Positions 1-64,000 of a stretch of 64,000 nt of DNA are shown in pieces (the first letter of the stretch is position 1; each line of letters begins with the position of its first letter). The translations under genes and the position numbers were made by a program. Below the pieces are notes generated by a model, which worked only from the letters and a program-made list of their open reading frames with translations, did no database searches and was not told the DNA's origin. Source of the stretch: Propioniciclava flava. Its GTDB lineage: Bacteria; Actinomycetota; Actinomycetes; Propionibacteriales; Propionibacteriaceae. The DNA lies in contig NZ_PPCV01000004.1 in NCBI RefSeq assembly GCF_004126535.1, positions 186,001 to 250,000 of the forward strand, given 5' to 3'.

Positions 1-228
1 CTGGAAGGAGAACGCGTCTCGCTCAAACAGAGCCGTCCCAGCCTCCTCGCGCAGCCAACTGTCGCGTTCGGAGCGGTACATGTCGGCGCCGCTGCGGGCA
101 GCGCTGCGGGCAGTGTCGGTGGCCTTGTTCAGGCGGGCGTAGACGGCGTCCACGTGGGCCTGTTCGATGGCCAGTTCGTGGGCGAGATCTTCGGCTTGCG
201 TCAAGGTGGAGTCTTCCTCGTTCGTCAA
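1..228 (-). CDS. HelD/HelR-like RNA polymerase-associated helicase, N-terminal fragment
   Basis: Only the first 76 codons are inside the window; the gene runs off the left edge. The translation (LTNEEDSTLTQAEDLAHELA, then IEQAHVDAVYARLNKA, later a Ser-Glu-Arg-Asp stretch ending RDAFSFQ) resembles the N-terminal coiled coil of actinobacterial HelD/HelR UvrD-like ATPases, which release stalled or drug-bound RNA polymerase. No Walker motif is visible because they lie downstream. The start is uncertain. An in-frame TAG precedes TTG at 228. A TANNNT hexamer (TAGACT, 249-244 on this strand) sits 6 nt before an in-frame CTG at 237. The family call rests on this short segment only. Confidence 0.55.
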   Translation of the reverse strand, partial: MTNEEDSTLTQAEDLAHELAIEQAHVDAVYARLNKATDTARSAARSGADMYRSERDSWLREEAGTALFERDAFSFQ

Positions 229-330
229 TGCGGCCAGTGGTCGAGTCTACTCCGGCGCACCGACTGCGGCAGTCCCCCCAGCGGGGCCGAGGCCGCATCC
301 CCGGCCTGGCATGCGCCCGGAGGCGCAGCG

Positions 331-1308
331 TCAGCGGCTGAGTGCCTTGTTGGTGGGGCGGATGTCTTCTCCGGTGAGGAAGGCGTGCGCGGCATAGGCG
401 GCGAGTGCCCCCGACAGCAGTTGCGCCCACGGCTCGGGGCCTGCCGCGCTCGATGCCGAGGCCGCAAACACGCCGGGAGCCGCCGGGTCGCTGATCGGCG
501 GGCGTCGACGCAGTTGATCGAAGAACGTGTCCGATGGACGCCAGGGCCGTGGCCGATGCCAGACGATCTGGGGGTCGCGGGTGTCGATCACCGCTCGGGT
601 CGCAGAGGCAGTGGTGGGGGCATCCGCGTCGACGATGACTCCCCGATCGGCCAACCGGTCGGCCACCACGTCGACGAGGATGGACGCGGCGCGAGGGGAG
701 CCGTCGGAGGCGACGAGGCGCCAGCGACCGAAGGTCCGTTCGATGGCGAGGCGAGAGGTCAGCCATGCGGGCTGCGCCCCCGGGTCGAGGCCATGGTCGG
801 TGGCCAGGCGCGTGACCCGCTCCCGCAGATGGGGATGCGGCAGCGTGGCCGCGACATCGGCGAGGGTGCGCCGCGGATGCAATCCGGTGCGCTTCAACGC
901 CTCGTCGGAGGCCGCAGAGGGATCGAGCGGGGATTCGGCGCCCAGGGGGCGCAGGGCCTGCCAGGTGTCGTCGGCGGCGTCCACGAAAGATCGCCACGCG
1001 TCCGCGATCGGTTCGCCGTAGGCGTCTTTGTCGGCGTACCAGCGCTCGCCCCGGTCCGTGGGCGGGGTGCGGTCGGCGACGAGTTCGACGCCGTAGAGGC
1101 CCAAGGCGCCCGCGGCGGGGCGGCCCGACTTCTTGAACAGGTCCCGCCACGGCGCGGGAAAGTCGAGTGTGGGGGCCAGGGTGCTTCGCAGCGTTGCCGC
1201 CCAGTCGGGATCGGTGGTGCTCACCCGGACGCGGTGTCCGACTCTGGCCAGTCGGGCGGCGGCCGCCAACCCAGCCCAGGTGGCCCCGAGGACGACGACG
1301 TCACTCAC
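331..1308 (-). CDS. Rossmann-type FAD/NAD(P)-binding oxidoreductase-like protein
   Basis: A 325-residue protein opening with a beta-strand and dinucleotide-binding turn (VVVLGATWAGLAAAARLARV, residues 4-23) followed by a basic/acidic strand end, as in FAD-dependent amine oxidase or phytoene-desaturase-like proteins. The C-terminal part (PGVFAASASSAAGPEPWAQL) looks like the closing FAD-contact segment. No membrane segment is seen. The start is GTG at 1308 (GTG AGT GAC GTC). The protein is shorter than typical amine oxidases (about 450 residues), so substrate and activity cannot be assigned. It reads in the same direction as the helicase fragment, 103 bp away. Confidence 0.6.
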   Translation of the reverse strand: MSDVVVLGATWAGLAAAARLARVGHRVRVSTTDPDWAATLRSTLAPTLDFPAPWRDLFKKSGRPAAGALGLYGVELVADRTPPTDRGERWYADKDAYGEPIADAWRSFVDAADDTWQALRPLGAESPLDPSAASDEALKRTGLHPRRTLADVAATLPHPHLRERVTRLATDHGLDPGAQPAWLTSRLAIERTFGRWRLVASDGSPRAASILVDVVADRLADRGVIVDADAPTTASATRAVIDTRDPQIVWHRPRPWRPSDTFFDQLRRRPPISDPAAPGVFAASASSAAGPEPWAQLLSGALAAYAAHAFLTGEDIRPTNKALSR

Positions 1309-1439
1309 GTCGCCGTCCTCAAGGAGCGCCCCATGCTCCCTGCCGCCGCGACCCGTGAGCCCAGAACGAGGCGTCTGGTGCGGGCAGGGTCCCCCGGGCA
1401 GAGCGCACGAGGGGCTAAGGCGGAGGGCACAGCGTGAAC

Positions 1440-3265
1440 TTACCCGATCACCATGAGTGAGTTGGATACCGAGATGAGGGTGGCGATCACCGCCATGACC
1501 AGGCCACCCAGATAGGTCGAGCCTGTGCGCAGGTACAGGCGTCGAGACACGAGCACGGCCGTGGGGATGATGACGATCAGCGGGAAGAGCCAGATGCTGA
1601 ACAACCCCATGAAGCCGGGTGCCGGGTAACCGGTCACCGCCATCGTGATGTATTGGTAGGCCACCAGGATGACCGGACCGGCGACGGCGATCGCCATGGT
1701 GAGGGCGGTGTTGGTTGCTTCGCCTCCGGCAAGATGAACCCGGTTGGCGGTGTTCGTCACCACCGCTAGCGGGACGAAGTACACCAGGTACAGCGGAAGG
1801 TAGGCGAACAGGTAGCCGAACTTCTCCGGCGTGGTCGCCTTGAAGGCGACCATCCAGAATCGGACGTCACTGGTGAAGAAGTACTGCGCCGTCGCCACGA
1901 TGAGGTAGGCCACCGCGGCAGTTGCCAGGGCGACCAGCACGGCACGGACCAGTGACCGAGCCGCAGAGCGGCCAACCTGCGGGGCCCGGGTGCTCCCGGG
2001 GGCGGGATGGAGCCAGCCCCACGCATTCACGACCAGGAGGAAGATTCCGTTCGCGGCGGCCCACAGTCCGATGATGAATACGGGGCCGATCGCCACTCCC
2101 GAGGACCCAACTGCAGGGCCAGGCCCATCACGGTGGTGTTCCCCGCGATCCACAGGTAGCTGAAGGCGGAGAAAGCGACGCCGACGACCTGGAACACCCA
2201 CCAGAGCACCCGGCGGCGTCCCGTGAGCCTCGTCAGGGGCGCCACCTGAGGTGCGGGGGCGTTGCACCGCATGAGTGTTCCCGCGAGCAGTGTGATGAGG
2301 ACCCCAAGAGCGACCAAGCCCAGCGCATTGAAGGCCAGCTTCGCCCCCCAAATCTGGTCGCTTCCCGGCAGGTTGCGCGGCGGATGAAGAGAGTCGCCGA
2401 AGAAATCGATCAGCGCGGAAACAGCCGCGGGGTTGATCGTGGCCAGGGCATGCTCACCGTCGATCATGGAGATGACGCGGTGCGCCGTCGTGCCGTCGAG
2501 GGCCTGTGAGGACACGACGCCACTGGTGGCGACGAACCCGGCGGGCGGCTCCAACCCGAACGAGAGGAAACGGCGAGCTTCGGGACTGCTGAGGAAGTCC
2601 CGAGCAGGCTGGGTGGCAGGCTTGCCCTCCAGGTTTCCTTCGTTGAAGAAGAACTCGTCGTAGCGATCGGCGATGATCGCCACATCCCGGTGACCATAGA
2701 TGGTGGTCCAGGCCCCCGCGTCGTCGGTGGAGAAGGCGTCGTTGGCGACCAGCACGACGCTGGAGATCAGCGGCTGGGGACGTTGGTTGTCGTGCACCAC
2801 GGCGAGGTTGGCCGAGAGCGCTCCGTTGGAGTGCCCGGAAACTCCAATCCGGGATTTATCCACGAAGGGGAGGGTTGCAGCGTATTCGATGGCATCGTTG
2901 ATGCCTAAAGCCCACACGTCGGGGAATTCTGCTCGCGTGAGATTCTGGGAATTGCCGTGAGAATACTGATCGATGGATAGCACGACGTACCCCCGGCGCG
3001 CCAACTCAACGTAGTTGGCGTCCTGCATCTCCTTGTTGTTCCACGTGCCGTCGGAGAGCACGATGGTCGGCGCCGGAGTTGCTGGCGTGGCCCCGGAAGG
3101 CCGCAGGAGGAGGGCACTCATCGTCCTCCCCGACGGTGAGGCGATCGTCAACTCCTGTACCTGCGTGCTCCCTGCGCCCGTTTGAACCAGGCTTGCGCCC
3201 AGGCATGAGATGAGCAGCGCCAGTGCGCTGCAGAGGTAGAGCGCAAGGCGTGTGTTTTTCTTCAT
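1440..3265 (-). pseudogene. Frameshifted membrane-anchored alpha/beta hydrolase
   Basis: Two overlapping minus-strand frames encode one protein. The first, from ATG 3265 (AGGGGG Shine-Dalgarno 5-6 nt upstream), has a basic start and hydrophobic signal or anchor (MKKNTRLALYLCSALALLIS), then an alpha/beta hydrolase domain with nucleophile elbow GHSNGA and a late DGEHA segment that can supply the catalytic His, then two membrane helices ending at VMGLALQLG. The reading then jumps by one base near 2103-2110 into the second frame, which continues GVAIGPVFIIGLWAAANG and supplies about six more membrane helices to the stop at 1440. The rejoined product would be about 608 residues, a secreted-side esterase-like domain fused to an 8-helix membrane domain. 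Either the gene is broken or the sequence has a one-base deletion. Confidence 0.7.
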
Positions 3266-3424
3266 AAAACCCCCTGGGCGGCATTGTTCCTCCCACATCG
3301 TTGCGGGGAGTCATGCGCGATCTGATGGGGTTAGTGTGCCGGGGGAATGGTCATGATTCTGCCCGCTGGACAAGTGTGCATCGGGGCCCCCTGCGCTTGA
3401 GACTCTCGTGCGCGTGCCCCAGTG

Positions 3425-4024
3425 TCAGGTCTGCGTCGGCGTCGCTGCCCGCTTGCGCCAGGCCTGGAAGCGCGCCCATCCCTTCTTGACCTTCCGCAGG
3501 GCCACCGCCACCCCGATCGCCCCCAAGATCAGTAGCACGGCGGCGATGATGGCGGCGGCCACCGGCGCCAAGGCCACCAAGGTGGCGATACCGGTGACCG
3601 CGACGTCCCCGGCTGAGGAGGCGGCGACGTTGGTGAAGGGTTCAGGGGAGGTGTTGATCGCCAGCCGCAACCCCGCCTTGGTGAGGTGGCTGGCCAGGGC
3701 GGTCAGGCCGCCCACCGAGGCGAGCGCAAGGGTCACCAGGTCACCGCTGGACCCGGCGTAGACCGCGCCGATGACCGCGCCCGCGATGGGACGTACCACC
3801 GTGGAGACCGTGTCCCATGCCGAGTCGAGGTAGGGGATCTTGTCCGCGACGACCTCGATGAGGCACAGCACCCCCATGGCGATCAGGACGTCCGTGCGCT
3901 GGAAGCCCGCAGGAATGTCCGGCACGTTGGCGAACCGCCCCAAGATTCCCAGCACGAGAACCGTGCCCCACGCGTTGATACCGCTCGCCCAACCCGAGGC
4001 GAACGCGGCCGGCAGCATCTCCAT
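3425..4024 (-). CDS. DUF4126 family membrane protein
   Basis: A 199-residue, very hydrophobic protein with about five membrane segments: residues 8-35, 47-62, a Gly/Ala-rich segment with GGLTALASHLTKAGLRLA, and a C-terminal helix (VAAAIIAAVLLILGAIGVAVAL) followed by a basic tail. The motif NTSPEPFTN in the middle is the DUF4126 signature. The function of the family is not established. The start ATG at 4024 lies 6 bp after the stop of the upstream GNAT gene, so the two are probably co-transcribed. The second Met (residue 3) is an equally possible start. Confidence 0.8.
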   Translation of the reverse strand: MEMLPAAFASGWASGINAWGTVLVLGILGRFANVPDIPAGFQRTDVLIAMGVLCLIEVVADKIPYLDSAWDTVSTVVRPIAGAVIGAVYAGSSGDLVTLALASVGGLTALASHLTKAGLRLAINTSPEPFTNVAASSAGDVAVTGIATLVALAPVAAAIIAAVLLILGAIGVAVALRKVKKGWARFQAWRKRAATPTQT

Positions 4025-4030
4025 GGCGCC

Positions 4031-5128
4031 TCAGCGTAGTGGTCGACTCGGGGCGGTCTTCTTCCACGCCCCGATCGACGCCAACGTCTGAAATCCCAGG
4101 GCGTGATTGATGGCGAGCATGGCCTGGTTCTCGGCGGCGTTCCAGGTGAGGACGCGCGGCGAGGCGGGGGCGAGGGCGCGCCACTGCTGGAGGGCGGCGA
4201 GTTTGACGAGCGTTCCCAGGCGGTGCCCGCGATGCTGTCTGGCTACCAAGGTGTCTCCCTGGATGGTCGCGGCGCTCGGATCCGGACCCAGGAAGAGTTC
4301 GGTGAACGCGACGAGTTCGCCGGTGCCCTCGTGCTGAGCGCAGGTCACCAAGAGCGTGGTGCCTGCGGCCTCATGGCGATCGTCGGCGCGGGTGACGCGG
4401 TCGGCGTCCCAGGCCTGCTCGTCGATCTCCAGATCGCCCACGGGGGCATCGGTGCTCATCGTCGCCTTGAGGCCCGCGTAGCCCTCGACGAACGCGGTCG
4501 GGGTGCGCCCGACCCAACTGACCACGCGGTATCCGGACGCTGTGGCTAGTGTCGGGGGCAGCAGGGCCTCGCGCTCAGCGTGGCCCCGGGTCAGATCCAC
4601 ACCGCTTTTGAGTTCGACCTGCTCCAGCGTGTAGCCGTGGGCTTGAAGGAAGCGGGCGGCGTGGTCCGCCGGGATGCTGCCCACGCTCGTGGGTGGGGTG
4701 AGGCGTTGCCCGGCCGCCTCGGGGTGCTCCGCCCAGATTTGCAGCACCGATCGTCCTCGCGCCTGGGCGGCATCCTCAAGGACGGCGAGCGCTGCCGTCC
4801 CCAGGCCCTGGCCCCAGACCTCGCGTAACACGTTGACCTCCAGATACGCCGAGCGGGACCCCTCCTCGCGGGGAAGGATCGCGTTGGCGCGACCGACGAC
4901 GCGCCCGTCGAGTTCGAGCAGCCACGCGAGACGCTCATCGTCCGCGTCGGCGCCGTAGTTGGCCAGCAGTTCGTCGGGGGACGCGTCCTCGTCATGGTTG
5001 CCCGCGATCTCGGCGTAGATGGCGTTACGCATCGCGGCGAAGGCAAGGAAGTCGGCGGCGTCGGATCCCGTGAGGGTGCCGGGCACGGTGATGCGGCGCA
5101 CGCACAGACCGGGCGGCTGCGTGGTCAT
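4031..5128 (-). CDS. Tandem GNAT-fold N-acetyltransferase
   Basis: A 365-residue protein with two GNAT units. The N-terminal unit contains YLEVNVLREVWGQGLGTAAL, the strand plus Q/GxGxG/A acetyl-CoA pyrophosphate loop. The C-terminal unit has DTLVARQHRGHRLGTLVKLA followed by TWNAAENQAMLAINHALGF, the last being typical of the C-terminal half of the fold. The architecture is like MshD (mycothiol synthase), but the acceptor substrate cannot be read from sequence. The start ATG 5128 has AGGAGAA immediately upstream. The DUF4126 gene follows by 6 bp. Confidence 0.8.
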   Translation of the reverse strand: MTTQPPGLCVRRITVPGTLTGSDAADFLAFAAMRNAIYAEIAGNHDEDASPDELLANYGADADDERLAWLLELDGRVVGRANAILPREEGSRSAYLEVNVLREVWGQGLGTAALAVLEDAAQARGRSVLQIWAEHPEAAGQRLTPPTSVGSIPADHAARFLQAHGYTLEQVELKSGVDLTRGHAEREALLPPTLATASGYRVVSWVGRTPTAFVEGYAGLKATMSTDAPVGDLEIDEQAWDADRVTRADDRHEAAGTTLLVTCAQHEGTGELVAFTELFLGPDPSAATIQGDTLVARQHRGHRLGTLVKLAALQQWRALAPASPRVLTWNAAENQAMLAINHALGFQTLASIGAWKKTAPSRPLR

Positions 5129-5193
5129 CGGTTCTCCTGGGGTCGTGGTCGGCAGGTCAGCCGACCGACGTTACGGGGCCCGCCTCGTGGGTG

Positions 5194-5916
5194 TCAATCT
5201 GCTGCGGAGGGGGGTGTGCGTGGGGCTGCGGGCCGGGTCAGGGGCGGGTGCAGGAGGGTGGCGGGCCCTCGTCGAAACACCTGCGCCGGACGTCCGCCAT
5301 CGCGGGTGGTCGTGTCGCCGGTGGGGGTCAGGAAGCCGTCGACGCCGGTGACCTTGCGGTGGAAGTTGCGCGGATCTACCGGCGTTCCCCACACGGCCTC
5401 ATAGACCCGGCGCAGTTCCGCGATGGTGAACTCGGGCGGGCAGAACGCCGTGGCCAGCGGGCTGTATTCGAGTTTGGCGCGGGCGCGCTCGACTCCGTCG
5501 CGCAGAATCCGGGCGTGATCGAAGGCCAGCGGCGGCGCGCCTTCTAACAGGGTGTCGGTGGGGAGCCATCGGGAGTCGGAGGCATCCGTCCCGGCTACCG
5601 GGAGCGGCAGGTCGGGGGCCAATGCCAGGTAGGCGACGGTGACGACGCGCATGCGCGGGTCGCGCCCGGGATCGCCGTAGCTGGCCAATTGCTCCAGATG
5701 GGCCTCGGGGAGCCGGAGTCCCGTCTCCTCGGCGAGTTCGCGGCGGGCAGCCTCGGTGAGTCCCTCCTCGGGGTGGACGAAGCCGCCGGGCAGCGCGGGG
5801 ACGCCGATGAACGGCTCCACGCCTCGGTCGACGACGAGCGTGTGAAGGTGGCCGTCGCGCAAGGTGAGGACGACCAGGTCGACGGTGACGGCGAACGGGG
5901 GAAACTCCGAGCTCAT
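5194..5916 (-). CDS. NrtR-like Nudix-domain transcriptional regulator
   Basis: A 240-residue protein. Residues about 10-145 are a Nudix domain with an intact Nudix box (residues 45-67: G45, E51, R59-E60, E63-E64, G66), so hydrolase or ADP-ribose-type ligand binding is possible. Residues about 150-205 (LEYSPLATAFCPPEFTIAEL, then RRVYEAVWG and FHRKV) match the C-terminal winged helix of NrtR-type regulators of NAD metabolism. The tail after residue 205 is Pro/Arg-rich and low complexity. ATG 5916 is preferred to GTG 5922 because a TAGGCT -10 hexamer ends 7 nt before it, as expected for a leaderless mRNA. It is divergent from the SPFH gene across a 91-bp region with three copies of a GACGAY-AA half-site, so autoregulation and control of the divergent pair are likely. 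Confidence 0.8.
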   Translation of the reverse strand: MSSEFPPFAVTVDLVVLTLRDGHLHTLVVDRGVEPFIGVPALPGGFVHPEEGLTEAARRELAEETGLRLPEAHLEQLASYGDPGRDPRMRVVTVAYLALAPDLPLPVAGTDASDSRWLPTDTLLEGAPPLAFDHARILRDGVERARAKLEYSPLATAFCPPEFTIAELRRVYEAVWGTPVDPRNFHRKVTGVDGFLTPTGDTTTRDGGRPAQVFRRGPATLLHPPLTRPAAPRTPPSAAD

Positions 5917-5923
5917 GGCCACC

Positions 5924-5929
5924 AGCCTA
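5924..5929 (-). promoter_or_regulatory. -10 hexamer of the Nudix regulator, leaderless type
   Basis: TAGGCT on the minus strand ends 7 nt before ATG 5916. No Shine-Dalgarno sequence lies between. The corresponding -35 region falls on the leftmost operator half-site at 5948-5955. Confidence 0.5.
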
Positions 5930-5947
5930 GCGTGCAGTCGTCAGGTT

Positions 5948-5993
5948 GACGATAAGAGACGAGAGTAGTTATCGTCTTTCTGACGACAACTAC
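5948..5993. promoter_or_regulatory. Probable operator with three GACGAY-AA half-sites between divergent genes
   Basis: A perfect 8-bp inverted repeat GACGATAA (5948-5955) / TTATCGTC (5969-5976) overlaps a second inverted repeat, GTAGTTATCGTC (5965-5976) / GACGACAACTAC (5982-5993), with 11 of 12 positions matching and a 5-nt spacer. The same half-site therefore occurs three times in alternating orientation. For the SPFH gene, TTGACG (5946-5951) and TTATCG (5969-5974) are spaced 17 bp like -35/-10 boxes, and each lies on a half-site. The likely ligand-responsive binder is the adjacent Nudix-winged-helix protein; this is inference. Confidence 0.65.
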
Positions 5994-6007
5994 TGAAAGA
6001 GCACGTC

Positions 6008-7015
6008 ATGGCCGACATCAGCCGCTACCCATTCGTTCGCCACCTGCGCGGCAACCCCATCGCCTACGTGTCGCAGTTGCGCGACGGGGCCGTCGTCCGC
6101 GAAGGCGTTGGCCTCGCGTTCTGGTTCCGTCCCCTGAAGGCAGTCCTCAGCGAAGTCCCCGTGGATGACCGCGAACTGCCGCTGCTGTTCCACGCTCGCA
6201 CCGCCGACTTCCAAGACCTCGCCGTACAGGCCGCCATCACCTACCGGATCGTCGATCCGGCCACCGCAGCCCGTCGCATCGACTTCTCCCTCGACCCCGA
6301 GAGTGGTCAATGGCACGGCTCCCCGCTGGACCAGGTCGCCGGGCTGCTCGCCGACACCGCCCAACAGCACGGGCTTGCCACCTTGGCCAGCCTCGACCTG
6401 ACCACCGCGCTCGCCCGGGGCGTCGCCCCCGTCCGGGACGCGCTCGCCGACGGGCTGACCAGCGATGAGCGCCTCACCGAGACCGGCGTCGGGATCGTCG
6501 GGGTCCGCGTCATGGCGCTGCGTCCCGAACCCGACGTCGAAAAGGCACTCCAGACGCCGACCCGCGAACGCGTCCAGCAAGACGCCGACCGGGCCACCTA
6601 CGAGCGGCGCGCGCTGGCCGTCGAGCGCGAACGGGCCATCGGGGAGAACGAACTGCAAACCCAGATCGAACTCGCCACCCGCGAGGAGGCGCTGGTCACC
6701 CAGCGCGGCCTCAATGATCGGCGCAAAGCTGAGGAGATGGCGGCCGCATCCCAGATCGCAGCCCAAGCCGAGGCGACGCGCTCCCGGACGCTCGCTGAGG
6801 CGTCCGCCGACGCCACCCGCGCCACCGGGATGGCCGAAGCCGAGGCTCAGCGGGCCAAGCTGGAAGCCTACGCAGGCACCCCCGAGGGTGTGCTGCTCGC
6901 GCTGGCCGTCCAGGAGCTTGCGGCCAACCTGCCCCGCATCGAGAACCTGGTGCTCACCCCCGACCTGATCGCCCCCGTGCTCACCCGGCTCGGCCTCGGT
7001 AAGGACGCGGCATGA
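6008..7015 (+). CDS. SPFH/band-7 domain protein
   Basis: A 335-residue protein. Residues about 20-185 form an SPFH (band 7) domain (FQDLAVQAAITYRIVDPATA is a typical strand-turn). Residues about 190-275 are an Ala/Glu/Arg-rich coiled coil (ERRALAVERERAIGENELQT, later AEATRSRTLAEASADATRAT) as in flotillin and stomatin relatives. The C-terminal 50 residues are a conserved tail (LALAVQELAANLPRIENLVL). There is no N-terminal membrane helix, so it may be a cytosolic oligomeric scaffold. The start ATG 6008 follows a GAAAGAG stretch. Its stop overlaps the next start (ATGA), so it is translationally coupled to the NAD-kinase-like gene. Confidence 0.8.
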   Translation: MADISRYPFVRHLRGNPIAYVSQLRDGAVVREGVGLAFWFRPLKAVLSEVPVDDRELPLLFHARTADFQDLAVQAAITYRIVDPATAARRIDFSLDPESGQWHGSPLDQVAGLLADTAQQHGLATLASLDLTTALARGVAPVRDALADGLTSDERLTETGVGIVGVRVMALRPEPDVEKALQTPTRERVQQDADRATYERRALAVERERAIGENELQTQIELATREEALVTQRGLNDRRKAEEMAAASQIAAQAEATRSRTLAEASADATRATGMAEAEAQRAKLEAYAGTPEGVLLALAVQELAANLPRIENLVLTPDLIAPVLTRLGLGKDAA

Positions 7016-7893
7016 GCGGGCTGCCACCTCGGGTGGTGATCGTCCACCGCCGCACCGAGTTCACCGAACTGCTGGCCCGGCACGGGACGCGAGGCCAGGC
7101 CGCCTTCTTCCTCGCCTCCCGGGGCCGGGATCTGGCCGAGGTGGAGGCGCGACACGATCGGGTGGAGGCGGCGCTGGCGCAGGTCAGCGCCGCGCTCGCG
7201 GCCGACTGGCGGGTGGGACGCGTCGAGCGCGCCGACCTGGACCGGTTCCTGTTCGCCCCCGAGGACCGGATCATCGTCGTCGGCCAGGATGGGCTGGTCG
7301 CCAACGTGGCCAAATACCTCTCCGGGCAGCCGGTCATCGGCGTCAACGCCGACCCGGACGCCAATCCGGGCGTCCTGGTACCGCATCGCCCCGGCGACGT
7401 CGCCCGGCTGCTCGCCGGGAAGGCGTCCGTGGCCCCGCTGGCCATGGTCGAGGCGGTCGCCGACGACGGACAGTCGCTGCTGGCGCTCAACGAGATCTAC
7501 CTGGGCCACCCCAGCCACCAAACCGCCCGGTGGACGCTGCACGTCGACGGTGCCACGGAGCGGCAGGCGTCCTCGGGGCTGATCGTCGGCACCGGGACCG
7601 GCGCCACCGGCTGGTGTGCCTCGGTGGCTCGCTCGCGGTCGGGTGCTCCCGCGCTACCCGCGCCGACGGCGTCCGAGTTGGCCTGGTTCGTCCGCGAGGC
7701 GTGGCCCTCGCCCGTCACGGGGACTGACTGCGTCCAGGGGTTGCTGGGTCCCGGCGACCGGCTCGACGTGGCCGTGGAGACCGACGGTCTGGTCGCGTTC
7801 GGCGACGGCATGGAAGCCGACCGCCTCACCCTCGCCTGGGGGCAGCGCGTCAGTATCGGCATCGCCGATCAGCGGCTCTGCCTGGTCGTCTAG
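7012..7893 (+). CDS. ATP-NAD kinase-like protein with altered GGDG motif
   Basis: A 293-residue protein with the NAD-kinase/diacylglycerol-kinase-type fold. Residues 86-100 (RIIVVGQDGLVANVA) correspond to the GGDG substrate/ATP motif, but the second Gly is Gln (GQDG, 91-94). Residues 160-161 (NE in LALNEIYLG) match the NE dipeptide of NAD kinases, and 191-201 (IVGTGTGATGW) match the Gly/Thr-rich motif. The region 108-120 (VIGVNADPDANPG) matches the conserved strand after the first motif. It may phosphorylate NAD or a related nucleotide, or only bind it. It is coupled by a 4-bp overlap to the SPFH gene and is divergent from an NrtR-like regulator, which points to NAD or ADP-ribose biology. It is unlikely to be the housekeeping NAD kinase. 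Confidence 0.75.
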   Translation: MSGLPPRVVIVHRRTEFTELLARHGTRGQAAFFLASRGRDLAEVEARHDRVEAALAQVSAALAADWRVGRVERADLDRFLFAPEDRIIVVGQDGLVANVAKYLSGQPVIGVNADPDANPGVLVPHRPGDVARLLAGKASVAPLAMVEAVADDGQSLLALNEIYLGHPSHQTARWTLHVDGATERQASSGLIVGTGTGATGWCASVARSRSGAPALPAPTASELAWFVREAWPSPVTGTDCVQGLLGPGDRLDVAVETDGLVAFGDGMEADRLTLAWGQRVSIGIADQRLCLVV

Positions 7894-7932
7894 GCGGCGT
7901 CGGATGGGGCGATGTGCCCTCGCGGGGGTGTC

Positions 7933-7963
7933 TTGACGGGTTGTCGGAGGCCCCGCTTATAGT
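7933..7963 (+). promoter_or_regulatory. Promoter of the SOS mutagenesis operon
   Basis: TTGACG (7933-7938) and TATAGT (7958-7963) are separated by 19 bp; TTATAG gives an 18-bp spacer. The predicted transcription start near 7970 places the LexA box just downstream of the -10, where binding would block initiation. Confidence 0.55.
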
Positions 7964-7973
7964 GAATCTCCCA

Positions 7974-7989
7974 TCGAACAAGTGTTCGA
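7974..7989. promoter_or_regulatory. LexA-binding site (actinobacterial SOS box)
   Basis: A perfect palindrome TCGAAC-N4-GTTCGA (spacer AAGT), identical to the consensus SOS box described for mycobacteria and relatives. It lies 18 bp upstream of the first gene of the DnaE2/Pol IV operon and 11 bp after the -10 hexamer. DNA-damage induction through LexA/RecA is the straightforward prediction. Confidence 0.9.
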
Positions 7990-8006
7990 ATGGTTGAGGT
8001 TCGGGG

Positions 8007-8297
8007 GTGGTCATGCGGCGCTATGACGAGCCGATCGCGGTGCGGTCGAGCGAGGGTGACGGGGCGAGTGACCCCGTCGAGTTCCTGTGGCGGCGTCGGC
8101 TGTGGCGGGTGCTTGACGTGGAGACACGCTGGCGCGAGACGTCTGATTGGTGGTCCAAGCCGGGGGAGGATCTGCTGGCCGAATCGGAGGTCTGGCGGGT
8201 GATCGCGGCACCCGGGCGGGCGGTGGCTCCCGGGGTCTACGAGTTGGCCCATCCGCTCGGCGGCGAGGACTGGTTCCTGCGCGCGGTGGTCGACTGA
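8007..8297 (+). CDS. DUF6504 family protein
   Basis: A 96-residue Trp/Arg-rich protein (FLWRRRLWRVLDVETRWRET, then SDWWSK, late HPLGGEDWFLRAVVD), the pattern of the actinobacterial DUF6504 family, often found beside Y-family or DnaE2 polymerases. The role is unknown. GTG 8007 is chosen because GAGG at 7996-7999 is 7 nt upstream; ATG 8013 is an alternative. It is the first gene after the LexA box, and its stop overlaps the next start (TGATG). Confidence 0.7.
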   Translation: MVMRRYDEPIAVRSSEGDGASDPVEFLWRRRLWRVLDVETRWRETSDWWSKPGEDLLAESEVWRVIAAPGRAVAPGVYELAHPLGGEDWFLRAVVD

Positions 8298-8680
8298 TGG
8301 CCGTCCAGGTGCACGACGCCCGCACGATCGCCGCGGGTGCTGCCGAAGATGTGGACGCGACCCTCACCCAGGCCGAGGCGGCCCTCATGCCTGCGCAACG
8401 GTTCGTGATCGCCCACACCGCGGCACTCCAGGTCGCGGCCTGGGTGCTGGTGCAGCGCCGTGCCCGCGTGGTCGGCCGACCTCACGTGTGGGGCGTCCTG
8501 GCCCGCGTCGCACCCGAGTTGGCCGAATGGGCGCAGTTCTTCGACGCGCTTCACCTCAAGCGCCGCGCTGTCGAGGCAGGGGCGATCGGGTTGGTCACCA
8601 GCCGTGAGGCCGATGATCTGATCCGCGAGGTGCGCTCCTTCGCTCAGGCGGCCGGGGTCAAGGTGGGGGCGCATGGCTGA
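8297..8680 (+). CDS. SAV_6107-type HEPN domain protein
   Basis: A 127-residue all-helical protein. MPAQRFVIAHTAALQVAAWV is the first conserved helix, and VWGVLARVAPELAEWAQFFD with a following KRRAVEAG is the second, the hallmark of the SAV_6107 HEPN family. An R-x4-H sequence (RFVIAH) is present; whether it is the HEPN RNase motif is not clear. ATG 8297 overlaps the upstream stop (TGATG). The gene overlaps the polymerase start by 8 nt, so it is tightly coupled to dnaE2. A helper or scaffold role in the SOS polymerase complex is inferred from context only. Confidence 0.75.
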   Translation: MAVQVHDARTIAAGAAEDVDATLTQAEAALMPAQRFVIAHTAALQVAAWVLVQRRARVVGRPHVWGVLARVAPELAEWAQFFDALHLKRRAVEAGAIGLVTSREADDLIREVRSFAQAAGVKVGAHG

Positions 8681-11600
8681 GCCGTTCACGCACCTGCGGG
8701 TCGCCTCCGGGTACTCACTGCAGTACGGGGCCAGCCACCCCAGCGTGCTGGTCGGCGCCGCTGCCGGATACGACATGGACACCCTGGCGCTCACCGACCG
8801 CGACGGCCTCTACGGGGCGGTCCGGTTCGCCAAGGCCTGCCTGGCCTCGGGGATCGCCCCCGTAGTCGGCGTCGATCTCGCGGTCGACGCCGACGAACGC
8901 CCTGGGCGGCGCCGCGTCGGGCAGCCGCGGCAGCGTGCAGTGGTGCTGGCCTCCTCGCGGGCAGGCTGGGGGGCGCTGTGTCGCCTGGTCACCGCTGCCC
9001 ACGCGGGTGGGGAGCGCGGTGCCCCCGTCGCGACGCGCGAGCTGATCGGCGCCCACGCCACCGACACCGTCGTGATGCTCGGCCCCGACTCGGATCTGGG
9101 CGAGGCGATCGCCGCCCGCGACGAGGTCCGCGCCGCGCGAGTGGTGGCGTCCTGGCGTGACCGCGTCGGTGCGGATCAACTCGTCGTCGGCGTCACCGAC
9201 CACCGGCTTCCCGGCTCGGGGCCCGGTTCGGCGAGGCTGGCTGGGCGCATGCTCGCCTTCGCCGACGCGCACCATCTGCCCGGCGTCCTCACCAACGCGG
9301 TCCGCATGGCCCGCAAAACGGACGCGCCGATCGCCGACGTGCTCGATGCCGCCCGCAGACTGGTGCCGCTGGATGCCCGCAACGTCGACCGCCGTAACGC
9401 CGAGGGCTACCTCACCTCCGGGGCCGAGATGGCGGAGCGCGCCGCAGAGGTGGCCCGGCTCGCGGGGCGACGCGACGCGGTCCGGCTGCTCGGCGACACT
9501 CGCGCCCTGGCAGTGCGGTGCCGCCTCGACCCGCACGCCGACATCGGTCTGGGCGAGATCCACCTGCCCGAGTTCGCTGTGCTCGGCGGCGTCGGGGACG
9601 CGTTCGCCGATCTGCGTGCACGCTGCGAGGCCGGGCTGAATGCCCGCTACGGCACGCCGACCCGTGAGGCGTCCGACCGGATGGCCGACGAACTGGCCGT
9701 CATCGCCCAGATGGGGTTCGCGTCCTACTTCCTCACCGTCGCCCACGTGGTCGAACGGGTGAAAGCCCTGGGCATCCGCGTCGCCGCCCGCGGCTCGGGG
9801 GCTGGCAGCCTGGTCAACTACTGCCTGGGCATCTCCGGGGTCGACCCGATCCGCTATGACCTCATCATGGAGCGGTTCCTCTCCCCGCTGCGTCGTGCCC
9901 TGCCCGACATCGACATCGACGTGGAATCAGCCCGCCGCCTCGAGGTCTACGACCAGGTGTTCGCCGATTTCGGGCACGAGCGGGTCGCCGCCGTCGCCAT
10001 GCTCGACACCTACCGCGTCCGGCACGCCATTCGCGACGTCGGGGCCGCGATGAGCCTGCCTCCCGGCGACGTCGACGCCATCGCCAAGGCCTTCCCCCAC
10101 ATCCGTGCCCGCGACGTGCGGCATGCGTTGCGCGAACTGCCCGAACTGCGCCGGGCCAACCTGAACGACGCCCAACTGCAGGTGCTGTTCACCCTCGTGG
10201 AGGGCCTCGACGGGCTGCCCCGCCACGTCTCCTTGCACCCGTGCGGCGTCATCCTCTCCGACGCCACCTTGGGAGAGCGGACGCCGACCGAGCGCTCCCT
10301 GGGCGGCTACCCGATGAGCCAGTTCGACAAAGACGACGTGGAGGATCTGGGGCTGCTCAAACTCGACATCCTCGGCATCCGCATGCAGTCCTCCATGGCG
10401 CACGCGCTGAACGAGATCGAACGGGTCGGCGGCGGGCGCGTCGACATCGACACCCTCGACCCCTACGACGACGCCGACATCTACGCCATGATCTCTCGCG
10501 CCGAGACCCTCGGCTGCTTCCAGATCGAATCCCCCGGTCAGCGGGAACTCGTCGGCAAGTTCAGCCCCGATGAGTTCAACGACCTCATCATCGACATCAG
10601 CCTGTTCCGGCCTGGTCCGGTCAAATCCGACATGGTGGTGCCGTTCCTCCGCGCCCGCAACGGCTGGGCGGAGGCCTCCTACCCTCACCCCGACCTGATC
10701 CCCGCCCTGGCCGAAACCCGCGGCGTCATCGTGTTCCACGAGCAGGTCATCAAAGTGATCGCCGTCATGACCGGCTGCTCCCTGGCCTACGGCGATGAGG
10801 CCCGCCGGGCGCTCGGCTCGCCAGCGGGCCAAAAGGAGGTCAAACGGTGGTTCTTCCCTGCAGCGCGAGGGCTCGGCTACCCCGAACCCCTCATCGTCCA
10901 CGTGTGGGGGATCCTGGTGTCGTTTGCCTCCTTCGGGTTCTGCAAGGCCCACGCCGCCGCGTTCGCGCTACCCACCTACCAGTCGGCCTGGCTGAAATAC
11001 CATCACCCGGCCGCCTTCCTGGCTGGGCTGCTCACCCACGATCCCGGCATGTACCCCAAGCGGCTGATCCTGGCTGAGGCCCGGCGCCTCGGGGTCCCCG
11101 TGCTGGGCCTCGACGTCAACACCAGCCGGGCTGACTACCGGATCGAGCCCGTGACCACCCCCGACGGCGAGGCGCACGGGATCCGGCTCGCGTTCACCGA
11201 CGTGAAGAACATCTCCGCCGCCCAGATCGAACGCATCGAAGCCGCGCAGCCTTATGCAGGTCTGGTGGATTTCTGGCATCGCGCCCAACCCGGCGTCGAT
11301 GTCGCCGAACATCTCGTTTTGGCGGGCGGCTTCGATGCTCTCTATGGCATCGGGGCGCCGCGCCCGATCAGTGCGCACGGGCGCGTGACTCGCCGCGACC
11401 TGCTGCTCACGGTCGCTGATCTGGCCCGCGCCGACCGGGTTCAGGCCCGGCAGCACGCGCGTGCCCGCGGCCTGGTGGGCGACGGTGCTCCCGGGCGCCA
11501 AGCCGTTCAACTCGCCCTCGACCTGGGGAGCGTCCTCGGCGAGGGCGAGGCCGCCCCGGGAACCGACATCGTCGTCTCCGGGCTACCGGAAATGAGCGAG

Positions 11601-12377
11601 CAAGAACGCATGGCCGCCGAACTGTCTGTGCTGGGGTTGGACGCCACCCAGCACGTTATGGAAGCGCATCGCCCCTTCCTGCGGGCGCTCGGCGCCACCG
11701 ACGCCGCCGACCAACTCACCGCGCGCAGCGGTTCGCGGCTGCTCGTGGGCGGGGTGAAGGTCGCGACGCAGACCCCTCCGGTGAAGTCCGGGCGGCGCGT
11801 CATCTTCCTCACCCTCGACGACGGCACCGGGCCGGTCGACCTCACTTTCTTCGAGGACGCGCAAGGCGCCTCGGCGGCAACGGTGTTCAACGCCTGGTTG
11901 CTGATCGGGGTGGGGGAGGTGCGGCGCACCGGGGCCCGCGGAGTATCGCTGCGCGCCCTGGGGGCCTGGGATCTGCTGCATCTTGAGGCGCTGTGGTCCT
12001 CCACGCTTGAGGCCACCGGTGACGAGCGCGCGGCCGTGGCGGCCGTCCACGCTGTCATCGACGCCGACCTGTCCGCGCAAGCAGAGCAGGCCCGCGAGCG
12101 GCAGCGCGCACGGTGGGCCGACTGGAACGCCAAGTCCGAGGATCGGCCCGAAGACGAGCACTACCCCGGCACGAGCACGGCGCACGCCGACACCGAACAC
12201 GCGGCTGCGGCCGGCGGCATGGGGCAACGCCGGGTTCTCGTCCACCCCAGCGGGTTTGTGCAATCGCCGTACACCGACATCGCCCCGGCAGGGGAATCGC
12301 CGCGGGCCATCCCACAGCGCTACGCCGACCCGGGGCGCAAGCTGTGGCACTCCAGCCCAGGCTCGTCGGGGCGGTGA
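8673..12377 (+). CDS. dnaE2: DnaE2-type error-prone DNA polymerase III alpha subunit
   Basis: A 1234-residue C-family polymerase. The N-terminal PHP domain is degenerate: where active PHP domains have an HxH motif this protein reads HLRVASGYS, and TDHG is TDRDG. The catalytic triad of the polymerase is present: D412 and D414 (in LPDIDID) and D565 (KLDILG), with the downstream FRPGP segment. After the helix-hairpin-helix region there is an OB fold (LLVGGVKV through FLTLDDGTGPVDLTFFED) and a C-terminal segment VLVHPSGFVQSPY. It lies behind a LexA box in an operon with DUF6504, HEPN and Pol IV genes, which supports the damage-induced translesion role over the replicative one. The start ATG 8673 overlaps the HEPN gene by 8 nt. 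Confidence 0.85.
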   Translation: MAEPFTHLRVASGYSLQYGASHPSVLVGAAAGYDMDTLALTDRDGLYGAVRFAKACLASGIAPVVGVDLAVDADERPGRRRVGQPRQRAVVLASSRAGWGALCRLVTAAHAGGERGAPVATRELIGAHATDTVVMLGPDSDLGEAIAARDEVRAARVVASWRDRVGADQLVVGVTDHRLPGSGPGSARLAGRMLAFADAHHLPGVLTNAVRMARKTDAPIADVLDAARRLVPLDARNVDRRNAEGYLTSGAEMAERAAEVARLAGRRDAVRLLGDTRALAVRCRLDPHADIGLGEIHLPEFAVLGGVGDAFADLRARCEAGLNARYGTPTREASDRMADELAVIAQMGFASYFLTVAHVVERVKALGIRVAARGSGAGSLVNYCLGISGVDPIRYDLIMERFLSPLRRALPDIDIDVESARRLEVYDQVFADFGHERVAAVAMLDTYRVRHAIRDVGAAMSLPPGDVDAIAKAFPHIRARDVRHALRELPELRRANLNDAQLQVLFTLVEGLDGLPRHVSLHPCGVILSDATLGERTPTERSLGGYPMSQFDKDDVEDLGLLKLDILGIRMQSSMAHALNEIERVGGGRVDIDTLDPYDDADIYAMISRAETLGCFQIESPGQRELVGKFSPDEFNDLIIDISLFRPGPVKSDMVVPFLRARNGWAEASYPHPDLIPALAETRGVIVFHEQVIKVIAVMTGCSLAYGDEARRALGSPAGQKEVKRWFFPAARGLGYPEPLIVHVWGILVSFASFGFCKAHAAAFALPTYQSAWLKYHHPAAFLAGLLTHDPGMYPKRLILAEARRLGVPVLGLDVNTSRADYRIEPVTTPDGEAHGIRLAFTDVKNISAAQIERIEAAQPYAGLVDFWHRAQPGVDVAEHLVLAGGFDALYGIGAPRPISAHGRVTRRDLLLTVADLARADRVQARQHARARGLVGDGAPGRQAVQLALDLGSVLGEGEAAPGTDIVVSGLPEMSEQERMAAELSVLGLDATQHVMEAHRPFLRALGATDAADQLTARSGSRLLVGGVKVATQTPPVKSGRRVIFLTLDDGTGPVDLTFFEDAQGASAATVFNAWLLIGVGEVRRTGARGVSLRALGAWDLLHLEALWSSTLEATGDERAAVAAVHAVIDADLSAQAEQARERQRARWADWNAKSEDRPEDEHYPGTSTAHADTEHAAAAGGMGQRRVLVHPSGFVQSPYTDIAPAGESPRAIPQRYADPGRKLWHSSPGSSGR

Positions 12378-12380
12378 CGC

Positions 12381-13553
12381 GTGACGGTCATCTGCCACGT
12401 CGACATGGACGCCTTCTATGTCGCCGTCGAACTACGCCGCCGCCCCGATCTGCGCGGCAAACCCGTGTGGGTTGGGGGCGCGATAAGGGGCGTCGTGCTG
12501 TCGGCCTCCTATGAGGCGCGGGCTTACGGCGTCGAAGGCGGCATGTCCTCGACGCGGGCGCGTCGCCTGTGCCCCGACGCCATCGCGATCACTCCCGACT
12601 ACGACGCCTACGAGGCGGCCTCGCAAGGTGTGTTCGCGATCTTCTCCACGATCACCCCCTCGGTGGAGCGGGTGTCCCTCGATGAGGGCTTCCTCGACAT
12701 CACCGGGACGCGGCGGCTCCTGGGCGAACCTGAGCAGGTCGGCGAACTGATCCGGGCGTTGGTCGCCGACGAGCAGGGCATTCCCTGCTCGGTGGGGATC
12801 GCCCCCTCCAAGCTGATCGCGAAGATGGCCTCCAACCAGGCCAAACCCGACGGGCTGGTGCGGGTACAGCCTGGGGAGGTGATCCCCTTCTTGCATCCGC
12901 TGGCCGTGGAGAAGGTGTGGGGCATCGGGCCCGCCACCACCGCAGCGCTGAACAAGCTGGGCCTCTACACCGTTGGCGATGTGGCCCACACCCCCCAATC
13001 GACGCTGCAGCGGGCTTTCGGGGCCCGGGCTGGAGCCGAACTGTGGGAGTTCGCCTGGGGCATTGATGGGCGTCGCGTGGTGGCCACCGAGGCGTCCGAG
13101 CGGAGCGTGGGCAGTCAAGAGACCTTCGCCAAGGACACCGACGACCTGGAAGCGGTCGCCACCGAACTGCTACGGATCAGCGCCAGGGTCGCGTCCCGGA
13201 TGCGGCAGGCCAAGGTGGTTGGGCGCACCGTGACGCTCAGCCTGCGGTTTGCCGACTTCCGGACGGTACAGAAGTCGGTGACCTTGGCTTACCCCACCGA
13301 CGTCACCTCAGAGGTCCATACGGCCGCGTTGCGGTTGTTGAGCGCGTTTCGTTTGGAGCGGCCGCGATTGCGCCGGGTGGGGATCCGCGTGGAGCAGTTG
13401 GTCGACGCCGATCAGGTCGCCACCCAGCCCGCGCTGGACGAGCCCGAGCGGGGGTGGCGTGAAGCGGAACGAGCGGCGGACGCCGCGATCGCACGTTTCG
13501 GCCCTGACGCGGTTTCCCGGGCACGGCTGACGCGACGAAGAGCGGTCGGATGA
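12381..13553 (+). CDS. dinB: DNA polymerase IV (Y family)
   Basis: A 390-residue Y-family polymerase performing translesion synthesis. Catalytic residues are intact: D8 in HVDMDAFYV, and D101/E102 in SVERVSLDEGFLDI. The SVGIAPSKLIAKMASNQAKP fingers/palm motif and the little-finger domain (about 240-345) are present. The usual C-terminal clamp motif of QLxLF type is not obvious; the corresponding place reads QVATQPALDE. The GTG start at 12381 is 3 nt after the dnaE2 stop. It is the last gene of the LexA-controlled operon. Confidence 0.9.
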   Translation: MTVICHVDMDAFYVAVELRRRPDLRGKPVWVGGAIRGVVLSASYEARAYGVEGGMSSTRARRLCPDAIAITPDYDAYEAASQGVFAIFSTITPSVERVSLDEGFLDITGTRRLLGEPEQVGELIRALVADEQGIPCSVGIAPSKLIAKMASNQAKPDGLVRVQPGEVIPFLHPLAVEKVWGIGPATTAALNKLGLYTVGDVAHTPQSTLQRAFGARAGAELWEFAWGIDGRRVVATEASERSVGSQETFAKDTDDLEAVATELLRISARVASRMRQAKVVGRTVTLSLRFADFRTVQKSVTLAYPTDVTSEVHTAALRLLSAFRLERPRLRRVGIRVEQLVDADQVATQPALDEPERGWREAERAADAAIARFGPDAVSRARLTRRRAVG

Positions 13554-13578
13554 GCGTCGAGGATCCGCCTGGCCGCGG

Positions 13579-13607
13579 TTCCGTTTGTGTGGCGAGCCGC
13601 CTAGACT
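13579..13607 (+). promoter_or_regulatory. Promoter of the DUF3040 gene
   Basis: TTCCGT (13579-13584) and TAGACT (13602-13607) with a 17-bp spacer, about 40 bp before the start codon. The -10 is a good TANNNT match; the -35 is weak. Confidence 0.45.
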
Positions 13608-13648
13608 GAGGGGACATTCGCATGAGCGCACCGATGAAGGGAGGCGCG

Positions 13649-13999
13649 ATGGCACTGTCAGAGCATGAGCAACGGTTGCTCGAACAGTTGGAGGCCGCCC
13701 TCGCAGCCGATGACCCCAAGCTCGCCAATACCTTGCGGGGAAGCCGTTCTCGGTCCCTGCATCGTCGCCAGGCAGCGCTGGCGGGCCTCGGCTTTGTTGT
13801 GGGGCTGGTGGCACTGGTGGCTGGCATGCAGTTCACCTGGGTGATCAGCGTTCTCGGTTTCGTCGCGATGCTGGCCTCGACGGTCGTGGCTATCAGCGCC
13901 TGGCGTCACGTCGATAGTGGCGTGCAGCCTCCGAGGGGCGCGCCGCACCGCACCCCGACAGAACGGGACTCGCGACAGCGACCCGACGATCGCTTCTGA
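13649..13999 (+). CDS. DUF3040 membrane protein
   Basis: A 116-residue protein starting MALSEHEQRLLEQLEAALAA, the invariant opening of DUF3040 proteins, followed by DDPKLANTLR, two membrane helices (about residues 44-61 and 65-85) and a charged hydrophilic tail. The family is common in actinobacteria near dcw and dinB genes, with unknown function. ATG 13649 is chosen over the in-frame ATG 27 nt upstream because AAGGGAGG lies at 13637-13644 and the family motif begins here. Confidence 0.85.
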   Translation: MALSEHEQRLLEQLEAALAADDPKLANTLRGSRSRSLHRRQAALAGLGFVVGLVALVAGMQFTWVISVLGFVAMLASTVVAISAWRHVDSGVQPPRGAPHRTPTERDSRQRPDDRF

Positions 14000-14014
14000 T
14001 CCCTCGTCTTTCAT

Positions 14015-14041
14015 GAACGCCCGGCGTGATGCCGGGCATTC
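14015..14041. terminator. Hairpin between convergent genes
   Basis: GCCCGGC (14019-14025) and GCCGGGC (14031-14037) form a 7-bp stem with a 5-nt loop. Flanking GAA/TTC pairs extend it across one mismatch. It lies between the convergent DUF3040 and transglutaminase genes and probably acts on both strands. There is no T tract. Confidence 0.55.
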
Positions 14042-14159
14042 GCCATATCCACCGCCGATCCCCCTGGTGGGTGCGCTCCGCAGGCGAGGGCATCCGCTGC
14101 CCTCGGCGGGGCGGGCGGCGTCCTCTGCGGACCGCGGCGTCCCCGGACAGGTGTTGTGG

Positions 14160-16274
14160 CTAGGCGGCGCGGCGCGGGGTGGAGGAGTGCCGCTTGTGTG
14201 CGGCCGCAGTCAACGCGACGACGATCGTTTCGACCTCGTCACGCCAAGCGCCGGGCAGGTCGTAGTCCTCGGAGCGATCAAACAGGGCGCGCTCCGTGGC
14301 GGCGGCCAGAGTGCGCAGCGAGGCTTCGGCTGCGGCGTCACCACCCAACCGGTCGAGGAGGTGCTCTGCCGCGAACCGTGGGGAGCCGTCGGGCCAGGGC
14401 AGTTTCAGGTCGGTGACCGAGTCGCGTACCTCGTCCCAGGCCGCCACGGTGTCTGCCCTGGGGTCGCCCGTGCCTGACAGTCGGCGTGCTCGACGGCGCG
14501 AGCGCGCCCACGATGGCCACAGATACACCAGGGCCGCACCACCGGCCACGACGACGAGACCCACAAGAATCCAGGGCAGGACGTCCCCGGCCCCTGCGGC
14601 GTCGGACGCGGAGGTGGCCGGGTCCGGCTCCTCCGAGGCGCTGCCTACCGGCTCCGGTTCGGGAGAGGCCGTCTCAGCCGTCGGCTGCGCTGTCACGGTG
14701 GGCGTGGCCGAGGCAGGGCTGGGTGCCTGGGTCGCCGCAGAGCCCCCGCGCGAGGGGGTGGGTTCAAACGCCACCCAGCCCAGTCCGTCCAGCCACAGTT
14801 CGGGCCAGGTGTGCATATCGCGCGCGGTGACCTTCCAACTGCCATCGGACGGGGTGCCGGGAACGAAGCCGACGGCCATGCGTGCGGGAATGCCGAGGGT
14901 GCGCGCCATCAGCGTCATGGAGCCCGCGAACTGCTCGCAGTAGCCGCGATGGGAGCGAAAGAGGAAGTCCTCGATGGTGTCGATGCCGTCGCCGACCCCT
15001 GTGTCGTTGGCGGTGGAATAGGTGAAGCGGTCGGAGCGCAGGTAGGCCTCCAATGCCTGCGCCTTCGCCCCCGCTGTCGTCTGGTCGCGGGTGATGTCGC
15101 GGGCCAACGCGGCGACGTTGGCGGGAAGCCCTGCGGTCGCCGTCGTCACCTCGCGGCGTGGCGCGTCGTCCGCTGACGCTCGGGCGATGGCTTCGCGGCT
15201 CGCATCAACCGTGAGGCTGGTGACGTCATAGGTGAGGTTCTCGGTTGCTGCGGTGCGGTTGACCCGGTCCAGCGCCATCACGTCGAGAGTGTCGAGGGCG
15301 AACCCCCAGTCTCCCGGTGCGCTGATGTCCGTCGGGGCATAGGGGACGGGAAGCCATTCGCTGCGGAAGGCACCCACCTGCACTGACGTCGTGGTGCTCT
15401 TTCCTGGCGGAGCGCCGGGGACGGCGGGGAACCTCCCGGTGCCGACCCGCACATCGGAGAGGCCGAACCCAGTGCGGGAGAACGCGGTCAGCGTCGCCAG
15501 CTTGAGGTATTCGCCTTGTCCCGAGGAGGTGCGGTACGTCAGCACCACGTCGTCGGTGCCCTGGACGAGGTTGCGCTTCAGGTCCAGGCTGGGGTCGTTC
15601 ATCTGGAGCGGGTCTTGGCTGCGCGGCGGCTCCAGGGGAGGGATCACGCGCGAAAGCCCATCGGTGATGCCAAGGCTGGTCGCCCCGATCACCAGTGTGG
15701 CCACGAACGCGATGCTCTTGGTCGCACCCGGACTGCGGGGAGCAGCGGACCCAGCCCACAGCAGGGCGACGCACGCCACCGCCAACAGGCAGAACTCGCT
15801 CCACAGCATGGGGGTCACCACGATCACCGACGGGGCAACGTACAGGCTGACCAACGGCAGGATCCCCAGAGCAGGCTGGCGGGAGGGGAGGGTCAGCAGC
15901 GACGCTGCGACGGCGAGCGCGATGACGGCTCCGAGGATGATGACCGTCGCGCCGGGGTGGGCGCCGACCGGCGCGGTTCCCGCCTGCAGGTAGGACACAC
16001 CTTCGAGGGCGACCTGGGGCATCTGAGTCACGGCCGTGAAGCCCGCCAGCGCGGCAACGCTCACGCACAGCGCGGCAACACCCGCGCCCAGCAGCATGAG
16101 GAACATGAGGAAGCCTCCCCGCCGTGCCGTCATCGCCCCGATGACCAAAACGACGGTGCCCCCGAGGGCGGACGCCACCAGGGTGGGAGTGTCGGTGGTG
16201 AGGTGTGTCCAGGGCCACAGCAGCAGCCACCAGGACGCGATGAGGGTGAGCGTCACACGCCAGGGGTAGCTCAT
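14160..16274 (-). CDS. TgpA-type transmembrane transglutaminase-like protein
   Basis: A 704-residue protein: six to seven N-terminal membrane helices (residues 8-210, DUF3488/TgpA_N), an extracytoplasmic region, and a transglutaminase-like domain (about 380-505) with catalytic Cys446 in HRGYCEQFAG and His488 in DMHTWPELWLDGLGW. A Pro/Thr/Ser/Glu-rich linker (510-580), one more membrane helix (about 585-605) and a DUF4129-like cytoplasmic tail follow. ATG 16274 overlaps the DUF58 stop (ATGA) and places MSYPWRVTLTLIASWW at the membrane entry; the longer in-frame extension has no support. It is the last gene of the MoxR-DUF58-transglutaminase operon, a widespread triad whose substrate is not known. 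Confidence 0.85.
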   Translation of the reverse strand: MSYPWRVTLTLIASWWLLLWPWTHLTTDTPTLVASALGGTVVLVIGAMTARRGGFLMFLMLLGAGVAALCVSVAALAGFTAVTQMPQVALEGVSYLQAGTAPVGAHPGATVIILGAVIALAVAASLLTLPSRQPALGILPLVSLYVAPSVIVVTPMLWSEFCLLAVACVALLWAGSAAPRSPGATKSIAFVATLVIGATSLGITDGLSRVIPPLEPPRSQDPLQMNDPSLDLKRNLVQGTDDVVLTYRTSSGQGEYLKLATLTAFSRTGFGLSDVRVGTGRFPAVPGAPPGKSTTTSVQVGAFRSEWLPVPYAPTDISAPGDWGFALDTLDVMALDRVNRTAATENLTYDVTSLTVDASREAIARASADDAPRREVTTATAGLPANVAALARDITRDQTTAGAKAQALEAYLRSDRFTYSTANDTGVGDGIDTIEDFLFRSHRGYCEQFAGSMTLMARTLGIPARMAVGFVPGTPSDGSWKVTARDMHTWPELWLDGLGWVAFEPTPSRGGSAATQAPSPASATPTVTAQPTAETASPEPEPVGSASEEPDPATSASDAAGAGDVLPWILVGLVVVAGGAALVYLWPSWARSRRRARRLSGTGDPRADTVAAWDEVRDSVTDLKLPWPDGSPRFAAEHLLDRLGGDAAAEASLRTLAAATERALFDRSEDYDLPGAWRDEVETIVVALTAAAHKRHSSTPRRAA

Positions 16275-17491
16275 CGGGCACCTCCCGCGTCGCCCCAGGC
16301 AGCCGCCAACGCCTCCGGGGTGCCGGGCAGGCGGCTCACCTGCCAGCCGTGGTCGGAAAGGATGTCCGCCCCGGCGTCCCACGCACCCGGAGTCTCCCCG
16401 GAGTTCTGGAGCGCGATGACGACCCGGTTCTCGCGGGAACCCGCCCCGGACACGAGCGCTTCGGCGACGCTGCGGTCCAGGTCGCCCAGCAGCGCGACCA
16501 CGAGGTTTTCTCCACTCGCCTGGGCGAGGGAGGCGGACGCCTCCAGCAAGTCGGGTGCCGCCGTAAGGTCGGCGTCCACGAGCAGGTCGAGCCAGCGGTC
16601 GACGGCGTCGGGAGTGTCCGCGGAGATGGTGGTGTGGACGCCGTCGGCGTCGACGAGCGTGACGGAGAACCCGTCGCTCAGCATGCGCGCGCCTAGCGAG
16701 GCCGCCGCCGAGACGAGCGCTTCGAAGGTGGGGCTGAGGCCGCCGACCAGGGGGTGAGGGGCGCGACGGGAGTCCAGGAGAACCCAGGCCGTGGGATCCC
16801 AGGCGGCTTCCTCACGTCGGACCATGAGAGAGCCGGTCCGCGCCGTCGAGGGCCAATGGATGCGTCGGACGTCGTCGCGGGGCTGGTACTCCCGCACCAT
16901 CACGTCATCGGGGCCTGACAGCGCAGTTTGGGGAATCGGCGTCTCCCCGGTGATGCCGTAGGAGTGCGCGCGGCGTCCGGGGAGCCAGGCGTGCAGGGGA
17001 TGAACGACGACCGGTGTCACGCATCCGCCCCGGACGGTGTGTACCCACAAGCCCAGGAAGTCGGCGAACCGGTAGGCGAAGCCGGACAACTCGAACCGGC
17101 CCCGGCGTTGTGGGTGGAGGACATATTCGGCGCTCGTGGTGGCCCCCGCTTCGGTGGTGTCCAACCGGAAGGGCACGCCGCGGCCCAGGGCCGGATCCGG
17201 GACATCTTCGGCGAACACGGCGGTGAGGGGGCCCGAGCGCACGGTGGTGACGTTCACGCGGACGCTCAACGGCTGCCCGGCTTGACCCGTGGGCGGGTCC
17301 AGCGTGCGTTCGAGGGTGAATCGCGGCGGTCGGATCACCACCGAGATGAGAGCGACGAGGGGGAGGACAAGCAAGAACACCGACGGCCAGAGCAGATCCT
17401 GATTGCCCAGCCCGATGGCGACCAGGAGCAGGACCACGCCGATGGCCCAGACGATGACGGTCCGACCGGTGGGCCGGGGAAGGGACCTCAT
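16271..17491 (-). CDS. DUF58 domain protein (MoxR partner)
   Basis: A 406-residue protein with two N-terminal membrane helices (about residues 11-27 and 32-50), a beta-rich segment and a DUF58 domain whose signature VREYQPRDDVRRIHWPSTAR is complete. The following DPTAWVLLDSRR has the MIDAS-like DxS of a von Willebrand A-like fold. The partner ATPase is immediately upstream (7 bp), and the transglutaminase overlaps its 3' end by 4 bp. It likely acts at the membrane with the MoxR ATPase. Confidence 0.85.
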   Translation of the reverse strand: MRSLPRPTGRTVIVWAIGVVLLLVAIGLGNQDLLWPSVFLLVLPLVALISVVIRPPRFTLERTLDPPTGQAGQPLSVRVNVTTVRSGPLTAVFAEDVPDPALGRGVPFRLDTTEAGATTSAEYVLHPQRRGRFELSGFAYRFADFLGLWVHTVRGGCVTPVVVHPLHAWLPGRRAHSYGITGETPIPQTALSGPDDVMVREYQPRDDVRRIHWPSTARTGSLMVRREEAAWDPTAWVLLDSRRAPHPLVGGLSPTFEALVSAAASLGARMLSDGFSVTLVDADGVHTTISADTPDAVDRWLDLLVDADLTAAPDLLEASASLAQASGENLVVALLGDLDRSVAEALVSGAGSRENRVVIALQNSGETPGAWDAGADILSDHGWQVSRLPGTPEALAAAWGDAGGAR

Positions 17492-17498
17492 CGGCGGT

Positions 17499-18464
17499 CT
17501 AGGTGCGACGCGGGGCAGGGACGGTGGCGCACAGGTCGTTGACGATGTCGACCGTGCTGGCCTGGGTCGTCTGCGCTCGGTGACTCAGCAGCAGGCGGTG
17601 GGCGATGACGGGTGCGGCGAGGGCGCTGGCGTCCTCGGGGATGACATACCCGCGGCCGGCGATGGCCGCTCGCGCCTTGGCGGCGCGCAGAAGGTGCAGG
17701 CTGGCGCGGGGGGAGGCGCCCAGCCGGAGCTGGTCGCTGGTGCGGGTCGCCGCGACGATCCCCACGACGTAGTCCTTGAGCGCAGGGTGCACGTACACCC
17801 GGCCGACGGCGCGACGCGCCGACAGGATCGCGGCCGCGTCGGTGACGGGGCGGACGGCGTCGAGCGGGTTGGCTGCCGCGTGATGCTCCAGCATGTCCAC
17901 CTCGGCCGAGCGGCTGGGGTACCCCATGGAGATCGACGCCATGAAGCGATCCCGCTGAGCTTCGGGCAGGGGATAGGTGCCTTGCATCTCGATGGGGTTC
18001 TGGGTGGCGAAGACCATGAACGGCTCAGGCAGCGCGTGCGTGGCCCCGTCGACGGAGACCTGGTGCTCCTCCATCGCTTCGAGCAGGGCGGACTGCGTCT
18101 TGGGTGAGGCGCGGTTGATCTCATCGCCGATGACGATGTTGGCGAACACGCCGCCGGGCTTGAACTCGAAGGCGCGGCTTTGCGGGTTGAACACCGACAC
18201 GCCGGTGATGTCGCTGGGCAGAAGGTCGGCGGTGAACTGGATGCGACGCACCGAGCAGTCCAATGAGCGGGCCATCGTCCGGGCGAGCATCGTCTTTCCG
18301 ACTCCGGGGACGTCCTCGATGAGGAGGTGTCCTCCGGCGAGCAGAACGACCAGGGCCATGTCGACTGCGTGCGGTTTTCCCTCGATCACTCCGCTGATAG
18401 CGGCGCGCAGGTCGTGCGCGAGCGTTGCGACCTCGGTGACGTCGGCGGATGTGGTGTTCGACAC
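17499..18464 (-). CDS. MoxR-family AAA+ ATPase
   Basis: A 321-residue AAA+ ATPase: Walker A in HLLIEDVPGVGKTMLART (about residues 44-61), Walker B IVIGDEINRA, sensor segment FMVFATQNPIEMQGTYPLPE and the AAA lid at the C-terminus. MoxR proteins act as chaperone-like ATPases with DUF58 partners. GTG 18464 (VSNTTSADVTEVATLAHDLR) is chosen because the family begins just after it; the longer in-frame extension runs antisense into mraZ. It is divergent from mraZ with about 240 bp between the starts. Confidence 0.9.
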   Translation of the reverse strand: MSNTTSADVTEVATLAHDLRAAISGVIEGKPHAVDMALVVLLAGGHLLIEDVPGVGKTMLARTMARSLDCSVRRIQFTADLLPSDITGVSVFNPQSRAFEFKPGGVFANIVIGDEINRASPKTQSALLEAMEEHQVSVDGATHALPEPFMVFATQNPIEMQGTYPLPEAQRDRFMASISMGYPSRSAEVDMLEHHAAANPLDAVRPVTDAAAILSARRAVGRVYVHPALKDYVVGIVAATRTSDQLRLGASPRASLHLLRAAKARAAIAGRGYVIPEDASALAAPVIAHRLLLSHRAQTTQASTVDIVNDLCATVPAPRRT

Positions 18465-18640
18465 ACGCGGAACCCTACCGGCCCCGGGAAAGGCTGCGGG
18501 ATGCCCAGGCGGGCGGACGCGAGGCGAAGCGTGTGCCTGGACCCTGCGCGACGCCGATTCCCGCTTGTCACCCATGGGGGAACGTCCCCGCCCAACTGCG
18601 GGAGCGCGGCACGCGGAGAGGGGAGGAGTCGTTGATCGAA

Positions 18641-18690
18641 GTGGTGGATTGTGGGGTAATGTGGAGCGCAATGGAGGACATGGGTGGCCG
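18641..18690 (+). promoter_or_regulatory. MraZ-binding repeats upstream of mraZ
   Basis: Five consecutive 10-bp units in exact register: GTGGTGGATT, GTGGGGTAAT, GTGGAGCGCA, ATGGAGGACA, TGGGTGGCCG. MraZ operators in other bacteria are three or more TGG-type direct repeats at 10-bp spacing immediately upstream of mraZ. The array lies 13-62 bp before the mraZ start and fits autorepression of the dcw cluster. A -10-like TAATGT (18657-18662) lies inside it. Confidence 0.7.
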
Positions 18691-18702
18691 AAGGGAGGGT
18701 GC

Positions 18703-19140
18703 ATGTTTCTCGGCACGCACTTCCCCAAGGTGGACGACAAGGGCCGGTTCTTCCTGCCTGCGAAGTTTCGTGACGAACTCGGCGAAGGCCTGATCATCGC
18801 CAAGGGGCAGGAACGCTGCTTGACCCTGTACACCCCCCAGGAGTTTCAGCGGCAGGCGCAGGCAGCCATGAACGGCCCCTCAACCTTGAGGGGCATTCGT
18901 GACTTTCAGCGCATGTTCGCGGCCGGCGCCTCGGAAGAGACGCCGGACAAGCAGGGACGCGTGACCATCCCGCCGGTTCTGAGGAACTACGCGGGGCTGG
19001 ACAAGGAGATCGCCGTCATCGGCGCCTTCAACCGTGTCGAGGTCTGGGACCTCGCCGCGTGGGAGGCGTACTCGGCCGAACAGGACGAGGCGTATGCCGG
19101 CATGGATGAGGAGATCTTCCCCGGTGGGGAGACCCACTGA
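18703..19140 (+). CDS. mraZ: Transcriptional regulator MraZ
   Basis: A 145-residue protein with two SpoVT-AbrB-type halves: N-terminal MFLGTHFPKVDDKGRFFLPA and a second copy around ETPDKQGRVTIPPVLRNYAG, each with the DxxGR(V/F)xxP motif. MraZ forms a ring that binds tandem repeats upstream of its own gene and tunes the dcw operon. The start ATG 18703 has AAGGGAGG just upstream. It is the first gene of the cluster. Confidence 0.95.
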   Translation: MFLGTHFPKVDDKGRFFLPAKFRDELGEGLIIAKGQERCLTLYTPQEFQRQAQAAMNGPSTLRGIRDFQRMFAAGASEETPDKQGRVTIPPVLRNYAGLDKEIAVIGAFNRVEVWDLAAWEAYSAEQDEAYAGMDEEIFPGGETH

Positions 19141-19263
19141 TGAGACACCGCCCGCGCGGTGAGGCTTCGGCCCGACCGATGCCCTGACGCCACTTCCCCG
19201 GCGCCAGGTCATCGGTACGGACCGGAACCCGACTGCACGGACCGCAACGAAGGAGGAGGGATC

Positions 19264-20223
19264 ATGGGGCAGCCATCCACCACCGGGCACGTGCCCGTCA
19301 TGGCTGAACGCACCATCGCTCTCCTGGCACCAGCCCTCGAGCAGGGCGGGACGTACGTCGATTGCACCCTCGGTCTTGGGGGGCATGCCGAAGCGGTGCT
19401 GCGGACGTGTCCGCGAGCCCGCCTGGTGGGCATCGACAGGGATCGTGACGCGCTGGCGATCGCGCGCGAGCGGCTCGCGCCGTTCGGGGATCGCGTGGCG
19501 CTGTACGAGGCTGTCTACGACGAACTTCCCGACGTCCTGGCTGAGGACAAGACACCGCAGGTGCAGGCGATCTTGGCCGATCTTGGCCTGTCCAGCATGC
19601 AGATCGACCGCCGCGAGCGAGGGTTCTCCTATTCGGCGGATGCACCGCTGGACATGCGGATGTCGCCTCAGGCTGGCATCACTGCCGCGCAGGTGCTCAA
19701 CACCTACAGCACCGCCGACCTGACACGGATCCTGCGTGCCTACGGCGAGGAACGCTTCGCCGATCGCATCGCCCGCCGCATCGTGGCTGAGCGCGAGGCG
19801 GCACCCTATGAGACGTCGGCCCGCCTGGTCACCACGATCGATGAGGCGATCCCGGCGGCTGCCCGGCACGCCGGAGGGCACCCCGCCAAGCGCACGTTCC
19901 AGGCGCTGCGCATCGAAGTCAATGGTGAACTCACGGCTCTGGAGGGGTTGCTTCCGGCCGCCTTGGACGCGCTCGCGCCCGGGGGCCGGTTCGCGGTGCT
20001 CGCCTACCACTCGCTGGAGGACCGCCTGGTCAAGCGTTCTTTCGCTGCGGCCACCACCGACACCGCTCCACGCGGCCTGCCGGTGGTTCCCCCCGAGCAT
20101 CGGGCACGGTTCATGGCGCTCACGCGGGGTGCGGAGCGCCCCAGTGACGCGGAAGCGCAGATCAACCCGCGGGCGGCGTCAGCCCGGTTGCGGGCCGTTG
20201 AGCGACGTGAGGTGCAGGCATGA
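19264..20223 (+). CDS. rsmH: 16S rRNA (cytosine1402-N4)-methyltransferase RsmH (MraW)
   Basis: A 319-residue SAM-dependent methyltransferase that methylates C1402 of 16S rRNA. It opens with [20 protein letters not shown], then the SAM-binding [36 protein letters not shown], the inserted helical domain, and [21 protein letters not shown] 19264 follows an AAGGAGGAGGG ribosome-binding site; the in-frame upstream extension has no homologous content. Its stop overlaps ftsL (ATGA). Confidence 0.95.
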
Positions 20224-20816
20224 CGGCATGGAACGCGATCAAGCAGGCTCCCCGGAAGCTAGGGGAGGCTGCGGCGCAGGCGCGCCCCACCCTGGTCGGG
20301 ATCACCAGCCCACCGCGACGCATGTCGTCGCTGATGTTCGGGGTGGTGATGGTCGGCATCCTCGTGGCGGGGCTCGTCGGCGTCCTCGTGCTGAGCACCG
20401 CGTTGCAGACCCGCGAGTTCGAGTTGCGCGCCAAGCAGCGCACCGCCAGCGAGTTGGCCTATCAGGTGTCTGACTTGGAGTCGAAGGTGTACCGGGCCAA
20501 CGCGCCGCGTGAGCTGGGGCGACGGGCGACGGCGTTGGGCATGGTCCCCAACGCGCACCCGGTGTTCATCGACCTCGGCTCCGGCTCGATCCAGGGGACG
20601 CCGATGCCCGCCTCCGGCAACGAGATCCCCAGCCTGAGGGTGACCGCGCCCGCCCCGAGCGCACACGCCTCCGCCTCGGCAGCTCCCGATCCGGCCGCAG
20701 CCGGGGCCGTGGACACAGCCGCCCCGCAAGCCAATGCCCCGCTGCCCAGCGCTCAACCCAGCGCACCAGCAGACGCTGGTGCTCAGCCATCCCCTGAGAA
20801 CCAGGCGCGCGGATGA
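20220..20816 (+). CDS. ftsL: FtsL-like septum formation protein
   Basis: A 198-residue bitopic protein: a cytoplasmic N-terminus, one membrane helix (about residues 37-59, [20 protein letters not shown]), a short coiled coil ([20 protein letters not shown], then [11 protein letters not shown]) and [16 protein letters not shown], the typical end of the actinobacterial FtsL domain. Residues after about 140 are Ala/Pro/Ser-rich and probably disordered. It is recognised mainly by position between rsmH and ftsI and by topology; sequence conservation is low, as in all FtsL proteins. It is coupled at both ends by ATGA overlaps. Confidence 0.8.
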
Positions 20817-22747
20817 GCAGCGCGCGGCGTCCACCCCACTCCGGCCGCAACACGTCGTCGGCGGCGTCCTCGCGCGGCGGGAGTCGCCGTCCCGCCTCCT
20901 CCTCGGGGAGTTCGCGCTCCGCCCAGTCGCCGGGTCAGCGCCCCCGACCGCGGAAGCGGAGGGCCGGGATGGTGTCCCCGACGCGTCGGCTTCGCGTCCT
21001 GATCGTGCTGGTGGCGATCATCTTCTCCTTCGTCGGTGCGCGTGCCGTCCAGATTCAGGTGTTCAACGGCAAGGCCGTTGCCGCACAGGCAGCGACCGAC
21101 ATGACGGTGGCGCGCTCGGTTCCTGCCGTCCGCGGGACGATCACCGCTCGTGACGGCTCCGTGCTCGCGTTGACCGAGTCCACGGTCAACGTCGTGGCCG
21201 ACCCCAAGCGCATTTCGACGAACGGTAAAGAGCTGACCACCATGACGCAGGCAGACCGTGACAAGGCTGCCTCCGCGCCGGCGGCCATGGCGGACATCAT
21301 CGCTCCGGCCCTCGGGTTGGACCGGGCCGAGGTCGAGGCCAAGCTGCGCAAGACCGACAGCCAATACCAGTTGCTCGCCAAGCAGGTGGCGGCGAGCACC
21401 TGGTCATCGCTGAACACCGCCTTGACCGAAGCCGGCTTCATCGGGATCACGCGGGAATCGAATCCGAGTCGCGTCTACCCCTACGGTTCTGTGGCCAGCA
21501 ATGTCGTCGGGTTCATGAGCGACGGCAAGGGCGCCGCTGGCCTGGAGCGCTCCCTCGACAGCACACTGACCGGCACCCCCGGCCGCGAGATCTTCGAAAC
21601 CTCGCCCATGGGCAAGATCCCGTTGGGTAACCAGGTCCTCACCCCCGCGGTCGACGGCACCGACGTGCAGCTCACCCTCGACCCCGACCTGCAGTGGATG
21701 GTCGAGCAACGGCTCGCTGATCGCGTCAAGGAGGTCAGCGGCAACTGGGGCGTCGCCATCGTGATGGATGTCGAGACCGGCCAGTTGCTGAGCCTGGCGA
21801 ACTACCCGTCCTTCGACGCCAACAACCCTGGGGACGCGAAGGCGGAGGACACGGGCAACCGCGGCGTCAACGCCGTCTACGAACCCGGCTCGGTCCAGAA
21901 GGTCCTCACGTTGGCCTCCCTGCTCGACGCGGGACTGACCACGCCGGACACCACCTACAAGATCGACGGCACCATCGATGTCGGCGAGCACACCGTCAAG
22001 GACTCCTTCACGCACGGGCCCATCGACATCACGACCCGCGGCATCTTGGTGCGCTCCTCCAACGTTGGCGCCATCACGGCAGCGCGAGCCATGCCCGCGG
22101 CCAAGCTGCGCGACTATATGGTCAAGTTCGGGCTTGGTACCAAGACTGATCTGGGGTTGCCCGGCGAGGTCAGCGGGTCGGTTCCGCCCCCGGACATGGC
22201 CCAGTATCAGGCCGATTCGATGGCTTTTGGCTACGGCGTATCCGTCAGCGCGGTTCAGATGGCCGCTGCGGTCGCTGCCGTGGCCAACGGCGGGGTCTAC
22301 ACCGAACCCTCTCTCATCAAGGCGACCGGCACCGAAGGCGCCATGAACCCTGCCGAGGCCCCCGCGTCCCATCGCGTCGTCTCGGAGGAGGCCGCGCACG
22401 AGGTCGTCAAGATGATGGAGCAGCGAACCATCTACAACGACGCGCAGATCGGGATCCCCGGATACACCTCGGGAGCCAAGACCGGGTCGGCACGCCTGGC
22501 CTCCACCTCGGGCGGATACTCCGGACAGGTCGCCTCCATCGTTGGGGTGGCTCCGGTGGATGATCCTCAGATCCTGGTGTACGTCCTCGTCGCTCGGCCG
22601 GACACCGAAGGCGCAGGTCTGGGCATGGCCGGTCCCGTCTACAAGGACATCATGAGCCTGGCCCTTCCCCGCTATGGTGTGACGCCGAGCGCTTCGATCG
22701 ACAAGACTCAACTGCCCCTGGTCAAGGAGGAGGAACCGCGTCGATGA
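20813..22747 (+). CDS. ftsI: Septal peptidoglycan transpeptidase FtsI (PBP3)
   Basis: A 644-residue class B penicillin-binding protein. The first 60 residues are an Arg/Ser/Pro-rich cytoplasmic tail, then a membrane helix (61-79), a dimerisation domain starting VPAVRGTITARDGSVLAL, and the transpeptidase domain with active-site Ser360 in EPGSVQK (usually S-T-F-K; here S-V-Q-K), SSN at 415-417 and KTG at 556-558. It cross-links septal peptidoglycan with FtsW. The start overlaps the ftsL stop, and the stop overlaps the murE start. Confidence 0.95.
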   Translation: MSSARRPPHSGRNTSSAASSRGGSRRPASSSGSSRSAQSPGQRPRPRKRRAGMVSPTRRLRVLIVLVAIIFSFVGARAVQIQVFNGKAVAAQAATDMTVARSVPAVRGTITARDGSVLALTESTVNVVADPKRISTNGKELTTMTQADRDKAASAPAAMADIIAPALGLDRAEVEAKLRKTDSQYQLLAKQVAASTWSSLNTALTEAGFIGITRESNPSRVYPYGSVASNVVGFMSDGKGAAGLERSLDSTLTGTPGREIFETSPMGKIPLGNQVLTPAVDGTDVQLTLDPDLQWMVEQRLADRVKEVSGNWGVAIVMDVETGQLLSLANYPSFDANNPGDAKAEDTGNRGVNAVYEPGSVQKVLTLASLLDAGLTTPDTTYKIDGTIDVGEHTVKDSFTHGPIDITTRGILVRSSNVGAITAARAMPAAKLRDYMVKFGLGTKTDLGLPGEVSGSVPPPDMAQYQADSMAFGYGVSVSAVQMAAAVAAVANGGVYTEPSLIKATGTEGAMNPAEAPASHRVVSEEAAHEVVKMMEQRTIYNDAQIGIPGYTSGAKTGSARLASTSGGYSGQVASIVGVAPVDDPQILVYVLVARPDTEGAGLGMAGPVYKDIMSLALPRYGVTPSASIDKTQLPLVKEEEPRR

Positions 22748-24228
22748 CCGAGGATCTTCGTCCCTGTGCACCGGCCGGGCTGCCCCTGGCGTCCCTGATT
22801 CCCGGTGCCCCGGGAATCGTGACAGGGGTATCGCTGGACTCGCGCCGGATCCGGCCCGGGGATCTGTACGTGGGGCTTCCGGGAGCCGTCACGCACGGGG
22901 CCCGGTTCGCCGAGGCCGCCGCAGCGGCGGGGGCGGTCGCCATCCTGACCGACGAGGCGGGGCGTCCCGATGCCACGAGCGCCGGGATCCCCGTGGTGGT
23001 CGTGGCAGATCCCCGGGTGACGATGGCCCAGATCGCTGCCGACCTATATGGGCGTCCTGCGGAGCGCACGCGCTTGTACGGCGTGACCGGCACGAACGGA
23101 AAAACGTCCACGGTCTTCCTGCTGGACGCGGCGCTGACCGCGTTGGGGCATCGGGTGGCCACCATCGGGACGATCGGGTTCCGCGTGGGCGGTGAGCCCC
23201 TGGCCACGTCCCGCTCCACTATCACCACACCCGAATCACCGGACTTGCAGGCTCTCTTGGGTGTCATGGTCGAACGAGGTGCGGACGCGGTCGCGATGGA
23301 GGTGAGCAGCCATGCGCTGGCGCTCCATCGGGTCGACGGCATGGTGTTCGACGTGGCGGCCTTCACGATGCTGGGTCACGACCACCTGGAGTTTCATCAC
23401 ACGATCGAGGCCTACTTCGAGGCGAAGGCGCGTCTGTTTACGGGCGGACGCTGCCGGGTCGCGGTGATCAACACCGCCGACCATTGGGGACGCATCCTGG
23501 CCGACCGGGTGAAGGGCGAGGGGATCTCGACCTTGATCACCACGTTGGGCCCGGACGCCGATTATCGCGTCGTCCATGCGGAGCCTCTCGCCACGGGCGG
23601 TTTCCGCGTGCTGATGGCACACCCTGGTGGCGAACTGGAGTTCACCACGTCGATGCTGGGCGATTTCAATGTGGCGAATGCTGTCACGGCCCTCGCCATG
23701 GTGGGGGCTGATGGTGGCGACGTCGCGGTGGCCGCCTCTGGTGTGGCGTTGGCGCACGTTCCCGGACGCATGCAGCGCGTCGATCTGGGCCCTGATGCGC
23801 CTCATGTGGTGGTGGATTTCGCGCACACGCCGCAGGCGGTCCATAGCGCGCTGACGGCCCTGCCTACGACGGGACGTCACATCGCGGTCCTGGGTGCGGG
23901 GGGCGACCGGGATCGGTCCAAGCGGCGTCCCATGGGGCGCGAGGCGGCGCTGGCCTCCGACCTGGTGGTGGTCACCGACGACAACCCACGCAGCGAAGAT
24001 CCTGCCGCGATCCGCGCCGAGGTCATGGCCGGGGCGCAAGAAGTCGCGGGGGCTGAGGTGATCGACGGGGGCGATCGTCGCTCGGCGCTCGCTGAAGCCC
24101 TTCGTCGTGGACGCCCCGGGGACTGGATCGCCGTCCTGGGCAAGGGCCACGAGTCCGGGCAAGAGATCGCTGGCGTCATCACCCCCTTCGACGATGTCGC
24201 GGTCGTCCGCGACTTGAAAGGCAACTGA
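22744..24228 (+). CDS. murE: UDP-MurNAc-tripeptide ligase MurE
   Basis: A 494-residue Mur ligase adding the third amino acid to UDP-MurNAc-L-Ala-D-Glu. N-terminal UDP-binding domain (GVSLDSRRIRPGDLYVGLPG), ATP-binding YGVTGTNGKTSTVFLLDAAL, central HTIEAYFEAKARLF, and C-terminal specificity loop DDNPRSEDP. The DNPR motif indicates diaminopimelate; lysine enzymes have a different loop. Some propionibacteria use LL-DAP, which the sequence does not resolve. The start overlaps the ftsI stop by 4 nt. Confidence 0.95.
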   Translation: MTEDLRPCAPAGLPLASLIPGAPGIVTGVSLDSRRIRPGDLYVGLPGAVTHGARFAEAAAAAGAVAILTDEAGRPDATSAGIPVVVVADPRVTMAQIAADLYGRPAERTRLYGVTGTNGKTSTVFLLDAALTALGHRVATIGTIGFRVGGEPLATSRSTITTPESPDLQALLGVMVERGADAVAMEVSSHALALHRVDGMVFDVAAFTMLGHDHLEFHHTIEAYFEAKARLFTGGRCRVAVINTADHWGRILADRVKGEGISTLITTLGPDADYRVVHAEPLATGGFRVLMAHPGGELEFTTSMLGDFNVANAVTALAMVGADGGDVAVAASGVALAHVPGRMQRVDLGPDAPHVVVDFAHTPQAVHSALTALPTTGRHIAVLGAGGDRDRSKRRPMGREAALASDLVVVTDDNPRSEDPAAIRAEVMAGAQEVAGAEVIDGGDRRSALAEALRRGRPGDWIAVLGKGHESGQEIAGVITPFDDVAVVRDLKGN

Positions 24229-24230
24229 CC

Positions 24231-25664
24231 ATGGATCCGGTGACGCTCGCACACGTCGCTCACGTCACGGGTGGGCGCCTCGTGCGCGCCACGAACGCCG
24301 ACGAGTTGGTGGGGCCCGATGTCGTGACCGACTCCCGCGTGGTCACCCCTGGGGGACTGTTCGTGGCCATCGCGGGGGAACGCACCGACGGGCATGACCA
24401 TCTGGAACAGGCGCGCGATCGGGGGGCTCGTGCCGCGTTGGTGACCCGCGAGGTGGCGGTGGATCTGCCCCAGATCGTGGTCGCCGACACCGTCGCGGCC
24501 CTGGCGGAGGTGGCACGCGACGTGGTGACCCGGGCGGAGGTGACGGGGTTGAGGGTCGTCGGTATTACCGGTTCGTCCGGGAAGACCTCGACCAAGGATC
24601 TCGTCGCGAAGGTGCTGGGTGATGCGGGCGCCACGATCGCCCCGCCCGGCTCGTTCAACAACGAGATCGGCGCCCCGTTGACGGCCTGCCGGGTCACCTC
24701 TGAGACCCGGTTCCTGGTGAGTGAGATGGGGGCCCGCGGACGCGGCCACATCACCGCGCTCGCCCGGATTTCTCGCCCCACCATCGGGGCCGTGTTGAAC
24801 GTCGGGCACGCCCATGTGGGGGAGTTCGGCTCGGTTGAGGCGATTGCCGAGGCCAAGGGTGAACTTGTGGAGGCGCTGCCCCCGCAGGGTTGGGCCGTGC
24901 TCAATGCCGATGATCCGCTCGTGTCCGCGATGGCTTCGCGCACGACCGCGCGTCGCGCGGTGTTCTCCGCGGAAGGGGATCCCGGTGCGGAGGCAGGGGC
25001 GTTGCGGGTGTGGGCGCAGGAGGTGCGCCCGGACGCGCTCCAGCGGCATCGCTTCGAACTGAATGCTGCGGGACTGGTCGTTGGCCGCGCCGAGGTGCAG
25101 TTGCGCGTCCTGGGCCGCCATCAGGTGTTGAATGCTCTGGCGGCAGCGGCGATTGCGCTCGCCGCGGGCGTGGGCCTAGGCGAGATCGCCGCATCGCTTT
25201 CGGCGGCGACGGCGGCGTCGCGGTGGCGAATGGAACTCATCACGCGTCCCGATGGGGTGCGGATCCTCAACGACGCCTACAACGCCAACCCGGACTCGAT
25301 GCGTGCGGCCCTCCATACGCTCGCGGGGATGCGCGACGGTTTGGGACGCTTGATTGCGGCTCTGGGGGACATGCTGGAGTTGGGCTCCAGCGCTGATGCT
25401 GAGCATCGCGCGCTCGGTGCGCTCGCCGCAGAACTGGGGATCCACGTGCTGGCGGTGGGTGATGAGGGCCCTCTCATCGCCGCGGGCGCCACGGATGCCG
25501 GGGGGACGGGCGAGTATCTTGCTGACGTGAATGCGCTCACCAACCGCTTGCGCGCGCTGGTTCGACCCGGTGACATCGTTGTGGTCAAGGCCTCTCGTGG
25601 GCTGGCTTTGGAACGTGTCGCTGAGGCCCTCGCCGCCGCGACTGACGAAGGGGACCCCGCGTGA
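24231..25664 (+). CDS. murF: UDP-MurNAc-tripeptide--D-Ala-D-Ala ligase MurF
   Basis: A 477-residue Mur ligase completing the UDP-MurNAc-pentapeptide. N-terminal domain TDSRVVTPGGLFVAIAGERT with DGHDH, ATP-binding VGITGSSGKTSTKDLVAKVL, SFNNEIGAPLT, and the C-terminal domain with NDAYNANPDSMRAAL. The start ATG is 2 nt after the murE stop. Its stop overlaps the GTG start of mraY (GTGA). Confidence 0.95.
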   Translation: MDPVTLAHVAHVTGGRLVRATNADELVGPDVVTDSRVVTPGGLFVAIAGERTDGHDHLEQARDRGARAALVTREVAVDLPQIVVADTVAALAEVARDVVTRAEVTGLRVVGITGSSGKTSTKDLVAKVLGDAGATIAPPGSFNNEIGAPLTACRVTSETRFLVSEMGARGRGHITALARISRPTIGAVLNVGHAHVGEFGSVEAIAEAKGELVEALPPQGWAVLNADDPLVSAMASRTTARRAVFSAEGDPGAEAGALRVWAQEVRPDALQRHRFELNAAGLVVGRAEVQLRVLGRHQVLNALAAAAIALAAGVGLGEIAASLSAATAASRWRMELITRPDGVRILNDAYNANPDSMRAALHTLAGMRDGLGRLIAALGDMLELGSSADAEHRALGALAAELGIHVLAVGDEGPLIAAGATDAGGTGEYLADVNALTNRLRALVRPGDIVVVKASRGLALERVAEALAAATDEGDPA

Positions 25665-26731
25665 GGATGATTCTGTTCGCTGGGGCGCTTGGCCTCGTCG
25701 GGACCCTGATCGGGACCAGACTCGCGATCCACGTGCTCGTCCTCAAGGGCTATGGGCAGTATGTCCGTGACGACGGCCCCAAGGAGCACCTGAAGAAGGC
25801 AGGCACTCCGACGATGGGCGGGATCGCCATCATCGCCTCGGTGGTCCTCGCCTACACGCTGGCACACCTCATCACCTGGACGCCGCCCACCGCATCGGGG
25901 GTGCTGCTCCTGGGCTTGTTCACTGGTCTTGGGTTCGTCGGATTCCTGGATGACTGGATCAAGATCTCTCGCGCCCGCAGCCTCGGGCTCAACAGCCGGG
26001 CCAAACTGGCGCTGCAGACGCTCGTCGCGGCCCTGTTCGCGATCGGCTGCTTCGCCTTCCCCAACAGTCGAGGCATCACCCCGGCTAGCCAGTACGTCTC
26101 CTTCCTGCGCGACATTCAGTGGTTCCATCTGCCGTTGGCGCTGGCCGTGCTGTGGATCATCTTCATCATCGCGGCGCTCTCGAACGGGGTGAACCTCTCC
26201 GATGGCCTGGACGGTTTGGCCACGGGCCTGACCACGATGGTCTTTGCCGCGTATGCCGTGGTGAATCTGTGGCAAAGCTCGCAAAGCTGCGCGTCCCTGT
26301 CGACGGCTGGCCCGCAGTGCTATGAGGTGCGCGATCCCATCGACTTGGCCGCGATTTCCCTGGCGTTGGCGGCGTCCTGCTTCGGTTTCCTGTGGTGGAA
26401 CGCGTCCCCGGCAAAGATCTTCATGGGGGACTCGGGATCCCTGGCCCTGGGCGGTGCGGTCGCGGGATTGGCGATCTTGACCCGTACCGAACTGCTCGTT
26501 GTCGTCTTGGGCGGCATGTTCGTGCTGATCACCTTGTCGGTGGTCGCTCAGGTCGGCTACTTCAAGCTCAGCGGTGGTAAACGCCTGTTCAAGATGGCGC
26601 CACTGCATCACCACTTCGAGATGAAGGGGTGGGCCGAACAGACGGTGGTCGTCCGGTTCTGGATCATCTGTGGCATCTTCATCGCCACCGGCATGGGTCT
26701 GTTCTACGCGGAATGGGTGGTGGCCGGATGA
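25661..26731 (+). CDS. mraY: Phospho-MurNAc-pentapeptide translocase MraY
   Basis: A 356-residue integral membrane enzyme (about 10 helices) that makes lipid I from UDP-MurNAc-pentapeptide and undecaprenyl phosphate. Motifs: [64 protein letters not shown] and [14 protein letters not shown] 25661 overlaps the murF stop; ATG 25667 is a possible alternative start two codons later. Confidence 0.95.
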
Positions 26732-28185
26732 AGGACTGGATCGCCGAGGCGGATCGGCTCTCCCCATGGCCGGAGGCGACCGTCGTCGTGGCTGGCTTCG
26801 GCGCGTCGGGGTTCGCGGCCGCCGATGGGCTGCTGTCCCTCAACGCCGGGACGATCATCGTCCTCGACGACGCGGAAACTCCGGCCAAATCGGAAAAGGC
26901 CGCCTTGCTGGGACACCTCGGGGTCGACGTCCGCCTGGGGGCCGGGGCGAGCGCTGAACTCCCCGAGGGGGTTGATCTTGTCGTGACGTCGCCTGGGTGG
27001 GCGCCCACCGCCCCGCTGCTCGTTCAGGCGGCGGCCAGGGGTATTCCCATCTGGGGTGAGGTCGAACTGGCGTGGCGGATGATGCAGCCCGACCGGGTCA
27101 TCCCGTGGCTCGGGATCACGGGCACCAACGGCAAGACGACCACCACGCTGATGCTGGCGTCCATGCTGAGTGCCGACGGGCTTCGTACGGATGCCGTGGG
27201 CAACGTGGGGCGTCCGATCATCGAAGCGCTCTTGGATGAGATCGACTACGACGTGCTGGCCGTTGAGTTATCGAGCTTTCAGCTTCATTGGACGCAGTCG
27301 CTGCAACTCCATTCTGCGGCGGTGCTGAACCTGCACCCGGACCACCTGGAGTGGTACGGCGCCGAAGCGGACCCGATGGCGGCCTACGCGGCCGACAAAG
27401 CAAAGATCTACGAGCGTGTCACGCACGCGTGCGTCTACAACGTGGCAGAACCGGCCACCCAGACCATGGTGGAGGAAGCCGAGGTCACCGACGGTGCCCG
27501 CGCCATCGGGTTCCGGCTCGACATCCCAGCGCCGTCCATGCTGGGTGTGGTGGACGACCTCCTGGTCGACCGAGCCTTCGTCGAGCAGCGACGCGACTCG
27601 GCGATGCCGCTGGCGTCCGTGTCCGACGTGCACCCGCCGGCCCCGCACAACATCGAGAACGCGTTGGCTGCGGCCGCGCTGGCCCGCAGCTTTGGCGTCA
27701 AGCCGCAGTCGGTCGCCGAGGGGCTGCGAGCCTTGCCCGCCGGTGACCACCGCATCCAGACGGTCGCCGAGGTGGGTGGGGTGGCCTATGTGGACGATTC
27801 GAAGGCGACCAACCCGCACGCAGCCGCCTCCTCGATGCGCGCGTTCGATTCCATCGTGTGGATCGCGGGTGGCCAGGCCAAGGGGACCACGTTCGACACC
27901 TTGGTGACGAGATACGCCGAGAAGCTGCGCGGGGTCGTGCTGCTAGGGGTCGATCGACAGGTTATTGCTGACGCGCTGGCCCGACACGCGCCCCAGGTGC
28001 CCGTCGTGGTGCTGGACGGCAGCGACACTGGTGTGATGGTATCCGCGGTGGCCGCGGCTGCCGAGATGGCCCAGCCGGGGGACACCGTGCTGCTGGCACC
28101 CGGCTGTGCCAGCCGCGACATCTGGAGCGGATACGACGCTCGGGGTGAGGCCTTCGCGTCCGCCGCGAGGCAACTCGGACAGTGA
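26728..28185 (+). CDS. murD: UDP-MurNAc-L-Ala--D-Glu ligase MurD
   Basis: A 485-residue Mur ligase. N-terminal Rossmann-like domain ([20 protein letters not shown]), ATP-binding [30 protein letters not shown], and the C-terminal substrate loop [16 protein letters not shown] with LLLAPGCAS-like ending ([16 protein letters not shown]). ATG 26728 overlaps the mraY stop (ATGA). The longer in-frame extension lies inside mraY and is rejected. Confidence 0.95.
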
Positions 28186-28207
28186 CAAGTGTGAGGAGGG
28201 GGCGGCC

Positions 28208-29500
28208 GTGGCGATTCTGACCCCGAGCAGCACCGAGTCGTCCGCCCGGGAGGCGACGTCGGCCAACCGGTCGTCCAAGGGCGGCCTGCGAGCCTCGGCC
28301 GCGCATTGGTTGGCTCACCCGCTCGCGGACACTTTCCTCGTCGTGGTTCCTACCCTCATCCTTATGGGGCTCGGCATGCTCATGGTGTGGTCGGCGTCCA
28401 CTCCCTACGCGCAACGCCAGTTCAAGGATCCGTACTTCTTCGTCAAGCGTCACGCTGTCTTTCTCACGATCTCTTTGGGGCTCGGCGTGCTCTTCTCCCG
28501 CCTCCGCATCAGCGTCTACCGGAAACTCGCGTGGCTCGCCTTGTTCCTCGCGGTGGTGCTGGTGATGCTCACCTTCACGCCGCTCGGCTATGGCGTGGGC
28601 GGGAACCGTAACTGGCTGAACCTGGGGGGCAGTTCCTCGATGTGGCGCCTCCAGCCCGCCGAGTTCGCGAAGCTAGCCCTCGTCGTGTGGGGCGCAGCGG
28701 TCCTCGCCACGAAACGGGATTTGCTTCATGAGGTCAAACATGTCCTTGTGCCGTTCGTGCTTTTCGCGTGCGGCCTCATCGGGCTCGTCGTCCTGCAGAA
28801 GGACCTCGGTACGGCCATCATCTTGGCCACCTTGATGCTGGGAATGCTGTGGTGCGTCGGCGCGCAGTTCCGCGTCATCGGGTCGCTGATCGCGCTCTTC
28901 AGCGCGGGCACAGCGGCGATGGTGATTTTCGAGCCATCTCGCATGGCGCGCATTCTCGGCTTCCTGGACCCGACGGCGGACCCCACGGGGATCAACCACC
29001 AGCCGATCCGGGCGATCTATGGGCTGGCCACGGGCGGGTGGCTCGGTGTCGGGCTGGGCTCGAGTCGACAGAAGTGGGGAGCTCTCTCCGAGGCGCATAC
29101 CGACTTCGTGCTCGCCATCATTGGGGAAGAGCTCGGCCTGCTCGGGACGCTGTGCGTCTTTGCCCTTTTCATCACGCTGGCCTGGGGTGGCTTCCGGATC
29201 GCGATGCGCAGTTCGACCTTTTTCGGGCGGCTGGTCGCTGCGGGCGTGACCTTGTGGCTGACGATGCAGGCGCTGATCAATATCCTCGTGGTCCTGCAAT
29301 GGGCACCGGTGCTGGGTGTGCCGTTGCCCTTCGTCTCCTATGGCGGCTCAGCGACGCTTGCCAATGTGTTGGCCATCGCAGCGTTGGTGGCCTGTGCGCG
29401 AGACGAACCCGAAGCACTCGCCTGGTCGCAGCAGCGCGCTCGCTCCGCAACGCCGCGACGCCACTTCTCGACGGTCCTGCCGGGCCGTCGCCGACCCTGA
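28208..29500 (+). CDS. ftsW: Division-specific SEDS glycosyltransferase FtsW
   Basis: A 430-residue SEDS protein with about 10 membrane helices that polymerises lipid II at the septum with FtsI. Recognisable segments: LMVWSASTPYA, LGYGVGGNRNWLNLGG, LQPAEFAKLALV, QKDLGTAIIL, QPIRAIYGLATGGWLGVGLG, KWGALSEAHTDFVLAIIGEE and VPLPFVSYGGSATLAN. GTG 28208 is chosen for its AGGAGGGGGC ribosome-binding site at about 9 nt; an in-frame ATG at 28106 lies inside murD. The first 40 residues are cytoplasmic and Ser/Arg-rich. FtsW rather than RodA is inferred from position between murD and murG. Confidence 0.9.
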   Translation: MAILTPSSTESSAREATSANRSSKGGLRASAAHWLAHPLADTFLVVVPTLILMGLGMLMVWSASTPYAQRQFKDPYFFVKRHAVFLTISLGLGVLFSRLRISVYRKLAWLALFLAVVLVMLTFTPLGYGVGGNRNWLNLGGSSSMWRLQPAEFAKLALVVWGAAVLATKRDLLHEVKHVLVPFVLFACGLIGLVVLQKDLGTAIILATLMLGMLWCVGAQFRVIGSLIALFSAGTAAMVIFEPSRMARILGFLDPTADPTGINHQPIRAIYGLATGGWLGVGLGSSRQKWGALSEAHTDFVLAIIGEELGLLGTLCVFALFITLAWGGFRIAMRSSTFFGRLVAAGVTLWLTMQALINILVVLQWAPVLGVPLPFVSYGGSATLANVLAIAALVACARDEPEALAWSQQRARSATPRRHFSTVLPGRRRP

Positions 29501-29512
29501 ACCAGGAGCCCC

Positions 29513-30610
29513 ATGGTTTCGATCGTCCTCGCCGGCGGAGGTACTGCCGGCCACACCTCACCGCTGATCGCCACGGCGGAACGTCTGCGCGAGCAGGAGC
29601 CAGGCGTCTCCCTCGTTGCGGTCGGGACGCCGAAGGGGATCGAGTCTCGCGTCATCCCCGCGGCCGGCCTGGATCTGCGGATGATCCCCCCGGTCCCACT
29701 GCCTCGCTCGCTCACCCCGGCGCTCGCCCGTGTGCCCGCCAAGCTGTGGGACGCCGTGCGTCAGGCCGGGGCGATCCTCGATGAGGTGGACGCCGACGCG
29801 GTCGTTGGTTTCGGTGGCTATGTCTCGTTGCCGGTCTACCTGGCTGCCAAGAAGCGTGGCGTCCCCGTGGTCCTTCACGAGCAAAATGCTGTCCCGGGGC
29901 TCGCGAACAAGATCGCGGCGACCTTCGCGAAGGTCGTCGCGGTCACCTTCCCTGGCACTCCGCTGCGTGGCGCGCGTTTCGTCGGCATGCCGCTCCGCTC
30001 GGCCATCTCCGACCTGGATGTGACCACCGACCGCCCTCCGGCCTTGGCCGCGCTGGGTCTGTCGGGTGAGCGTCCGGTGTTGCTGGTCTCGGGGGGCTCG
30101 CAGGGAGCCGTGGCGATCAACGACGCGACGTTCGCCGCGCGGGACGACCTGTTGGCTGCTGGTGTGGACATCCTGCACGTGCTAGGCCCGAAGAACATGA
30201 CGCCCGACCTCGTCGAGGTGACGGACCCAGCGACGGGAGCGCTGTATCGCCCGGTCGCGTACGTGGACGCCATGGAGCAGGCTTATGCGGCGGCCGACGT
30301 CATGGTGGGTCGCTCCGGTGCGGGCACCGTCATGGAGACCGCGACCGTGGGCCTGCCGGTGGTGTTCGTGCCCCTCCCGCACGGCAATGGGGAACAGGCG
30401 CGCAACGTCAGCTTCCTCGTGGAGGGTGGCGCGGGCATCCTCGTGCCCAACGCTGAGTTAGATGGGCCGCGGCTGCTCGCCGAGGTCCTTCCCCTCATCC
30501 AGAATCCGGAGCGGCTGGCTGCCGTGCGCGAGCGTCTCGCCGGGCTGGTCCCCGCCGACGCGGCCGCAGACCTGGCCGCCATGGTGTTGCGCGTCGCGCC
30601 AGGAGAGTGA
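29513..30610 (+). CDS. murG: UDP-GlcNAc:lipid I GlcNAc transferase MurG
   Basis: A 365-residue GT28-family glycosyltransferase making lipid II. N-terminal motif VLAGGGTAGHTSPLIATAER, the HEQNAVPGLANKIA acceptor loop, GGSQGAVAIND before the C-domain, and GRSGAGTVMETATVGLPVVF with PLPHGNGEQARN for UDP-GlcNAc binding. The start ATG 29513 has CAGGAG 5-6 nt upstream. It sits 12 bp after ftsW. Confidence 0.95.
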   Translation: MVSIVLAGGGTAGHTSPLIATAERLREQEPGVSLVAVGTPKGIESRVIPAAGLDLRMIPPVPLPRSLTPALARVPAKLWDAVRQAGAILDEVDADAVVGFGGYVSLPVYLAAKKRGVPVVLHEQNAVPGLANKIAATFAKVVAVTFPGTPLRGARFVGMPLRSAISDLDVTTDRPPALAALGLSGERPVLLVSGGSQGAVAINDATFAARDDLLAAGVDILHVLGPKNMTPDLVEVTDPATGALYRPVAYVDAMEQAYAAADVMVGRSGAGTVMETATVGLPVVFVPLPHGNGEQARNVSFLVEGGAGILVPNAELDGPRLLAEVLPLIQNPERLAAVRERLAGLVPADAAADLAAMVLRVAPGE

Positions 30611-30616
30611 CCACTG

Positions 30617-32032
30617 ATGGCCTTGATCAGTCCCGTTGAGCTGGAACCGTTGGATCGGCTGGGGCCGGTCCACTTCATCGCCGTGGGCGGCGCTGGCATG
30701 AGCGGCATCGCCGAGGCGTATGCGTCCGCGGGCATCCCCGTGTCGGGCAGTGACCGCGACGATTCCGACACGCTGGCCGAGTTGGCCACCGCCGGGGTGC
30801 GCACGTTCGTGGGGCATGACGCCGCCCAACTGGGTGCTGCGCAGACGGTCGTGGTGTCTTCGGCGATCACGCCCGACAACCCGGAACTGGCCGCTGCTCG
30901 CAACCATGGTCTGCGCGTGTGGCACCGGTCGGCCGCGTTGGGCGCCCTCATGCTGGGCCGGGTCGGTATCGCCATCTCCGGGACGCATGGCAAGACGACC
31001 ACGACCGGCATGGTGGCCACCCTGCTGACCGAACTCGGCCAGGATCCGGGGTATGTCATCGGTTCCCCGCTGGCGGCGACGGGACGACGTGCGGCGCTGG
31101 GGCATGGCCCGTTTGTTGTCGAGGCGGATGAGTCGGACGGTTCGTTCTTGCAGTATCCGGCTCAGATTGTCGTGGTGACCAACATCGAAGCGGACCACCT
31201 CGACAATTGGGGCACGGCCGCAGCGTACGAAGAAGGGTTCGTCACGTTGGGATCCGCCCCGGACGTCTCGACCGTGATCATGAACGCCGACGAGCCGCGC
31301 TCGCGTGAGGTGGCCGCGCAGCTACGTGAGCGGGGCAAAACCGTCATCATGGTGGGGGAGGGCGCCGACGCGGACATCCGCATCAGCGATGTGCAACTGG
31401 GCCCGGGCCTCACGGCGGCGACGCTGAGCGCAGACGGGGACACCGGCCCCTTGACCCTCATGGTGCCTGGCCGATTCAATCTGACCAACGCGGCGGCGGC
31501 GTACGCGGTCGGTCGAGCGCTGGACTTGCCCGGTCCCCAGGTGCGTGAGGCGTTGGGCCGATTCGCAGGAACGTATCGCCGCTTCGAGTTTCGCGGGGAG
31601 GCGGACGGGGTGCGCGTCTTTGACGATTACGCCCATCACCCCACCGAGGTCGCAGCGATCCTCACGGCCGCCCGGGAGTCCGTCCCCGCAGGAGGAAGGC
31701 TCGTCGCCTGCTTCCAGCCTCACTTGTTCAGCCGGACGCGCGATTTCGAGGAGGCCTTTGCCGACGCACTGACCTTGGCTGACGAAGTCGTGATCGTGGG
31801 GATCTACCCGGCGCGCGAGGCGGCCGCGGACTTCCCCGGGGTCACCGCATCCCATCTGGGCGCCCGTGCGGCCGCTCATGGGGTCCGCGCCGTGGTGGTC
31901 GAGGATCTTGCGCAGGTTCCTGCAACGCTGGCCGCGCTGGTGCGGTCGGGGGATCTGGTGCTGACGATCGGGGCGGGGGCCGTCACGGTGGTGGGCCCGG
32001 CGCTCGTGGGGCTCCTGAAGGAGCGCGGGTGA
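30617..32032 (+). CDS. murC: UDP-MurNAc--L-alanine ligase MurC
   Basis: A 471-residue Mur ligase for the first committed amino-acid addition. HFIAVGGAGMSGIAEAYASA (UDP-MurNAc-binding domain), AISGTHGKTTTTGMVATLLT (ATP loop), VVEADESDGSF, TNIEADHLDNWG, and C-terminal VFDDYAHHPTEVAAIL with FQPHLFSRT. The start ATG is 6 bp after the murG stop, with AGGAGAG upstream. The stop overlaps ftsQ (GTGA). Confidence 0.95.
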   Translation: MALISPVELEPLDRLGPVHFIAVGGAGMSGIAEAYASAGIPVSGSDRDDSDTLAELATAGVRTFVGHDAAQLGAAQTVVVSSAITPDNPELAAARNHGLRVWHRSAALGALMLGRVGIAISGTHGKTTTTGMVATLLTELGQDPGYVIGSPLAATGRRAALGHGPFVVEADESDGSFLQYPAQIVVVTNIEADHLDNWGTAAAYEEGFVTLGSAPDVSTVIMNADEPRSREVAAQLRERGKTVIMVGEGADADIRISDVQLGPGLTAATLSADGDTGPLTLMVPGRFNLTNAAAAYAVGRALDLPGPQVREALGRFAGTYRRFEFRGEADGVRVFDDYAHHPTEVAAILTAARESVPAGGRLVACFQPHLFSRTRDFEEAFADALTLADEVVIVGIYPAREAAADFPGVTASHLGARAAAHGVRAVVVEDLAQVPATLAALVRSGDLVLTIGAGAVTVVGPALVGLLKERG

Positions 32033-32751
32033 GCGAACCCCTCGTCGACGTCACGGGAGCGCGAAAGCGCCGGGGGCGGGCTAAGCGGCGCCGCTGGCTG
32101 CAGCGCGCCGGGATTGCTGTGCTCGTGGCGGCGCTGCTGGGCGCGATCGCGTGGGTGGTGTGGGGGTCGCCGTGGCTGCTCGCGCGGGACGTCGAGGTGT
32201 CCGGGGTCGCCTTGCTCACCTCGGATGAGGTGGTGGAAGCGGCTCAGGTTCCGCTGGAGACCCCCCTGGCTGCGATCGATACCGCCGGCATCGAGGGACG
32301 GGTTGTCGCGGCGCTGCCGGCGGCCGCGTCCGTCAAGGTGACGCGGGCGTGGCCAGGGACGGTCTCCATTGCCGTCACTGAACGCTCAGCGGTGGTGATC
32401 ATTCCCCTGGGGCGGGAGTTCTTGTGGGTCTCGGCAGACGGGGTCATTTTCCATCGAAGCTCCGAGGCGCCAGGGGGGGTGCTGCTCGCGACCGCAGGCG
32501 TCTCTGATGTCCACGTCATCGGTGACATGGCGACGGTGGCCGCGGCCTTGCCGGACCAGGTCCGTGCGCAGGCAGCGACGATGAATGCCTCCTCGCAAGA
32601 CTCGATCGTCGTCACGCTGAAGGACGGACGCAAGATCACCTGGGGCAGCGCTGAGGCGAGCGACCTCAAGGCCAAGGTGGTGGTGCCGCTCTTGGGGGTG
32701 AAGGCTCGCGAGTACGATGTCTCGGCGCCGACCCACCCGACGACACGCTGA
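32029..32751 (+). CDS. ftsQ: Cell division protein FtsQ/DivIB
   Basis: A 240-residue bitopic protein: a basic N-terminus (KRRGRAKRRRWLQR), one membrane helix (about residues 27-47), a POTRA domain (LLARDVEVSGVALLTSDEVV, then VKVTRAWPGTVSIAVTERSA) and a beta domain. FtsQ bridges early and late divisome proteins. GTG 32029 overlaps the murC stop. The protein is on the short side for the family. Confidence 0.9.
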   Translation: MSEPLVDVTGARKRRGRAKRRRWLQRAGIAVLVAALLGAIAWVVWGSPWLLARDVEVSGVALLTSDEVVEAAQVPLETPLAAIDTAGIEGRVVAALPAAASVKVTRAWPGTVSIAVTERSAVVIIPLGREFLWVSADGVIFHRSSEAPGGVLLATAGVSDVHVIGDMATVAAALPDQVRAQAATMNASSQDSIVVTLKDGRKITWGSAEASDLKAKVVVPLLGVKAREYDVSAPTHPTTR

Positions 32752-32763
32752 ACGCCACCCGAA

Positions 32764-32784
32764 CTCTCAACCCAAGGTTGAGAG
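32764..32784. promoter_or_regulatory. Perfect inverted repeat in the ftsQ-ftsZ gap
   Basis: CTCTCAACC (32764-32772) and GGTTGAGAG (32776-32784) form a 9-bp perfect inverted repeat with loop CAA, 12 bp after the ftsQ stop and 148 bp before ftsZ. No T-run follows, so it is not a classical terminator. It may be an operator, an attenuating hairpin or an mRNA-processing site setting ftsZ apart from the rest of the cluster. Apart from this repeat I see nothing clear in the 180-bp gap. Confidence 0.6.
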
Positions 32785-32931
32785 GCGCGCCGACGCAGCC
32801 CCGTGCACGGGCGTTGCGTGGTGGCCTCGGATAACCTGATTCGCAGTCCTCGCGAGACCGTTGTCTTCTGCACCGGTGAACGCGGAGTGCGTGGGCGATC
32901 GAAGTTTCGACGACAGGATTGGGTACCGAAC

Positions 32932-34098
32932 GTGGCGAGTGCATCCCAGAATTACCTGGCGGTCATCAAGGTCGTCGGTGTTGGCGGCGGTGGCGTTAAT
33001 GCCGTCAACCGAATGATCGAGGCCGGCCTGCGCGGCGTCGAATTCATCGCGGTGAACACCGACGCCCAAGCACTGTTGATGAGTGACGCCGACGTCAAGC
33101 TCGACATCGGTCGTGACCTCACCCGCGGTCTCGGCGCTGGCGCCGATCCCGACAAGGGGCGACAGGCTGCCGAGGACCACGCCGAAGAGATCGAAGAGGT
33201 GCTCAAGGGAGCCGACATGGTCTTCGTGACCGCAGGTGAAGGCGGCGGCACCGGCACGGGTGGGGCCCCTGTCGTAGCTCGCATCGCGCGCTCGCTGGGA
33301 GCCTTGACGATCGGCGTGGTCACGCGCCCCTTCTCGTTCGAAGGCAAGCGGCGTTCCAGCCAGGCTGAGAACGGCATCACGGCGCTGCGTGAGGAAGTTG
33401 ACACCCTCATCGTCATCCCGAACGACAAGCTGCTGGAGATGGCCGATCACCACGTCGCCATCCTTGAGGCTTTCAAGCAGGCCGACCAAGTCCTGCTGCA
33501 AGGTGTGTCGGGCATCACCGATCTGATCACGACGCCGGGCCTGATCAACCTCGACTTCGCCGACGTCAAGGCTGTCATGAGCAACGCGGGGTCGGCCCTC
33601 ATGGGTATCGGCTCGGCTCGTGGCGAGGACCGGGCGCGGGCGGCTGCGGAGATGGCGGTCTCCAGTCCCTTGCTGGAGGCCTCGATCGACGGGGCCCACG
33701 GCATCTTGCTCTCGATCTCGGGTGGCTCGGATCTGGGCCTGTTCGAGGTGTCCGCTGCGGCGAACCTCATCGAGGAGGCCGCGCACGAGGACGCGAACAT
33801 CATCTTCGGCACCGTCATCGACGATGCTCTGGGTGACGAGGTGCGCGTCACCGTCATCGCCGCAGGCTTCGACGGTGGAGCGCCGCCGCGGCGGCAGCCC
33901 GGTGTCACGCGGCAGCCTGACATCACCAAGCCTCGCCTTGGTGCGCCGTCTGCCCCGACCACGCAGGCAGGCGCGGTTCCGGCCGCCCCTTCGGCCGGTC
34001 GTCCGGCTCCCGAGGCGACGCGCCCGGCACCGCAGCAGCCGACGTCACGTCCCTCTCCCGACGACGACGAACTCGACGTCCCCGACTTCCTGAAGTAG
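32932..34098 (+). CDS. ftsZ: Cell division GTPase FtsZ
   Basis: A 388-residue tubulin homologue that forms the Z-ring. [20 protein letters not shown] is the nucleotide-binding start, [19 protein letters not shown] the tubulin signature, and [11 protein letters not shown] the T7 synergy loop. The Pro/Ala/Thr-rich linker (about 320-375) and the conserved C-terminal peptide [12 protein letters not shown], which binds SepF and other partners, are present. GTG 32932 ([17 protein letters not shown]) is chosen because the family begins here. The upstream AGGA is 13 nt away, so initiation may be weak or governed by the long leader. Confidence 0.95.
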
Positions 34099-34100
34099 CC

Positions 34101-34805
34101 ATGTTTTGCTTCCGGCGTGACCCGGATGCCCGTCTGGGCGTGGGGGTGGCCTTCACCACCGCCACGGTGGATGTGGGCGACGGCCGCGACCGTGAAGGCC
34201 GCGACGCCGACCTGGCGCGGGTGTCCGCCGAAATCGGCGTTCCGGTGGCGATCGTGTCCCAGGTCCATGGGGCAGACGTCTATGTGGTGGAGTCGCTCGG
34301 GGATGCCCCCGTGCAGGATCTGACCCACCAGCAGGCCGACGCACTCGTGGCGACCCAGCCAGGTGTGGCCGTGGGCGTGCGGGTCGCTGACTGTGTGCCG
34401 ATCTGCTTGGCGACGGAAGATGGGGCTGCCGTTGCGGCCGTGCACGCTGGGCGGCGTGGGCTGCTGGTGGGCGTCATTGGTGCCACGGTTGCCCGGTTGA
34501 CTGAGGTCACCGATGCGCCGGTCCACGCGTGGGTGGGCCCGCACATCTGCGCTCAGTGTTATGAACTCCCCGAAGACCTCGCCGCCGAGACGAGCGGGCT
34601 CCTGGGGATTGCGCCGTCGCACACCCGGTGGGGGACGCCCTCGCTGGATCTGGGCGGGGCTGCACAACGCCAGTTGGACGCTGCGGGCGTGACGAGCGAA
34701 TTCGTCGGAGGCTGCACTCATGAGGAAGCCTCGTTGCACTCGTATCGCCGTGATGGTGCCGCCGCCGGACGCCTGTTGGGGGCGGTCTGGATGGGGCGGC
34801 CATGA
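34101..34805 (+). CDS. pgeF: PgeF/YfiH family protein (purine nucleoside phosphorylase-like)
   Basis: A 234-residue protein of the YfiH/laccase-domain family, reported to act as adenosine/purine nucleoside phosphorylase or, in E. coli, to remove misincorporated L-Ser from the peptidoglycan precursor. Metal-site motifs: VSQVHGADVY, VRVADCVPICLATEDG, VHAGRRGLLVG, GPHICAQCYELP. It lies 2 bp after ftsZ, its usual actinobacterial position. Confidence 0.85.
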   Translation: MFCFRRDPDARLGVGVAFTTATVDVGDGRDREGRDADLARVSAEIGVPVAIVSQVHGADVYVVESLGDAPVQDLTHQQADALVATQPGVAVGVRVADCVPICLATEDGAAVAAVHAGRRGLLVGVIGATVARLTEVTDAPVHAWVGPHICAQCYELPEDLAAETSGLLGIAPSHTRWGTPSLDLGGAAQRQLDAAGVTSEFVGGCTHEEASLHSYRRDGAAAGRLLGAVWMGRP

Positions 34806-34851
34806 TCGGCGCGGCTGCGGCGTGGCACGCGGGGGCGCGAGGCGTCCGCGC

Positions 34852-34857
34852 TAGTGT
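34852..34857 (+). promoter_or_regulatory. -10 hexamer upstream of sepF
   Basis: TAGTGT 27 bp before the sepF start, followed by GGAGGAAC at about 34875-34882 as ribosome-binding site. It suggests a private promoter for sepF inside the cluster. No convincing -35. Confidence 0.4.
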
Positions 34858-34884
34858 GATGGGGACTTGGAACGGAGGAACCTC

Positions 34885-35385
34885 GTGGCTGATGGTTTGA
34901 AGAAGGCTGCCGTGTGGCTCGGTCTGATGTCGGACACGCCGTATCCCGAGGATGTGCGCGACGACGAGATGACCGAGACGGTCCCTGCGCGGGAGCGCGA
35001 GCGTGACGCGGAAAGCAGTGTGGCCGTGGAGCGGTACGCCGAGGCGCCGGAGGCGAGCATTACACCGTTGGAGGGGCGTCGCCCGGTCGGGGTTCCTCGC
35101 ACCGCGGACCTCACGCGGATCGTGACGGTTCACCCCCGCACGTACAACGAAGCCCGCACCATTGGAGAGCATTTTCGCGATGGCATTCCCGTCATCATGA
35201 ATCTCTCCGATATGGAGGACTCGGACGCGAAGCGTCTGGTCGATTTCGCCGCAGGATTGATCTTCGGATTGCGTGGCGCGATCGAGCGGGTGACCAGCAA
35301 GGTCTTTCTTCTGTCTCCGTCAGGCGTTGTCGTGACGGCCGAGGACAAGGAAAGGATCGCGGGGGGCTTCTTCAACCAGAGTTGA
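34885..35385 (+). CDS. sepF: Cell division protein SepF
   Basis: A 166-residue protein: an N-terminal amphipathic membrane-binding helix ([17 protein letters not shown]), a charged linker, and the SepF core (about residues 76-160, [20 protein letters not shown], then [20 protein letters not shown]). It tethers FtsZ to the membrane in actinobacteria, which lack FtsA. GTG 34885 has a GGAGGAAC site. Normally yggS precedes and yggT follows sepF; neither is present here. Confidence 0.92.
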
Positions 35386-35499
35386 GGTCTCCGGGTCGAG
35401 TGGGGTCAGCCGCTTGGCCGAGGAAATATAGCTACAGTACCCTGTGACTAGGGGCGCCTGACCGCGACCCTAACAATTGTCCATCACGTGAGGTGAACG

Positions 35500-36792
35500 A
35501 TGACCCTGACCATCGAGCAGGTGCGCGACACGCGTTTCCACTTGGCCCGCCGGAACGGCTACGACCCGGCTGACGTCGACACCTTCGTCGACAAGGTTGA
35601 AACCACGCTCGTCGCGCTCGGCGAGGAGATCGCCACCCTGCAGCAGCAGGTCTCGACGCTCTCAGCGTCCGGCGGTGGTTCCGACGGCGGTGAGTGGCGC
35701 CAGCAGGTCGAGGCTAAGGACGCCGAGATCGAGCGGCTGCGCCAAGAGCTGAATGCGGCGCGTTCGGGCCAGTCCAGTGATGCTGCGGCCCTGCAGCGTC
35801 AGCTGGATGAGGCGCGTGAGCAGTTGCAGGCACGCGACGGCGACCTGGCCGCTCAGCTGCGCGCGAAGGACGACGAACTCGCCCAGCAGGCCGCTGCGAT
35901 CCAGAGCAAGGACGAGGAGATCGCCCGTCGCCAGGAAGAGATCGCCAACCTGCACAACTCGCTGGCTGGCGGCGGCGACAAGGCTGCTCATCTTGAGAGT
36001 GAGCTGACGGGCCGCGATCAGCAGATCGCTCAGCTGCGGGTGCAGGTACAGGATTTGCGCGGCGAGGTCTCCTCGCGCGAAGCCGAACTGCTCACGCTGC
36101 GCGGTCAGCTCAAGCAGGCTCAGCCGGCAGCGTCCGGTGCGGGCGCTTCGGCGGCCGGGTTCGTGGCGGGTGCGGGCCTTCAACAGATCGTCGTCCGTGC
36201 CGCGAGCGACGCCTCGCCCGCGGTCACGCGCCTGGTGCAGATGGCCACCGAGCAGGCCGAGGCTCTGGTCGGTGAGGCCAAGACCGAAGCCGATCGGACC
36301 ACGACCGAGGCCCGGGATCTGGCGCAGAAGCTGACGTCGGATGCTCGGAGCACGGCGGATGCCCTCACCTCTGATGCCCATAACACGGCGGAGCGGGTGA
36401 CGTCGGAGGCCCAAGCTGCCGCGGAGAAGGCGACGATGGAGGCGCGTGATCTGGCGCGCAACATCGAGGAGCGTGCCCGGGCTGCCGCCGAGAAGGTGAC
36501 TGTGGAGGCCGCAGAGCGTGCCGCGCAGGTCGACAAGGACGCCACGGCTCGACGGAACGCGCTGGTCTCCACGCTGGAGGCTGAGCGCGACGAGCTCACG
36601 ACGCGCGTCGACCACCTGCGGGCGTACGAGCAGCAGTTCCGCAGTTCCTTCACCTCGCATCTGGAGAAGCAGATTGTCGCGCTGCGCGAGAACCGGTTTG
36701 CTCCTGAGCAGACCCCGGATCTGCTCCGGGACGGCATTCGGGGAACGTCGGCCACGCCGCGGCTGGATGCTCTGCTGAATGACGAGCGCTGA
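35500..36792 (+). CDS. divIVA: DivIVA/Wag31-like polar coiled-coil protein
   Basis: A 430-residue protein. Residues 1-55 are the DivIVA lipid-binding domain (LTIEQVRDTRFHLARRNGYD, then DVDTFVDKVE). Residues about 65-205 are a Gln/Glu-rich coiled coil. Residues 256-354 are nine uninterrupted 11-residue repeats, such as LTSDARSTADA, LTSDAHNTAER, VTSEAQAAAEK. The conserved C-terminal segment includes LRAYEQQFRSSFTSHLEKQI. It marks curved membrane and directs polar growth. It is much longer than Bacillus DivIVA (about 164 residues). The start ATG 35500 follows GTGAGGTGAACG. A weak promoter TTGGCC-N18-TACCCT lies at 35414-35443. Confidence 0.9.
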   Translation: MTLTIEQVRDTRFHLARRNGYDPADVDTFVDKVETTLVALGEEIATLQQQVSTLSASGGGSDGGEWRQQVEAKDAEIERLRQELNAARSGQSSDAAALQRQLDEAREQLQARDGDLAAQLRAKDDELAQQAAAIQSKDEEIARRQEEIANLHNSLAGGGDKAAHLESELTGRDQQIAQLRVQVQDLRGEVSSREAELLTLRGQLKQAQPAASGAGASAAGFVAGAGLQQIVVRAASDASPAVTRLVQMATEQAEALVGEAKTEADRTTTEARDLAQKLTSDARSTADALTSDAHNTAERVTSEAQAAAEKATMEARDLARNIEERARAAAEKVTVEAAERAAQVDKDATARRNALVSTLEAERDELTTRVDHLRAYEQQFRSSFTSHLEKQIVALRENRFAPEQTPDLLRDGIRGTSATPRLDALLNDER

Positions 36793-36800
36793 TTCTGTGT

Positions 36801-36844
36801 GATGGGCGTGGGCCCCGGATTCCGGTCCGGGGCCCACGCCCATC
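36801..36844 (+). terminator. Strong hairpin terminator after divIVA
   Basis: A perfect 19-bp stem (36801-36819 with 36826-36844; arms begin GATGGGCGTGGG and end CCCACGCCCATC) with a 6-nt loop, 8 bp after the divIVA stop. No T tract, as usual for actinobacteria. It ends the dcw transcription unit. Confidence 0.85.
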
Positions 36845-36936
36845 CCGAGTCCTGCGTGAATCCCGCGAGGGAGGGGTAAAGGGTGGTACTGTCTGCCCTC
36901 AGCGTTAGCCATCGGACCACATTCAGGGGGAGATAG

Positions 36937-37356
36937 ATGCCCAAGCCGGCCAAGGGGAACGACATCCTCGTTCCGGTCCTGGACGGGGAGGATCCCTGGA
37001 CTCAGGACGAACTCGACGAGGTCAAAGACGACCTTCTCTTCGACGTTCAGCGCATGGAGCGCGCCATCCGCACGGCGGAGAAGGGGCTGGAGAAGCTCTT
37101 CGACGAAGGCACCGAGGGTGCCGGTCGTGATCCGGCCGACGTCGGCTCGACGAACTTTGAGCGCGATCAGGAGATGTCGCTGGTGCAGAACGCCCGCGAC
37201 ATGCTTGATCAGGCGCAGAACGCCCTGCGCCGCCTCGACGCGGGCCAGTACGGCTGGTGCGAGGTCTGTGGGCAGCCGATCGGGAAGGATCGTCTGATCG
37301 CGTTCCCCCGGGCCACCTTGTGCATGGCCTGCAAGCAGCGGGAGGAACGGCGATAG
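36937..37356 (+). CDS. TraR/DksA-type zinc-finger protein
   Basis: A 139-residue protein with a helical hairpin (about residues 24-105) and a C-terminal four-Cys zinc finger: CEVC at 107-110 and CMAC at 129-132, spaced by [17 protein letters not shown]. The helical hairpin has the acidic DxxDxA-like region expected in the RNA polymerase secondary channel group, but direct regulatory function is not shown by sequence. ATG 36937 has GGGGGAG upstream. The stop TAG lies within the overlap with lspA. Confidence 0.85.
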
Positions 37357-37895
37357 CCGCCACCGGAACACGCAGGCTGCTCTCGCCCCGCGGGGCGTGG
37401 CTGGTCGCGCTCGGGGTCGGTCTGCTGGGCTTCCTCATCGACCTAGCTACCAAAACCTTGGCGTTGGCATTCCTGGATCCCCAGCGGCCCATCGAACTGT
37501 TGGGTGGGTTGTTGACCCTCAGGTTGATCTTCAATCCCGGTGCAGCCTTCAGCATGGGGGAAGGAGTGACGCCCCTGTTCACCGGGATCTCGGTGGTTGC
37601 CTTGGTGTTTGTGCTGTGGCGTCTCGTGCCGCGGGTCCGGCATCTGGGGTGGACGGTGGCGCTGGGGCTGGTGATCGCGGGCATCTTGGGCAACCTCACC
37701 GATCGACTGTTTCGTCCGCCGGGGTTCCTGCACGGCCACGTCGTCGACTTTCTGCAGTTGCCCAACTTCGCCATCTTCAACGTGGCGGACATGTGCATCA
37801 CCTTCGCCGCCGTCACCATCGTGTGGCTGGTGGTGATCACTCAGGTCGACCTGGCGGGGGTATCGACCAGGTCGGCGGACAAGGCGACAACGTGA
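37320..37895 (+). CDS. lspA: Lipoprotein signal peptidase LspA
   Basis: A signal peptidase II of about 180-191 residues with four membrane helices. Catalytic Asp residues lie in [10 protein letters not shown] and [10 protein letters not shown], and the family motifs [10 protein letters not shown] and [12 protein letters not shown] are present. The start is doubtful. GTG 37320 is the last canonical in-frame start before the first helix but has no ribosome-binding site and lies inside the TraR gene. A good GGGAGGAACGGCG site at 37340-37352 points to ATA at 37353, which overlaps the upstream TAG stop. No other ATG, GTG or TTG occurs before the first membrane helix. The stop overlaps rluD (GTGA). 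Confidence 0.88.
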
Positions 37896-38806
37896 GTGTC
37901 CATCTGGTTCCCGACGGTCTGGCTGGCGAACGGGTTGATGCGGCCGCCTCGCGGATGACCGGGGTGAGCCGCTCGCGCCTGGCGGACCTCATCGACGCGG
38001 GCGCAGTGCGCGTGAATGGCGAGACCGTGACCAAGTCGACGCGTGTGTCCGCTGGCGACATGCTGGAAGTTGAACTCTCTGAACCCAAAGTGGCGCGCGT
38101 TTCCCCCCGCCTGGTCGAAGGGATGCGCATCGTGCACGATGACGCAGACATCGTCGTGGTGGACAAGCCCGCTGGGGTTGCCGCTCATCCATCGCTCGGC
38201 TGGGACGGCCCCGATGTCGTGTCGCACCTGGCCGCGGCTGGCTTTGGGATCTCCACGTCGGGGGCGGCGGAGCGGCAGGGCATCGTGCAGCGGCTGGACG
38301 TGGGCACCTCCGGCTTGATGGTCGTCGCCAAGAGCGAACCTGCCTACACGGCGTTGAAGCGAGCCTTCCGGGAGCGGACCGTCTCCAAGATTTATCACGC
38401 TCTCGTCCAGGGGCATCCTGATCCCTTCACCGGCACCATCGATGCCCCGATCGGTCGGCATCCGGGGCACGACTGGAAGATGGCGATCGTGGACGGGGGG
38501 CGTCACAGCGTCACCCACTACGAGACCCTCGAAGCGTTCCGTTCGGCAACACTGCTAGAGATCCATTTGGAGACCGGGCGCACGCACCAGATTCGCGTCC
38601 ACATGGCGGCGCTCAAACACCCATGCCTAGGTGATCCTTTGTACGGGGCGGATCCGGTCCTCGCGGCGTCGCTGGGGCTGCAGCGGCAGTGGCTCCACGC
38701 GGTGGAACTCGGCTTCGAGCATCCCGGATCGGGGGAGTGGGTCACGTTTACCTCGCCCTATCCGCCGGATCTGCACCACGCGCTGGAGTGTGTGGAGCAG
38801 GCCTGA
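37892..38806 (+). CDS. rluD: RluD-type 23S rRNA pseudouridine synthase
   Basis: A 304-residue protein: an N-terminal S4 RNA-binding domain ([20 protein letters not shown], then [10 protein letters not shown]) and an RluA/RluD-family synthase domain. The catalytic Asp motif reads [15 protein letters not shown]; the family normally has [16 protein letters not shown] and [10 protein letters not shown] complete the fold. GTG 37892 overlaps the lspA stop. The target uridines cannot be determined from sequence. Confidence 0.88.
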
Positions 38807-38892
38807 GCGCTGCGGTGCACGGCACGTCGCCGGGCCGAACTGGTCGTGATGACCAAATCAGTTTCCGATGGGGCGGACGGGGCGTGCTGCGG

Positions 38893-38905
38893 TAAACTTG
38901 CTGGT
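38893..38905 (+). promoter_or_regulatory. Leaderless-type promoter of pyk
   Basis: TAAACT (38893-38898) ends 7 nt before the GTG start at 38906, so the predicted transcription start is at the start codon. No Shine-Dalgarno sequence is present. Confidence 0.55.
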
Positions 38906-40345
38906 GTGGCGAACCTGAAAAATGATGGACTTCCCAACCGACGCGCAAAGACGGTCTGCACGCTAGGCCCCTCGACTGACGCTCCTGGCATGGTACGCGA
39001 ACTCATCGATGCCGGGATGAACGTCGCCCGGTTGAACATGAGTCACGGCGACCATGAGACTCACCTGTCCCGACTGAATGCCGTGCGCGAGGCTGCCGAG
39101 GCAGCCGGACGCCCGATCGGCATCTTCGCCGACCTGCAGGGGCCCAAGATCCGCTTGGAGACCTTTGTCAATGGCGAAGAGATGCTCACGGCCGGTGACC
39201 GCTTCACGATCACGACCGATGAGGGCGTCGAAGGCACCAAAGAGCGTGCCGGAACGACGCTGCACACGCTGACCCATGACGTGAAGCCGGGCGACCAGAT
39301 CCTGATCAACGATGGGGCGATCGAGCTCAAGGCCCTTGAGGTGACCGAGAACGACGTGATCACCGAGGTCATCGTCGGCGGACGCGTCAGCGACCACAAG
39401 GGCATCAACCTGCCTGGTGTTGCGGTCAGCGTCCCGGCACTCACCGAGAAGGACGCCGCCGACCTGCGCTGGGCGCTGGAGAACAACGTCGACATGGTGG
39501 CGCTCTCCTTCGTGCGCTCGGCCAGCGACATCGATGACGTTCACGCGATCATGGACGAGTTCGGACGCCGTCTCCCCGTCATTGCGAAGATCGAGAAGCC
39601 GCAGGCCGTGGCTGCCCTGGACGACATCGTCATCGCCTTCGACGCGATCATGGTGGCCCGGGGCGACCTGGGCGTCGAACTGCCGCTGGAAGACGTTCCC
39701 GGCGTCCAGAAGCGCATCGTGACTGCCGCCCGGCAGGCTGCCAAGCCCGTCATCGTGGCTACCCAGATGCTCGAATCCATGATCAGCGCCCCGCGGCCCA
39801 CGCGCGCGGAGGCGTCCGACGTCGCTAACGCGATTCTCGATGGTGCGGATGCGGTCATGCTGTCGGGTGAGACCGCCGTCGGCCAGTGGCCGATCCAGAC
39901 GGTCGACACCATGGGGCGCATCATCCGCAAGACCGAGTCGCTGGGTCTTGATCAGATCTTCAGCATCGACTGGGATCCGCACACGACCTCGGGCATCATC
40001 GCCAAGGCTGCGGTGGAGGTCGCCGAGCGCATCGGGGCGAAGTATCTGGTCGCCTTCACCAAGACGGGCGACACGGCTCTGCGTCTGGCGCGGCTCCGTT
40101 CCTCGATCCAGGTCTGCTCGTTCAGCCCGTACATGGAGACAGCCCAGAAGATGACCCTCGCGTGGGGCATCAAGTCCTTCACGACGCCGGAGTTCTACTC
40201 GATGGACGCCATGGTGGACGCGGTGCAGAACCGCCTCAAGGGCTCGGGAATGGTGGAGTCCGGAGATCGGATCGTCATCGTTGCCGGTAACCCGAAGCAC
40301 ACGGCTGGCAAGACCAACTCGTTGCGGGTGGCCGAGATCGCGTGA
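38906..40345 (+). CDS. pyk: Pyruvate kinase
   Basis: A 479-residue glycolytic enzyme converting PEP and ADP to pyruvate and ATP. TVCTLGPSTDAPGMVRELID, MNVARLNMSHG, FADLQGPKIRLE, the active-site stretch VIAKIEKPQAVAALDDI, MVARGDLGVELP, TQMLESMISAPRPTRAEASD and the C-terminal allosteric domain are all present. GTG 38906 is preferred over the upstream ATG because it matches the family start and sits at the predicted transcription start. Its stop codon lies inside a terminator hairpin. Confidence 0.95.
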   Translation: MANLKNDGLPNRRAKTVCTLGPSTDAPGMVRELIDAGMNVARLNMSHGDHETHLSRLNAVREAAEAAGRPIGIFADLQGPKIRLETFVNGEEMLTAGDRFTITTDEGVEGTKERAGTTLHTLTHDVKPGDQILINDGAIELKALEVTENDVITEVIVGGRVSDHKGINLPGVAVSVPALTEKDAADLRWALENNVDMVALSFVRSASDIDDVHAIMDEFGRRLPVIAKIEKPQAVAALDDIVIAFDAIMVARGDLGVELPLEDVPGVQKRIVTAARQAAKPVIVATQMLESMISAPRPTRAEASDVANAILDGADAVMLSGETAVGQWPIQTVDTMGRIIRKTESLGLDQIFSIDWDPHTTSGIIAKAAVEVAERIGAKYLVAFTKTGDTALRLARLRSSIQVCSFSPYMETAQKMTLAWGIKSFTTPEFYSMDAMVDAVQNRLKGSGMVESGDRIVIVAGNPKHTAGKTNSLRVAEIA

Positions 40346-40352
40346 TCTCGGC
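40331..40352. terminator. Hairpin overlapping the pyk stop, shared with tRNA-Leu
   Basis: GCCGAGATC (40331-40339) and GATCTCGGC (40344-40352) form a 9-bp perfect stem with loop GCGT. The pyk stop codon (40343-40345) lies in the loop and stem. The hairpin ends 2 bp from the 3' end of the convergent tRNA gene, so it can terminate both transcripts. Confidence 0.6.
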
Positions 40353-40354
40353 AG

Positions 40355-40437
40355 TACCGGGAAGGGGATTCGAACCCCTACGGGCTTGCGCCCAGACGGG
40401 TTTGAGCCGTCCGCGTATACCATTCCGCCACCCCGGC
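40355..40437 (-). tRNA. tRNA-Leu (anticodon CAA)
   Basis: An 83-nt cloverleaf on the minus strand. Acceptor strand GCCGGGG pairs with TCCCGGT with G-U at both ends; the anticodon stem GACGG/CCGTC encloses CTCAAAC, giving anticodon CAA (40404-40402). A long variable arm (TGGGCGCAAGCCCG) identifies a class II tRNA, and the T arm is AGGGG-TTCGAAT-CCCCT. The CCA end is not encoded. Confidence 0.93.
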
Positions 40438-40544
40438 GGGTGCGACGTACATAGTGCCACACTTATGGCGTGCGCGTCGCATCGGCCACGCGTCATGGAC
40501 TGTCTGCAAACCCTTGCAGGCAGAAAACCAAGGAAGGTGATCTC

Positions 40545-41186
40545 GTGAGTGACACGCCCCCCAAGCAACCTCGGGTGGTCGTTGCCGAAGACGAAGCGCT
40601 CATCCGGCTTGATCTGGTGGAGCTTTTGACCGGTGAGGGCTACGAGGTCGTCGGCGAGGCCGGAAACGGCGAGGAGGCACTCAAGCTCGTCCGCGAGTTG
40701 GAACCCGACCTGGTCGTAATGGACGTGAAGATGCCGGTCATGGACGGCATCACGGCGGCAACGGCGATTGCCGAGGACCGCATCGCTCCCGTCGTCATGT
40801 TGACGGCCTTCAGCCAGCGTGAGCTGGTGGATCGCGCTCGGGAGGCCGGGGCCATGGCGTATGTGGTCAAGCCGTTCGACGCCTCCGACGTGGTTCCGGC
40901 CATCGAGTTGGCCATGGCACGGTTCGCCGAGATCCGTGCTCTGGACGATGAGGTCGCCGACCTGGAGGAACGACTCGCCTCCCGCAAGGCTGTTGACCAG
41001 GCCAAGGGCATGCTTCAGGAAGGCCTGGGTCTTTCCGAGGCCGAAGCGTTCCGTTGGATCCAGAAGACGGCCATGGACCTGCGCAAGTCGATGCGCGAGG
41101 TCGCCGAGGGCGTCATCGATCACAATTCGGCAGGCAAGCCCAAGGGGAAGGCCAAGGCTAAGGCCGCGGCTGACCTCGACGACTAG
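40545..41186 (+). CDS. pdtaR: Response regulator with ANTAR output domain (PdtaR-like)
   Basis: A 213-residue protein: a receiver domain (PRVVVAEDEALIRLDLVELL, phosphoacceptor Asp in LVVMDVKMPVMDG, VVMLTAFSQ and VVKPFDASD) followed by an ANTAR RNA-binding domain (about residues 135-190, ASRKAVDQAKGMLQEGLGLS) and a Lys/Ala-rich tail. It resembles mycobacterial Rv1626 (PdtaR), which binds RNA hairpins after phosphorylation by a histidine kinase. GTG 40545 has AAGGAAGGTGA upstream. It is convergent with the thioesterase gene; their ends overlap by 4 nt. Confidence 0.88.
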   Translation: MSDTPPKQPRVVVAEDEALIRLDLVELLTGEGYEVVGEAGNGEEALKLVRELEPDLVVMDVKMPVMDGITAATAIAEDRIAPVVMLTAFSQRELVDRAREAGAMAYVVKPFDASDVVPAIELAMARFAEIRALDDEVADLEERLASRKAVDQAKGMLQEGLGLSEAEAFRWIQKTAMDLRKSMREVAEGVIDHNSAGKPKGKAKAKAAADLDD

Positions 41187-41620
41187 TGCCTCGGTGAGGC
41201 GTCGGCACCCGTCTGCGGACGGGGCCGCGCCCGCCGAAGGGCGCAGGTGACGCGGGCCGTGCACACGCGTTGCCCGGCGTCGTCGGTGAGGATCACCTCC
41301 CACGTGCCGAGGGTGCCCCCAATCCGCAGGGCGCGCGCCTCCCCGGTGACCCACCCCGATTGCACAGGAGCATGGTGGGTGGCATTCAGATCCACGCCGA
41401 AGGCGGCACCGCCCTCCCCAACGGCGACATACGCCGCGAGTGAGGCCAAGCTCTCGGCCAGCACGCATGATGCGCCTCCGTGCCACAAGCCAAAGGGTTG
41501 TGTGTTGCCCGCGACGGGCATGCGCCCGCGGGTCAGGTCCGCGCTGAGTTCCAGCAGTTCCAGCCCCATCTTGGCGTCGAGGCCCCCGGCGCTCAGCTTC
41601 GGCCATTGCGTCGTATCCAT
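41183..41620 (-). CDS. PaaI-type hotdog-fold thioesterase
   Basis: A 145-residue hotdog protein. The central motif FGLWHGGASCVLAESLASLA and DLNATHHAPVQSGWVTGEA are characteristic of PaaI/YbdB acyl-CoA or menaquinone-pathway (DHNA-CoA) thioesterases. The substrate is unresolved. It is divergent from polA, with starts about 75 bp apart. Confidence 0.82.
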   Translation of the reverse strand: MDTTQWPKLSAGGLDAKMGLELLELSADLTRGRMPVAGNTQPFGLWHGGASCVLAESLASLAAYVAVGEGGAAFGVDLNATHHAPVQSGWVTGEARALRIGGTLGTWEVILTDDAGQRVCTARVTCALRRARPRPQTGADASPRH

Positions 41621-41681
41621 GCCCCCATCCTGACAGGCAGAGCTGACCCTGACGCGCCCAGAGGTTGTCGGCCCCAGCGGA

Positions 41682-41694
41682 TAGGCTTCCCCTT
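41682..41694 (+). promoter_or_regulatory. Leaderless-type promoter of polA
   Basis: TAGGCT (41682-41687) ends 7 nt before the GTG start at 41695. No Shine-Dalgarno sequence. Confidence 0.5.
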
Positions 41695-44382
41695 GTGACC
41701 CAGACCACTCCTTCCGCCCCGCGCCTGCTCTTGATCGATGGTCATTCGGTCGCCTACCGGGCTTTCTTCGCCTTGCCGGTAGAGAACTTCTCCACCAGCA
41801 CAGGGCAGCACACCAACGCCGTCTACGGGTTCACCTCCATGCTCATCAACGTTTTGCGTGACGAGCAGCCGACGCACGTCGCGGTCGCGTTCGACCTGAG
41901 CCGCCACACGTTCCGTTCGGAGCGCTACAGCGATTACAAGGCCAACCGCGCCGCCTCGCCTGAAGAGTTCAAGGGTCAGGTCGCGCTGATCCGCGAGGTC
42001 TTGGATGCGTTGCGCATCCCCCACCTGGACAAGGAGGGGTTTGAGGCTGACGACATCATCGCCACCTTGTCGCGGGAGGCGGGCGAGCAGGGCTTCGACA
42101 CGATGATTGTCACCGGCGATCGTGACGCCATGCAGTTGGTGGACGCGCACACCACCGTGCTGTATCCCCGCAAGGGCGTCTCTGATCTTTTGAGGTTGGA
42201 TCCCGCCTTGGTGGAGGAGCGTTACTTGGTCCCCCCAAAGCGGTACCCCGAACTGGCGGCGCTGGTGGGGGAGACGTCGGACAATCTTCCCGGAGTCCCC
42301 GGGGTCGGCCCCAAGACCGCCGCCAAGTGGCTGACGGAGTACGACGGGCTCGAGAATCTGGTGGCTCACGCCGACGCGGTGCGCGGCAAGGCAGGGGAGT
42401 CGTTCCGAGCCCACCTCGACGATGTCACGCGCAATCGTGAGTTGAACGCGCTAGTACGCACGTTGGAGTTGCCGCAGGGGCCGACGGACTTCGCGCGGGT
42501 CGCCTGGGATCGTGAGGCCGTTCACACCCTGTTCGACGCCCTGGAGTTCCGCGTCCTGCGGGAGCGGCTCTTGGATCTGCTCCCGCCCGAAGACACGGAA
42601 CCCGAAGGTGGGTTCGAGGTGACGGGCGTGGTGCTCGGCGTGGGCGACCTACCGGCATGGCTGGACGAGCACGCGAACGGCCTCGTGGGCCTCCAACCCG
42701 AGGGGCGGTGGGGGCAAGGCACAGGTGATCTCACCGGCGTCGCCCTCGCCTCTCTTGACGGGGCGGCCGCTTGGCTTGACGTCACGACGCTGACGCCAGA
42801 CGACGACGCAGCTTTTGCCTCCTGGCTGGCCTCGGAGTCCTCACCGAAGGCCATGCACGACGCCAAGGGGCCGTTGGAGGCGCTCTGGGCCCGCGGATGG
42901 GAACTCAACGGTCTGGTCTGCGACACGCACCTGGCGGCTTACCTGCTGCGCCCCGACCAGCGCACCTATGACCTCGCCGACCTGGCTGCCCGTCACCTGA
43001 GGCGGGAACTCACCCTCGACGGTGGTCCTGCCGCCGATGACGGCCAGCTGACCTTGGATTTCGCCGATCCCGAGGCGGGGCGCGATGCCATGCTGCGCGC
43101 GCGTGCCGTCGCGGAGTTGGCAGGAGTGCTGGACGCCGAACTCGCCGAGGCGGGTGGGGCGTCCTTGCTGGCCGAGGTCGAACTTCCCCTACAGCGCACC
43201 TTGGCGCGGATGGAGCGCGTCGGGATTGCCGTGGATGCCGACGCCCTCGAACGGCTATGGGGCGACTTCGATGCCGAAGTTCGACGGGCCGAGGAAGCCG
43301 CCTACGACGCGATCGGCAAGCCGATTAATCTCGGCTCGCCCAAGCAGTTGCAGGCCGTGCTGTTCGACGAACTGGACATGCCCAAGACGCGCCGAACCCG
43401 TACCGGCTACACCACCGATGCTGACGCGCTGGAAGGGCTTTACGCCAAGACGGAGCACCCGTTCCTGGCAGCTCTGCTGCGTCACCGGGATCAGATTCGG
43501 CTGCGACAAACGGTGGAGGGCCTTCAAAAGTCGATCGCCGACGACGGTCGGGTTCACACCACCTACCTGCAGACGGTGGCCGCCACCGGCCGTCTGAGCT
43601 CGACCGACCCGAACTTGCAAAACATTCCGATCCGGACCGAGGCCGGACGCCGGATTCGTGAGGCGTTCGTGGTGGGGGCTGGCTTCGAGACGCTGCTCAC
43701 GGCCGACTACAGCCAGATCGAGATGCGGATCATGGCCCATGCCTCGGGGGATGCCGGTCTGATCGAGGCCTTCGCGTCCGGTGCGGACTTCCACTCCACG
43801 ATGGCAGCGCGCGTGTTTGGCGTCGCTCCCGAAGCGGTGACTGGTGCCATGCGCGCCAAGATCAAGGCGATGAACTACGGACTGGCATACGGGTTGTCCG
43901 CGTTCGGGTTGTCGGGGCAGCTGAAGATCTCGGTCAATGAGGCGAAAGGCCTGATGGACGAGTACTTCGAGCGGTTCGGCCATGTGCGGGACTACCTCAC
44001 GGGCATCGTCGCCACGGCCCGGCGGACCGGGTTCACCGAGACACTGCTGGGGCGGCGCAGGTACCTCCCCGATCTGAACTCCTCCAATCGGCAGCGCCGC
44101 GACATGGCCGAGCGGATGGCGCTGAACGCCCCCATCCAAGGGTCGGCGGCCGACATCATCAAGTTGGCCATGCTCGACGTGGAGGCGGGCCTTGCTCAGG
44201 AGGGCCTGTCCTCGCGCATGCTGCTCCAGGTCCATGACGAACTCGTCTTCGAGGTGGCTCCTGGAGAGACGCAGCCGCTGGAGGCGCTCGTCCGCGAGCG
44301 CATGGGGCATGCCTTTGATCTTGCTGTTCCCCTGGACGTCAGCGTCGGATCAGGGCGTAGCTGGCACGACGCGGCCCACTGA
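41695..44382 (+). CDS. polA: DNA polymerase I
   Basis: An 895-residue family A polymerase. The 5'-3' exonuclease domain (1-about 300) has LLIDGHSVAYRAFFAL, FEADDIIATL, VTGDRDAMQL and the helix-hairpin-helix LPGVPGVGPKTAAKWL. The 3'-5' exonuclease-like region (about 310-500) lacks the catalytic Asp/Glu set, so proofreading is unlikely. The polymerase domain has LLTADYSQIEMRIMAH, RRDMAERMALNAPIQGSAAD and QVHDELVFEV. GTG 41695 fits a leaderless promoter. It acts in repair and Okazaki-fragment processing. Confidence 0.95.
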   Translation: MTQTTPSAPRLLLIDGHSVAYRAFFALPVENFSTSTGQHTNAVYGFTSMLINVLRDEQPTHVAVAFDLSRHTFRSERYSDYKANRAASPEEFKGQVALIREVLDALRIPHLDKEGFEADDIIATLSREAGEQGFDTMIVTGDRDAMQLVDAHTTVLYPRKGVSDLLRLDPALVEERYLVPPKRYPELAALVGETSDNLPGVPGVGPKTAAKWLTEYDGLENLVAHADAVRGKAGESFRAHLDDVTRNRELNALVRTLELPQGPTDFARVAWDREAVHTLFDALEFRVLRERLLDLLPPEDTEPEGGFEVTGVVLGVGDLPAWLDEHANGLVGLQPEGRWGQGTGDLTGVALASLDGAAAWLDVTTLTPDDDAAFASWLASESSPKAMHDAKGPLEALWARGWELNGLVCDTHLAAYLLRPDQRTYDLADLAARHLRRELTLDGGPAADDGQLTLDFADPEAGRDAMLRARAVAELAGVLDAELAEAGGASLLAEVELPLQRTLARMERVGIAVDADALERLWGDFDAEVRRAEEAAYDAIGKPINLGSPKQLQAVLFDELDMPKTRRTRTGYTTDADALEGLYAKTEHPFLAALLRHRDQIRLRQTVEGLQKSIADDGRVHTTYLQTVAATGRLSSTDPNLQNIPIRTEAGRRIREAFVVGAGFETLLTADYSQIEMRIMAHASGDAGLIEAFASGADFHSTMAARVFGVAPEAVTGAMRAKIKAMNYGLAYGLSAFGLSGQLKISVNEAKGLMDEYFERFGHVRDYLTGIVATARRTGFTETLLGRRRYLPDLNSSNRQRRDMAERMALNAPIQGSAADIIKLAMLDVEAGLAQEGLSSRMLLQVHDELVFEVAPGETQPLEALVRERMGHAFDLAVPLDVSVGSGRSWHDAAH

Positions 44383-44390
44383 GGCGTGGC

Positions 44391-44990
44391 GTGAGCCGAA
44401 CGGGGAACGTTGACGCGCCCGGGGTGAGGGTCGGTCCGGGCCAGTGGTCAGGCGACGATGTGGCTGAGCGCATCGCCGCGTTGTGGGGTGACGCGCCTCC
44501 GCGGTGCGGCGCCACGCGTGTCGTGGCGATCGACGGGCTGTCGGGGGCAGGGAAGACGACGCTGGCGAGTCTGGTGGCCGCACGGTTGGGGGCACCCGTG
44601 GTGCATATGGACGACCTCTACCCGGGCTGGGACGGGCTCGCCGCTGGGGTGGCCTACCTGGTGGACGCGGTGCTGCGTCCGCTCGCTGTGGGGGAGTCGG
44701 CGCGCTATCGGGCGTGGGATTGGGCGGACGAACGCCGGGGAGCCGTCCGGTCCTTGGTGCCGCCGCCGACGTTGGTGCTGGAAGGCTGTGGGGCCAGCGT
44801 GGGGGAGGCATCGACGTTTGCGTCGGTGCGCGTGTGGGTCGAGGCGCCGATCGAGACCCGGCGTGCGCGCGGGCTCGCGCGTGATGGCGAGGCGTTTCGA
44901 CCGCACTGGCAGTGCTGGGCGGCCCAAGAGGAGGCGGTGTTCGCCGCCGATGGCACGCGCGCCCGGGCCGACCTGGTGGTGGAGACCTGA
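44391..44990 (+). CDS. Uridine-kinase-like P-loop kinase
   Basis: A 199-residue P-loop protein: Walker A in VVAIDGLSGAGKTTLASLVA (about residues 44-63), VVHMDDLYPGWDG as the nucleoside-binding strand, and TLVLEGCGASV as a Walker B-like region. It resembles actinobacterial (d)NMP or uridine kinases, often annotated without experimental substrate. GTG 44391 is 8 bp after polA, so co-transcription is likely. It is convergent with the next gene. Confidence 0.75.
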   Translation: MSRTGNVDAPGVRVGPGQWSGDDVAERIAALWGDAPPRCGATRVVAIDGLSGAGKTTLASLVAARLGAPVVHMDDLYPGWDGLAAGVAYLVDAVLRPLAVGESARYRAWDWADERRGAVRSLVPPPTLVLEGCGASVGEASTFASVRVWVEAPIETRRARGLARDGEAFRPHWQCWAAQEEAVFAADGTRARADLVVET

Positions 44991-45005
44991 GCGCGCGTCC
45001 CACGA

Positions 45006-45584
45006 TCAGCGCAGGACGGCCAAGACATCCTCACGCGGGGAGCCTTCGAGATTCCACGTGGCGGTGAGCAGACCCCGCGCAGCGCGCGTGTCCTCGTGCT
45101 CGGCGTCGAGGACGCGCGCCAGACGGACCTGGCCCAGCGCGTCCACCGTGGGGGGCAGCCCGGTGCCTGCCACATGCAAAGTCTGAGGGATCGGTTCGCC
45201 CGTCTCGGCGGACTCCACGTCGGCGGCCGTGTCGCCCTCGCGGATCACGCGCAGCAACTCGGCGACAAAGACCGGATCGGTCGTGGCGTCGTAGCAATAC
45301 CGCGTCCCCAGCGCGCTGTGCTCGGCGGTCCCGATGAGGGTGCCCTCGGCGAGAGGTTCGGCGCGCCAGCTCACCGGCACGTGGTACACCGTGGTGCCCG
45401 AGGCGACCAGCATGCCGTCCAACCCCACCTCGCCGTCCGGGTCGACCAGGCGGTAGTGGGCCACGCGGGTCAGGTTGGCTGCATCGCCGTCAAACCACGG
45501 CTGCTCCGGCAACCAGGTGGCAAGCAGTTCGAGCTTGCTCGGGGACAAAGTGGCGGTCGTGTAGACCTCGGCGGTGCCGCTCAT
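45006..45584 (-). CDS. Maltokinase N-terminal cap-like domain protein
   Basis: A 192-residue protein opening with a TTATLSPSKLELLATWLPEQ stretch, then PWFDGDAANLTRVAHYRLVD and VGLDGMLVASGTTVYHVPVS, which match the N-terminal cap of actinobacterial maltokinases and the stand-alone CG0192-type proteins. The kinase catalytic domain is absent, so it is not a maltokinase itself; the role is unknown. ATG 45584 has GAGGAGAA upstream. Confidence 0.7.
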   Translation of the reverse strand: MSGTAEVYTTATLSPSKLELLATWLPEQPWFDGDAANLTRVAHYRLVDPDGEVGLDGMLVASGTTVYHVPVSWRAEPLAEGTLIGTAEHSALGTRYCYDATTDPVFVAELLRVIREGDTAADVESAETGEPIPQTLHVAGTGLPPTVDALGQVRLARVLDAEHEDTRAARGLLTATWNLEGSPREDVLAVLR

Positions 45585-45707
45585 GGCTGGTTCTCCTCAG
45601 GTTTGTGATGCAGGGACAACGCTAGCCGTCGTGCCTCCACCTGTCCGGGTGATTCCATGGGGATTGTTGCCGGTTGCGGCACAGTCGAACGTGTGCTGGG
45701 GGCACGG

Positions 45708-45737
45708 TTGGCCCTGGATCACCTTCCGGCGTAAGGT
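45708..45737 (+). promoter_or_regulatory. Promoter of the leader peptide/symporter transcript
   Basis: TTGGCC (45708-45713) and TAAGGT (45732-45737) are spaced 18 bp. The predicted transcription start near 45744 gives a roughly 185-nt leader before the symporter gene, containing the Cys-rich short frame and a hairpin. Confidence 0.5.
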
Positions 45738-45770
45738 GGATGCGTCAACAAAGCTCTGAGGGGGTGCTGC

Positions 45771-45839
45771 ATGCCGGATCTGTGGCGTCGACTGACCGTC
45801 GACCTGTGTCTGCGCAGCACCTGTGGTTGTCGCTCCTGA
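45771..45839 (+). CDS. Cys-rich regulatory leader peptide (uORF)
   Basis: A 22-codon open frame with a GAGGGGG ribosome-binding site at 45758-45764. It starts MPDLWRR, then LTVDLCLRSTCGCRS and stop. The RLTVDL core followed by a Cys cluster near the stop (Cys13, Cys18, Cys20) resembles actinobacterial Cys-rich leader peptides placed ahead of sulfur-metabolism genes, where ribosome stalling at Cys codons under cysteine limitation changes downstream expression. It ends 90 bp before the symporter start and is too short for routine gene calling. The identification is by pattern and context. Confidence 0.65.
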   Translation: MPDLWRRLTVDLCLRSTCGCRS

Positions 45840-45878
45840 GCGTTCTCGCCCAGGCCACCCACTGATCCCGTTCGTGCC

Positions 45879-45900
45879 TGCGCGCTGTGCCGCGCGCGCA
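45879..45900 (+). promoter_or_regulatory. Hairpin between leader peptide and symporter
   Basis: TGCGCGC (45879-45885) and GCGCGCA (45894-45900) form a 7-bp GC-rich stem with an 8-nt loop, 40 bp after the leader peptide stop. It is a candidate attenuator or ribosome-site modulator. The symporter ribosome-binding site (GAAAGG) lies downstream of it. No other obvious element is seen in the 345-bp gap from 45585 to 45929. Confidence 0.45.
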
Positions 45901-45929
45901 CGCCCTCATCCTCCTCGAAAGGCATTGCT

Positions 45930-47279
45930 ATGTCCGCCTCCGCCACCGCGAGCACGACCACGAAGGCTCGCCGGCGCGTCCCGTTCTGGGCCCAGGTCCT
46001 GATCGGTCTCGTCGTCGGCGTCGTGCTCGGCTTCCTCGCCCGCACGTTCGCCCTCGGCTGGCTCACCGAAACCCTCAACACCGTCGGAACGATCTTCGTG
46101 CAACTACTGCGCGTCATCGTCGTCCCGCTGGTCCTCACCGCTTTGATCGTGTCGATCACGCAACTGCGCCACGTCGCCAACGCGGCGCGGCTGGCCGTCC
46201 AGACGCTCGTCTGGTTCGCCATCACCGCCTTGATCTCGGTCCTGATCGGCATCGGGATCGGCGTCCTTACCAACCCGGGCTCCTCGGCCACCATCAGCCT
46301 GGAGGGCGCACGAGCCTCCGGCACTCAGGGATCGTGGCTGGACTTCTTGAAGTCGCTGGTCCCGGCAAACTTCCTCGGCCTTGAGGTGTCCTCCCGCGTC
46401 ACCCCGAGCGCCGACACGGTGTCCGTGGCGACCAGCCTGAACTTCAACGTGCTGCAGTTGGTCGTCATCGGGATCGCCCTGGGGGCCGCCGCTCTCGCGG
46501 TGGGTGCGAAGGCCGAGCCCTTCGTCAAGCTCGCTCAGTCGACCCTGGAGATCTTCCAGAAGCTGGTGTGGTGGATCATCCTCCTGGCCCCGATCGGTAC
46601 CGCCGCACTCATCGGGAAGGCCATCGCCACCTACGGCTGGAATCTCCTGGCTCCCCTGGGAGTGTTCGCGCTCGACGTCTACCTGGGCTGCGCCCTCGTG
46701 CTCTTCGTGCTCTACCCGGTGCTGCTGAAGCTGCACGGGCTGTCCGTGCGCCGGTTCTTCGCGGGCGCCTGGGAGGCCATCACCTTCGCGTTCGTCTCTC
46801 GCGCCTCACTGGGGACGCTGCCCGTGACACAGGCCAACACCATCGACAAGCTCGGCGTCCCCAGCTCGTATGCCAGCTTCGCTGTCCCGCTGGGCGCGAC
46901 GACGAAGATGGACGGATGCGCCGCGATCTACCCCGCCCTGGCCGCCATCACCGTGGCTCAACTCTTCGGGGTACCGCTGACGCTGCAGCACTACGTCCTC
47001 ATCGCGTTCGTCGCGGTGGTGGGCTCCGCAGCCACAGCAGGGTTGACGGGCGCCATCGTCATGCTGACGCTGACGCTGTCCACCCTGGGGCTGCCGCTGG
47101 AAGGCGTCGGGTTGCTCCTGGCGATCGACCCCATCCTCGACATGGCACGGACGGCGACCAACGTGGCTGGCCAGGCCCTCGTCCCCACGATTGTGGCCAA
47201 GCGCAACGGCATCCTCGATGAGGATGTCTACAACGGACGCGTCAGCACCGCACCCCAACCCGAGCCGGCCCTCGCCTAG
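45930..47279 (+). CDS. Dicarboxylate/amino acid:cation symporter (possible cystine carrier)
   Basis: A 449-residue SDF/DAACS-family transporter with eight helices and two re-entrant hairpins. The helix-loop motif SRASLGTLPVTQANTIDKLG corresponds to the HP1 Ser-rich tip, and FAVPLGATTKMDGCAAIYPA to the TM7 NMDGT motif, here KMDGC, which argues against a standard glutamate/aspartate site. LLLAIDPILDMARTATNVAG is the TM8 substrate and cation segment. TcyP-type cystine carriers belong to this family, and the Cys-rich leader peptide upstream makes cystine a reasonable but unproven substrate. Confidence 0.85.
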   Translation: MSASATASTTTKARRRVPFWAQVLIGLVVGVVLGFLARTFALGWLTETLNTVGTIFVQLLRVIVVPLVLTALIVSITQLRHVANAARLAVQTLVWFAITALISVLIGIGIGVLTNPGSSATISLEGARASGTQGSWLDFLKSLVPANFLGLEVSSRVTPSADTVSVATSLNFNVLQLVVIGIALGAAALAVGAKAEPFVKLAQSTLEIFQKLVWWIILLAPIGTAALIGKAIATYGWNLLAPLGVFALDVYLGCALVLFVLYPVLLKLHGLSVRRFFAGAWEAITFAFVSRASLGTLPVTQANTIDKLGVPSSYASFAVPLGATTKMDGCAAIYPALAAITVAQLFGVPLTLQHYVLIAFVAVVGSAATAGLTGAIVMLTLTLSTLGLPLEGVGLLLAIDPILDMARTATNVAGQALVPTIVAKRNGILDEDVYNGRVSTAPQPEPALA

Positions 47280-47283
47280 GGCC
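47267..47283 (+). terminator. Weak hairpin at the end of the symporter gene
   Basis: GGCCCT (47267-47272) and AGGGCC (47278-47283) form a 6-bp stem over the stop codon with a 5-nt loop. It may be a terminator before the rpsA promoter. Confidence 0.35.
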
Positions 47284-47304
47284 AGCAGAACCGTTCCGCC
47301 AGCT

Positions 47305-47333
47305 TTGCGTCCGGAGAGACCGGCGCGTAGGCT
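47305..47333 (+). promoter_or_regulatory. Promoter of rpsA
   Basis: TTGCGT (47305-47310) and TAGGCT (47328-47333) with a 17-bp spacer. It implies a leader of about 95 nt before the start codon. Confidence 0.55.
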
Positions 47334-47434
47334 GGTGGATCGGCGTGGTCTGTCCATCACCGGACCGAGTGTGGTGGACGCGACGGGCCGCACCGCACCA
47401 CCATCACAACTTCCAGTTATCGGAGCCCTACTAC

Positions 47435-48892
47435 ATGACCTCCACTCCTGAGGCCGCTCAGGTCGCAGTTGACGATTTCGCCACGGACGATGAGTTCGCC
47501 AGCGCTGTCGACGCCACAATCAAGTACTTCAACGACGGCGACATCGTCACCGGTACCGTCGTCAAGGTCGACCGGGACGAGGTCCTGCTCGACATCGGTT
47601 ACAAGACCGAAGGGGTCATCCCCTCCAAGGAACTCTCCATCAAGCACGACGTCGACCCCTTCGAGGTCGTCGCCGTCGGTGATGAGGTCGAGGCCCTCGT
47701 TCAGCAGAAAGAGGACAAGGAAGGCCGTCTGATCCTGTCCAAGAAGCGGGCTCAGTACGAGCGCGCCTGGGGCACGATCGAGAAGATCAAGGAAGAAGAC
47801 GGCGTCGTCACCGGCCGCGTCATCGAGGTGGTCAAGGGTGGCCTCATCGTCGACATCGGTCTGCGTGGCTTCCTGCCCGCCTCCCTGGTCGAGATGCGTC
47901 GCGTCCGCGATCTGCAGCCCTACGTGGGCCAGGAGATCGAGGCCAAGATCATCGAACTGGACAAGAACCGCAACAACGTGGTGCTGTCGCGTCGCGCGTG
48001 GCTCGAGCAGACCCAGTCCGAGGTGCGTCACAGCTTCCTCAACCAGCTCTCCAAGGGCCAGATCCGCAAGGGTGTCGTGTCCTCGATCGTCAACTTCGGC
48101 GCCTTCGTCGATCTGGGCGGCGTGGACGGCCTGGTGCACGTCTCCGAGCTGTCGTGGAAGCACATCGACCACCCGTCCGAGGTCGTCGAGGTTGGCCAGG
48201 ACGTCACCGTCGAGGTGCTGGACGTCGACATGGACCGCGAGCGTGTCTCGCTGTCGCTGAAGGCGACCCAGGAAGATCCGTGGCAGACCTTCGCCCGGAC
48301 CCACCAGATCGGTCACATCGTGCCCGGCAAGGTCACCAAGCTGGTTCCGTTCGGTGCGTTCGTCCGCGTGGGCGACGGCATCGAGGGCCTGGTCCACGTG
48401 TCCGAACTGGCCGAGCGCCACGTCGAGATCCCCGAGCAGGTCGTGTCGGTGGGCGACGAGGTCATGGTCAAGATCATCGACATCGACTTGGAGCGTCGTC
48501 GGATCTCGCTGAGCCTCAAGCAGGCCAACGAGGGCATCGACGTTGCGGCTGATGACTTCGATCCGTCGCTGTACGGCATGACCGCCAGCTACGACGACCA
48601 GGGCAACTACATCTACCCCGAAGGCTTCGATCCGGAGACCCAGGAGTGGAAGCCCGGTTACGAGGAGCAGCAGCGCGCATGGGAGCAGCAGTACGCTGAG
48701 GCCCAGGCTCGCTGGATCGCTCACAAGAAGCAGGTCGAAGACGCCGAGGCGGCCGAGAGCGCCGCGGCGCTGGACGCCAGCAACTCCGCGTCCTACTCCG
48801 CTGGCAGCGCTCCTGTCAGCAACCAGGAGGGTTCGCTTGCCTCGGATGAGGCCCTGCAGGCTCTCCGCGAGAAGCTCACCGGCGGCAACTGA
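47435..48892 (+). CDS. rpsA: 30S ribosomal protein S1
   Basis: A 485-residue protein with four S1 RNA-binding domains, at about residues 35-104 (GDIVTGTVVKVDRDEVLLDI), 121-187, 206-275 (GVVSSIVNFGAFVDLGGVDG) and 293-362 (VPGKVTKLVPFGAFVRVGDG), then an acidic Gln/Glu/Ala-rich tail. Four domains is usual in actinobacteria; E. coli has six. ATG 47435 has CGGAG upstream and matches the family N-terminus. The earlier in-frame ATG is in the leader. Confidence 0.95.
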   Translation: MTSTPEAAQVAVDDFATDDEFASAVDATIKYFNDGDIVTGTVVKVDRDEVLLDIGYKTEGVIPSKELSIKHDVDPFEVVAVGDEVEALVQQKEDKEGRLILSKKRAQYERAWGTIEKIKEEDGVVTGRVIEVVKGGLIVDIGLRGFLPASLVEMRRVRDLQPYVGQEIEAKIIELDKNRNNVVLSRRAWLEQTQSEVRHSFLNQLSKGQIRKGVVSSIVNFGAFVDLGGVDGLVHVSELSWKHIDHPSEVVEVGQDVTVEVLDVDMDRERVSLSLKATQEDPWQTFARTHQIGHIVPGKVTKLVPFGAFVRVGDGIEGLVHVSELAERHVEIPEQVVSVGDEVMVKIIDIDLERRRISLSLKQANEGIDVAADDFDPSLYGMTASYDDQGNYIYPEGFDPETQEWKPGYEEQQRAWEQQYAEAQARWIAHKKQVEDAEAAESAAALDASNSASYSAGSAPVSNQEGSLASDEALQALREKLTGGN

Positions 48893-48907
48893 GCCGCACG
48901 CTGATCG

Positions 48908-48951
48908 ACGCAGCAGCCCCCGTTCCTTCATGGGAGCGGGGGCTGCTGCGT
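48908..48951 (+). terminator. rpsA terminator
   Basis: A 15-bp perfect stem (48908-48922 with 48937-48951, arms ACGCAGCAGCCCCCG and its complement) extended by four inner pairs around a TTCATG loop, 15 bp after the rpsA stop, followed by a short TTCC. Confidence 0.85.
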
Positions 48952-49028
48952 TCCCTGTCCCGGGTGCCGGGCCGCCGGGACGCGCAGCGCGGGTCCTCCC
49001 AGGTCCTCGGCGGCGTCGCGGCAGCCAG

Positions 49029-49050
49029 GCCACCCACGGCCGTGGGTGGC
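49029..49050. repeat. 22-bp perfect palindrome upstream of coaE
   Basis: The half-site GCCACCCACGG (49029-49039) is followed directly by its reverse complement (49040-49050). It lies 54 bp before the coaE start. GGTGG within the right half (49045-49049) can instead pair with CCACC at 49055-49059, so two exclusive hairpins are possible. It may be an operator or attenuator. Confidence 0.6.
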
Positions 49051-49103
49051 AACCCCACCGTCGTGGGCGGCGACGGTACTGAGGCGTGGCAGGATGGGCA
49101 CTT

Positions 49104-49715
49104 GTGGGTGCGCGCATCGCTGTGACCGGAGGGATCGCCTCGGGAAAGTCCGCTGTGGCGGAGCTCTTGGCTCGTCATGGCGCTGTCATCATCGATTCTG
49201 ACGCCGTGGCCCGTGAGGTTGTCGAACCTGGAACCCCCGCGCTCGACGCGATCGTGGAGCATTTCGGGCCCGGCATGCTCACCGCGGACGGTGCGCTGGA
49301 CAGGGCTGCCTTGGCCCGCGTGGTCTTCGCGGATCCGGAGGCTCGTGCCGTCTTGGAGGGCATAACTCACCCCGCGATCCGCGAGCGCGCCGAATGGCTG
49401 AGGGCCCACGCCGAGCCTGGCGCGATCGTCATCGACGTGGTTCCCCTCCTGGTGGAGGCAGGCCTGGCCGAGCGCTTCGACCTCGTGATTGTGGTGGACG
49501 TCGACGAACAGACCCAACGTCGCCGGCTGATGGCGCGCAACGGCTTGAGCCAAGAGGAAGCAGAGTTGCGCATCGGTGCTCAGGCCTCGCGCCACCGCCG
49601 GTTGGCAGCGGCCGATGTGATCATCTCGAACGCGGGCGACCGTCACGCCTTGGAGGCGGCCGTCGACGAGCTGTGGGATCGCCTGCGTGCCCTGCGTGCA
49701 GGCACGGCCGTCTAG
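49104..49715 (+). CDS. coaE: Dephospho-CoA kinase
   Basis: A 203-residue P-loop kinase for the last step of CoA synthesis. Walker A in RIAVTGGIASGKSAVAELLA, VIIDSDAVAREVVEPG for the dephospho-CoA site, ITHPAIRERAEWL, and VIDVVPLLVEAGLAERFDLV. It lacks the C-terminal GrpB/UPF0157 extension found on many actinobacterial CoaE proteins. GTG 49104 is chosen because the P-loop strand begins right after it; AGGA lies 9 nt upstream. Confidence 0.93.
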   Translation: MGARIAVTGGIASGKSAVAELLARHGAVIIDSDAVAREVVEPGTPALDAIVEHFGPGMLTADGALDRAALARVVFADPEARAVLEGITHPAIRERAEWLRAHAEPGAIVIDVVPLLVEAGLAERFDLVIVVDVDEQTQRRRLMARNGLSQEEAELRIGAQASRHRRLAAADVIISNAGDRHALEAAVDELWDRLRALRAGTAV

Positions 49716-49762
49716 GCCCCACGCCCTGGGCGAACAGGCACGGTTCTGTCAGACCGCCCACC

Positions 49763-49774
49763 TAGTCTGGGGGT
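49763..49774 (+). promoter_or_regulatory. Leaderless-type promoter of uvrB
   Basis: TAGTCT (49763-49768) ends 6 nt before ATG 49775. GGGGGT directly before ATG is too close to act as a normal Shine-Dalgarno sequence. Confidence 0.5.
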
Positions 49775-51850
<2,076 letters not shown>

Positions 51851-51868
51851 ACCCCCGGCACGGGTGTC

Positions 51869-51899
51869 GACGGCCCCGGGGGCGGCCCCCCGGGTCGTC
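51869..51899. terminator. Hairpin between uvrB and convergent gene
   Basis: A 14-position stem (51869-51882 with 51886-51899) with one mismatch and one G-T pair around a 3-nt loop, right after the uvrB stop and next to the stop of the convergent small gene. Confidence 0.65.
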
Positions 51900-52217
51900 T
51901 CAGCCTGCGTGGGTGCAGGTCAGGAGCGTCCCGCGGAACGAGGTGTCAGTGGAGAAGGTCGCCGTGAACTGGTCCGTGCCGGTGCGTTCGATGCCCACGG
52001 CCTCGGTGAACGCCCCATCGGGGTGCTGGTTGGGGGTGACCACGACGACCCCCGCCACAACCTCAACCTGGGGAGGATAGGGCAGGGCCACTCCGTGGTA
52101 CTGGCAGGTGTAGGGGCCGTCTGGCAGTGGACGTACCGACCACAGGTAGACGCCTGCCACGATCAGCGCCGCCAGCACCACGGCTCCCGCGATGATCCAC
52201 CCGGTATGGACTCTCAT
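51900..52217 (-). CDS. Small membrane-anchored hypothetical protein
   Basis: A 105-residue protein with an N-terminal membrane helix (about residues 7-27, GWIIAGAVVLAALIVAGVYL) and an extracytoplasmic beta-like domain containing two Cys (YTCQYHG and LLTCTHAG) that could form a disulfide. I do not recognise a family. ATG 52217 has GGAG upstream. Its stop abuts the terminator after uvrB. Confidence 0.6.
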   Translation of the reverse strand: MRVHTGWIIAGAVVLAALIVAGVYLWSVRPLPDGPYTCQYHGVALPYPPQVEVVAGVVVVTPNQHPDGAFTEAVGIERTGTDQFTATFSTDTSFRGTLLTCTHAG

Positions 52218-52410
52218 GATGGTGACTCCGTTCTCGGCCTCAGCGGCGTGGCGCGGACGGGGGCATCATCGCATGGCCCCAGGGGGCGTCCGGCCTGGCT
52301 TGTCGTGGACTGTAGGACAGCAACATGAACGATGAGTGCGCGGCGGTCTGTCGCCGCGAGGCCGCTGACCAGCCTGAGTGTCGAGGGGTGGACGCCGTGT
52401 GCGGAGCCCT

Positions 52411-53013
52411 TCACCAGCCGCGGGCGCGCCACTCGTCGAGGTGGCCGCGCTCGGCGCCCAGGGTCGTGGGCGCCCCGTGACCGGGCCACACGACCGTGTC
52501 GTCGTCGAATCGGGCGAATACCTTGGCCTCAAGGTCGTCCATGAGCGAGGTGAAGTCCGCGGGGCTCGTCGTCTTGCCTGGGCCGCCGGGAAACAGGGAA
52601 TCGCCGGTGAACAACTGCACCGGGCCGTCATCGTCGGGGATGTAGGCCAGGGCAATGGATCCCGGGGTGTGGCCGACCAGGCCGATCACCTCCATCGATG
52701 CCTCCCCCACGCGAAGGGTGTCGCCGTCCCAGACGCGCTCATCTATCGTGACGCCCGTCGCTGCTTCGATGGCGTCCGCATCGGGGGCGCCGGCGACCAG
52801 ACGCGCGCCGGTGGTGGCCGCCATCGCTGCCAGCGCCTCAATGTGGTCGTGGTGCCGGTGGGTCGTGACGAGGGTGCGCACCGGAGTGCCGTCCACCAGG
52901 GCGGTCAGCGTGTCTGGTTCAGCCGCTGCATCGATGAGCAGGCCTTCGCCCGCGTCGGTGAGGAGGTAAGAGTTGTTGGCCATGGGGCCCACGAGGACGC
53001 TGACGATATCCAT
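52411..53013 (-). CDS. MBL-fold hydrolase (glyoxalase II-like)
   Basis: A 200-residue metallo-beta-lactamase-fold protein with motif HRHHDH (residues about 51-56, the HxHxDH zinc site), then GHTPGSIALA, FTGDSLFPGGPGKT and WPGHGAPTTL. Glyoxalase II-like or thioester hydrolase activity is likely; in mycothiol organisms such enzymes may process mycothiol conjugates. ATG 53013 is chosen since VLVGPMANNSYLLTDAGEG is the family start. The 193-bp gap to the small gene downstream holds nothing I recognise. Confidence 0.85.
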   Translation of the reverse strand: MDIVSVLVGPMANNSYLLTDAGEGLLIDAAAEPDTLTALVDGTPVRTLVTTHRHHDHIEALAAMAATTGARLVAGAPDADAIEAATGVTIDERVWDGDTLRVGEASMEVIGLVGHTPGSIALAYIPDDDGPVQLFTGDSLFPGGPGKTTSPADFTSLMDDLEAKVFARFDDDTVVWPGHGAPTTLGAERGHLDEWRARGW

Positions 53014-53084
53014 GCCTCCATGGTGCCATCGCCTGCCACCGGGGTTGCAGATGACCCTGCCCGTCCGCGTGGCAGGAGCGCGCG

Positions 53085-53828
53085 TCAGCCTGCCAGGGGG
53101 AAGAGGACCGGAGCTTGCGTGCTGTCGGGCAGGCCGGAGGTCGAGTTCCAGGTGAGGCCGTCGCCTGCCGTGCGGCCGGTGAGCCACGCCCACAAGGCAG
53201 GGTCTGGGCCGGAGAACGTGATGCGTTCACCGACGCCCCCCAGCGAGGCGGTCACGCCGCTGTCGGAGGTGAGATCCACTGAGGGAAGGGTCGGATCGTC
53301 GCGCATGAGCAGCAGCGTCCATTGCAACAGCCAGCCACCCGGGATCGGATCAACGTCCTGCCACCCGAAACCCGAATCCAGATCGAGGTGATGCAGCGTG
53401 ATCTCCTGGAGCCGAATCAGCGTGATCACCGACAGGGGAAACTCCCCGGCGGGGAGGCGGACGGGCACCATCCAGTCCTCGACACGATCCATCAGGCGGG
53501 CCAACTCGCCTGCTGCCGTGTCCAGATCGACATGCAGTTCCAACCCGCTGCGCTCGGCTCCGCGCTCGATGTCGTTGAACTTCAAAATCTCGGACGGATA
53601 CAGGGGAGCGGGGTCACCCATCAGCGTCGCGGAGAGGACACGACGTAACGCGTCGGCGTTGCGTGCGATGTGCGTCGCCACATGGGCGCGGCTCCACCCG
53701 GGCAGGAGGGACGGCGCGTGCCACTGTTCCTCGTCGAGGGCGATGGTGTCGCGCAACAGCGATTGGGTGGCCAATGAGATCCGCTTGAGGGCTGGATCCA
53801 CCTGGCCCTGGTTGAGGATCGCGAGCAT
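53085..53828 (-). CDS. Mycothiol-dependent maleylpyruvate isomerase family protein
   Basis: A 247-residue protein. The N-terminal four-helix DinB-like domain has LPGWSRAHVATHIARNADAL and LQEITLHHLDLDSGF, supplying the metal-binding His residues of the maleylpyruvate isomerase/MDMPI family; the C-terminal domain is also typical. The substrate is unknown; many members act in thiol-dependent detoxification. ATG 53828 follows a TAGGGT hexamer by 6 nt. The glyoxalase II-like gene is the next gene downstream, supporting a shared thiol-related role. Confidence 0.82.
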   Translation of the reverse strand: MLAILNQGQVDPALKRISLATQSLLRDTIALDEEQWHAPSLLPGWSRAHVATHIARNADALRRVLSATLMGDPAPLYPSEILKFNDIERGAERSGLELHVDLDTAAGELARLMDRVEDWMVPVRLPAGEFPLSVITLIRLQEITLHHLDLDSGFGWQDVDPIPGGWLLQWTLLLMRDDPTLPSVDLTSDSGVTASLGGVGERITFSGPDPALWAWLTGRTAGDGLTWNSTSGLPDSTQAPVLFPLAG

Positions 53829-53834
53829 GGTGTC

Positions 53835-53840
53835 ACCCTA
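53835..53840 (-). promoter_or_regulatory. -10 hexamer of the isomerase-family gene, leaderless type
   Basis: TAGGGT on the minus strand ends 6 nt before ATG 53828. No Shine-Dalgarno sequence. Confidence 0.5.
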
Positions 53841-53897
53841 GCGGGGAGGGACGTCTGCCCGGGGGAGCCCGTCCCAAGAATTGTCTGAGGGAACACC

Positions 53898-53909
53898 TAC
53901 GATGAGCAG
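53898..53909 (+). promoter_or_regulatory. Leaderless-type promoter of uvrA
   Basis: TACGAT (53898-53903) ends 6 nt before the GTG start at 53910. AGCAGG directly before GTG is too close for a normal ribosome-binding site. No LexA box is visible. Confidence 0.5.
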
Positions 53910-56759
53910 GTGACTGAACGACTGATCGTGGCCGGCGCGCGTGAGCACAACCTTCGCAACGTCAGCCTGGAACTCCCTCGAGACGCCCTGATCGTGTTCA
54001 CGGGCCTCTCGGGATCCGGGAAGTCCTCCCTGGCCTTCGACACGATCTTCGCCGAAGGCCAGCGCCGCTACGTGGAATCGTTGTCCGCGTACGCGCGCCA
54101 GTTCCTGGGGCAGATGGACAAGCCGGACGTGGATTTCATTGAGGGCCTGTCCCCGGCGGTGGCGATCGATCAGAAGTCCACCAGCAAGAATCCCCGTTCG
54201 ACGGTCGGGACGATCACGGAGATCTACGACTACTTGCGCCTGCTGTATGCGCGCATCGGGCATCCGCACTGTCCGATCTGTGGCGCGACGATCTCCCGTC
54301 AGTCGCCTCAGCAGATCGTGGACCGTCTTCTGGAACTACCCGAGGGCACCCGCTTCATGGTCCTGGCTCCCGTGGTCCGGGGGCGCAAAGGCGAGCACAC
54401 CGAACTGCTGCGCTCGTATGTGACCCAGGGCTTCACGCGCGTCCAGATCGATGGCGAGATCCACCCCTTGTCAGCGCTTCCCGAACTTGACAAGCAGAAG
54501 CGGCACAACATTGAGGTCGTCGTCGACCGATTGGCGGTCAAGCCGACGATCAAGCAACGGCTCACGGATTCGGTGGAGACGGCCCTCGGGCTGGCCGACG
54601 GGGTCATCGAGGTGGAGTTCGTCGACCTGCCCGCTGAGGATCCCCAGCGGGTGCGGCGCTACTCCGAGAAGCTGGCGTGCCCCAACGGTCACGACATCTC
54701 CTTGGAGGAATTGGAGCCCCGGCAGTTCTCGTTCAATGCGCCGTGGGGTGCGTGCCCGGTGTGCTCAGGGCTGGGCACCAAGATGGAGGTGGACGCCGAC
54801 CTGATCGTCCCCGATACCTCGCGGAGCCTGGCCGAGAATGCGATCGCGCCCTGGAGCACCGTCTACGTGTCGGGCTACTTCCAGACCATTTTCGCCACGC
54901 TGGCGGCCGAGCGAGGCTTTAGCGTCAACACCCCTTGGGAGGAACTCACCCCCGCGGTGAAGAACCTGATCCTCAACGGCATCAAGGGCAAGATCAAGGT
55001 CACCCACGTCAATCGTCACGGGCGCTCCACGACGTACAACGCCTCGTTCGAAGGGGCGATCCCCTACGTGCGGCGACGTTTCGCGGAGGCCGAATCCGAC
55101 AACAGCCGCGAACGGTTTGCCGGGTACATGCGCGAGATTCCTTGTGAAGCCTGCGGTGGCGCCCGTCTCAAACCGACCTCCTTGGCCGTGACCATCGGCG
55201 ATCTCAACATCGCCGAGGTTGCCGGTTTGTCGATCGACAAGGCCCAGGAGTTCATGCGCGGGCTGCACCTGACCGAGCGGGAGGCGTCCATCGCCCACCG
55301 TGTCGTCAAGGAGATCAATGAGCGCCTGCGGTTCTTACTGGATGTCGGCCTGGATTACCTCACCCTCGCGCGTCCGGCGGCCACGCTGTCGGGCGGGGAG
55401 GCGCAGCGCATTCGCTTGGCGACCCAGATCGGATCTGGTTTGGTCGGGGTGCTGTATGTGCTGGATGAGCCGTCCATCGGGCTCCACCAGCGCGACAACC
55501 GACGACTCATCGAGACGCTGGTGCGGCTGCGGAATCTGGGTAACACGCTGATCGTCGTCGAGCACGACGAGGATACCATTCGCACCGCCGACTACGTCGT
55601 CGACATTGGTCCTGGCGCGGGTGAGCATGGCGGCAAGGTAGTCGTGGCCGGATCGGTGGAGGATCTGCTGGCCAACCCGGAGTCGCTGACGGGCGCCTAT
55701 CTGTCGGGGCGGCGCGTCATTCCGGTGCCCGCGGTGCGGCGTCCGGGCAACGGCAAGAAGATCACGATCGTGGGCGCGACCGAGAACAATCTGCGCGATG
55801 TCACCGTCGACATTCCCTTGCAGCAGTTCGTTGCCGTAACGGGAGTGTCGGGCTCGGGCAAGTCGTCGCTGATCAACCAGATCCTCTCGAAGGCGCTGGC
55901 CCGGCACTTGTACAACGCCAAGGATGTCCCGGGCCATCACAAGCGGATCCTCGGTCTCGACGAGATCGACAAGGCCATCCATGTCGATCAGTCACCCATC
56001 GGTCGTACCCCTCGCTCCAACCCCGCCACCTACACCGGGGTGTTCGACCGCATCCGCAAGTTGTTCGCCGAGACCCCAGAGGCGAAGGCCCGCGGTTATC
56101 AGCCAGGTAGGTTCAGCTTCAACGTCAAGGGCGGACGGTGCGAGAACTGTTCGGGCGACGGCACGATCAAGATCGAGATGAACTTCCTCCCCGACGTGTA
56201 TGTGCCCTGCGAGGTGTGCCACGGCGCCCGTTACAACCGCGAGACCCTCGAGATTCGCTACAAGGCCAAGACGATCGCCGAAGTCCTCGACATGCCGATC
56301 GAGGAGGCGGTGGAGTTCTTCGCACCCATCAACGCGATCAAGCGCTATCTCGCCACGCTGGTGGATGTCGGCTTGGGGTACGTCCGGCTGGGGCAGCCCG
56401 CGACCACGCTGTCGGGTGGCGAGGCTCAGCGGGTGAAGCTCGCCACCGAATTGCAGCGTCGGTCCACAGGGCGAACGATCTACATCCTCGACGAGCCCAC
56501 CACCGGCCTGCACTTCGAAGACATCAACAAGCTGTTGGGTGTCTTGAATCGCCTGGCCGACCAGGGCAACACGGTGCTGGTCATCGAGCACAACCTGGAC
56601 GTGATCAAGTCGGCTGACTGGGTCATCGACATGGGGCCGGAAGGCGGCTCGCGGGGCGGTGAGGTCGTCGCCGTCGGTACGCCCGAACAGGTCGCTGCAA
56701 ACCCGGCGAGCCACACCGGCGCATACTTGGCGCCACTGCTCACCCCCTCCGCTGCGTGA
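53910..56759 (+). CDS. uvrA: Excinuclease ABC subunit A
   Basis: A 949-residue tandem ABC ATPase that detects DNA lesions and loads UvrB. First Walker [21 protein letters not shown], the insertion zinc finger around [13 protein letters not shown], signature [14 protein letters not shown], second Walker [21 protein letters not shown], zinc module CENCSGDG and [10 protein letters not shown], second signature [18 protein letters not shown] 53910 is the family start ([20 protein letters not shown]). Confidence 0.96.
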
Positions 56760-56789
56760 GGGGGACCAGGCGACAGGCGTGCCGCCAGC

Positions 56790-56822
56790 AGGCCGCCTGC
56801 CTCAGCGTCGGGCAAGCGGCCT
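56790..56822. terminator. Hairpin between convergent uvrA and Rieske genes
   Basis: A 12-bp stem with one mismatch: AGGCCGCCTGCC (56790-56801) with GGCAAGCGGCCT (56811-56822), loop 9 nt. It can serve both convergent genes. Confidence 0.5.
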
Positions 56823-56833
56823 CAGACAGGGGT

Positions 56834-57262
56834 CTAGCTAGCGGAGATCTTTACTTCGGCGCCCTCGAGTACCGCAGTGGCAGGACGCAGCGGCTTGGTG
56901 GCGGGGCCCTTCGTAACCGAACCGTCCACGATGGAGAAGTTAGCCCCATGGCAGCGGCACACGATGTTGGGGCCCTCGATCGACGAGACGGGGCAACCCT
57001 GGTGGGTGCAGGTCTTGTTGAAGGCCTTGAACTCGCCGGCTGTGGGTTGGGTCACCACGAACGCCGCGTTGTCCAGGATTTTCCCGCCCCCGACAGGGAT
57101 CGAATCGACCGGGACCGACAGCGTCGCGGAGGTGCCCGGTGCAGGCGCACCGCCACCCGAAGCGCCCCCGGAGGGGGTGCAGCCCGACGTCACGGCGCTG
57201 GTGCCGACGGCCAGGGCCGCCAGGCCCGCGGAGGTGAGGAAGGTGCGACGATCCGGAGTCAT
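56834..57262 (-). CDS. Tat-exported Rieske [2Fe-2S] lipoprotein
   Basis: A 142-residue protein: a Tat signal (DRRTFLTSAGLAALAVG) with a lipobox ending VTSGC (Cys28), a Gly/Ala/Pro linker, and a Rieske domain with cluster ligands in CTHQGCPVSS and CRCHGANF. It is probably anchored outside the membrane as an electron-transfer protein; the partner is unknown. ATG 57262 lies 6 nt after a TAGGGT hexamer. It is divergent from uvrC with only 31 bp between the starts. Confidence 0.88.
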   Translation of the reverse strand: MTPDRRTFLTSAGLAALAVGTSAVTSGCTPSGGASGGGAPAPGTSATLSVPVDSIPVGGGKILDNAAFVVTQPTAGEFKAFNKTCTHQGCPVSSIEGPNIVCRCHGANFSIVDGSVTKGPATKPLRPATAVLEGAEVKISAS

Positions 57263-57268
57263 GCGCCC

Positions 57269-57287
57269 ACCCTAGCCCGCCTAGACT
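57269..57287. promoter_or_regulatory. Back-to-back leaderless promoters of the Rieske gene and uvrC
   Basis: TAGGGT on the minus strand (57274-57269) ends 6 nt before the Rieske ATG at 57262. TAGACT on the plus strand (57282-57287) ends 6 nt before the uvrC ATG at 57294. The two -10 elements are 7 bp apart, so each -35 region must lie in or beyond the other gene's start. Confidence 0.5.
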
Positions 57288-57293
57288 TGCCCT

Positions 57294-59252
57294 ATGGCTG
57301 ACCCGGCGAGCTACCGTCCCGCACCCGGGACGATTCCCACTCAGCCTGGCGTCTACCGGTTCAGCGATCCGTCCGGGACCGTCATCTATGTCGGCAAGGC
57401 CAAGAACCTGCGCCAACGCCTCAACTCATATTTCGCCGATCCCGCCAACCTGCACTTTCGCACGCAGACGATGGTCCGCACGGCGGCCAAGGTGGAGTGG
57501 ACAGTCGTCCAAAACGAGTTGGAATCGCTCCAACTCGAATACACCTGGATCAAGCAGTACGACCCGCGGTTCAACATCAAGTACCGCGATGACAAGACCT
57601 ACCCGTGGGTGTGCATCACAGCCTCCGACGAGTTCCCGCGCGTCTTCGTGGGCCGGGGTGCCCACAAGAAGGGCTACCGCTACTTCGGCCCCTACGCGCA
57701 GGCGTGGGCGATCCGCGACACCGTCGACTCCCTGCTGCGGATCTTCCCGATGCGCTCATGTACCAACGGCGTCTTCCGCAGTGCGAAGTCAAGCGGGCGC
57801 CCCTGCCTCCTTGGCTATATCGGCAAGTGTTCCGCCCCCTGCGTGGGCCGGATCGACGCGGACGCCCACCGGGCCATCGTCGAGGAGATGAGCGACTTTC
57901 TCGCGGGGAACACCAACCGCATCGTGCGACGCATGCGGCGCGCGATGCAGATGGCGTCCGACAACCTGGAGTTTGAGAAGGCGGCGATGTTGCGCGATCA
58001 ACTCGCCGCTTTGGAGTCCGCGACGGAGAAGAACGCGATCGTCTTGCCCGACGGCACTGACGCCGATGTGATCGCGCTCGCGGCCGACGACCTCGAGGTG
58101 GCCATCCAGGTTTTCCATGTGCGTGGCGGTCGGGTGCGCGGGGAGCGCGGCTGGGTTGCCGACCGTGCCGACGACTCCACCTTGGAGGAACTGGTTGAGA
58201 CGTTCTGCCTTCAGCTCTACGCCGGACCGGACGGCTCCGTCACCTCCGGGGCGGTTCCGCGCGAGGTGTTGCTCCCGGTCCCGCCCGCTTCGGGTGAGGC
58301 GCTCGAAGATCTCCTCGCTGAGGCGCGGGGCTCCCGGGTTCATGTCCACGTTCCTCAGCGGGGCGACAAGCGGGTGCTGCTCGACACGGTGGCGCGTAAC
58401 GCAGCCGAGGCGCTGATGCTGCACAAGACCAAGCGGGCGTCCGACCTGTCGACTCGCAATCGTGCCCTGGAGGAGATCGGCGAAGCGCTCGGGTTGGAGT
58501 CCCCGCCGCTGCGCATCGAGTGCTACGACATCTCTCACCTCCAAGGCACGGAGGTCGTCGGGTCGATGGTCGTGTTCGAGGACGGGCTGCCGCGCAAGTC
58601 GGAGTACCGGCGCTTCATCATCAAGACCGTTGAGGGCAGCAACGACGTCGGCGCCATGCATGAGGTCATCACGCGTCGGTTCCGTCGCTACCTGGAGGAC
58701 CAGGCGTCGCTGACCGGGGAGGACGCCGTCTTGAAGGACGCCACGACCGGAGCCGCACGCAAGTTCGCTTACAAGCCGTCCCTGCTGGTCGTCGATGGTG
58801 GCGCCCCGCAGGTCGCCGCAGCCCAGGCGGCCATGGAGGAACTCGGCATCGTGGATGTCCCCGTGGTCGGGCTCGCCAAGCGCCTGGAAGAGGTCTGGAT
58901 CCCTCAGGAGGAGTTTCCGCTCATCTTGCCGCGCACCTCGGAGGGGCTCTACCTGCTGCAGCGTGCCCGCGATGAGGCGCACCGCTTCGCGATCACCCAC
59001 CATCGGGGACGCCGGAGCAAGTCGATGGTTGACTCGCTGCTCGACGAGGTTCCGGGCCTGGGAGAGTTGCGCCGCAAGGCGGTCGTGCAGCACTTCGGTT
59101 CGCTGCGTAAGCTGCGCGCCGCGCATCTGGACGACATTGCGGCGGTTCCGGGTATCGGGCCCAAGACGGCGTTGGCCATCAAACTCGCCCTCGATGCCGA
59201 ACCGGCCGGCGAGGCGATCAACACGGCCACGGGGGAGATCCTTCCTACCTAA
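57294..59252 (+). CDS. uvrC: Excinuclease ABC subunit C
   Basis: A 652-residue nuclease subunit. GIY-YIG domain ([20 protein letters not shown], then [12 protein letters not shown]) for the 3' cut, UVR motif for UvrB binding ([18 protein letters not shown]), RNase H-like endonuclease domain ([35 protein letters not shown]) for the 5' cut, and C-terminal helix-hairpin-helix repeats ([31 protein letters not shown]). Confidence 0.96.
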
Positions 59253-59318
59253 GCCGGCGGGGGAGCGACGAGAGGGCACGCCTGCCCCCCACGCGGGAGG
59301 GAAGGGCGGCGGACGCGC

Positions 59319-59330
59319 CATAATGGCGCC
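59319..59330 (+). promoter_or_regulatory. Leaderless-type promoter of rapZ
   Basis: CATAAT (59319-59324) ends 6 nt before ATG 59331. No Shine-Dalgarno sequence. Confidence 0.5.
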
Positions 59331-60194
59331 ATGATCGAGCCACCCATCAGGTTCCTCGCCATCACGGGCATGTCGGGCGCAGGCCGACGCAGCGTCGCCC
59401 ACACCCTGGAGGATCTGGGGTGGTACGTGGCCGACAACCTTCCCCCCACGATGCTGCCGACCTTCGTGGACGTGGCCACCGCGGCGGGTTATGACCGGGT
59501 GGCCGTGGTGCTGGACGTGCGCACCCGTGTGGAGTTCGACAGCATCCCCGCAGCCTTCGAGGCGTTGCAGTTCAAAGGGATCTTGCCCCAAATCATCTTC
59601 GTCGAGGCGTCCGACGCTGTGATCGTGCGTCGGCAGGAGTCCGTCCGCCGGCCCCATCCTCTGCAAGGCGACGGCGCGCTGCTGGACGGCATCCGGCGCG
59701 AGCGAGAGATGCTCGCTGTGCTGCGCGCGGCGGCCGACATCGTGATCGACACCTCCGCCATCAACGTGCACCAGTTGTCTGATCGCGTCGCGTACGCCTT
59801 CAGCAGTTCCGATGATCGAGCGTTCAAGCTCACCCTCATGTCGTTCGGCTTCAAGAACGGCATCCCGATCGATGCGGACATGGTGCTGGATGTTCGCTTC
59901 CTGCCCAACCCGCATTGGGTACCGGAACTGCGCCCCCAGACGGGTCTATCCCTGGCGGTCTCCTCCTACGTGCTGGGCCAAGAGGGTGCCCAGGCGTGGC
60001 AGGAGGAAATCGCGGCCCTGCTGGGGACGGTGATCCCGGGCTATCAGCGTGAGGGAAAGCGGGTGGCCACCGTGGCCATCGGCTGCACCGGCGGCAAGCA
60101 TCGCTCCACCGCGATGACGGAAGAACTCGCACGGCGCCTGCGCGCGGAGGGCCTTTCCGTCCACGTCGATCACCGCGACCTGGGGCTCGAATGA
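59331..60194 (+). CDS. rapZ: RapZ (YvcJ) family nucleotide-binding protein
   Basis: A 287-residue RapZ-family protein. P-loop-like ITGMSGAGRRSVAHTLEDLG has Arg where the Walker A Lys is expected, followed by WYVADNLPPTMLPTFVD. The C-terminal half has FGFKNGIPIDADMVLDVRFL, PHWVPELRPQTG and AIGCTGGKHRSTAMTEELA. In E. coli RapZ controls GlmS via small RNA; the actinobacterial role is less clear. ATG 59331; the stop overlaps yvcK (ATGA), forming the conserved rapZ-yvcK-whiA block. Confidence 0.93.
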   Translation: MIEPPIRFLAITGMSGAGRRSVAHTLEDLGWYVADNLPPTMLPTFVDVATAAGYDRVAVVLDVRTRVEFDSIPAAFEALQFKGILPQIIFVEASDAVIVRRQESVRRPHPLQGDGALLDGIRREREMLAVLRAAADIVIDTSAINVHQLSDRVAYAFSSSDDRAFKLTLMSFGFKNGIPIDADMVLDVRFLPNPHWVPELRPQTGLSLAVSSYVLGQEGAQAWQEEIAALLGTVIPGYQREGKRVATVAIGCTGGKHRSTAMTEELARRLRAEGLSVHVDHRDLGLE

Positions 60195-61144
60195 GCGGGC
60201 CATTGGCGGAGCGAGTCCCTGCCGTCGTCGCTTTGGGGGGCGGGCACGGCTTGGCCGCGTCGCTGCGGGCTCTGCGGCGCGTCACCAGTGACCTCACCGC
60301 GATCGTGACGGTCGCCGATGACGGCGGTTCCTCGGGCCGGTTGCGCGAGCAGTTCGACATCCTTCCCCCGGGCGACCTGCGGATGGCGTTGGCCGCCTTG
60401 TGCGGTGATGACCGGGACGGACGCCTGTGGGCTGACGTGCTGCAGTCCCGGTTCGGCGGGGAGGGCCCCTTGGCCGGTCATGCCATCGGCAACCTCCTCA
60501 TCGCCGGGATTTGGCAGCGACTCGGCGACGCGGTGAGCGGCTTGGACATGGTGGCGCGCCTACTCGACGTCCAAGGCCGCGTCTTGCCGATGGCCTCGGT
60601 GCCGCTGCTCATCGAAGCGGACGTGGTAGGTCGGGATGCGGCGCACCCGGACGCCGTCAGCGTGGTACGCGGCCAGGCGCACGTTGCGAAGACTCCGGGC
60701 GTGCAGGAGGTGCGGCTCGTGCCAGCGTCGCCGCCCGCCTGTCCCGAGTCGGTGGAGGCGGTGCGGCATGCCGACTACATCGTGCTGGGGCCCGGATCGT
60801 GGTTCACGTCTGTCTTGGTTCACCTGCTGGTCCCCGAGATGGCGGAGGCCGTCGTGACGACGTCGGCACGGCGCATCCTCACGATGAACCTCGCCCCGGC
60901 CGATGAGACGCAAGGGTTTTCCCCGTCGCACCACCTGGAGGTGCTCGCCGAGCATGCCCCCGGCCTGCGCCTGGACACCATCGTGTGTGATGCGGCCTAT
61001 GTGGACCAGGATCCTCAGTTTCGTCGGCAGGCGGCCGCGCTGGGCGCCGAGGTGGTCTCGGCGCCGCTGCGCGTGCTGGACGGCAGCCCTAGTCATGACG
61101 TGAACCGACTCGCATCGGTCTACTCGGACGTCATCGGCCACTAA
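60191..61144 (+). CDS. yvcK: YvcK/CofD-like protein (gluconeogenesis factor family)
   Basis: A 317-residue CofD-fold protein. [20 protein letters not shown], then [48 protein letters not shown], and [20 protein letters not shown]. In other bacteria YvcK binds UDP-GlcNAc and tunes cell-wall precursor supply. It is coupled to rapZ by a 4-nt overlap and lies 10 bp before whiA. Confidence 0.93.
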
Positions 61145-61154
61145 GCTCCCGGCC
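61142..61154 (+). promoter_or_regulatory. Leaderless-type promoter of whiA
   Basis: TAAGCT (61142-61147) overlaps the yvcK stop and ends 7 nt before ATG 61155. It would give whiA its own transcript in addition to read-through from rapZ-yvcK. Confidence 0.45.
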
Positions 61155-62138
61155 ATGGCGTTGACACCTGAGGTGAAGGCGGAGCTCGCGGCCGTCCCCG
61201 TGACGAAACCTGCGTGCCGCAAAGCTGAGGTGGCTGCCCTGCTGCGGTTCGCCGGGAGCCTCCACATTGCTGGCGGCAAGATCATGGTCGAGGTCGATCT
61301 GGACACTGGCGCGGCGGCGCGCCGACTGCGCACGGCGATCGCCGATCTGTTCGGGCTCACCTGTGAGTTCGTCGTGGTGACTCCCACGGGGCTGCGTCGC
61401 ACGACGCGCTACGTGGTCCGACTCATCCGCGATGGCGATTCCCTGGCCCGTCAGACGGGCCTGATCGATTCCCACGGCCGTCCGGTGCGCGGGATGCCCG
61501 CTGCCGTGGTCGGTGGCGGCTTGGATGTCGCCACGGCGGTGTGGCGAGGCGCGTTCTTAGCGCATGGATCCTTGACTGAGCCGGGACGCTCCATGTCTAT
61601 GGAGGTCACGTGCCCCGGCTCGGAGGCCGCGCTCGCCCTCGTGGGCGCTGCGCGCCGCCTCGATGTCAGCGCCAAGGCCCGCGAGGTACGGGGGGTGGAC
61701 CGCGTCGTCATCCGCGACGGTGACGCCATCGCCACGATGCTGACCAGGCTGGGTGCCCACGAGACGCTGCTGAAGTGGGAAGAACGCCGGATGCGGCGAG
61801 AGATCAAGGCCTCGGCGAACAGGCTGGCTAACTTCGACGACGCGAACTTGCGTCGCTCGGCTCGCGCCGCGGTCGCGGCGGGGGCTCGTGTGGAACGCGC
61901 GCTGGAGATTCTGGGCGAGGACGTGCCCGACCATCTGCGCACGGCTGGTCTGCTGCGCTTGGAGCACAAGCAGGCCAGCCTCGAAGAGTTGGGCCAGCTT
62001 CATGAGCCGCCGTTGACGAAGGACGCCGTCGCTGGCCGCATCCGTCGTTTGCTGGCGACCGCAGACAAGCGGGCCCTGGATGAGGGGATCCCCGGGACCG
62101 AAGCGAGCCTCACCCCGGACATGCTCGAAGACGACTAA
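61155..62138 (+). CDS. whiA: Sporulation/division transcription regulator WhiA
   Basis: A 327-residue protein with an N-terminal LAGLIDADG-homing-endonuclease-like fold ([40 protein letters not shown]) and a C-terminal helix-turn-helix ([20 protein letters not shown]). It lacks nuclease activity in known members. In Streptomyces WhiA with WhiB activates ftsZ and ftsW; both targets exist in this window. Confidence 0.94.
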
Positions 62139-62213
62139 CAGTGCGCAGTTGGGACGCCGGTGATCGAGGGGTGGACAACTGACGTTCACCCGATGAGTCC
62201 GGCCGATGTTGGG

Positions 62214-62219
62214 TAACAT
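62214..62219 (+). promoter_or_regulatory. -10 hexamer of gap
   Basis: TAACAT about 60 bp before the gap start. The transcribed leader would include CTCGTC (62235-62240) / GACGAG (62249-62254), a 6-bp inverted repeat with 8-nt loop, then GAAGGAGA as ribosome-binding site. No clear -35. Confidence 0.5.
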
Positions 62220-62250
62220 GGAGGCCGTCCAGTTCTCGTCTCCTCAGTGA

Positions 62251-63285
<1,035 letters not shown>

Positions 63286-63324
63286 TAACCCAACCCCCAT
63301 CCTGACCCTGAAAGGCGTATCCAG

Positions 63325-64000
63325 GTGAGAACCATCAACGATCTGGGCGATCTTCACGGCAAGCGCGTGCTGATCCGCTGCGATTTCAACGTCCCGCTGG
63401 ACGGTCAAACGATCACCGACGACGGGCGGATCAAGGCGGCACTGCCGACCTTGACGCAGCTCACCCAGGCGGGTGCCAAGGTCGTCGTGATGGCTCACCT
63501 GGGTCGCCCCAAGGGGCAGGTGAACGAGAAGTACTCCCTGGCGCCGGTCGCCGCGCGCCTGGGAGAGCTCATCGACGCTGACGTGACGTTGGCGGGCGAC
63601 GTCGTCGGCCCCGCCGCGCACGCAGCCGTCGAGGCGCTCACCCCCGGCAACATCGTGTTGCTGGAGAACGTTCGCTTCGAGCCCGCCGAGGAGTCCAAGG
63701 TGGACGCCGAGCGCGAGGCGCTGGCCGCACAGTACGCGCAGTTCGGCGACGTGTTCGTGTCCGACGGCTTCGGCGTCGTGCACCGCAAGCAGGCCTCGGT
63801 CTACGACATCGCCAAGCTGCTCCCCAGCGGCGCAGGTCACCTGGTGGCCAAGGAGGTCGAGGTTCTGAAGAAGCTCACCGAGGCCCCGGAGCGCCCCTAT
63901 GTGGTCGTGCTCGGCGGCGCCAAGGTGGCCGACAAGCTCTCGGTGATCGACAACCTGCTGAAGGTCGCCGACACCCTGATCATCGGCGGCGGCATGGGAT
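63325..64000 (+). CDS. pgk: Phosphoglycerate kinase, N-terminal part
   Basis: The first 225 codons of PGK; the gene runs off the right edge. GTG 63325 begins [20 protein letters not shown] and continues FNVPLDG, the substrate-binding N-domain start; [19 protein letters not shown] and the late [20 protein letters not shown] confirm it. AAAGG lies about 10 nt upstream. It makes ATP from 1,3-bisphosphoglycerate produced by the preceding gap product. Confidence 0.96.

Follow-up and report, generated by a model that had tools for sequence, protein, structure and literature searches.

Short cysteine-codon frame upstream of a TcyP-related DAACS symporter gene in Propioniciclava flava and its relatives: a probable cysteine-responsive leader peptide

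We report here that a 22-codon frame lying ahead of a DAACS-family symporter gene in Propioniciclava flava recurs upstream of most orthologues of that gene, and that it is probably a cysteine leader peptide through which a shortage of charged tRNA-Cys increases production of a cystine-type symporter. The sequences are best read as a control of cystine-type uptake that responds to cysteine, because the leader is conserved, the distance from its Asp to its Cys is nearly fixed at nine codons, that Cys is encoded by the uncommon codon TGT, related leaders precede sulfur genes, and the symporter groups with TcyP.

The locus lies within a window of 64,000 nucleotides (positions 186,001 to 250,000 of contig NZ_PPCV01000004.1), to whose numbering all positions refer. 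Its parts are as follows.

45708..45737, + strand: weak sigma-A-like promoter, TTGGCC-N18-TAAGGT, putative and read from the sequence
45758..45764, + strand: Shine-Dalgarno-like GAGGGGG 5′ of the leader, seen in the sequence; G-rich in all five aligned genus members
45771..45839, + strand: leader ORF of 22 codons, MPDLWRRLTVDLCLRSTCGCRS, with ATG at 45771 and stop at 45837-45839
45828..45830, + strand: candidate sensor codon TGT, encoding the conserved Cys20 nine codons downstream of Asp11
45840..45929, + strand: spacer between leader and symporter, 90 nt, C-rich (C 43%, G 26%), lacking a terminator
45880..45897, + strand: GC-rich stem-loop of the initial annotation, present in the fold, with z −0.18 for the region
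45917..45922, + strand: Shine-Dalgarno-like GAAAGG of the symporter, invariant in five aligned genus members
45930..47279, + strand: DAACS/SDF symporter, 449 aa, with a Pfam SDF match; placed with TcyP (cystine) within the family by tree and motifs
46905..46919, + strand: TM7 motif KMDGC of the symporter, invariant in the clade

The coordinates, the GAGGGGG site and the Pfam SDF match thus confirm the original proposal of a 22-codon frame with a ribosome-binding-like site ahead of a DAACS symporter. All three Cys codons of the P. flava leader are TGT. A consensus promoter scan of the leader region found no promoter, the sigma-A-like one included; by eye, TA[AT]GGT occurs at a comparable place in three loci (L003-L005).

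Conservation of the frame and its Cys codons in relatives had been set beforehand as one of two tests by which the proposal could fall; checked by sequence, it left the proposal standing. Symporter orthologues of at least 59% identity were present in 35 of the 96 genomes searched, P. flava's own counted, and a related short frame lies 5′ of 32 of them, 28 found by pattern and four divergent ones by eye (L006, L010, L025 and L030); at L029, L031 and L065 neither approach found a leader. The same kind of peptide appears in most of the upstream-ORF sets of the first 30 of the 35 orthologues. A profile of 18 leader peptides (alignment A1) matched 23 genomes at E ≤ 6e-6, every match lying directly 5′ of a symporter orthologue, and five further genomes (G090, G082, G046, G078 and G092) gave weaker matches in this position; the profile's rows were taken from these very loci, so that the search is partly circular and shows a common place rather than an independent discovery. 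Across five genus members including P. flava, 52 of 69 columns are invariant in the leader as against 18 of 90 in the spacer. Identical leaders were counted once. Four named loci (L071, L073, L075 and L080) seem to duplicate the records L013, L018, L025 and L026. Two rows were left out: L088 from set B, a chance pattern match at a Rhizobiales locus, and L026 from alignment A2, which is truncated.

Farther afield, among the named loci (the best 80 of at least 590), the leader profile exceeded 12 bits at 19 of the 57 outside Rhizobiales; the 38 without such a score are counted against the leader reading. None of the 23 Rhizobiales loci in this set exceeded 12 bits, which is counted in favor of a cysteine leader. 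Weaker look-alikes, under the 12-bit line, occur in Blastococcus. Several Rhizobiales loci (L084, L086, L098, L115 and others) have a KMDGC symporter with no leader detected, which suggests that the symporter gene was transferred there without its control.

The key feature was originally taken to be a terminal cluster of Cys codons. This was not borne out: 13 of 27 leaders have a single Cys in the matched stretch, and we rejected the cluster as a conserved feature. What is conserved is a single Cys that follows the Asp at nine codons. Among 67 unique leaders the spacing is nine codons in 66 and eleven in one (for leaders with more than one Cys, the Cys closest to 9.5 in the range 8-11 from the Asp was taken), and this Cys is TGT in all 67. 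With the phylum sample added, the codon at D+9 is TGT in 81 and TGC in 2 of 83 leaders, a count that excludes the 11 of 30 phylum-sample loci (L190-L219) falling outside the pattern. By eye, nine of these misfits have TGT at D+9, whereas L205 lacks a Cys and L215 carries Gly where the Asp would stand. The background is very different: ORFs of at least 300 aa, chosen by length only at the 57 non-Rhizobiales named loci, contain 169 TGT and 863 TGC (16% TGT), and ORFs of the window, likewise chosen by length only, contain 20 and 95. Since the leaders were found through amino-acid patterns or profiles, the Cys codon was not selected for; the lineages counted, however, are not independent of one another. 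The other Cys codons of the same matched stretches are 31 TGT and 48 TGC; the raised share of TGT there too (31 of 79) is counted against the cysteine-leader reading. In six phylum-sample loci (L199, L200, L208-L210 and L217) each peptide uses both codons, TGC for its Cys at D+7 and TGT for that at D+9. In 65 of the 67 leaders C or T is the first base of the codon after the conserved Cys, so the constraint may be one on an RNA motif.

These same figures bear on a different sensing mechanism, in which the R..VDL..R..S core would act in the ribosome tunnel and a nascent-peptide arrest, of a type comparable to that of TnaC, would sense free cysteine or a related metabolite rather than tRNA-Cys charging. 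The core is conserved even though its codons vary (the Asp is GAC in 48 leaders and GAT in 19), and simple codon sensing needs neither the core nor the near-constant Asp-Cys spacing. The almost exclusive use of TGT, however, suggests that decoding of the codon matters and not just the amino acid, and we regard such an arrest as possible but on the unlikely side.

The symporter itself belongs to the DAACS/SDF family (Pfam SDF, E 2.2e-96, 323.7 bits against a gathering score of 27.9). Its KMDGC motif is invariant in all 35 orthologues and present in all 80 named loci (the best 80 of at least 590), for which the pattern TKMDGCA was one of the two used to find them. That the transporter belongs with TcyP, as first suggested, was upheld by a FastTree phylogeny of 51 sequences, in which the KMDGC clade, E. 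coli TcyP and two paralogues (L068 and L069) separate from GltP, DctA, L067 and L070 with support 1.0, on a tree with only three named references (TcyP, GltP and DctA). The TM7 motif had been described as KMDGC in place of NMDGT; the change of N to K holds, but the C aligns as an inserted residue (G-C-A) that is common to the clade and TcyP and missing in GltP and DctA. With E. coli TcyP (YdjN) the symporter further shares GCA..YPA in TM7 and [DE]P..DM.RTA.NV.G in TM8, while differing in overall identity (30%) and in having KMDGC where TcyP has QNGC. The substrate is therefore likely to be of the cystine type, as judged from sequence. Pairwise BLAST scores GltP (155 bits) slightly above TcyP (147 bits) and so does not separate the two, which is counted against the overall reading of a cysteine leader for a cystine-type symporter, as is the lack of recurring neighbors: no cluster, all being unannotated, recurs in more than 13 of the 80 named loci (the best 80 of at least 590). 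R407 and D404 of the symporter align with substrate residues of GltPh, and at the place of GltPh D405 the symporter has Q, where TcyP has S. The retention of R407 and D404, together with the similar GltP and TcyP scores, would suit a leader that senses cysteine ahead of a carrier whose substrate is not cystine but an acidic amino acid or a sulfonated analogue; the grouping in the tree and the extra TM7 residue found also in TcyP argue the other way, and this substrate is doubtful.

Leaders of related sequence occur elsewhere. The NCBIfam family NF042934 ("putative leader peptide", cis_reg_atten) has a cut-off of 27 bits, which five of nine orthologous leaders scanned reached. The P. flava leader stays below it and matched none of the NCBIfam families, and an NF042934 search of the P. 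flava genome gave no matches; the leader does contain the R..VDL..S..C core of the family (alignment A1, with the Cys at D+9). NF042934 matched in 68 of the 96 genomes at E ≤ 0.1, in 34 above the cut-off, some of the matches being symporter leaders themselves. Thirty such loci gave 27 downstream ORFs, several in doubtful frame, of which eight were symporters. Nine of the other 19 ORFs were scanned and comprise an NMT1-type binding protein, a luciferase-like monooxygenase, two ABC permeases, a cysteine dioxygenase, two FMN reductases, TauE and a pyruvate/oxoacid oxidoreductase. A phylum-wide sample (16 of 246 genomes; 10 of 12 ORFs scanned, each the best-scoring ORF starting within about 800 nt and not always the first) added three rhodaneses, two sulfite/nitrite reductases, two luciferase-like proteins, two PALP enzymes, which on reading resemble CysM, and one cysteine dioxygenase. 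Altogether, 19 genes following other NF042934 leaders were scanned. Ten of them belong to sulfur-type families (rhodanese 3, cysteine dioxygenase 2, NIR_SIR 2, PALP 2, TauE 1), eight would fit sulfur scavenging (luciferase-like 3, FMN reductase 2, ABC permease 2, NMT1 1), and one, the oxoacid oxidoreductase, is neither and is counted against. The suggestion that the leader pattern is tied to sulfur genes is thus supported by the sulfur and cysteine genes that related leaders precede. The unexpected target is the pyruvate/2-oxoacid:ferredoxin oxidoreductase behind an NF042934-type leader (L184) in G003, a member of the P. flava genus. In another genome a second family leader (L185, G031:C1:795424-795474) lies about 5.8 kb from the symporter orthologue on the opposite strand.

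The distance from leader to symporter is 35 nt in L012, 60 nt in L018 and about 159 nt in L007 (P. flava genus; start codon corrected), with spacer lengths running to the first aligned residue and the rows of L003, L007, L028, L063 and L064 including coding sequence. Close spacing in the first two would suit a leader without any sensing role that only helps ribosomes to translate the symporter or re-initiate on it, but the wide range of spacings, the conserved peptide core and Cys codon and the recurrence of the family before different sulfur genes make this very improbable.

How a cysteine leader would act on the symporter message is constrained by what the spacer contains. The initial annotation placed a GC-rich hairpin there, and its stem at 45880-45897 does form in the fold; a part for it in attenuation was not upheld, and we rejected it as terminator or switch, since no intrinsic terminator was found in the P. 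flava leader and spacer region and its folding is not beyond chance. An Rfam scan of 45560-46000 matched no family. Folding z-scores at five loci (0.09, −0.18 in P. flava, 1.35, −1.32 and −1.92) reveal no common switch, which is counted against the cysteine-leader reading. Neither a terminator nor a conserved alternative fold was thus seen in these analyses, and Rho-dependent or translational forms of control would not need one; because both are lacking, Rho-dependent termination or translational control is likelier than a terminator switch. The excess of C over G per nt, counted roughly and starting from the first aligned residue, is 0.144 in 22 leader loci, 0.100 in 35 other non-Rhizobiales loci and 0.068 in 23 Rhizobiales loci; the closeness of the first two values is counted against the cysteine-leader reading and leaves Rho loading a possibility. 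Under cysteine-leader control, a shortage of cysteine would slow ribosomes at codon 20, a UGU that lies two codons ahead of the stop, and the paused ribosome would let the symporter message be completed or translated, with Rho-dependent termination or translational control as the presumed route.

In many relatives a second signal may act on the same gene. The element GGAAT-N17-19-GTT, which is the consensus of the thiol-stress sigma factor, occurs within 480 nt upstream of 24 of the 35 orthologues, 22 of which have the leader; 200 shuffles gave a mean of 0.245 and a maximum of 2, and none of 211 control stretches had it. In the GGAA[TC] form it lies close by 21 of the 28 pattern leaders, and in 19 of these 21 an in-frame start follows GTT by 9-13 nt, as expected for a leaderless message; the leader message is thus probably leaderless in many relatives. 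The element is absent within 480 nt upstream in P. flava and also in four of the five congeners with the gene (L002-L005 and L007 together), L008 having it. Beyond the order it is rarer: among the named loci (the best 80 of at least 590), GGAAT was seen at 10 of the 57 outside Rhizobiales, up to four of these ten repeating the first set, and at one of the 23 within Rhizobiales. Matches to the SigH_actino profile were found in all 96 genomes (92 above cut-off) and to RsrA in 95 (73 above cut-off), P. flava being above cut-off for both. At other NF042934 leaders the GGAA[TC] form occurs in 6 of 50, with a GTG 9 nt on in five near-identical cases. The two of these five that were scanned, the phylum-sample loci L196 and L219, combine a family leader, GGAAT-N-GTT and a GTG 9 nt behind it with a PALP enzyme that reads like the cysteine synthase CysM.

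Tentatively, these features could be combined into a peptide-assisted one-codon sensor, in which the R..VDL core nine residues behind would prime the ribosome and make a single wobble-decoded UGU hypersensitive to tRNA-Cys charging; in many relatives, where a thiol-stress sigma factor would drive it, the cystine importer would then be made only in cells both oxidised and short of cysteine. For these relatives the arrangement suggests one importer gated by thiol stress and cysteine supply. More broadly, a transporter joins a leader-peptide system whose known targets are mostly genes for making or handling cysteine. Mycobacterial Cys-rich leader ORFs were reportedly also described by Canestrari in 2020. 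The UGU nine codons after Asp is a sharp, testable signature, unmentioned in the available portions of the literature compared here. A search of titles and abstract openings, with most subscription papers outside it, returned no earlier report that mentions UGU use, a DAACS gene behind such a leader, or the name of the family.

Compared with known systems, NF042934 leaders have a common core R..VDL..R..S..C and often precede sulfur genes; the P. flava leader itself matches no model, and its target is a DAACS symporter. The thiol-stress element resembles SigH/SigR promoters, the C. glutamicum SigH consensus being GGAAt-N18-19-GTT in the accessible part of PMC10012870, and is shared by the 24 orthologues but missing before the P. 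flava leader. The Cys leaders of Seliverstov 2005 (PMC1262725, in the available text) likewise have Cys codons near the stop and no conserved terminator, with Rho as one suggestion from a prediction called weak; their targets are cys operons and cbs, and the word "symporter" is absent from that text. The Rhodobacterales cysS leader uORFC-8-2, as given in the accessible part of PMC8632094, is likewise a uORF for Cys-codon attenuation, but UGC dominates there and the model includes a terminator, whereas here UGU dominates and no terminator was found. The mycobacterial Cys-rich leader ORFs (Shell 2015, PMC4633059, in the available portion) are likewise short, carry Cys codons close to their stop, lie ahead of a cysteine-related gene and, as is probable for many of the relatives studied here, are leaderless; the present leaders differ in having a single key Cys where those have a run, a Shine-Dalgarno-led frame in P. 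flava, a symporter as target and a putative cysteine response.
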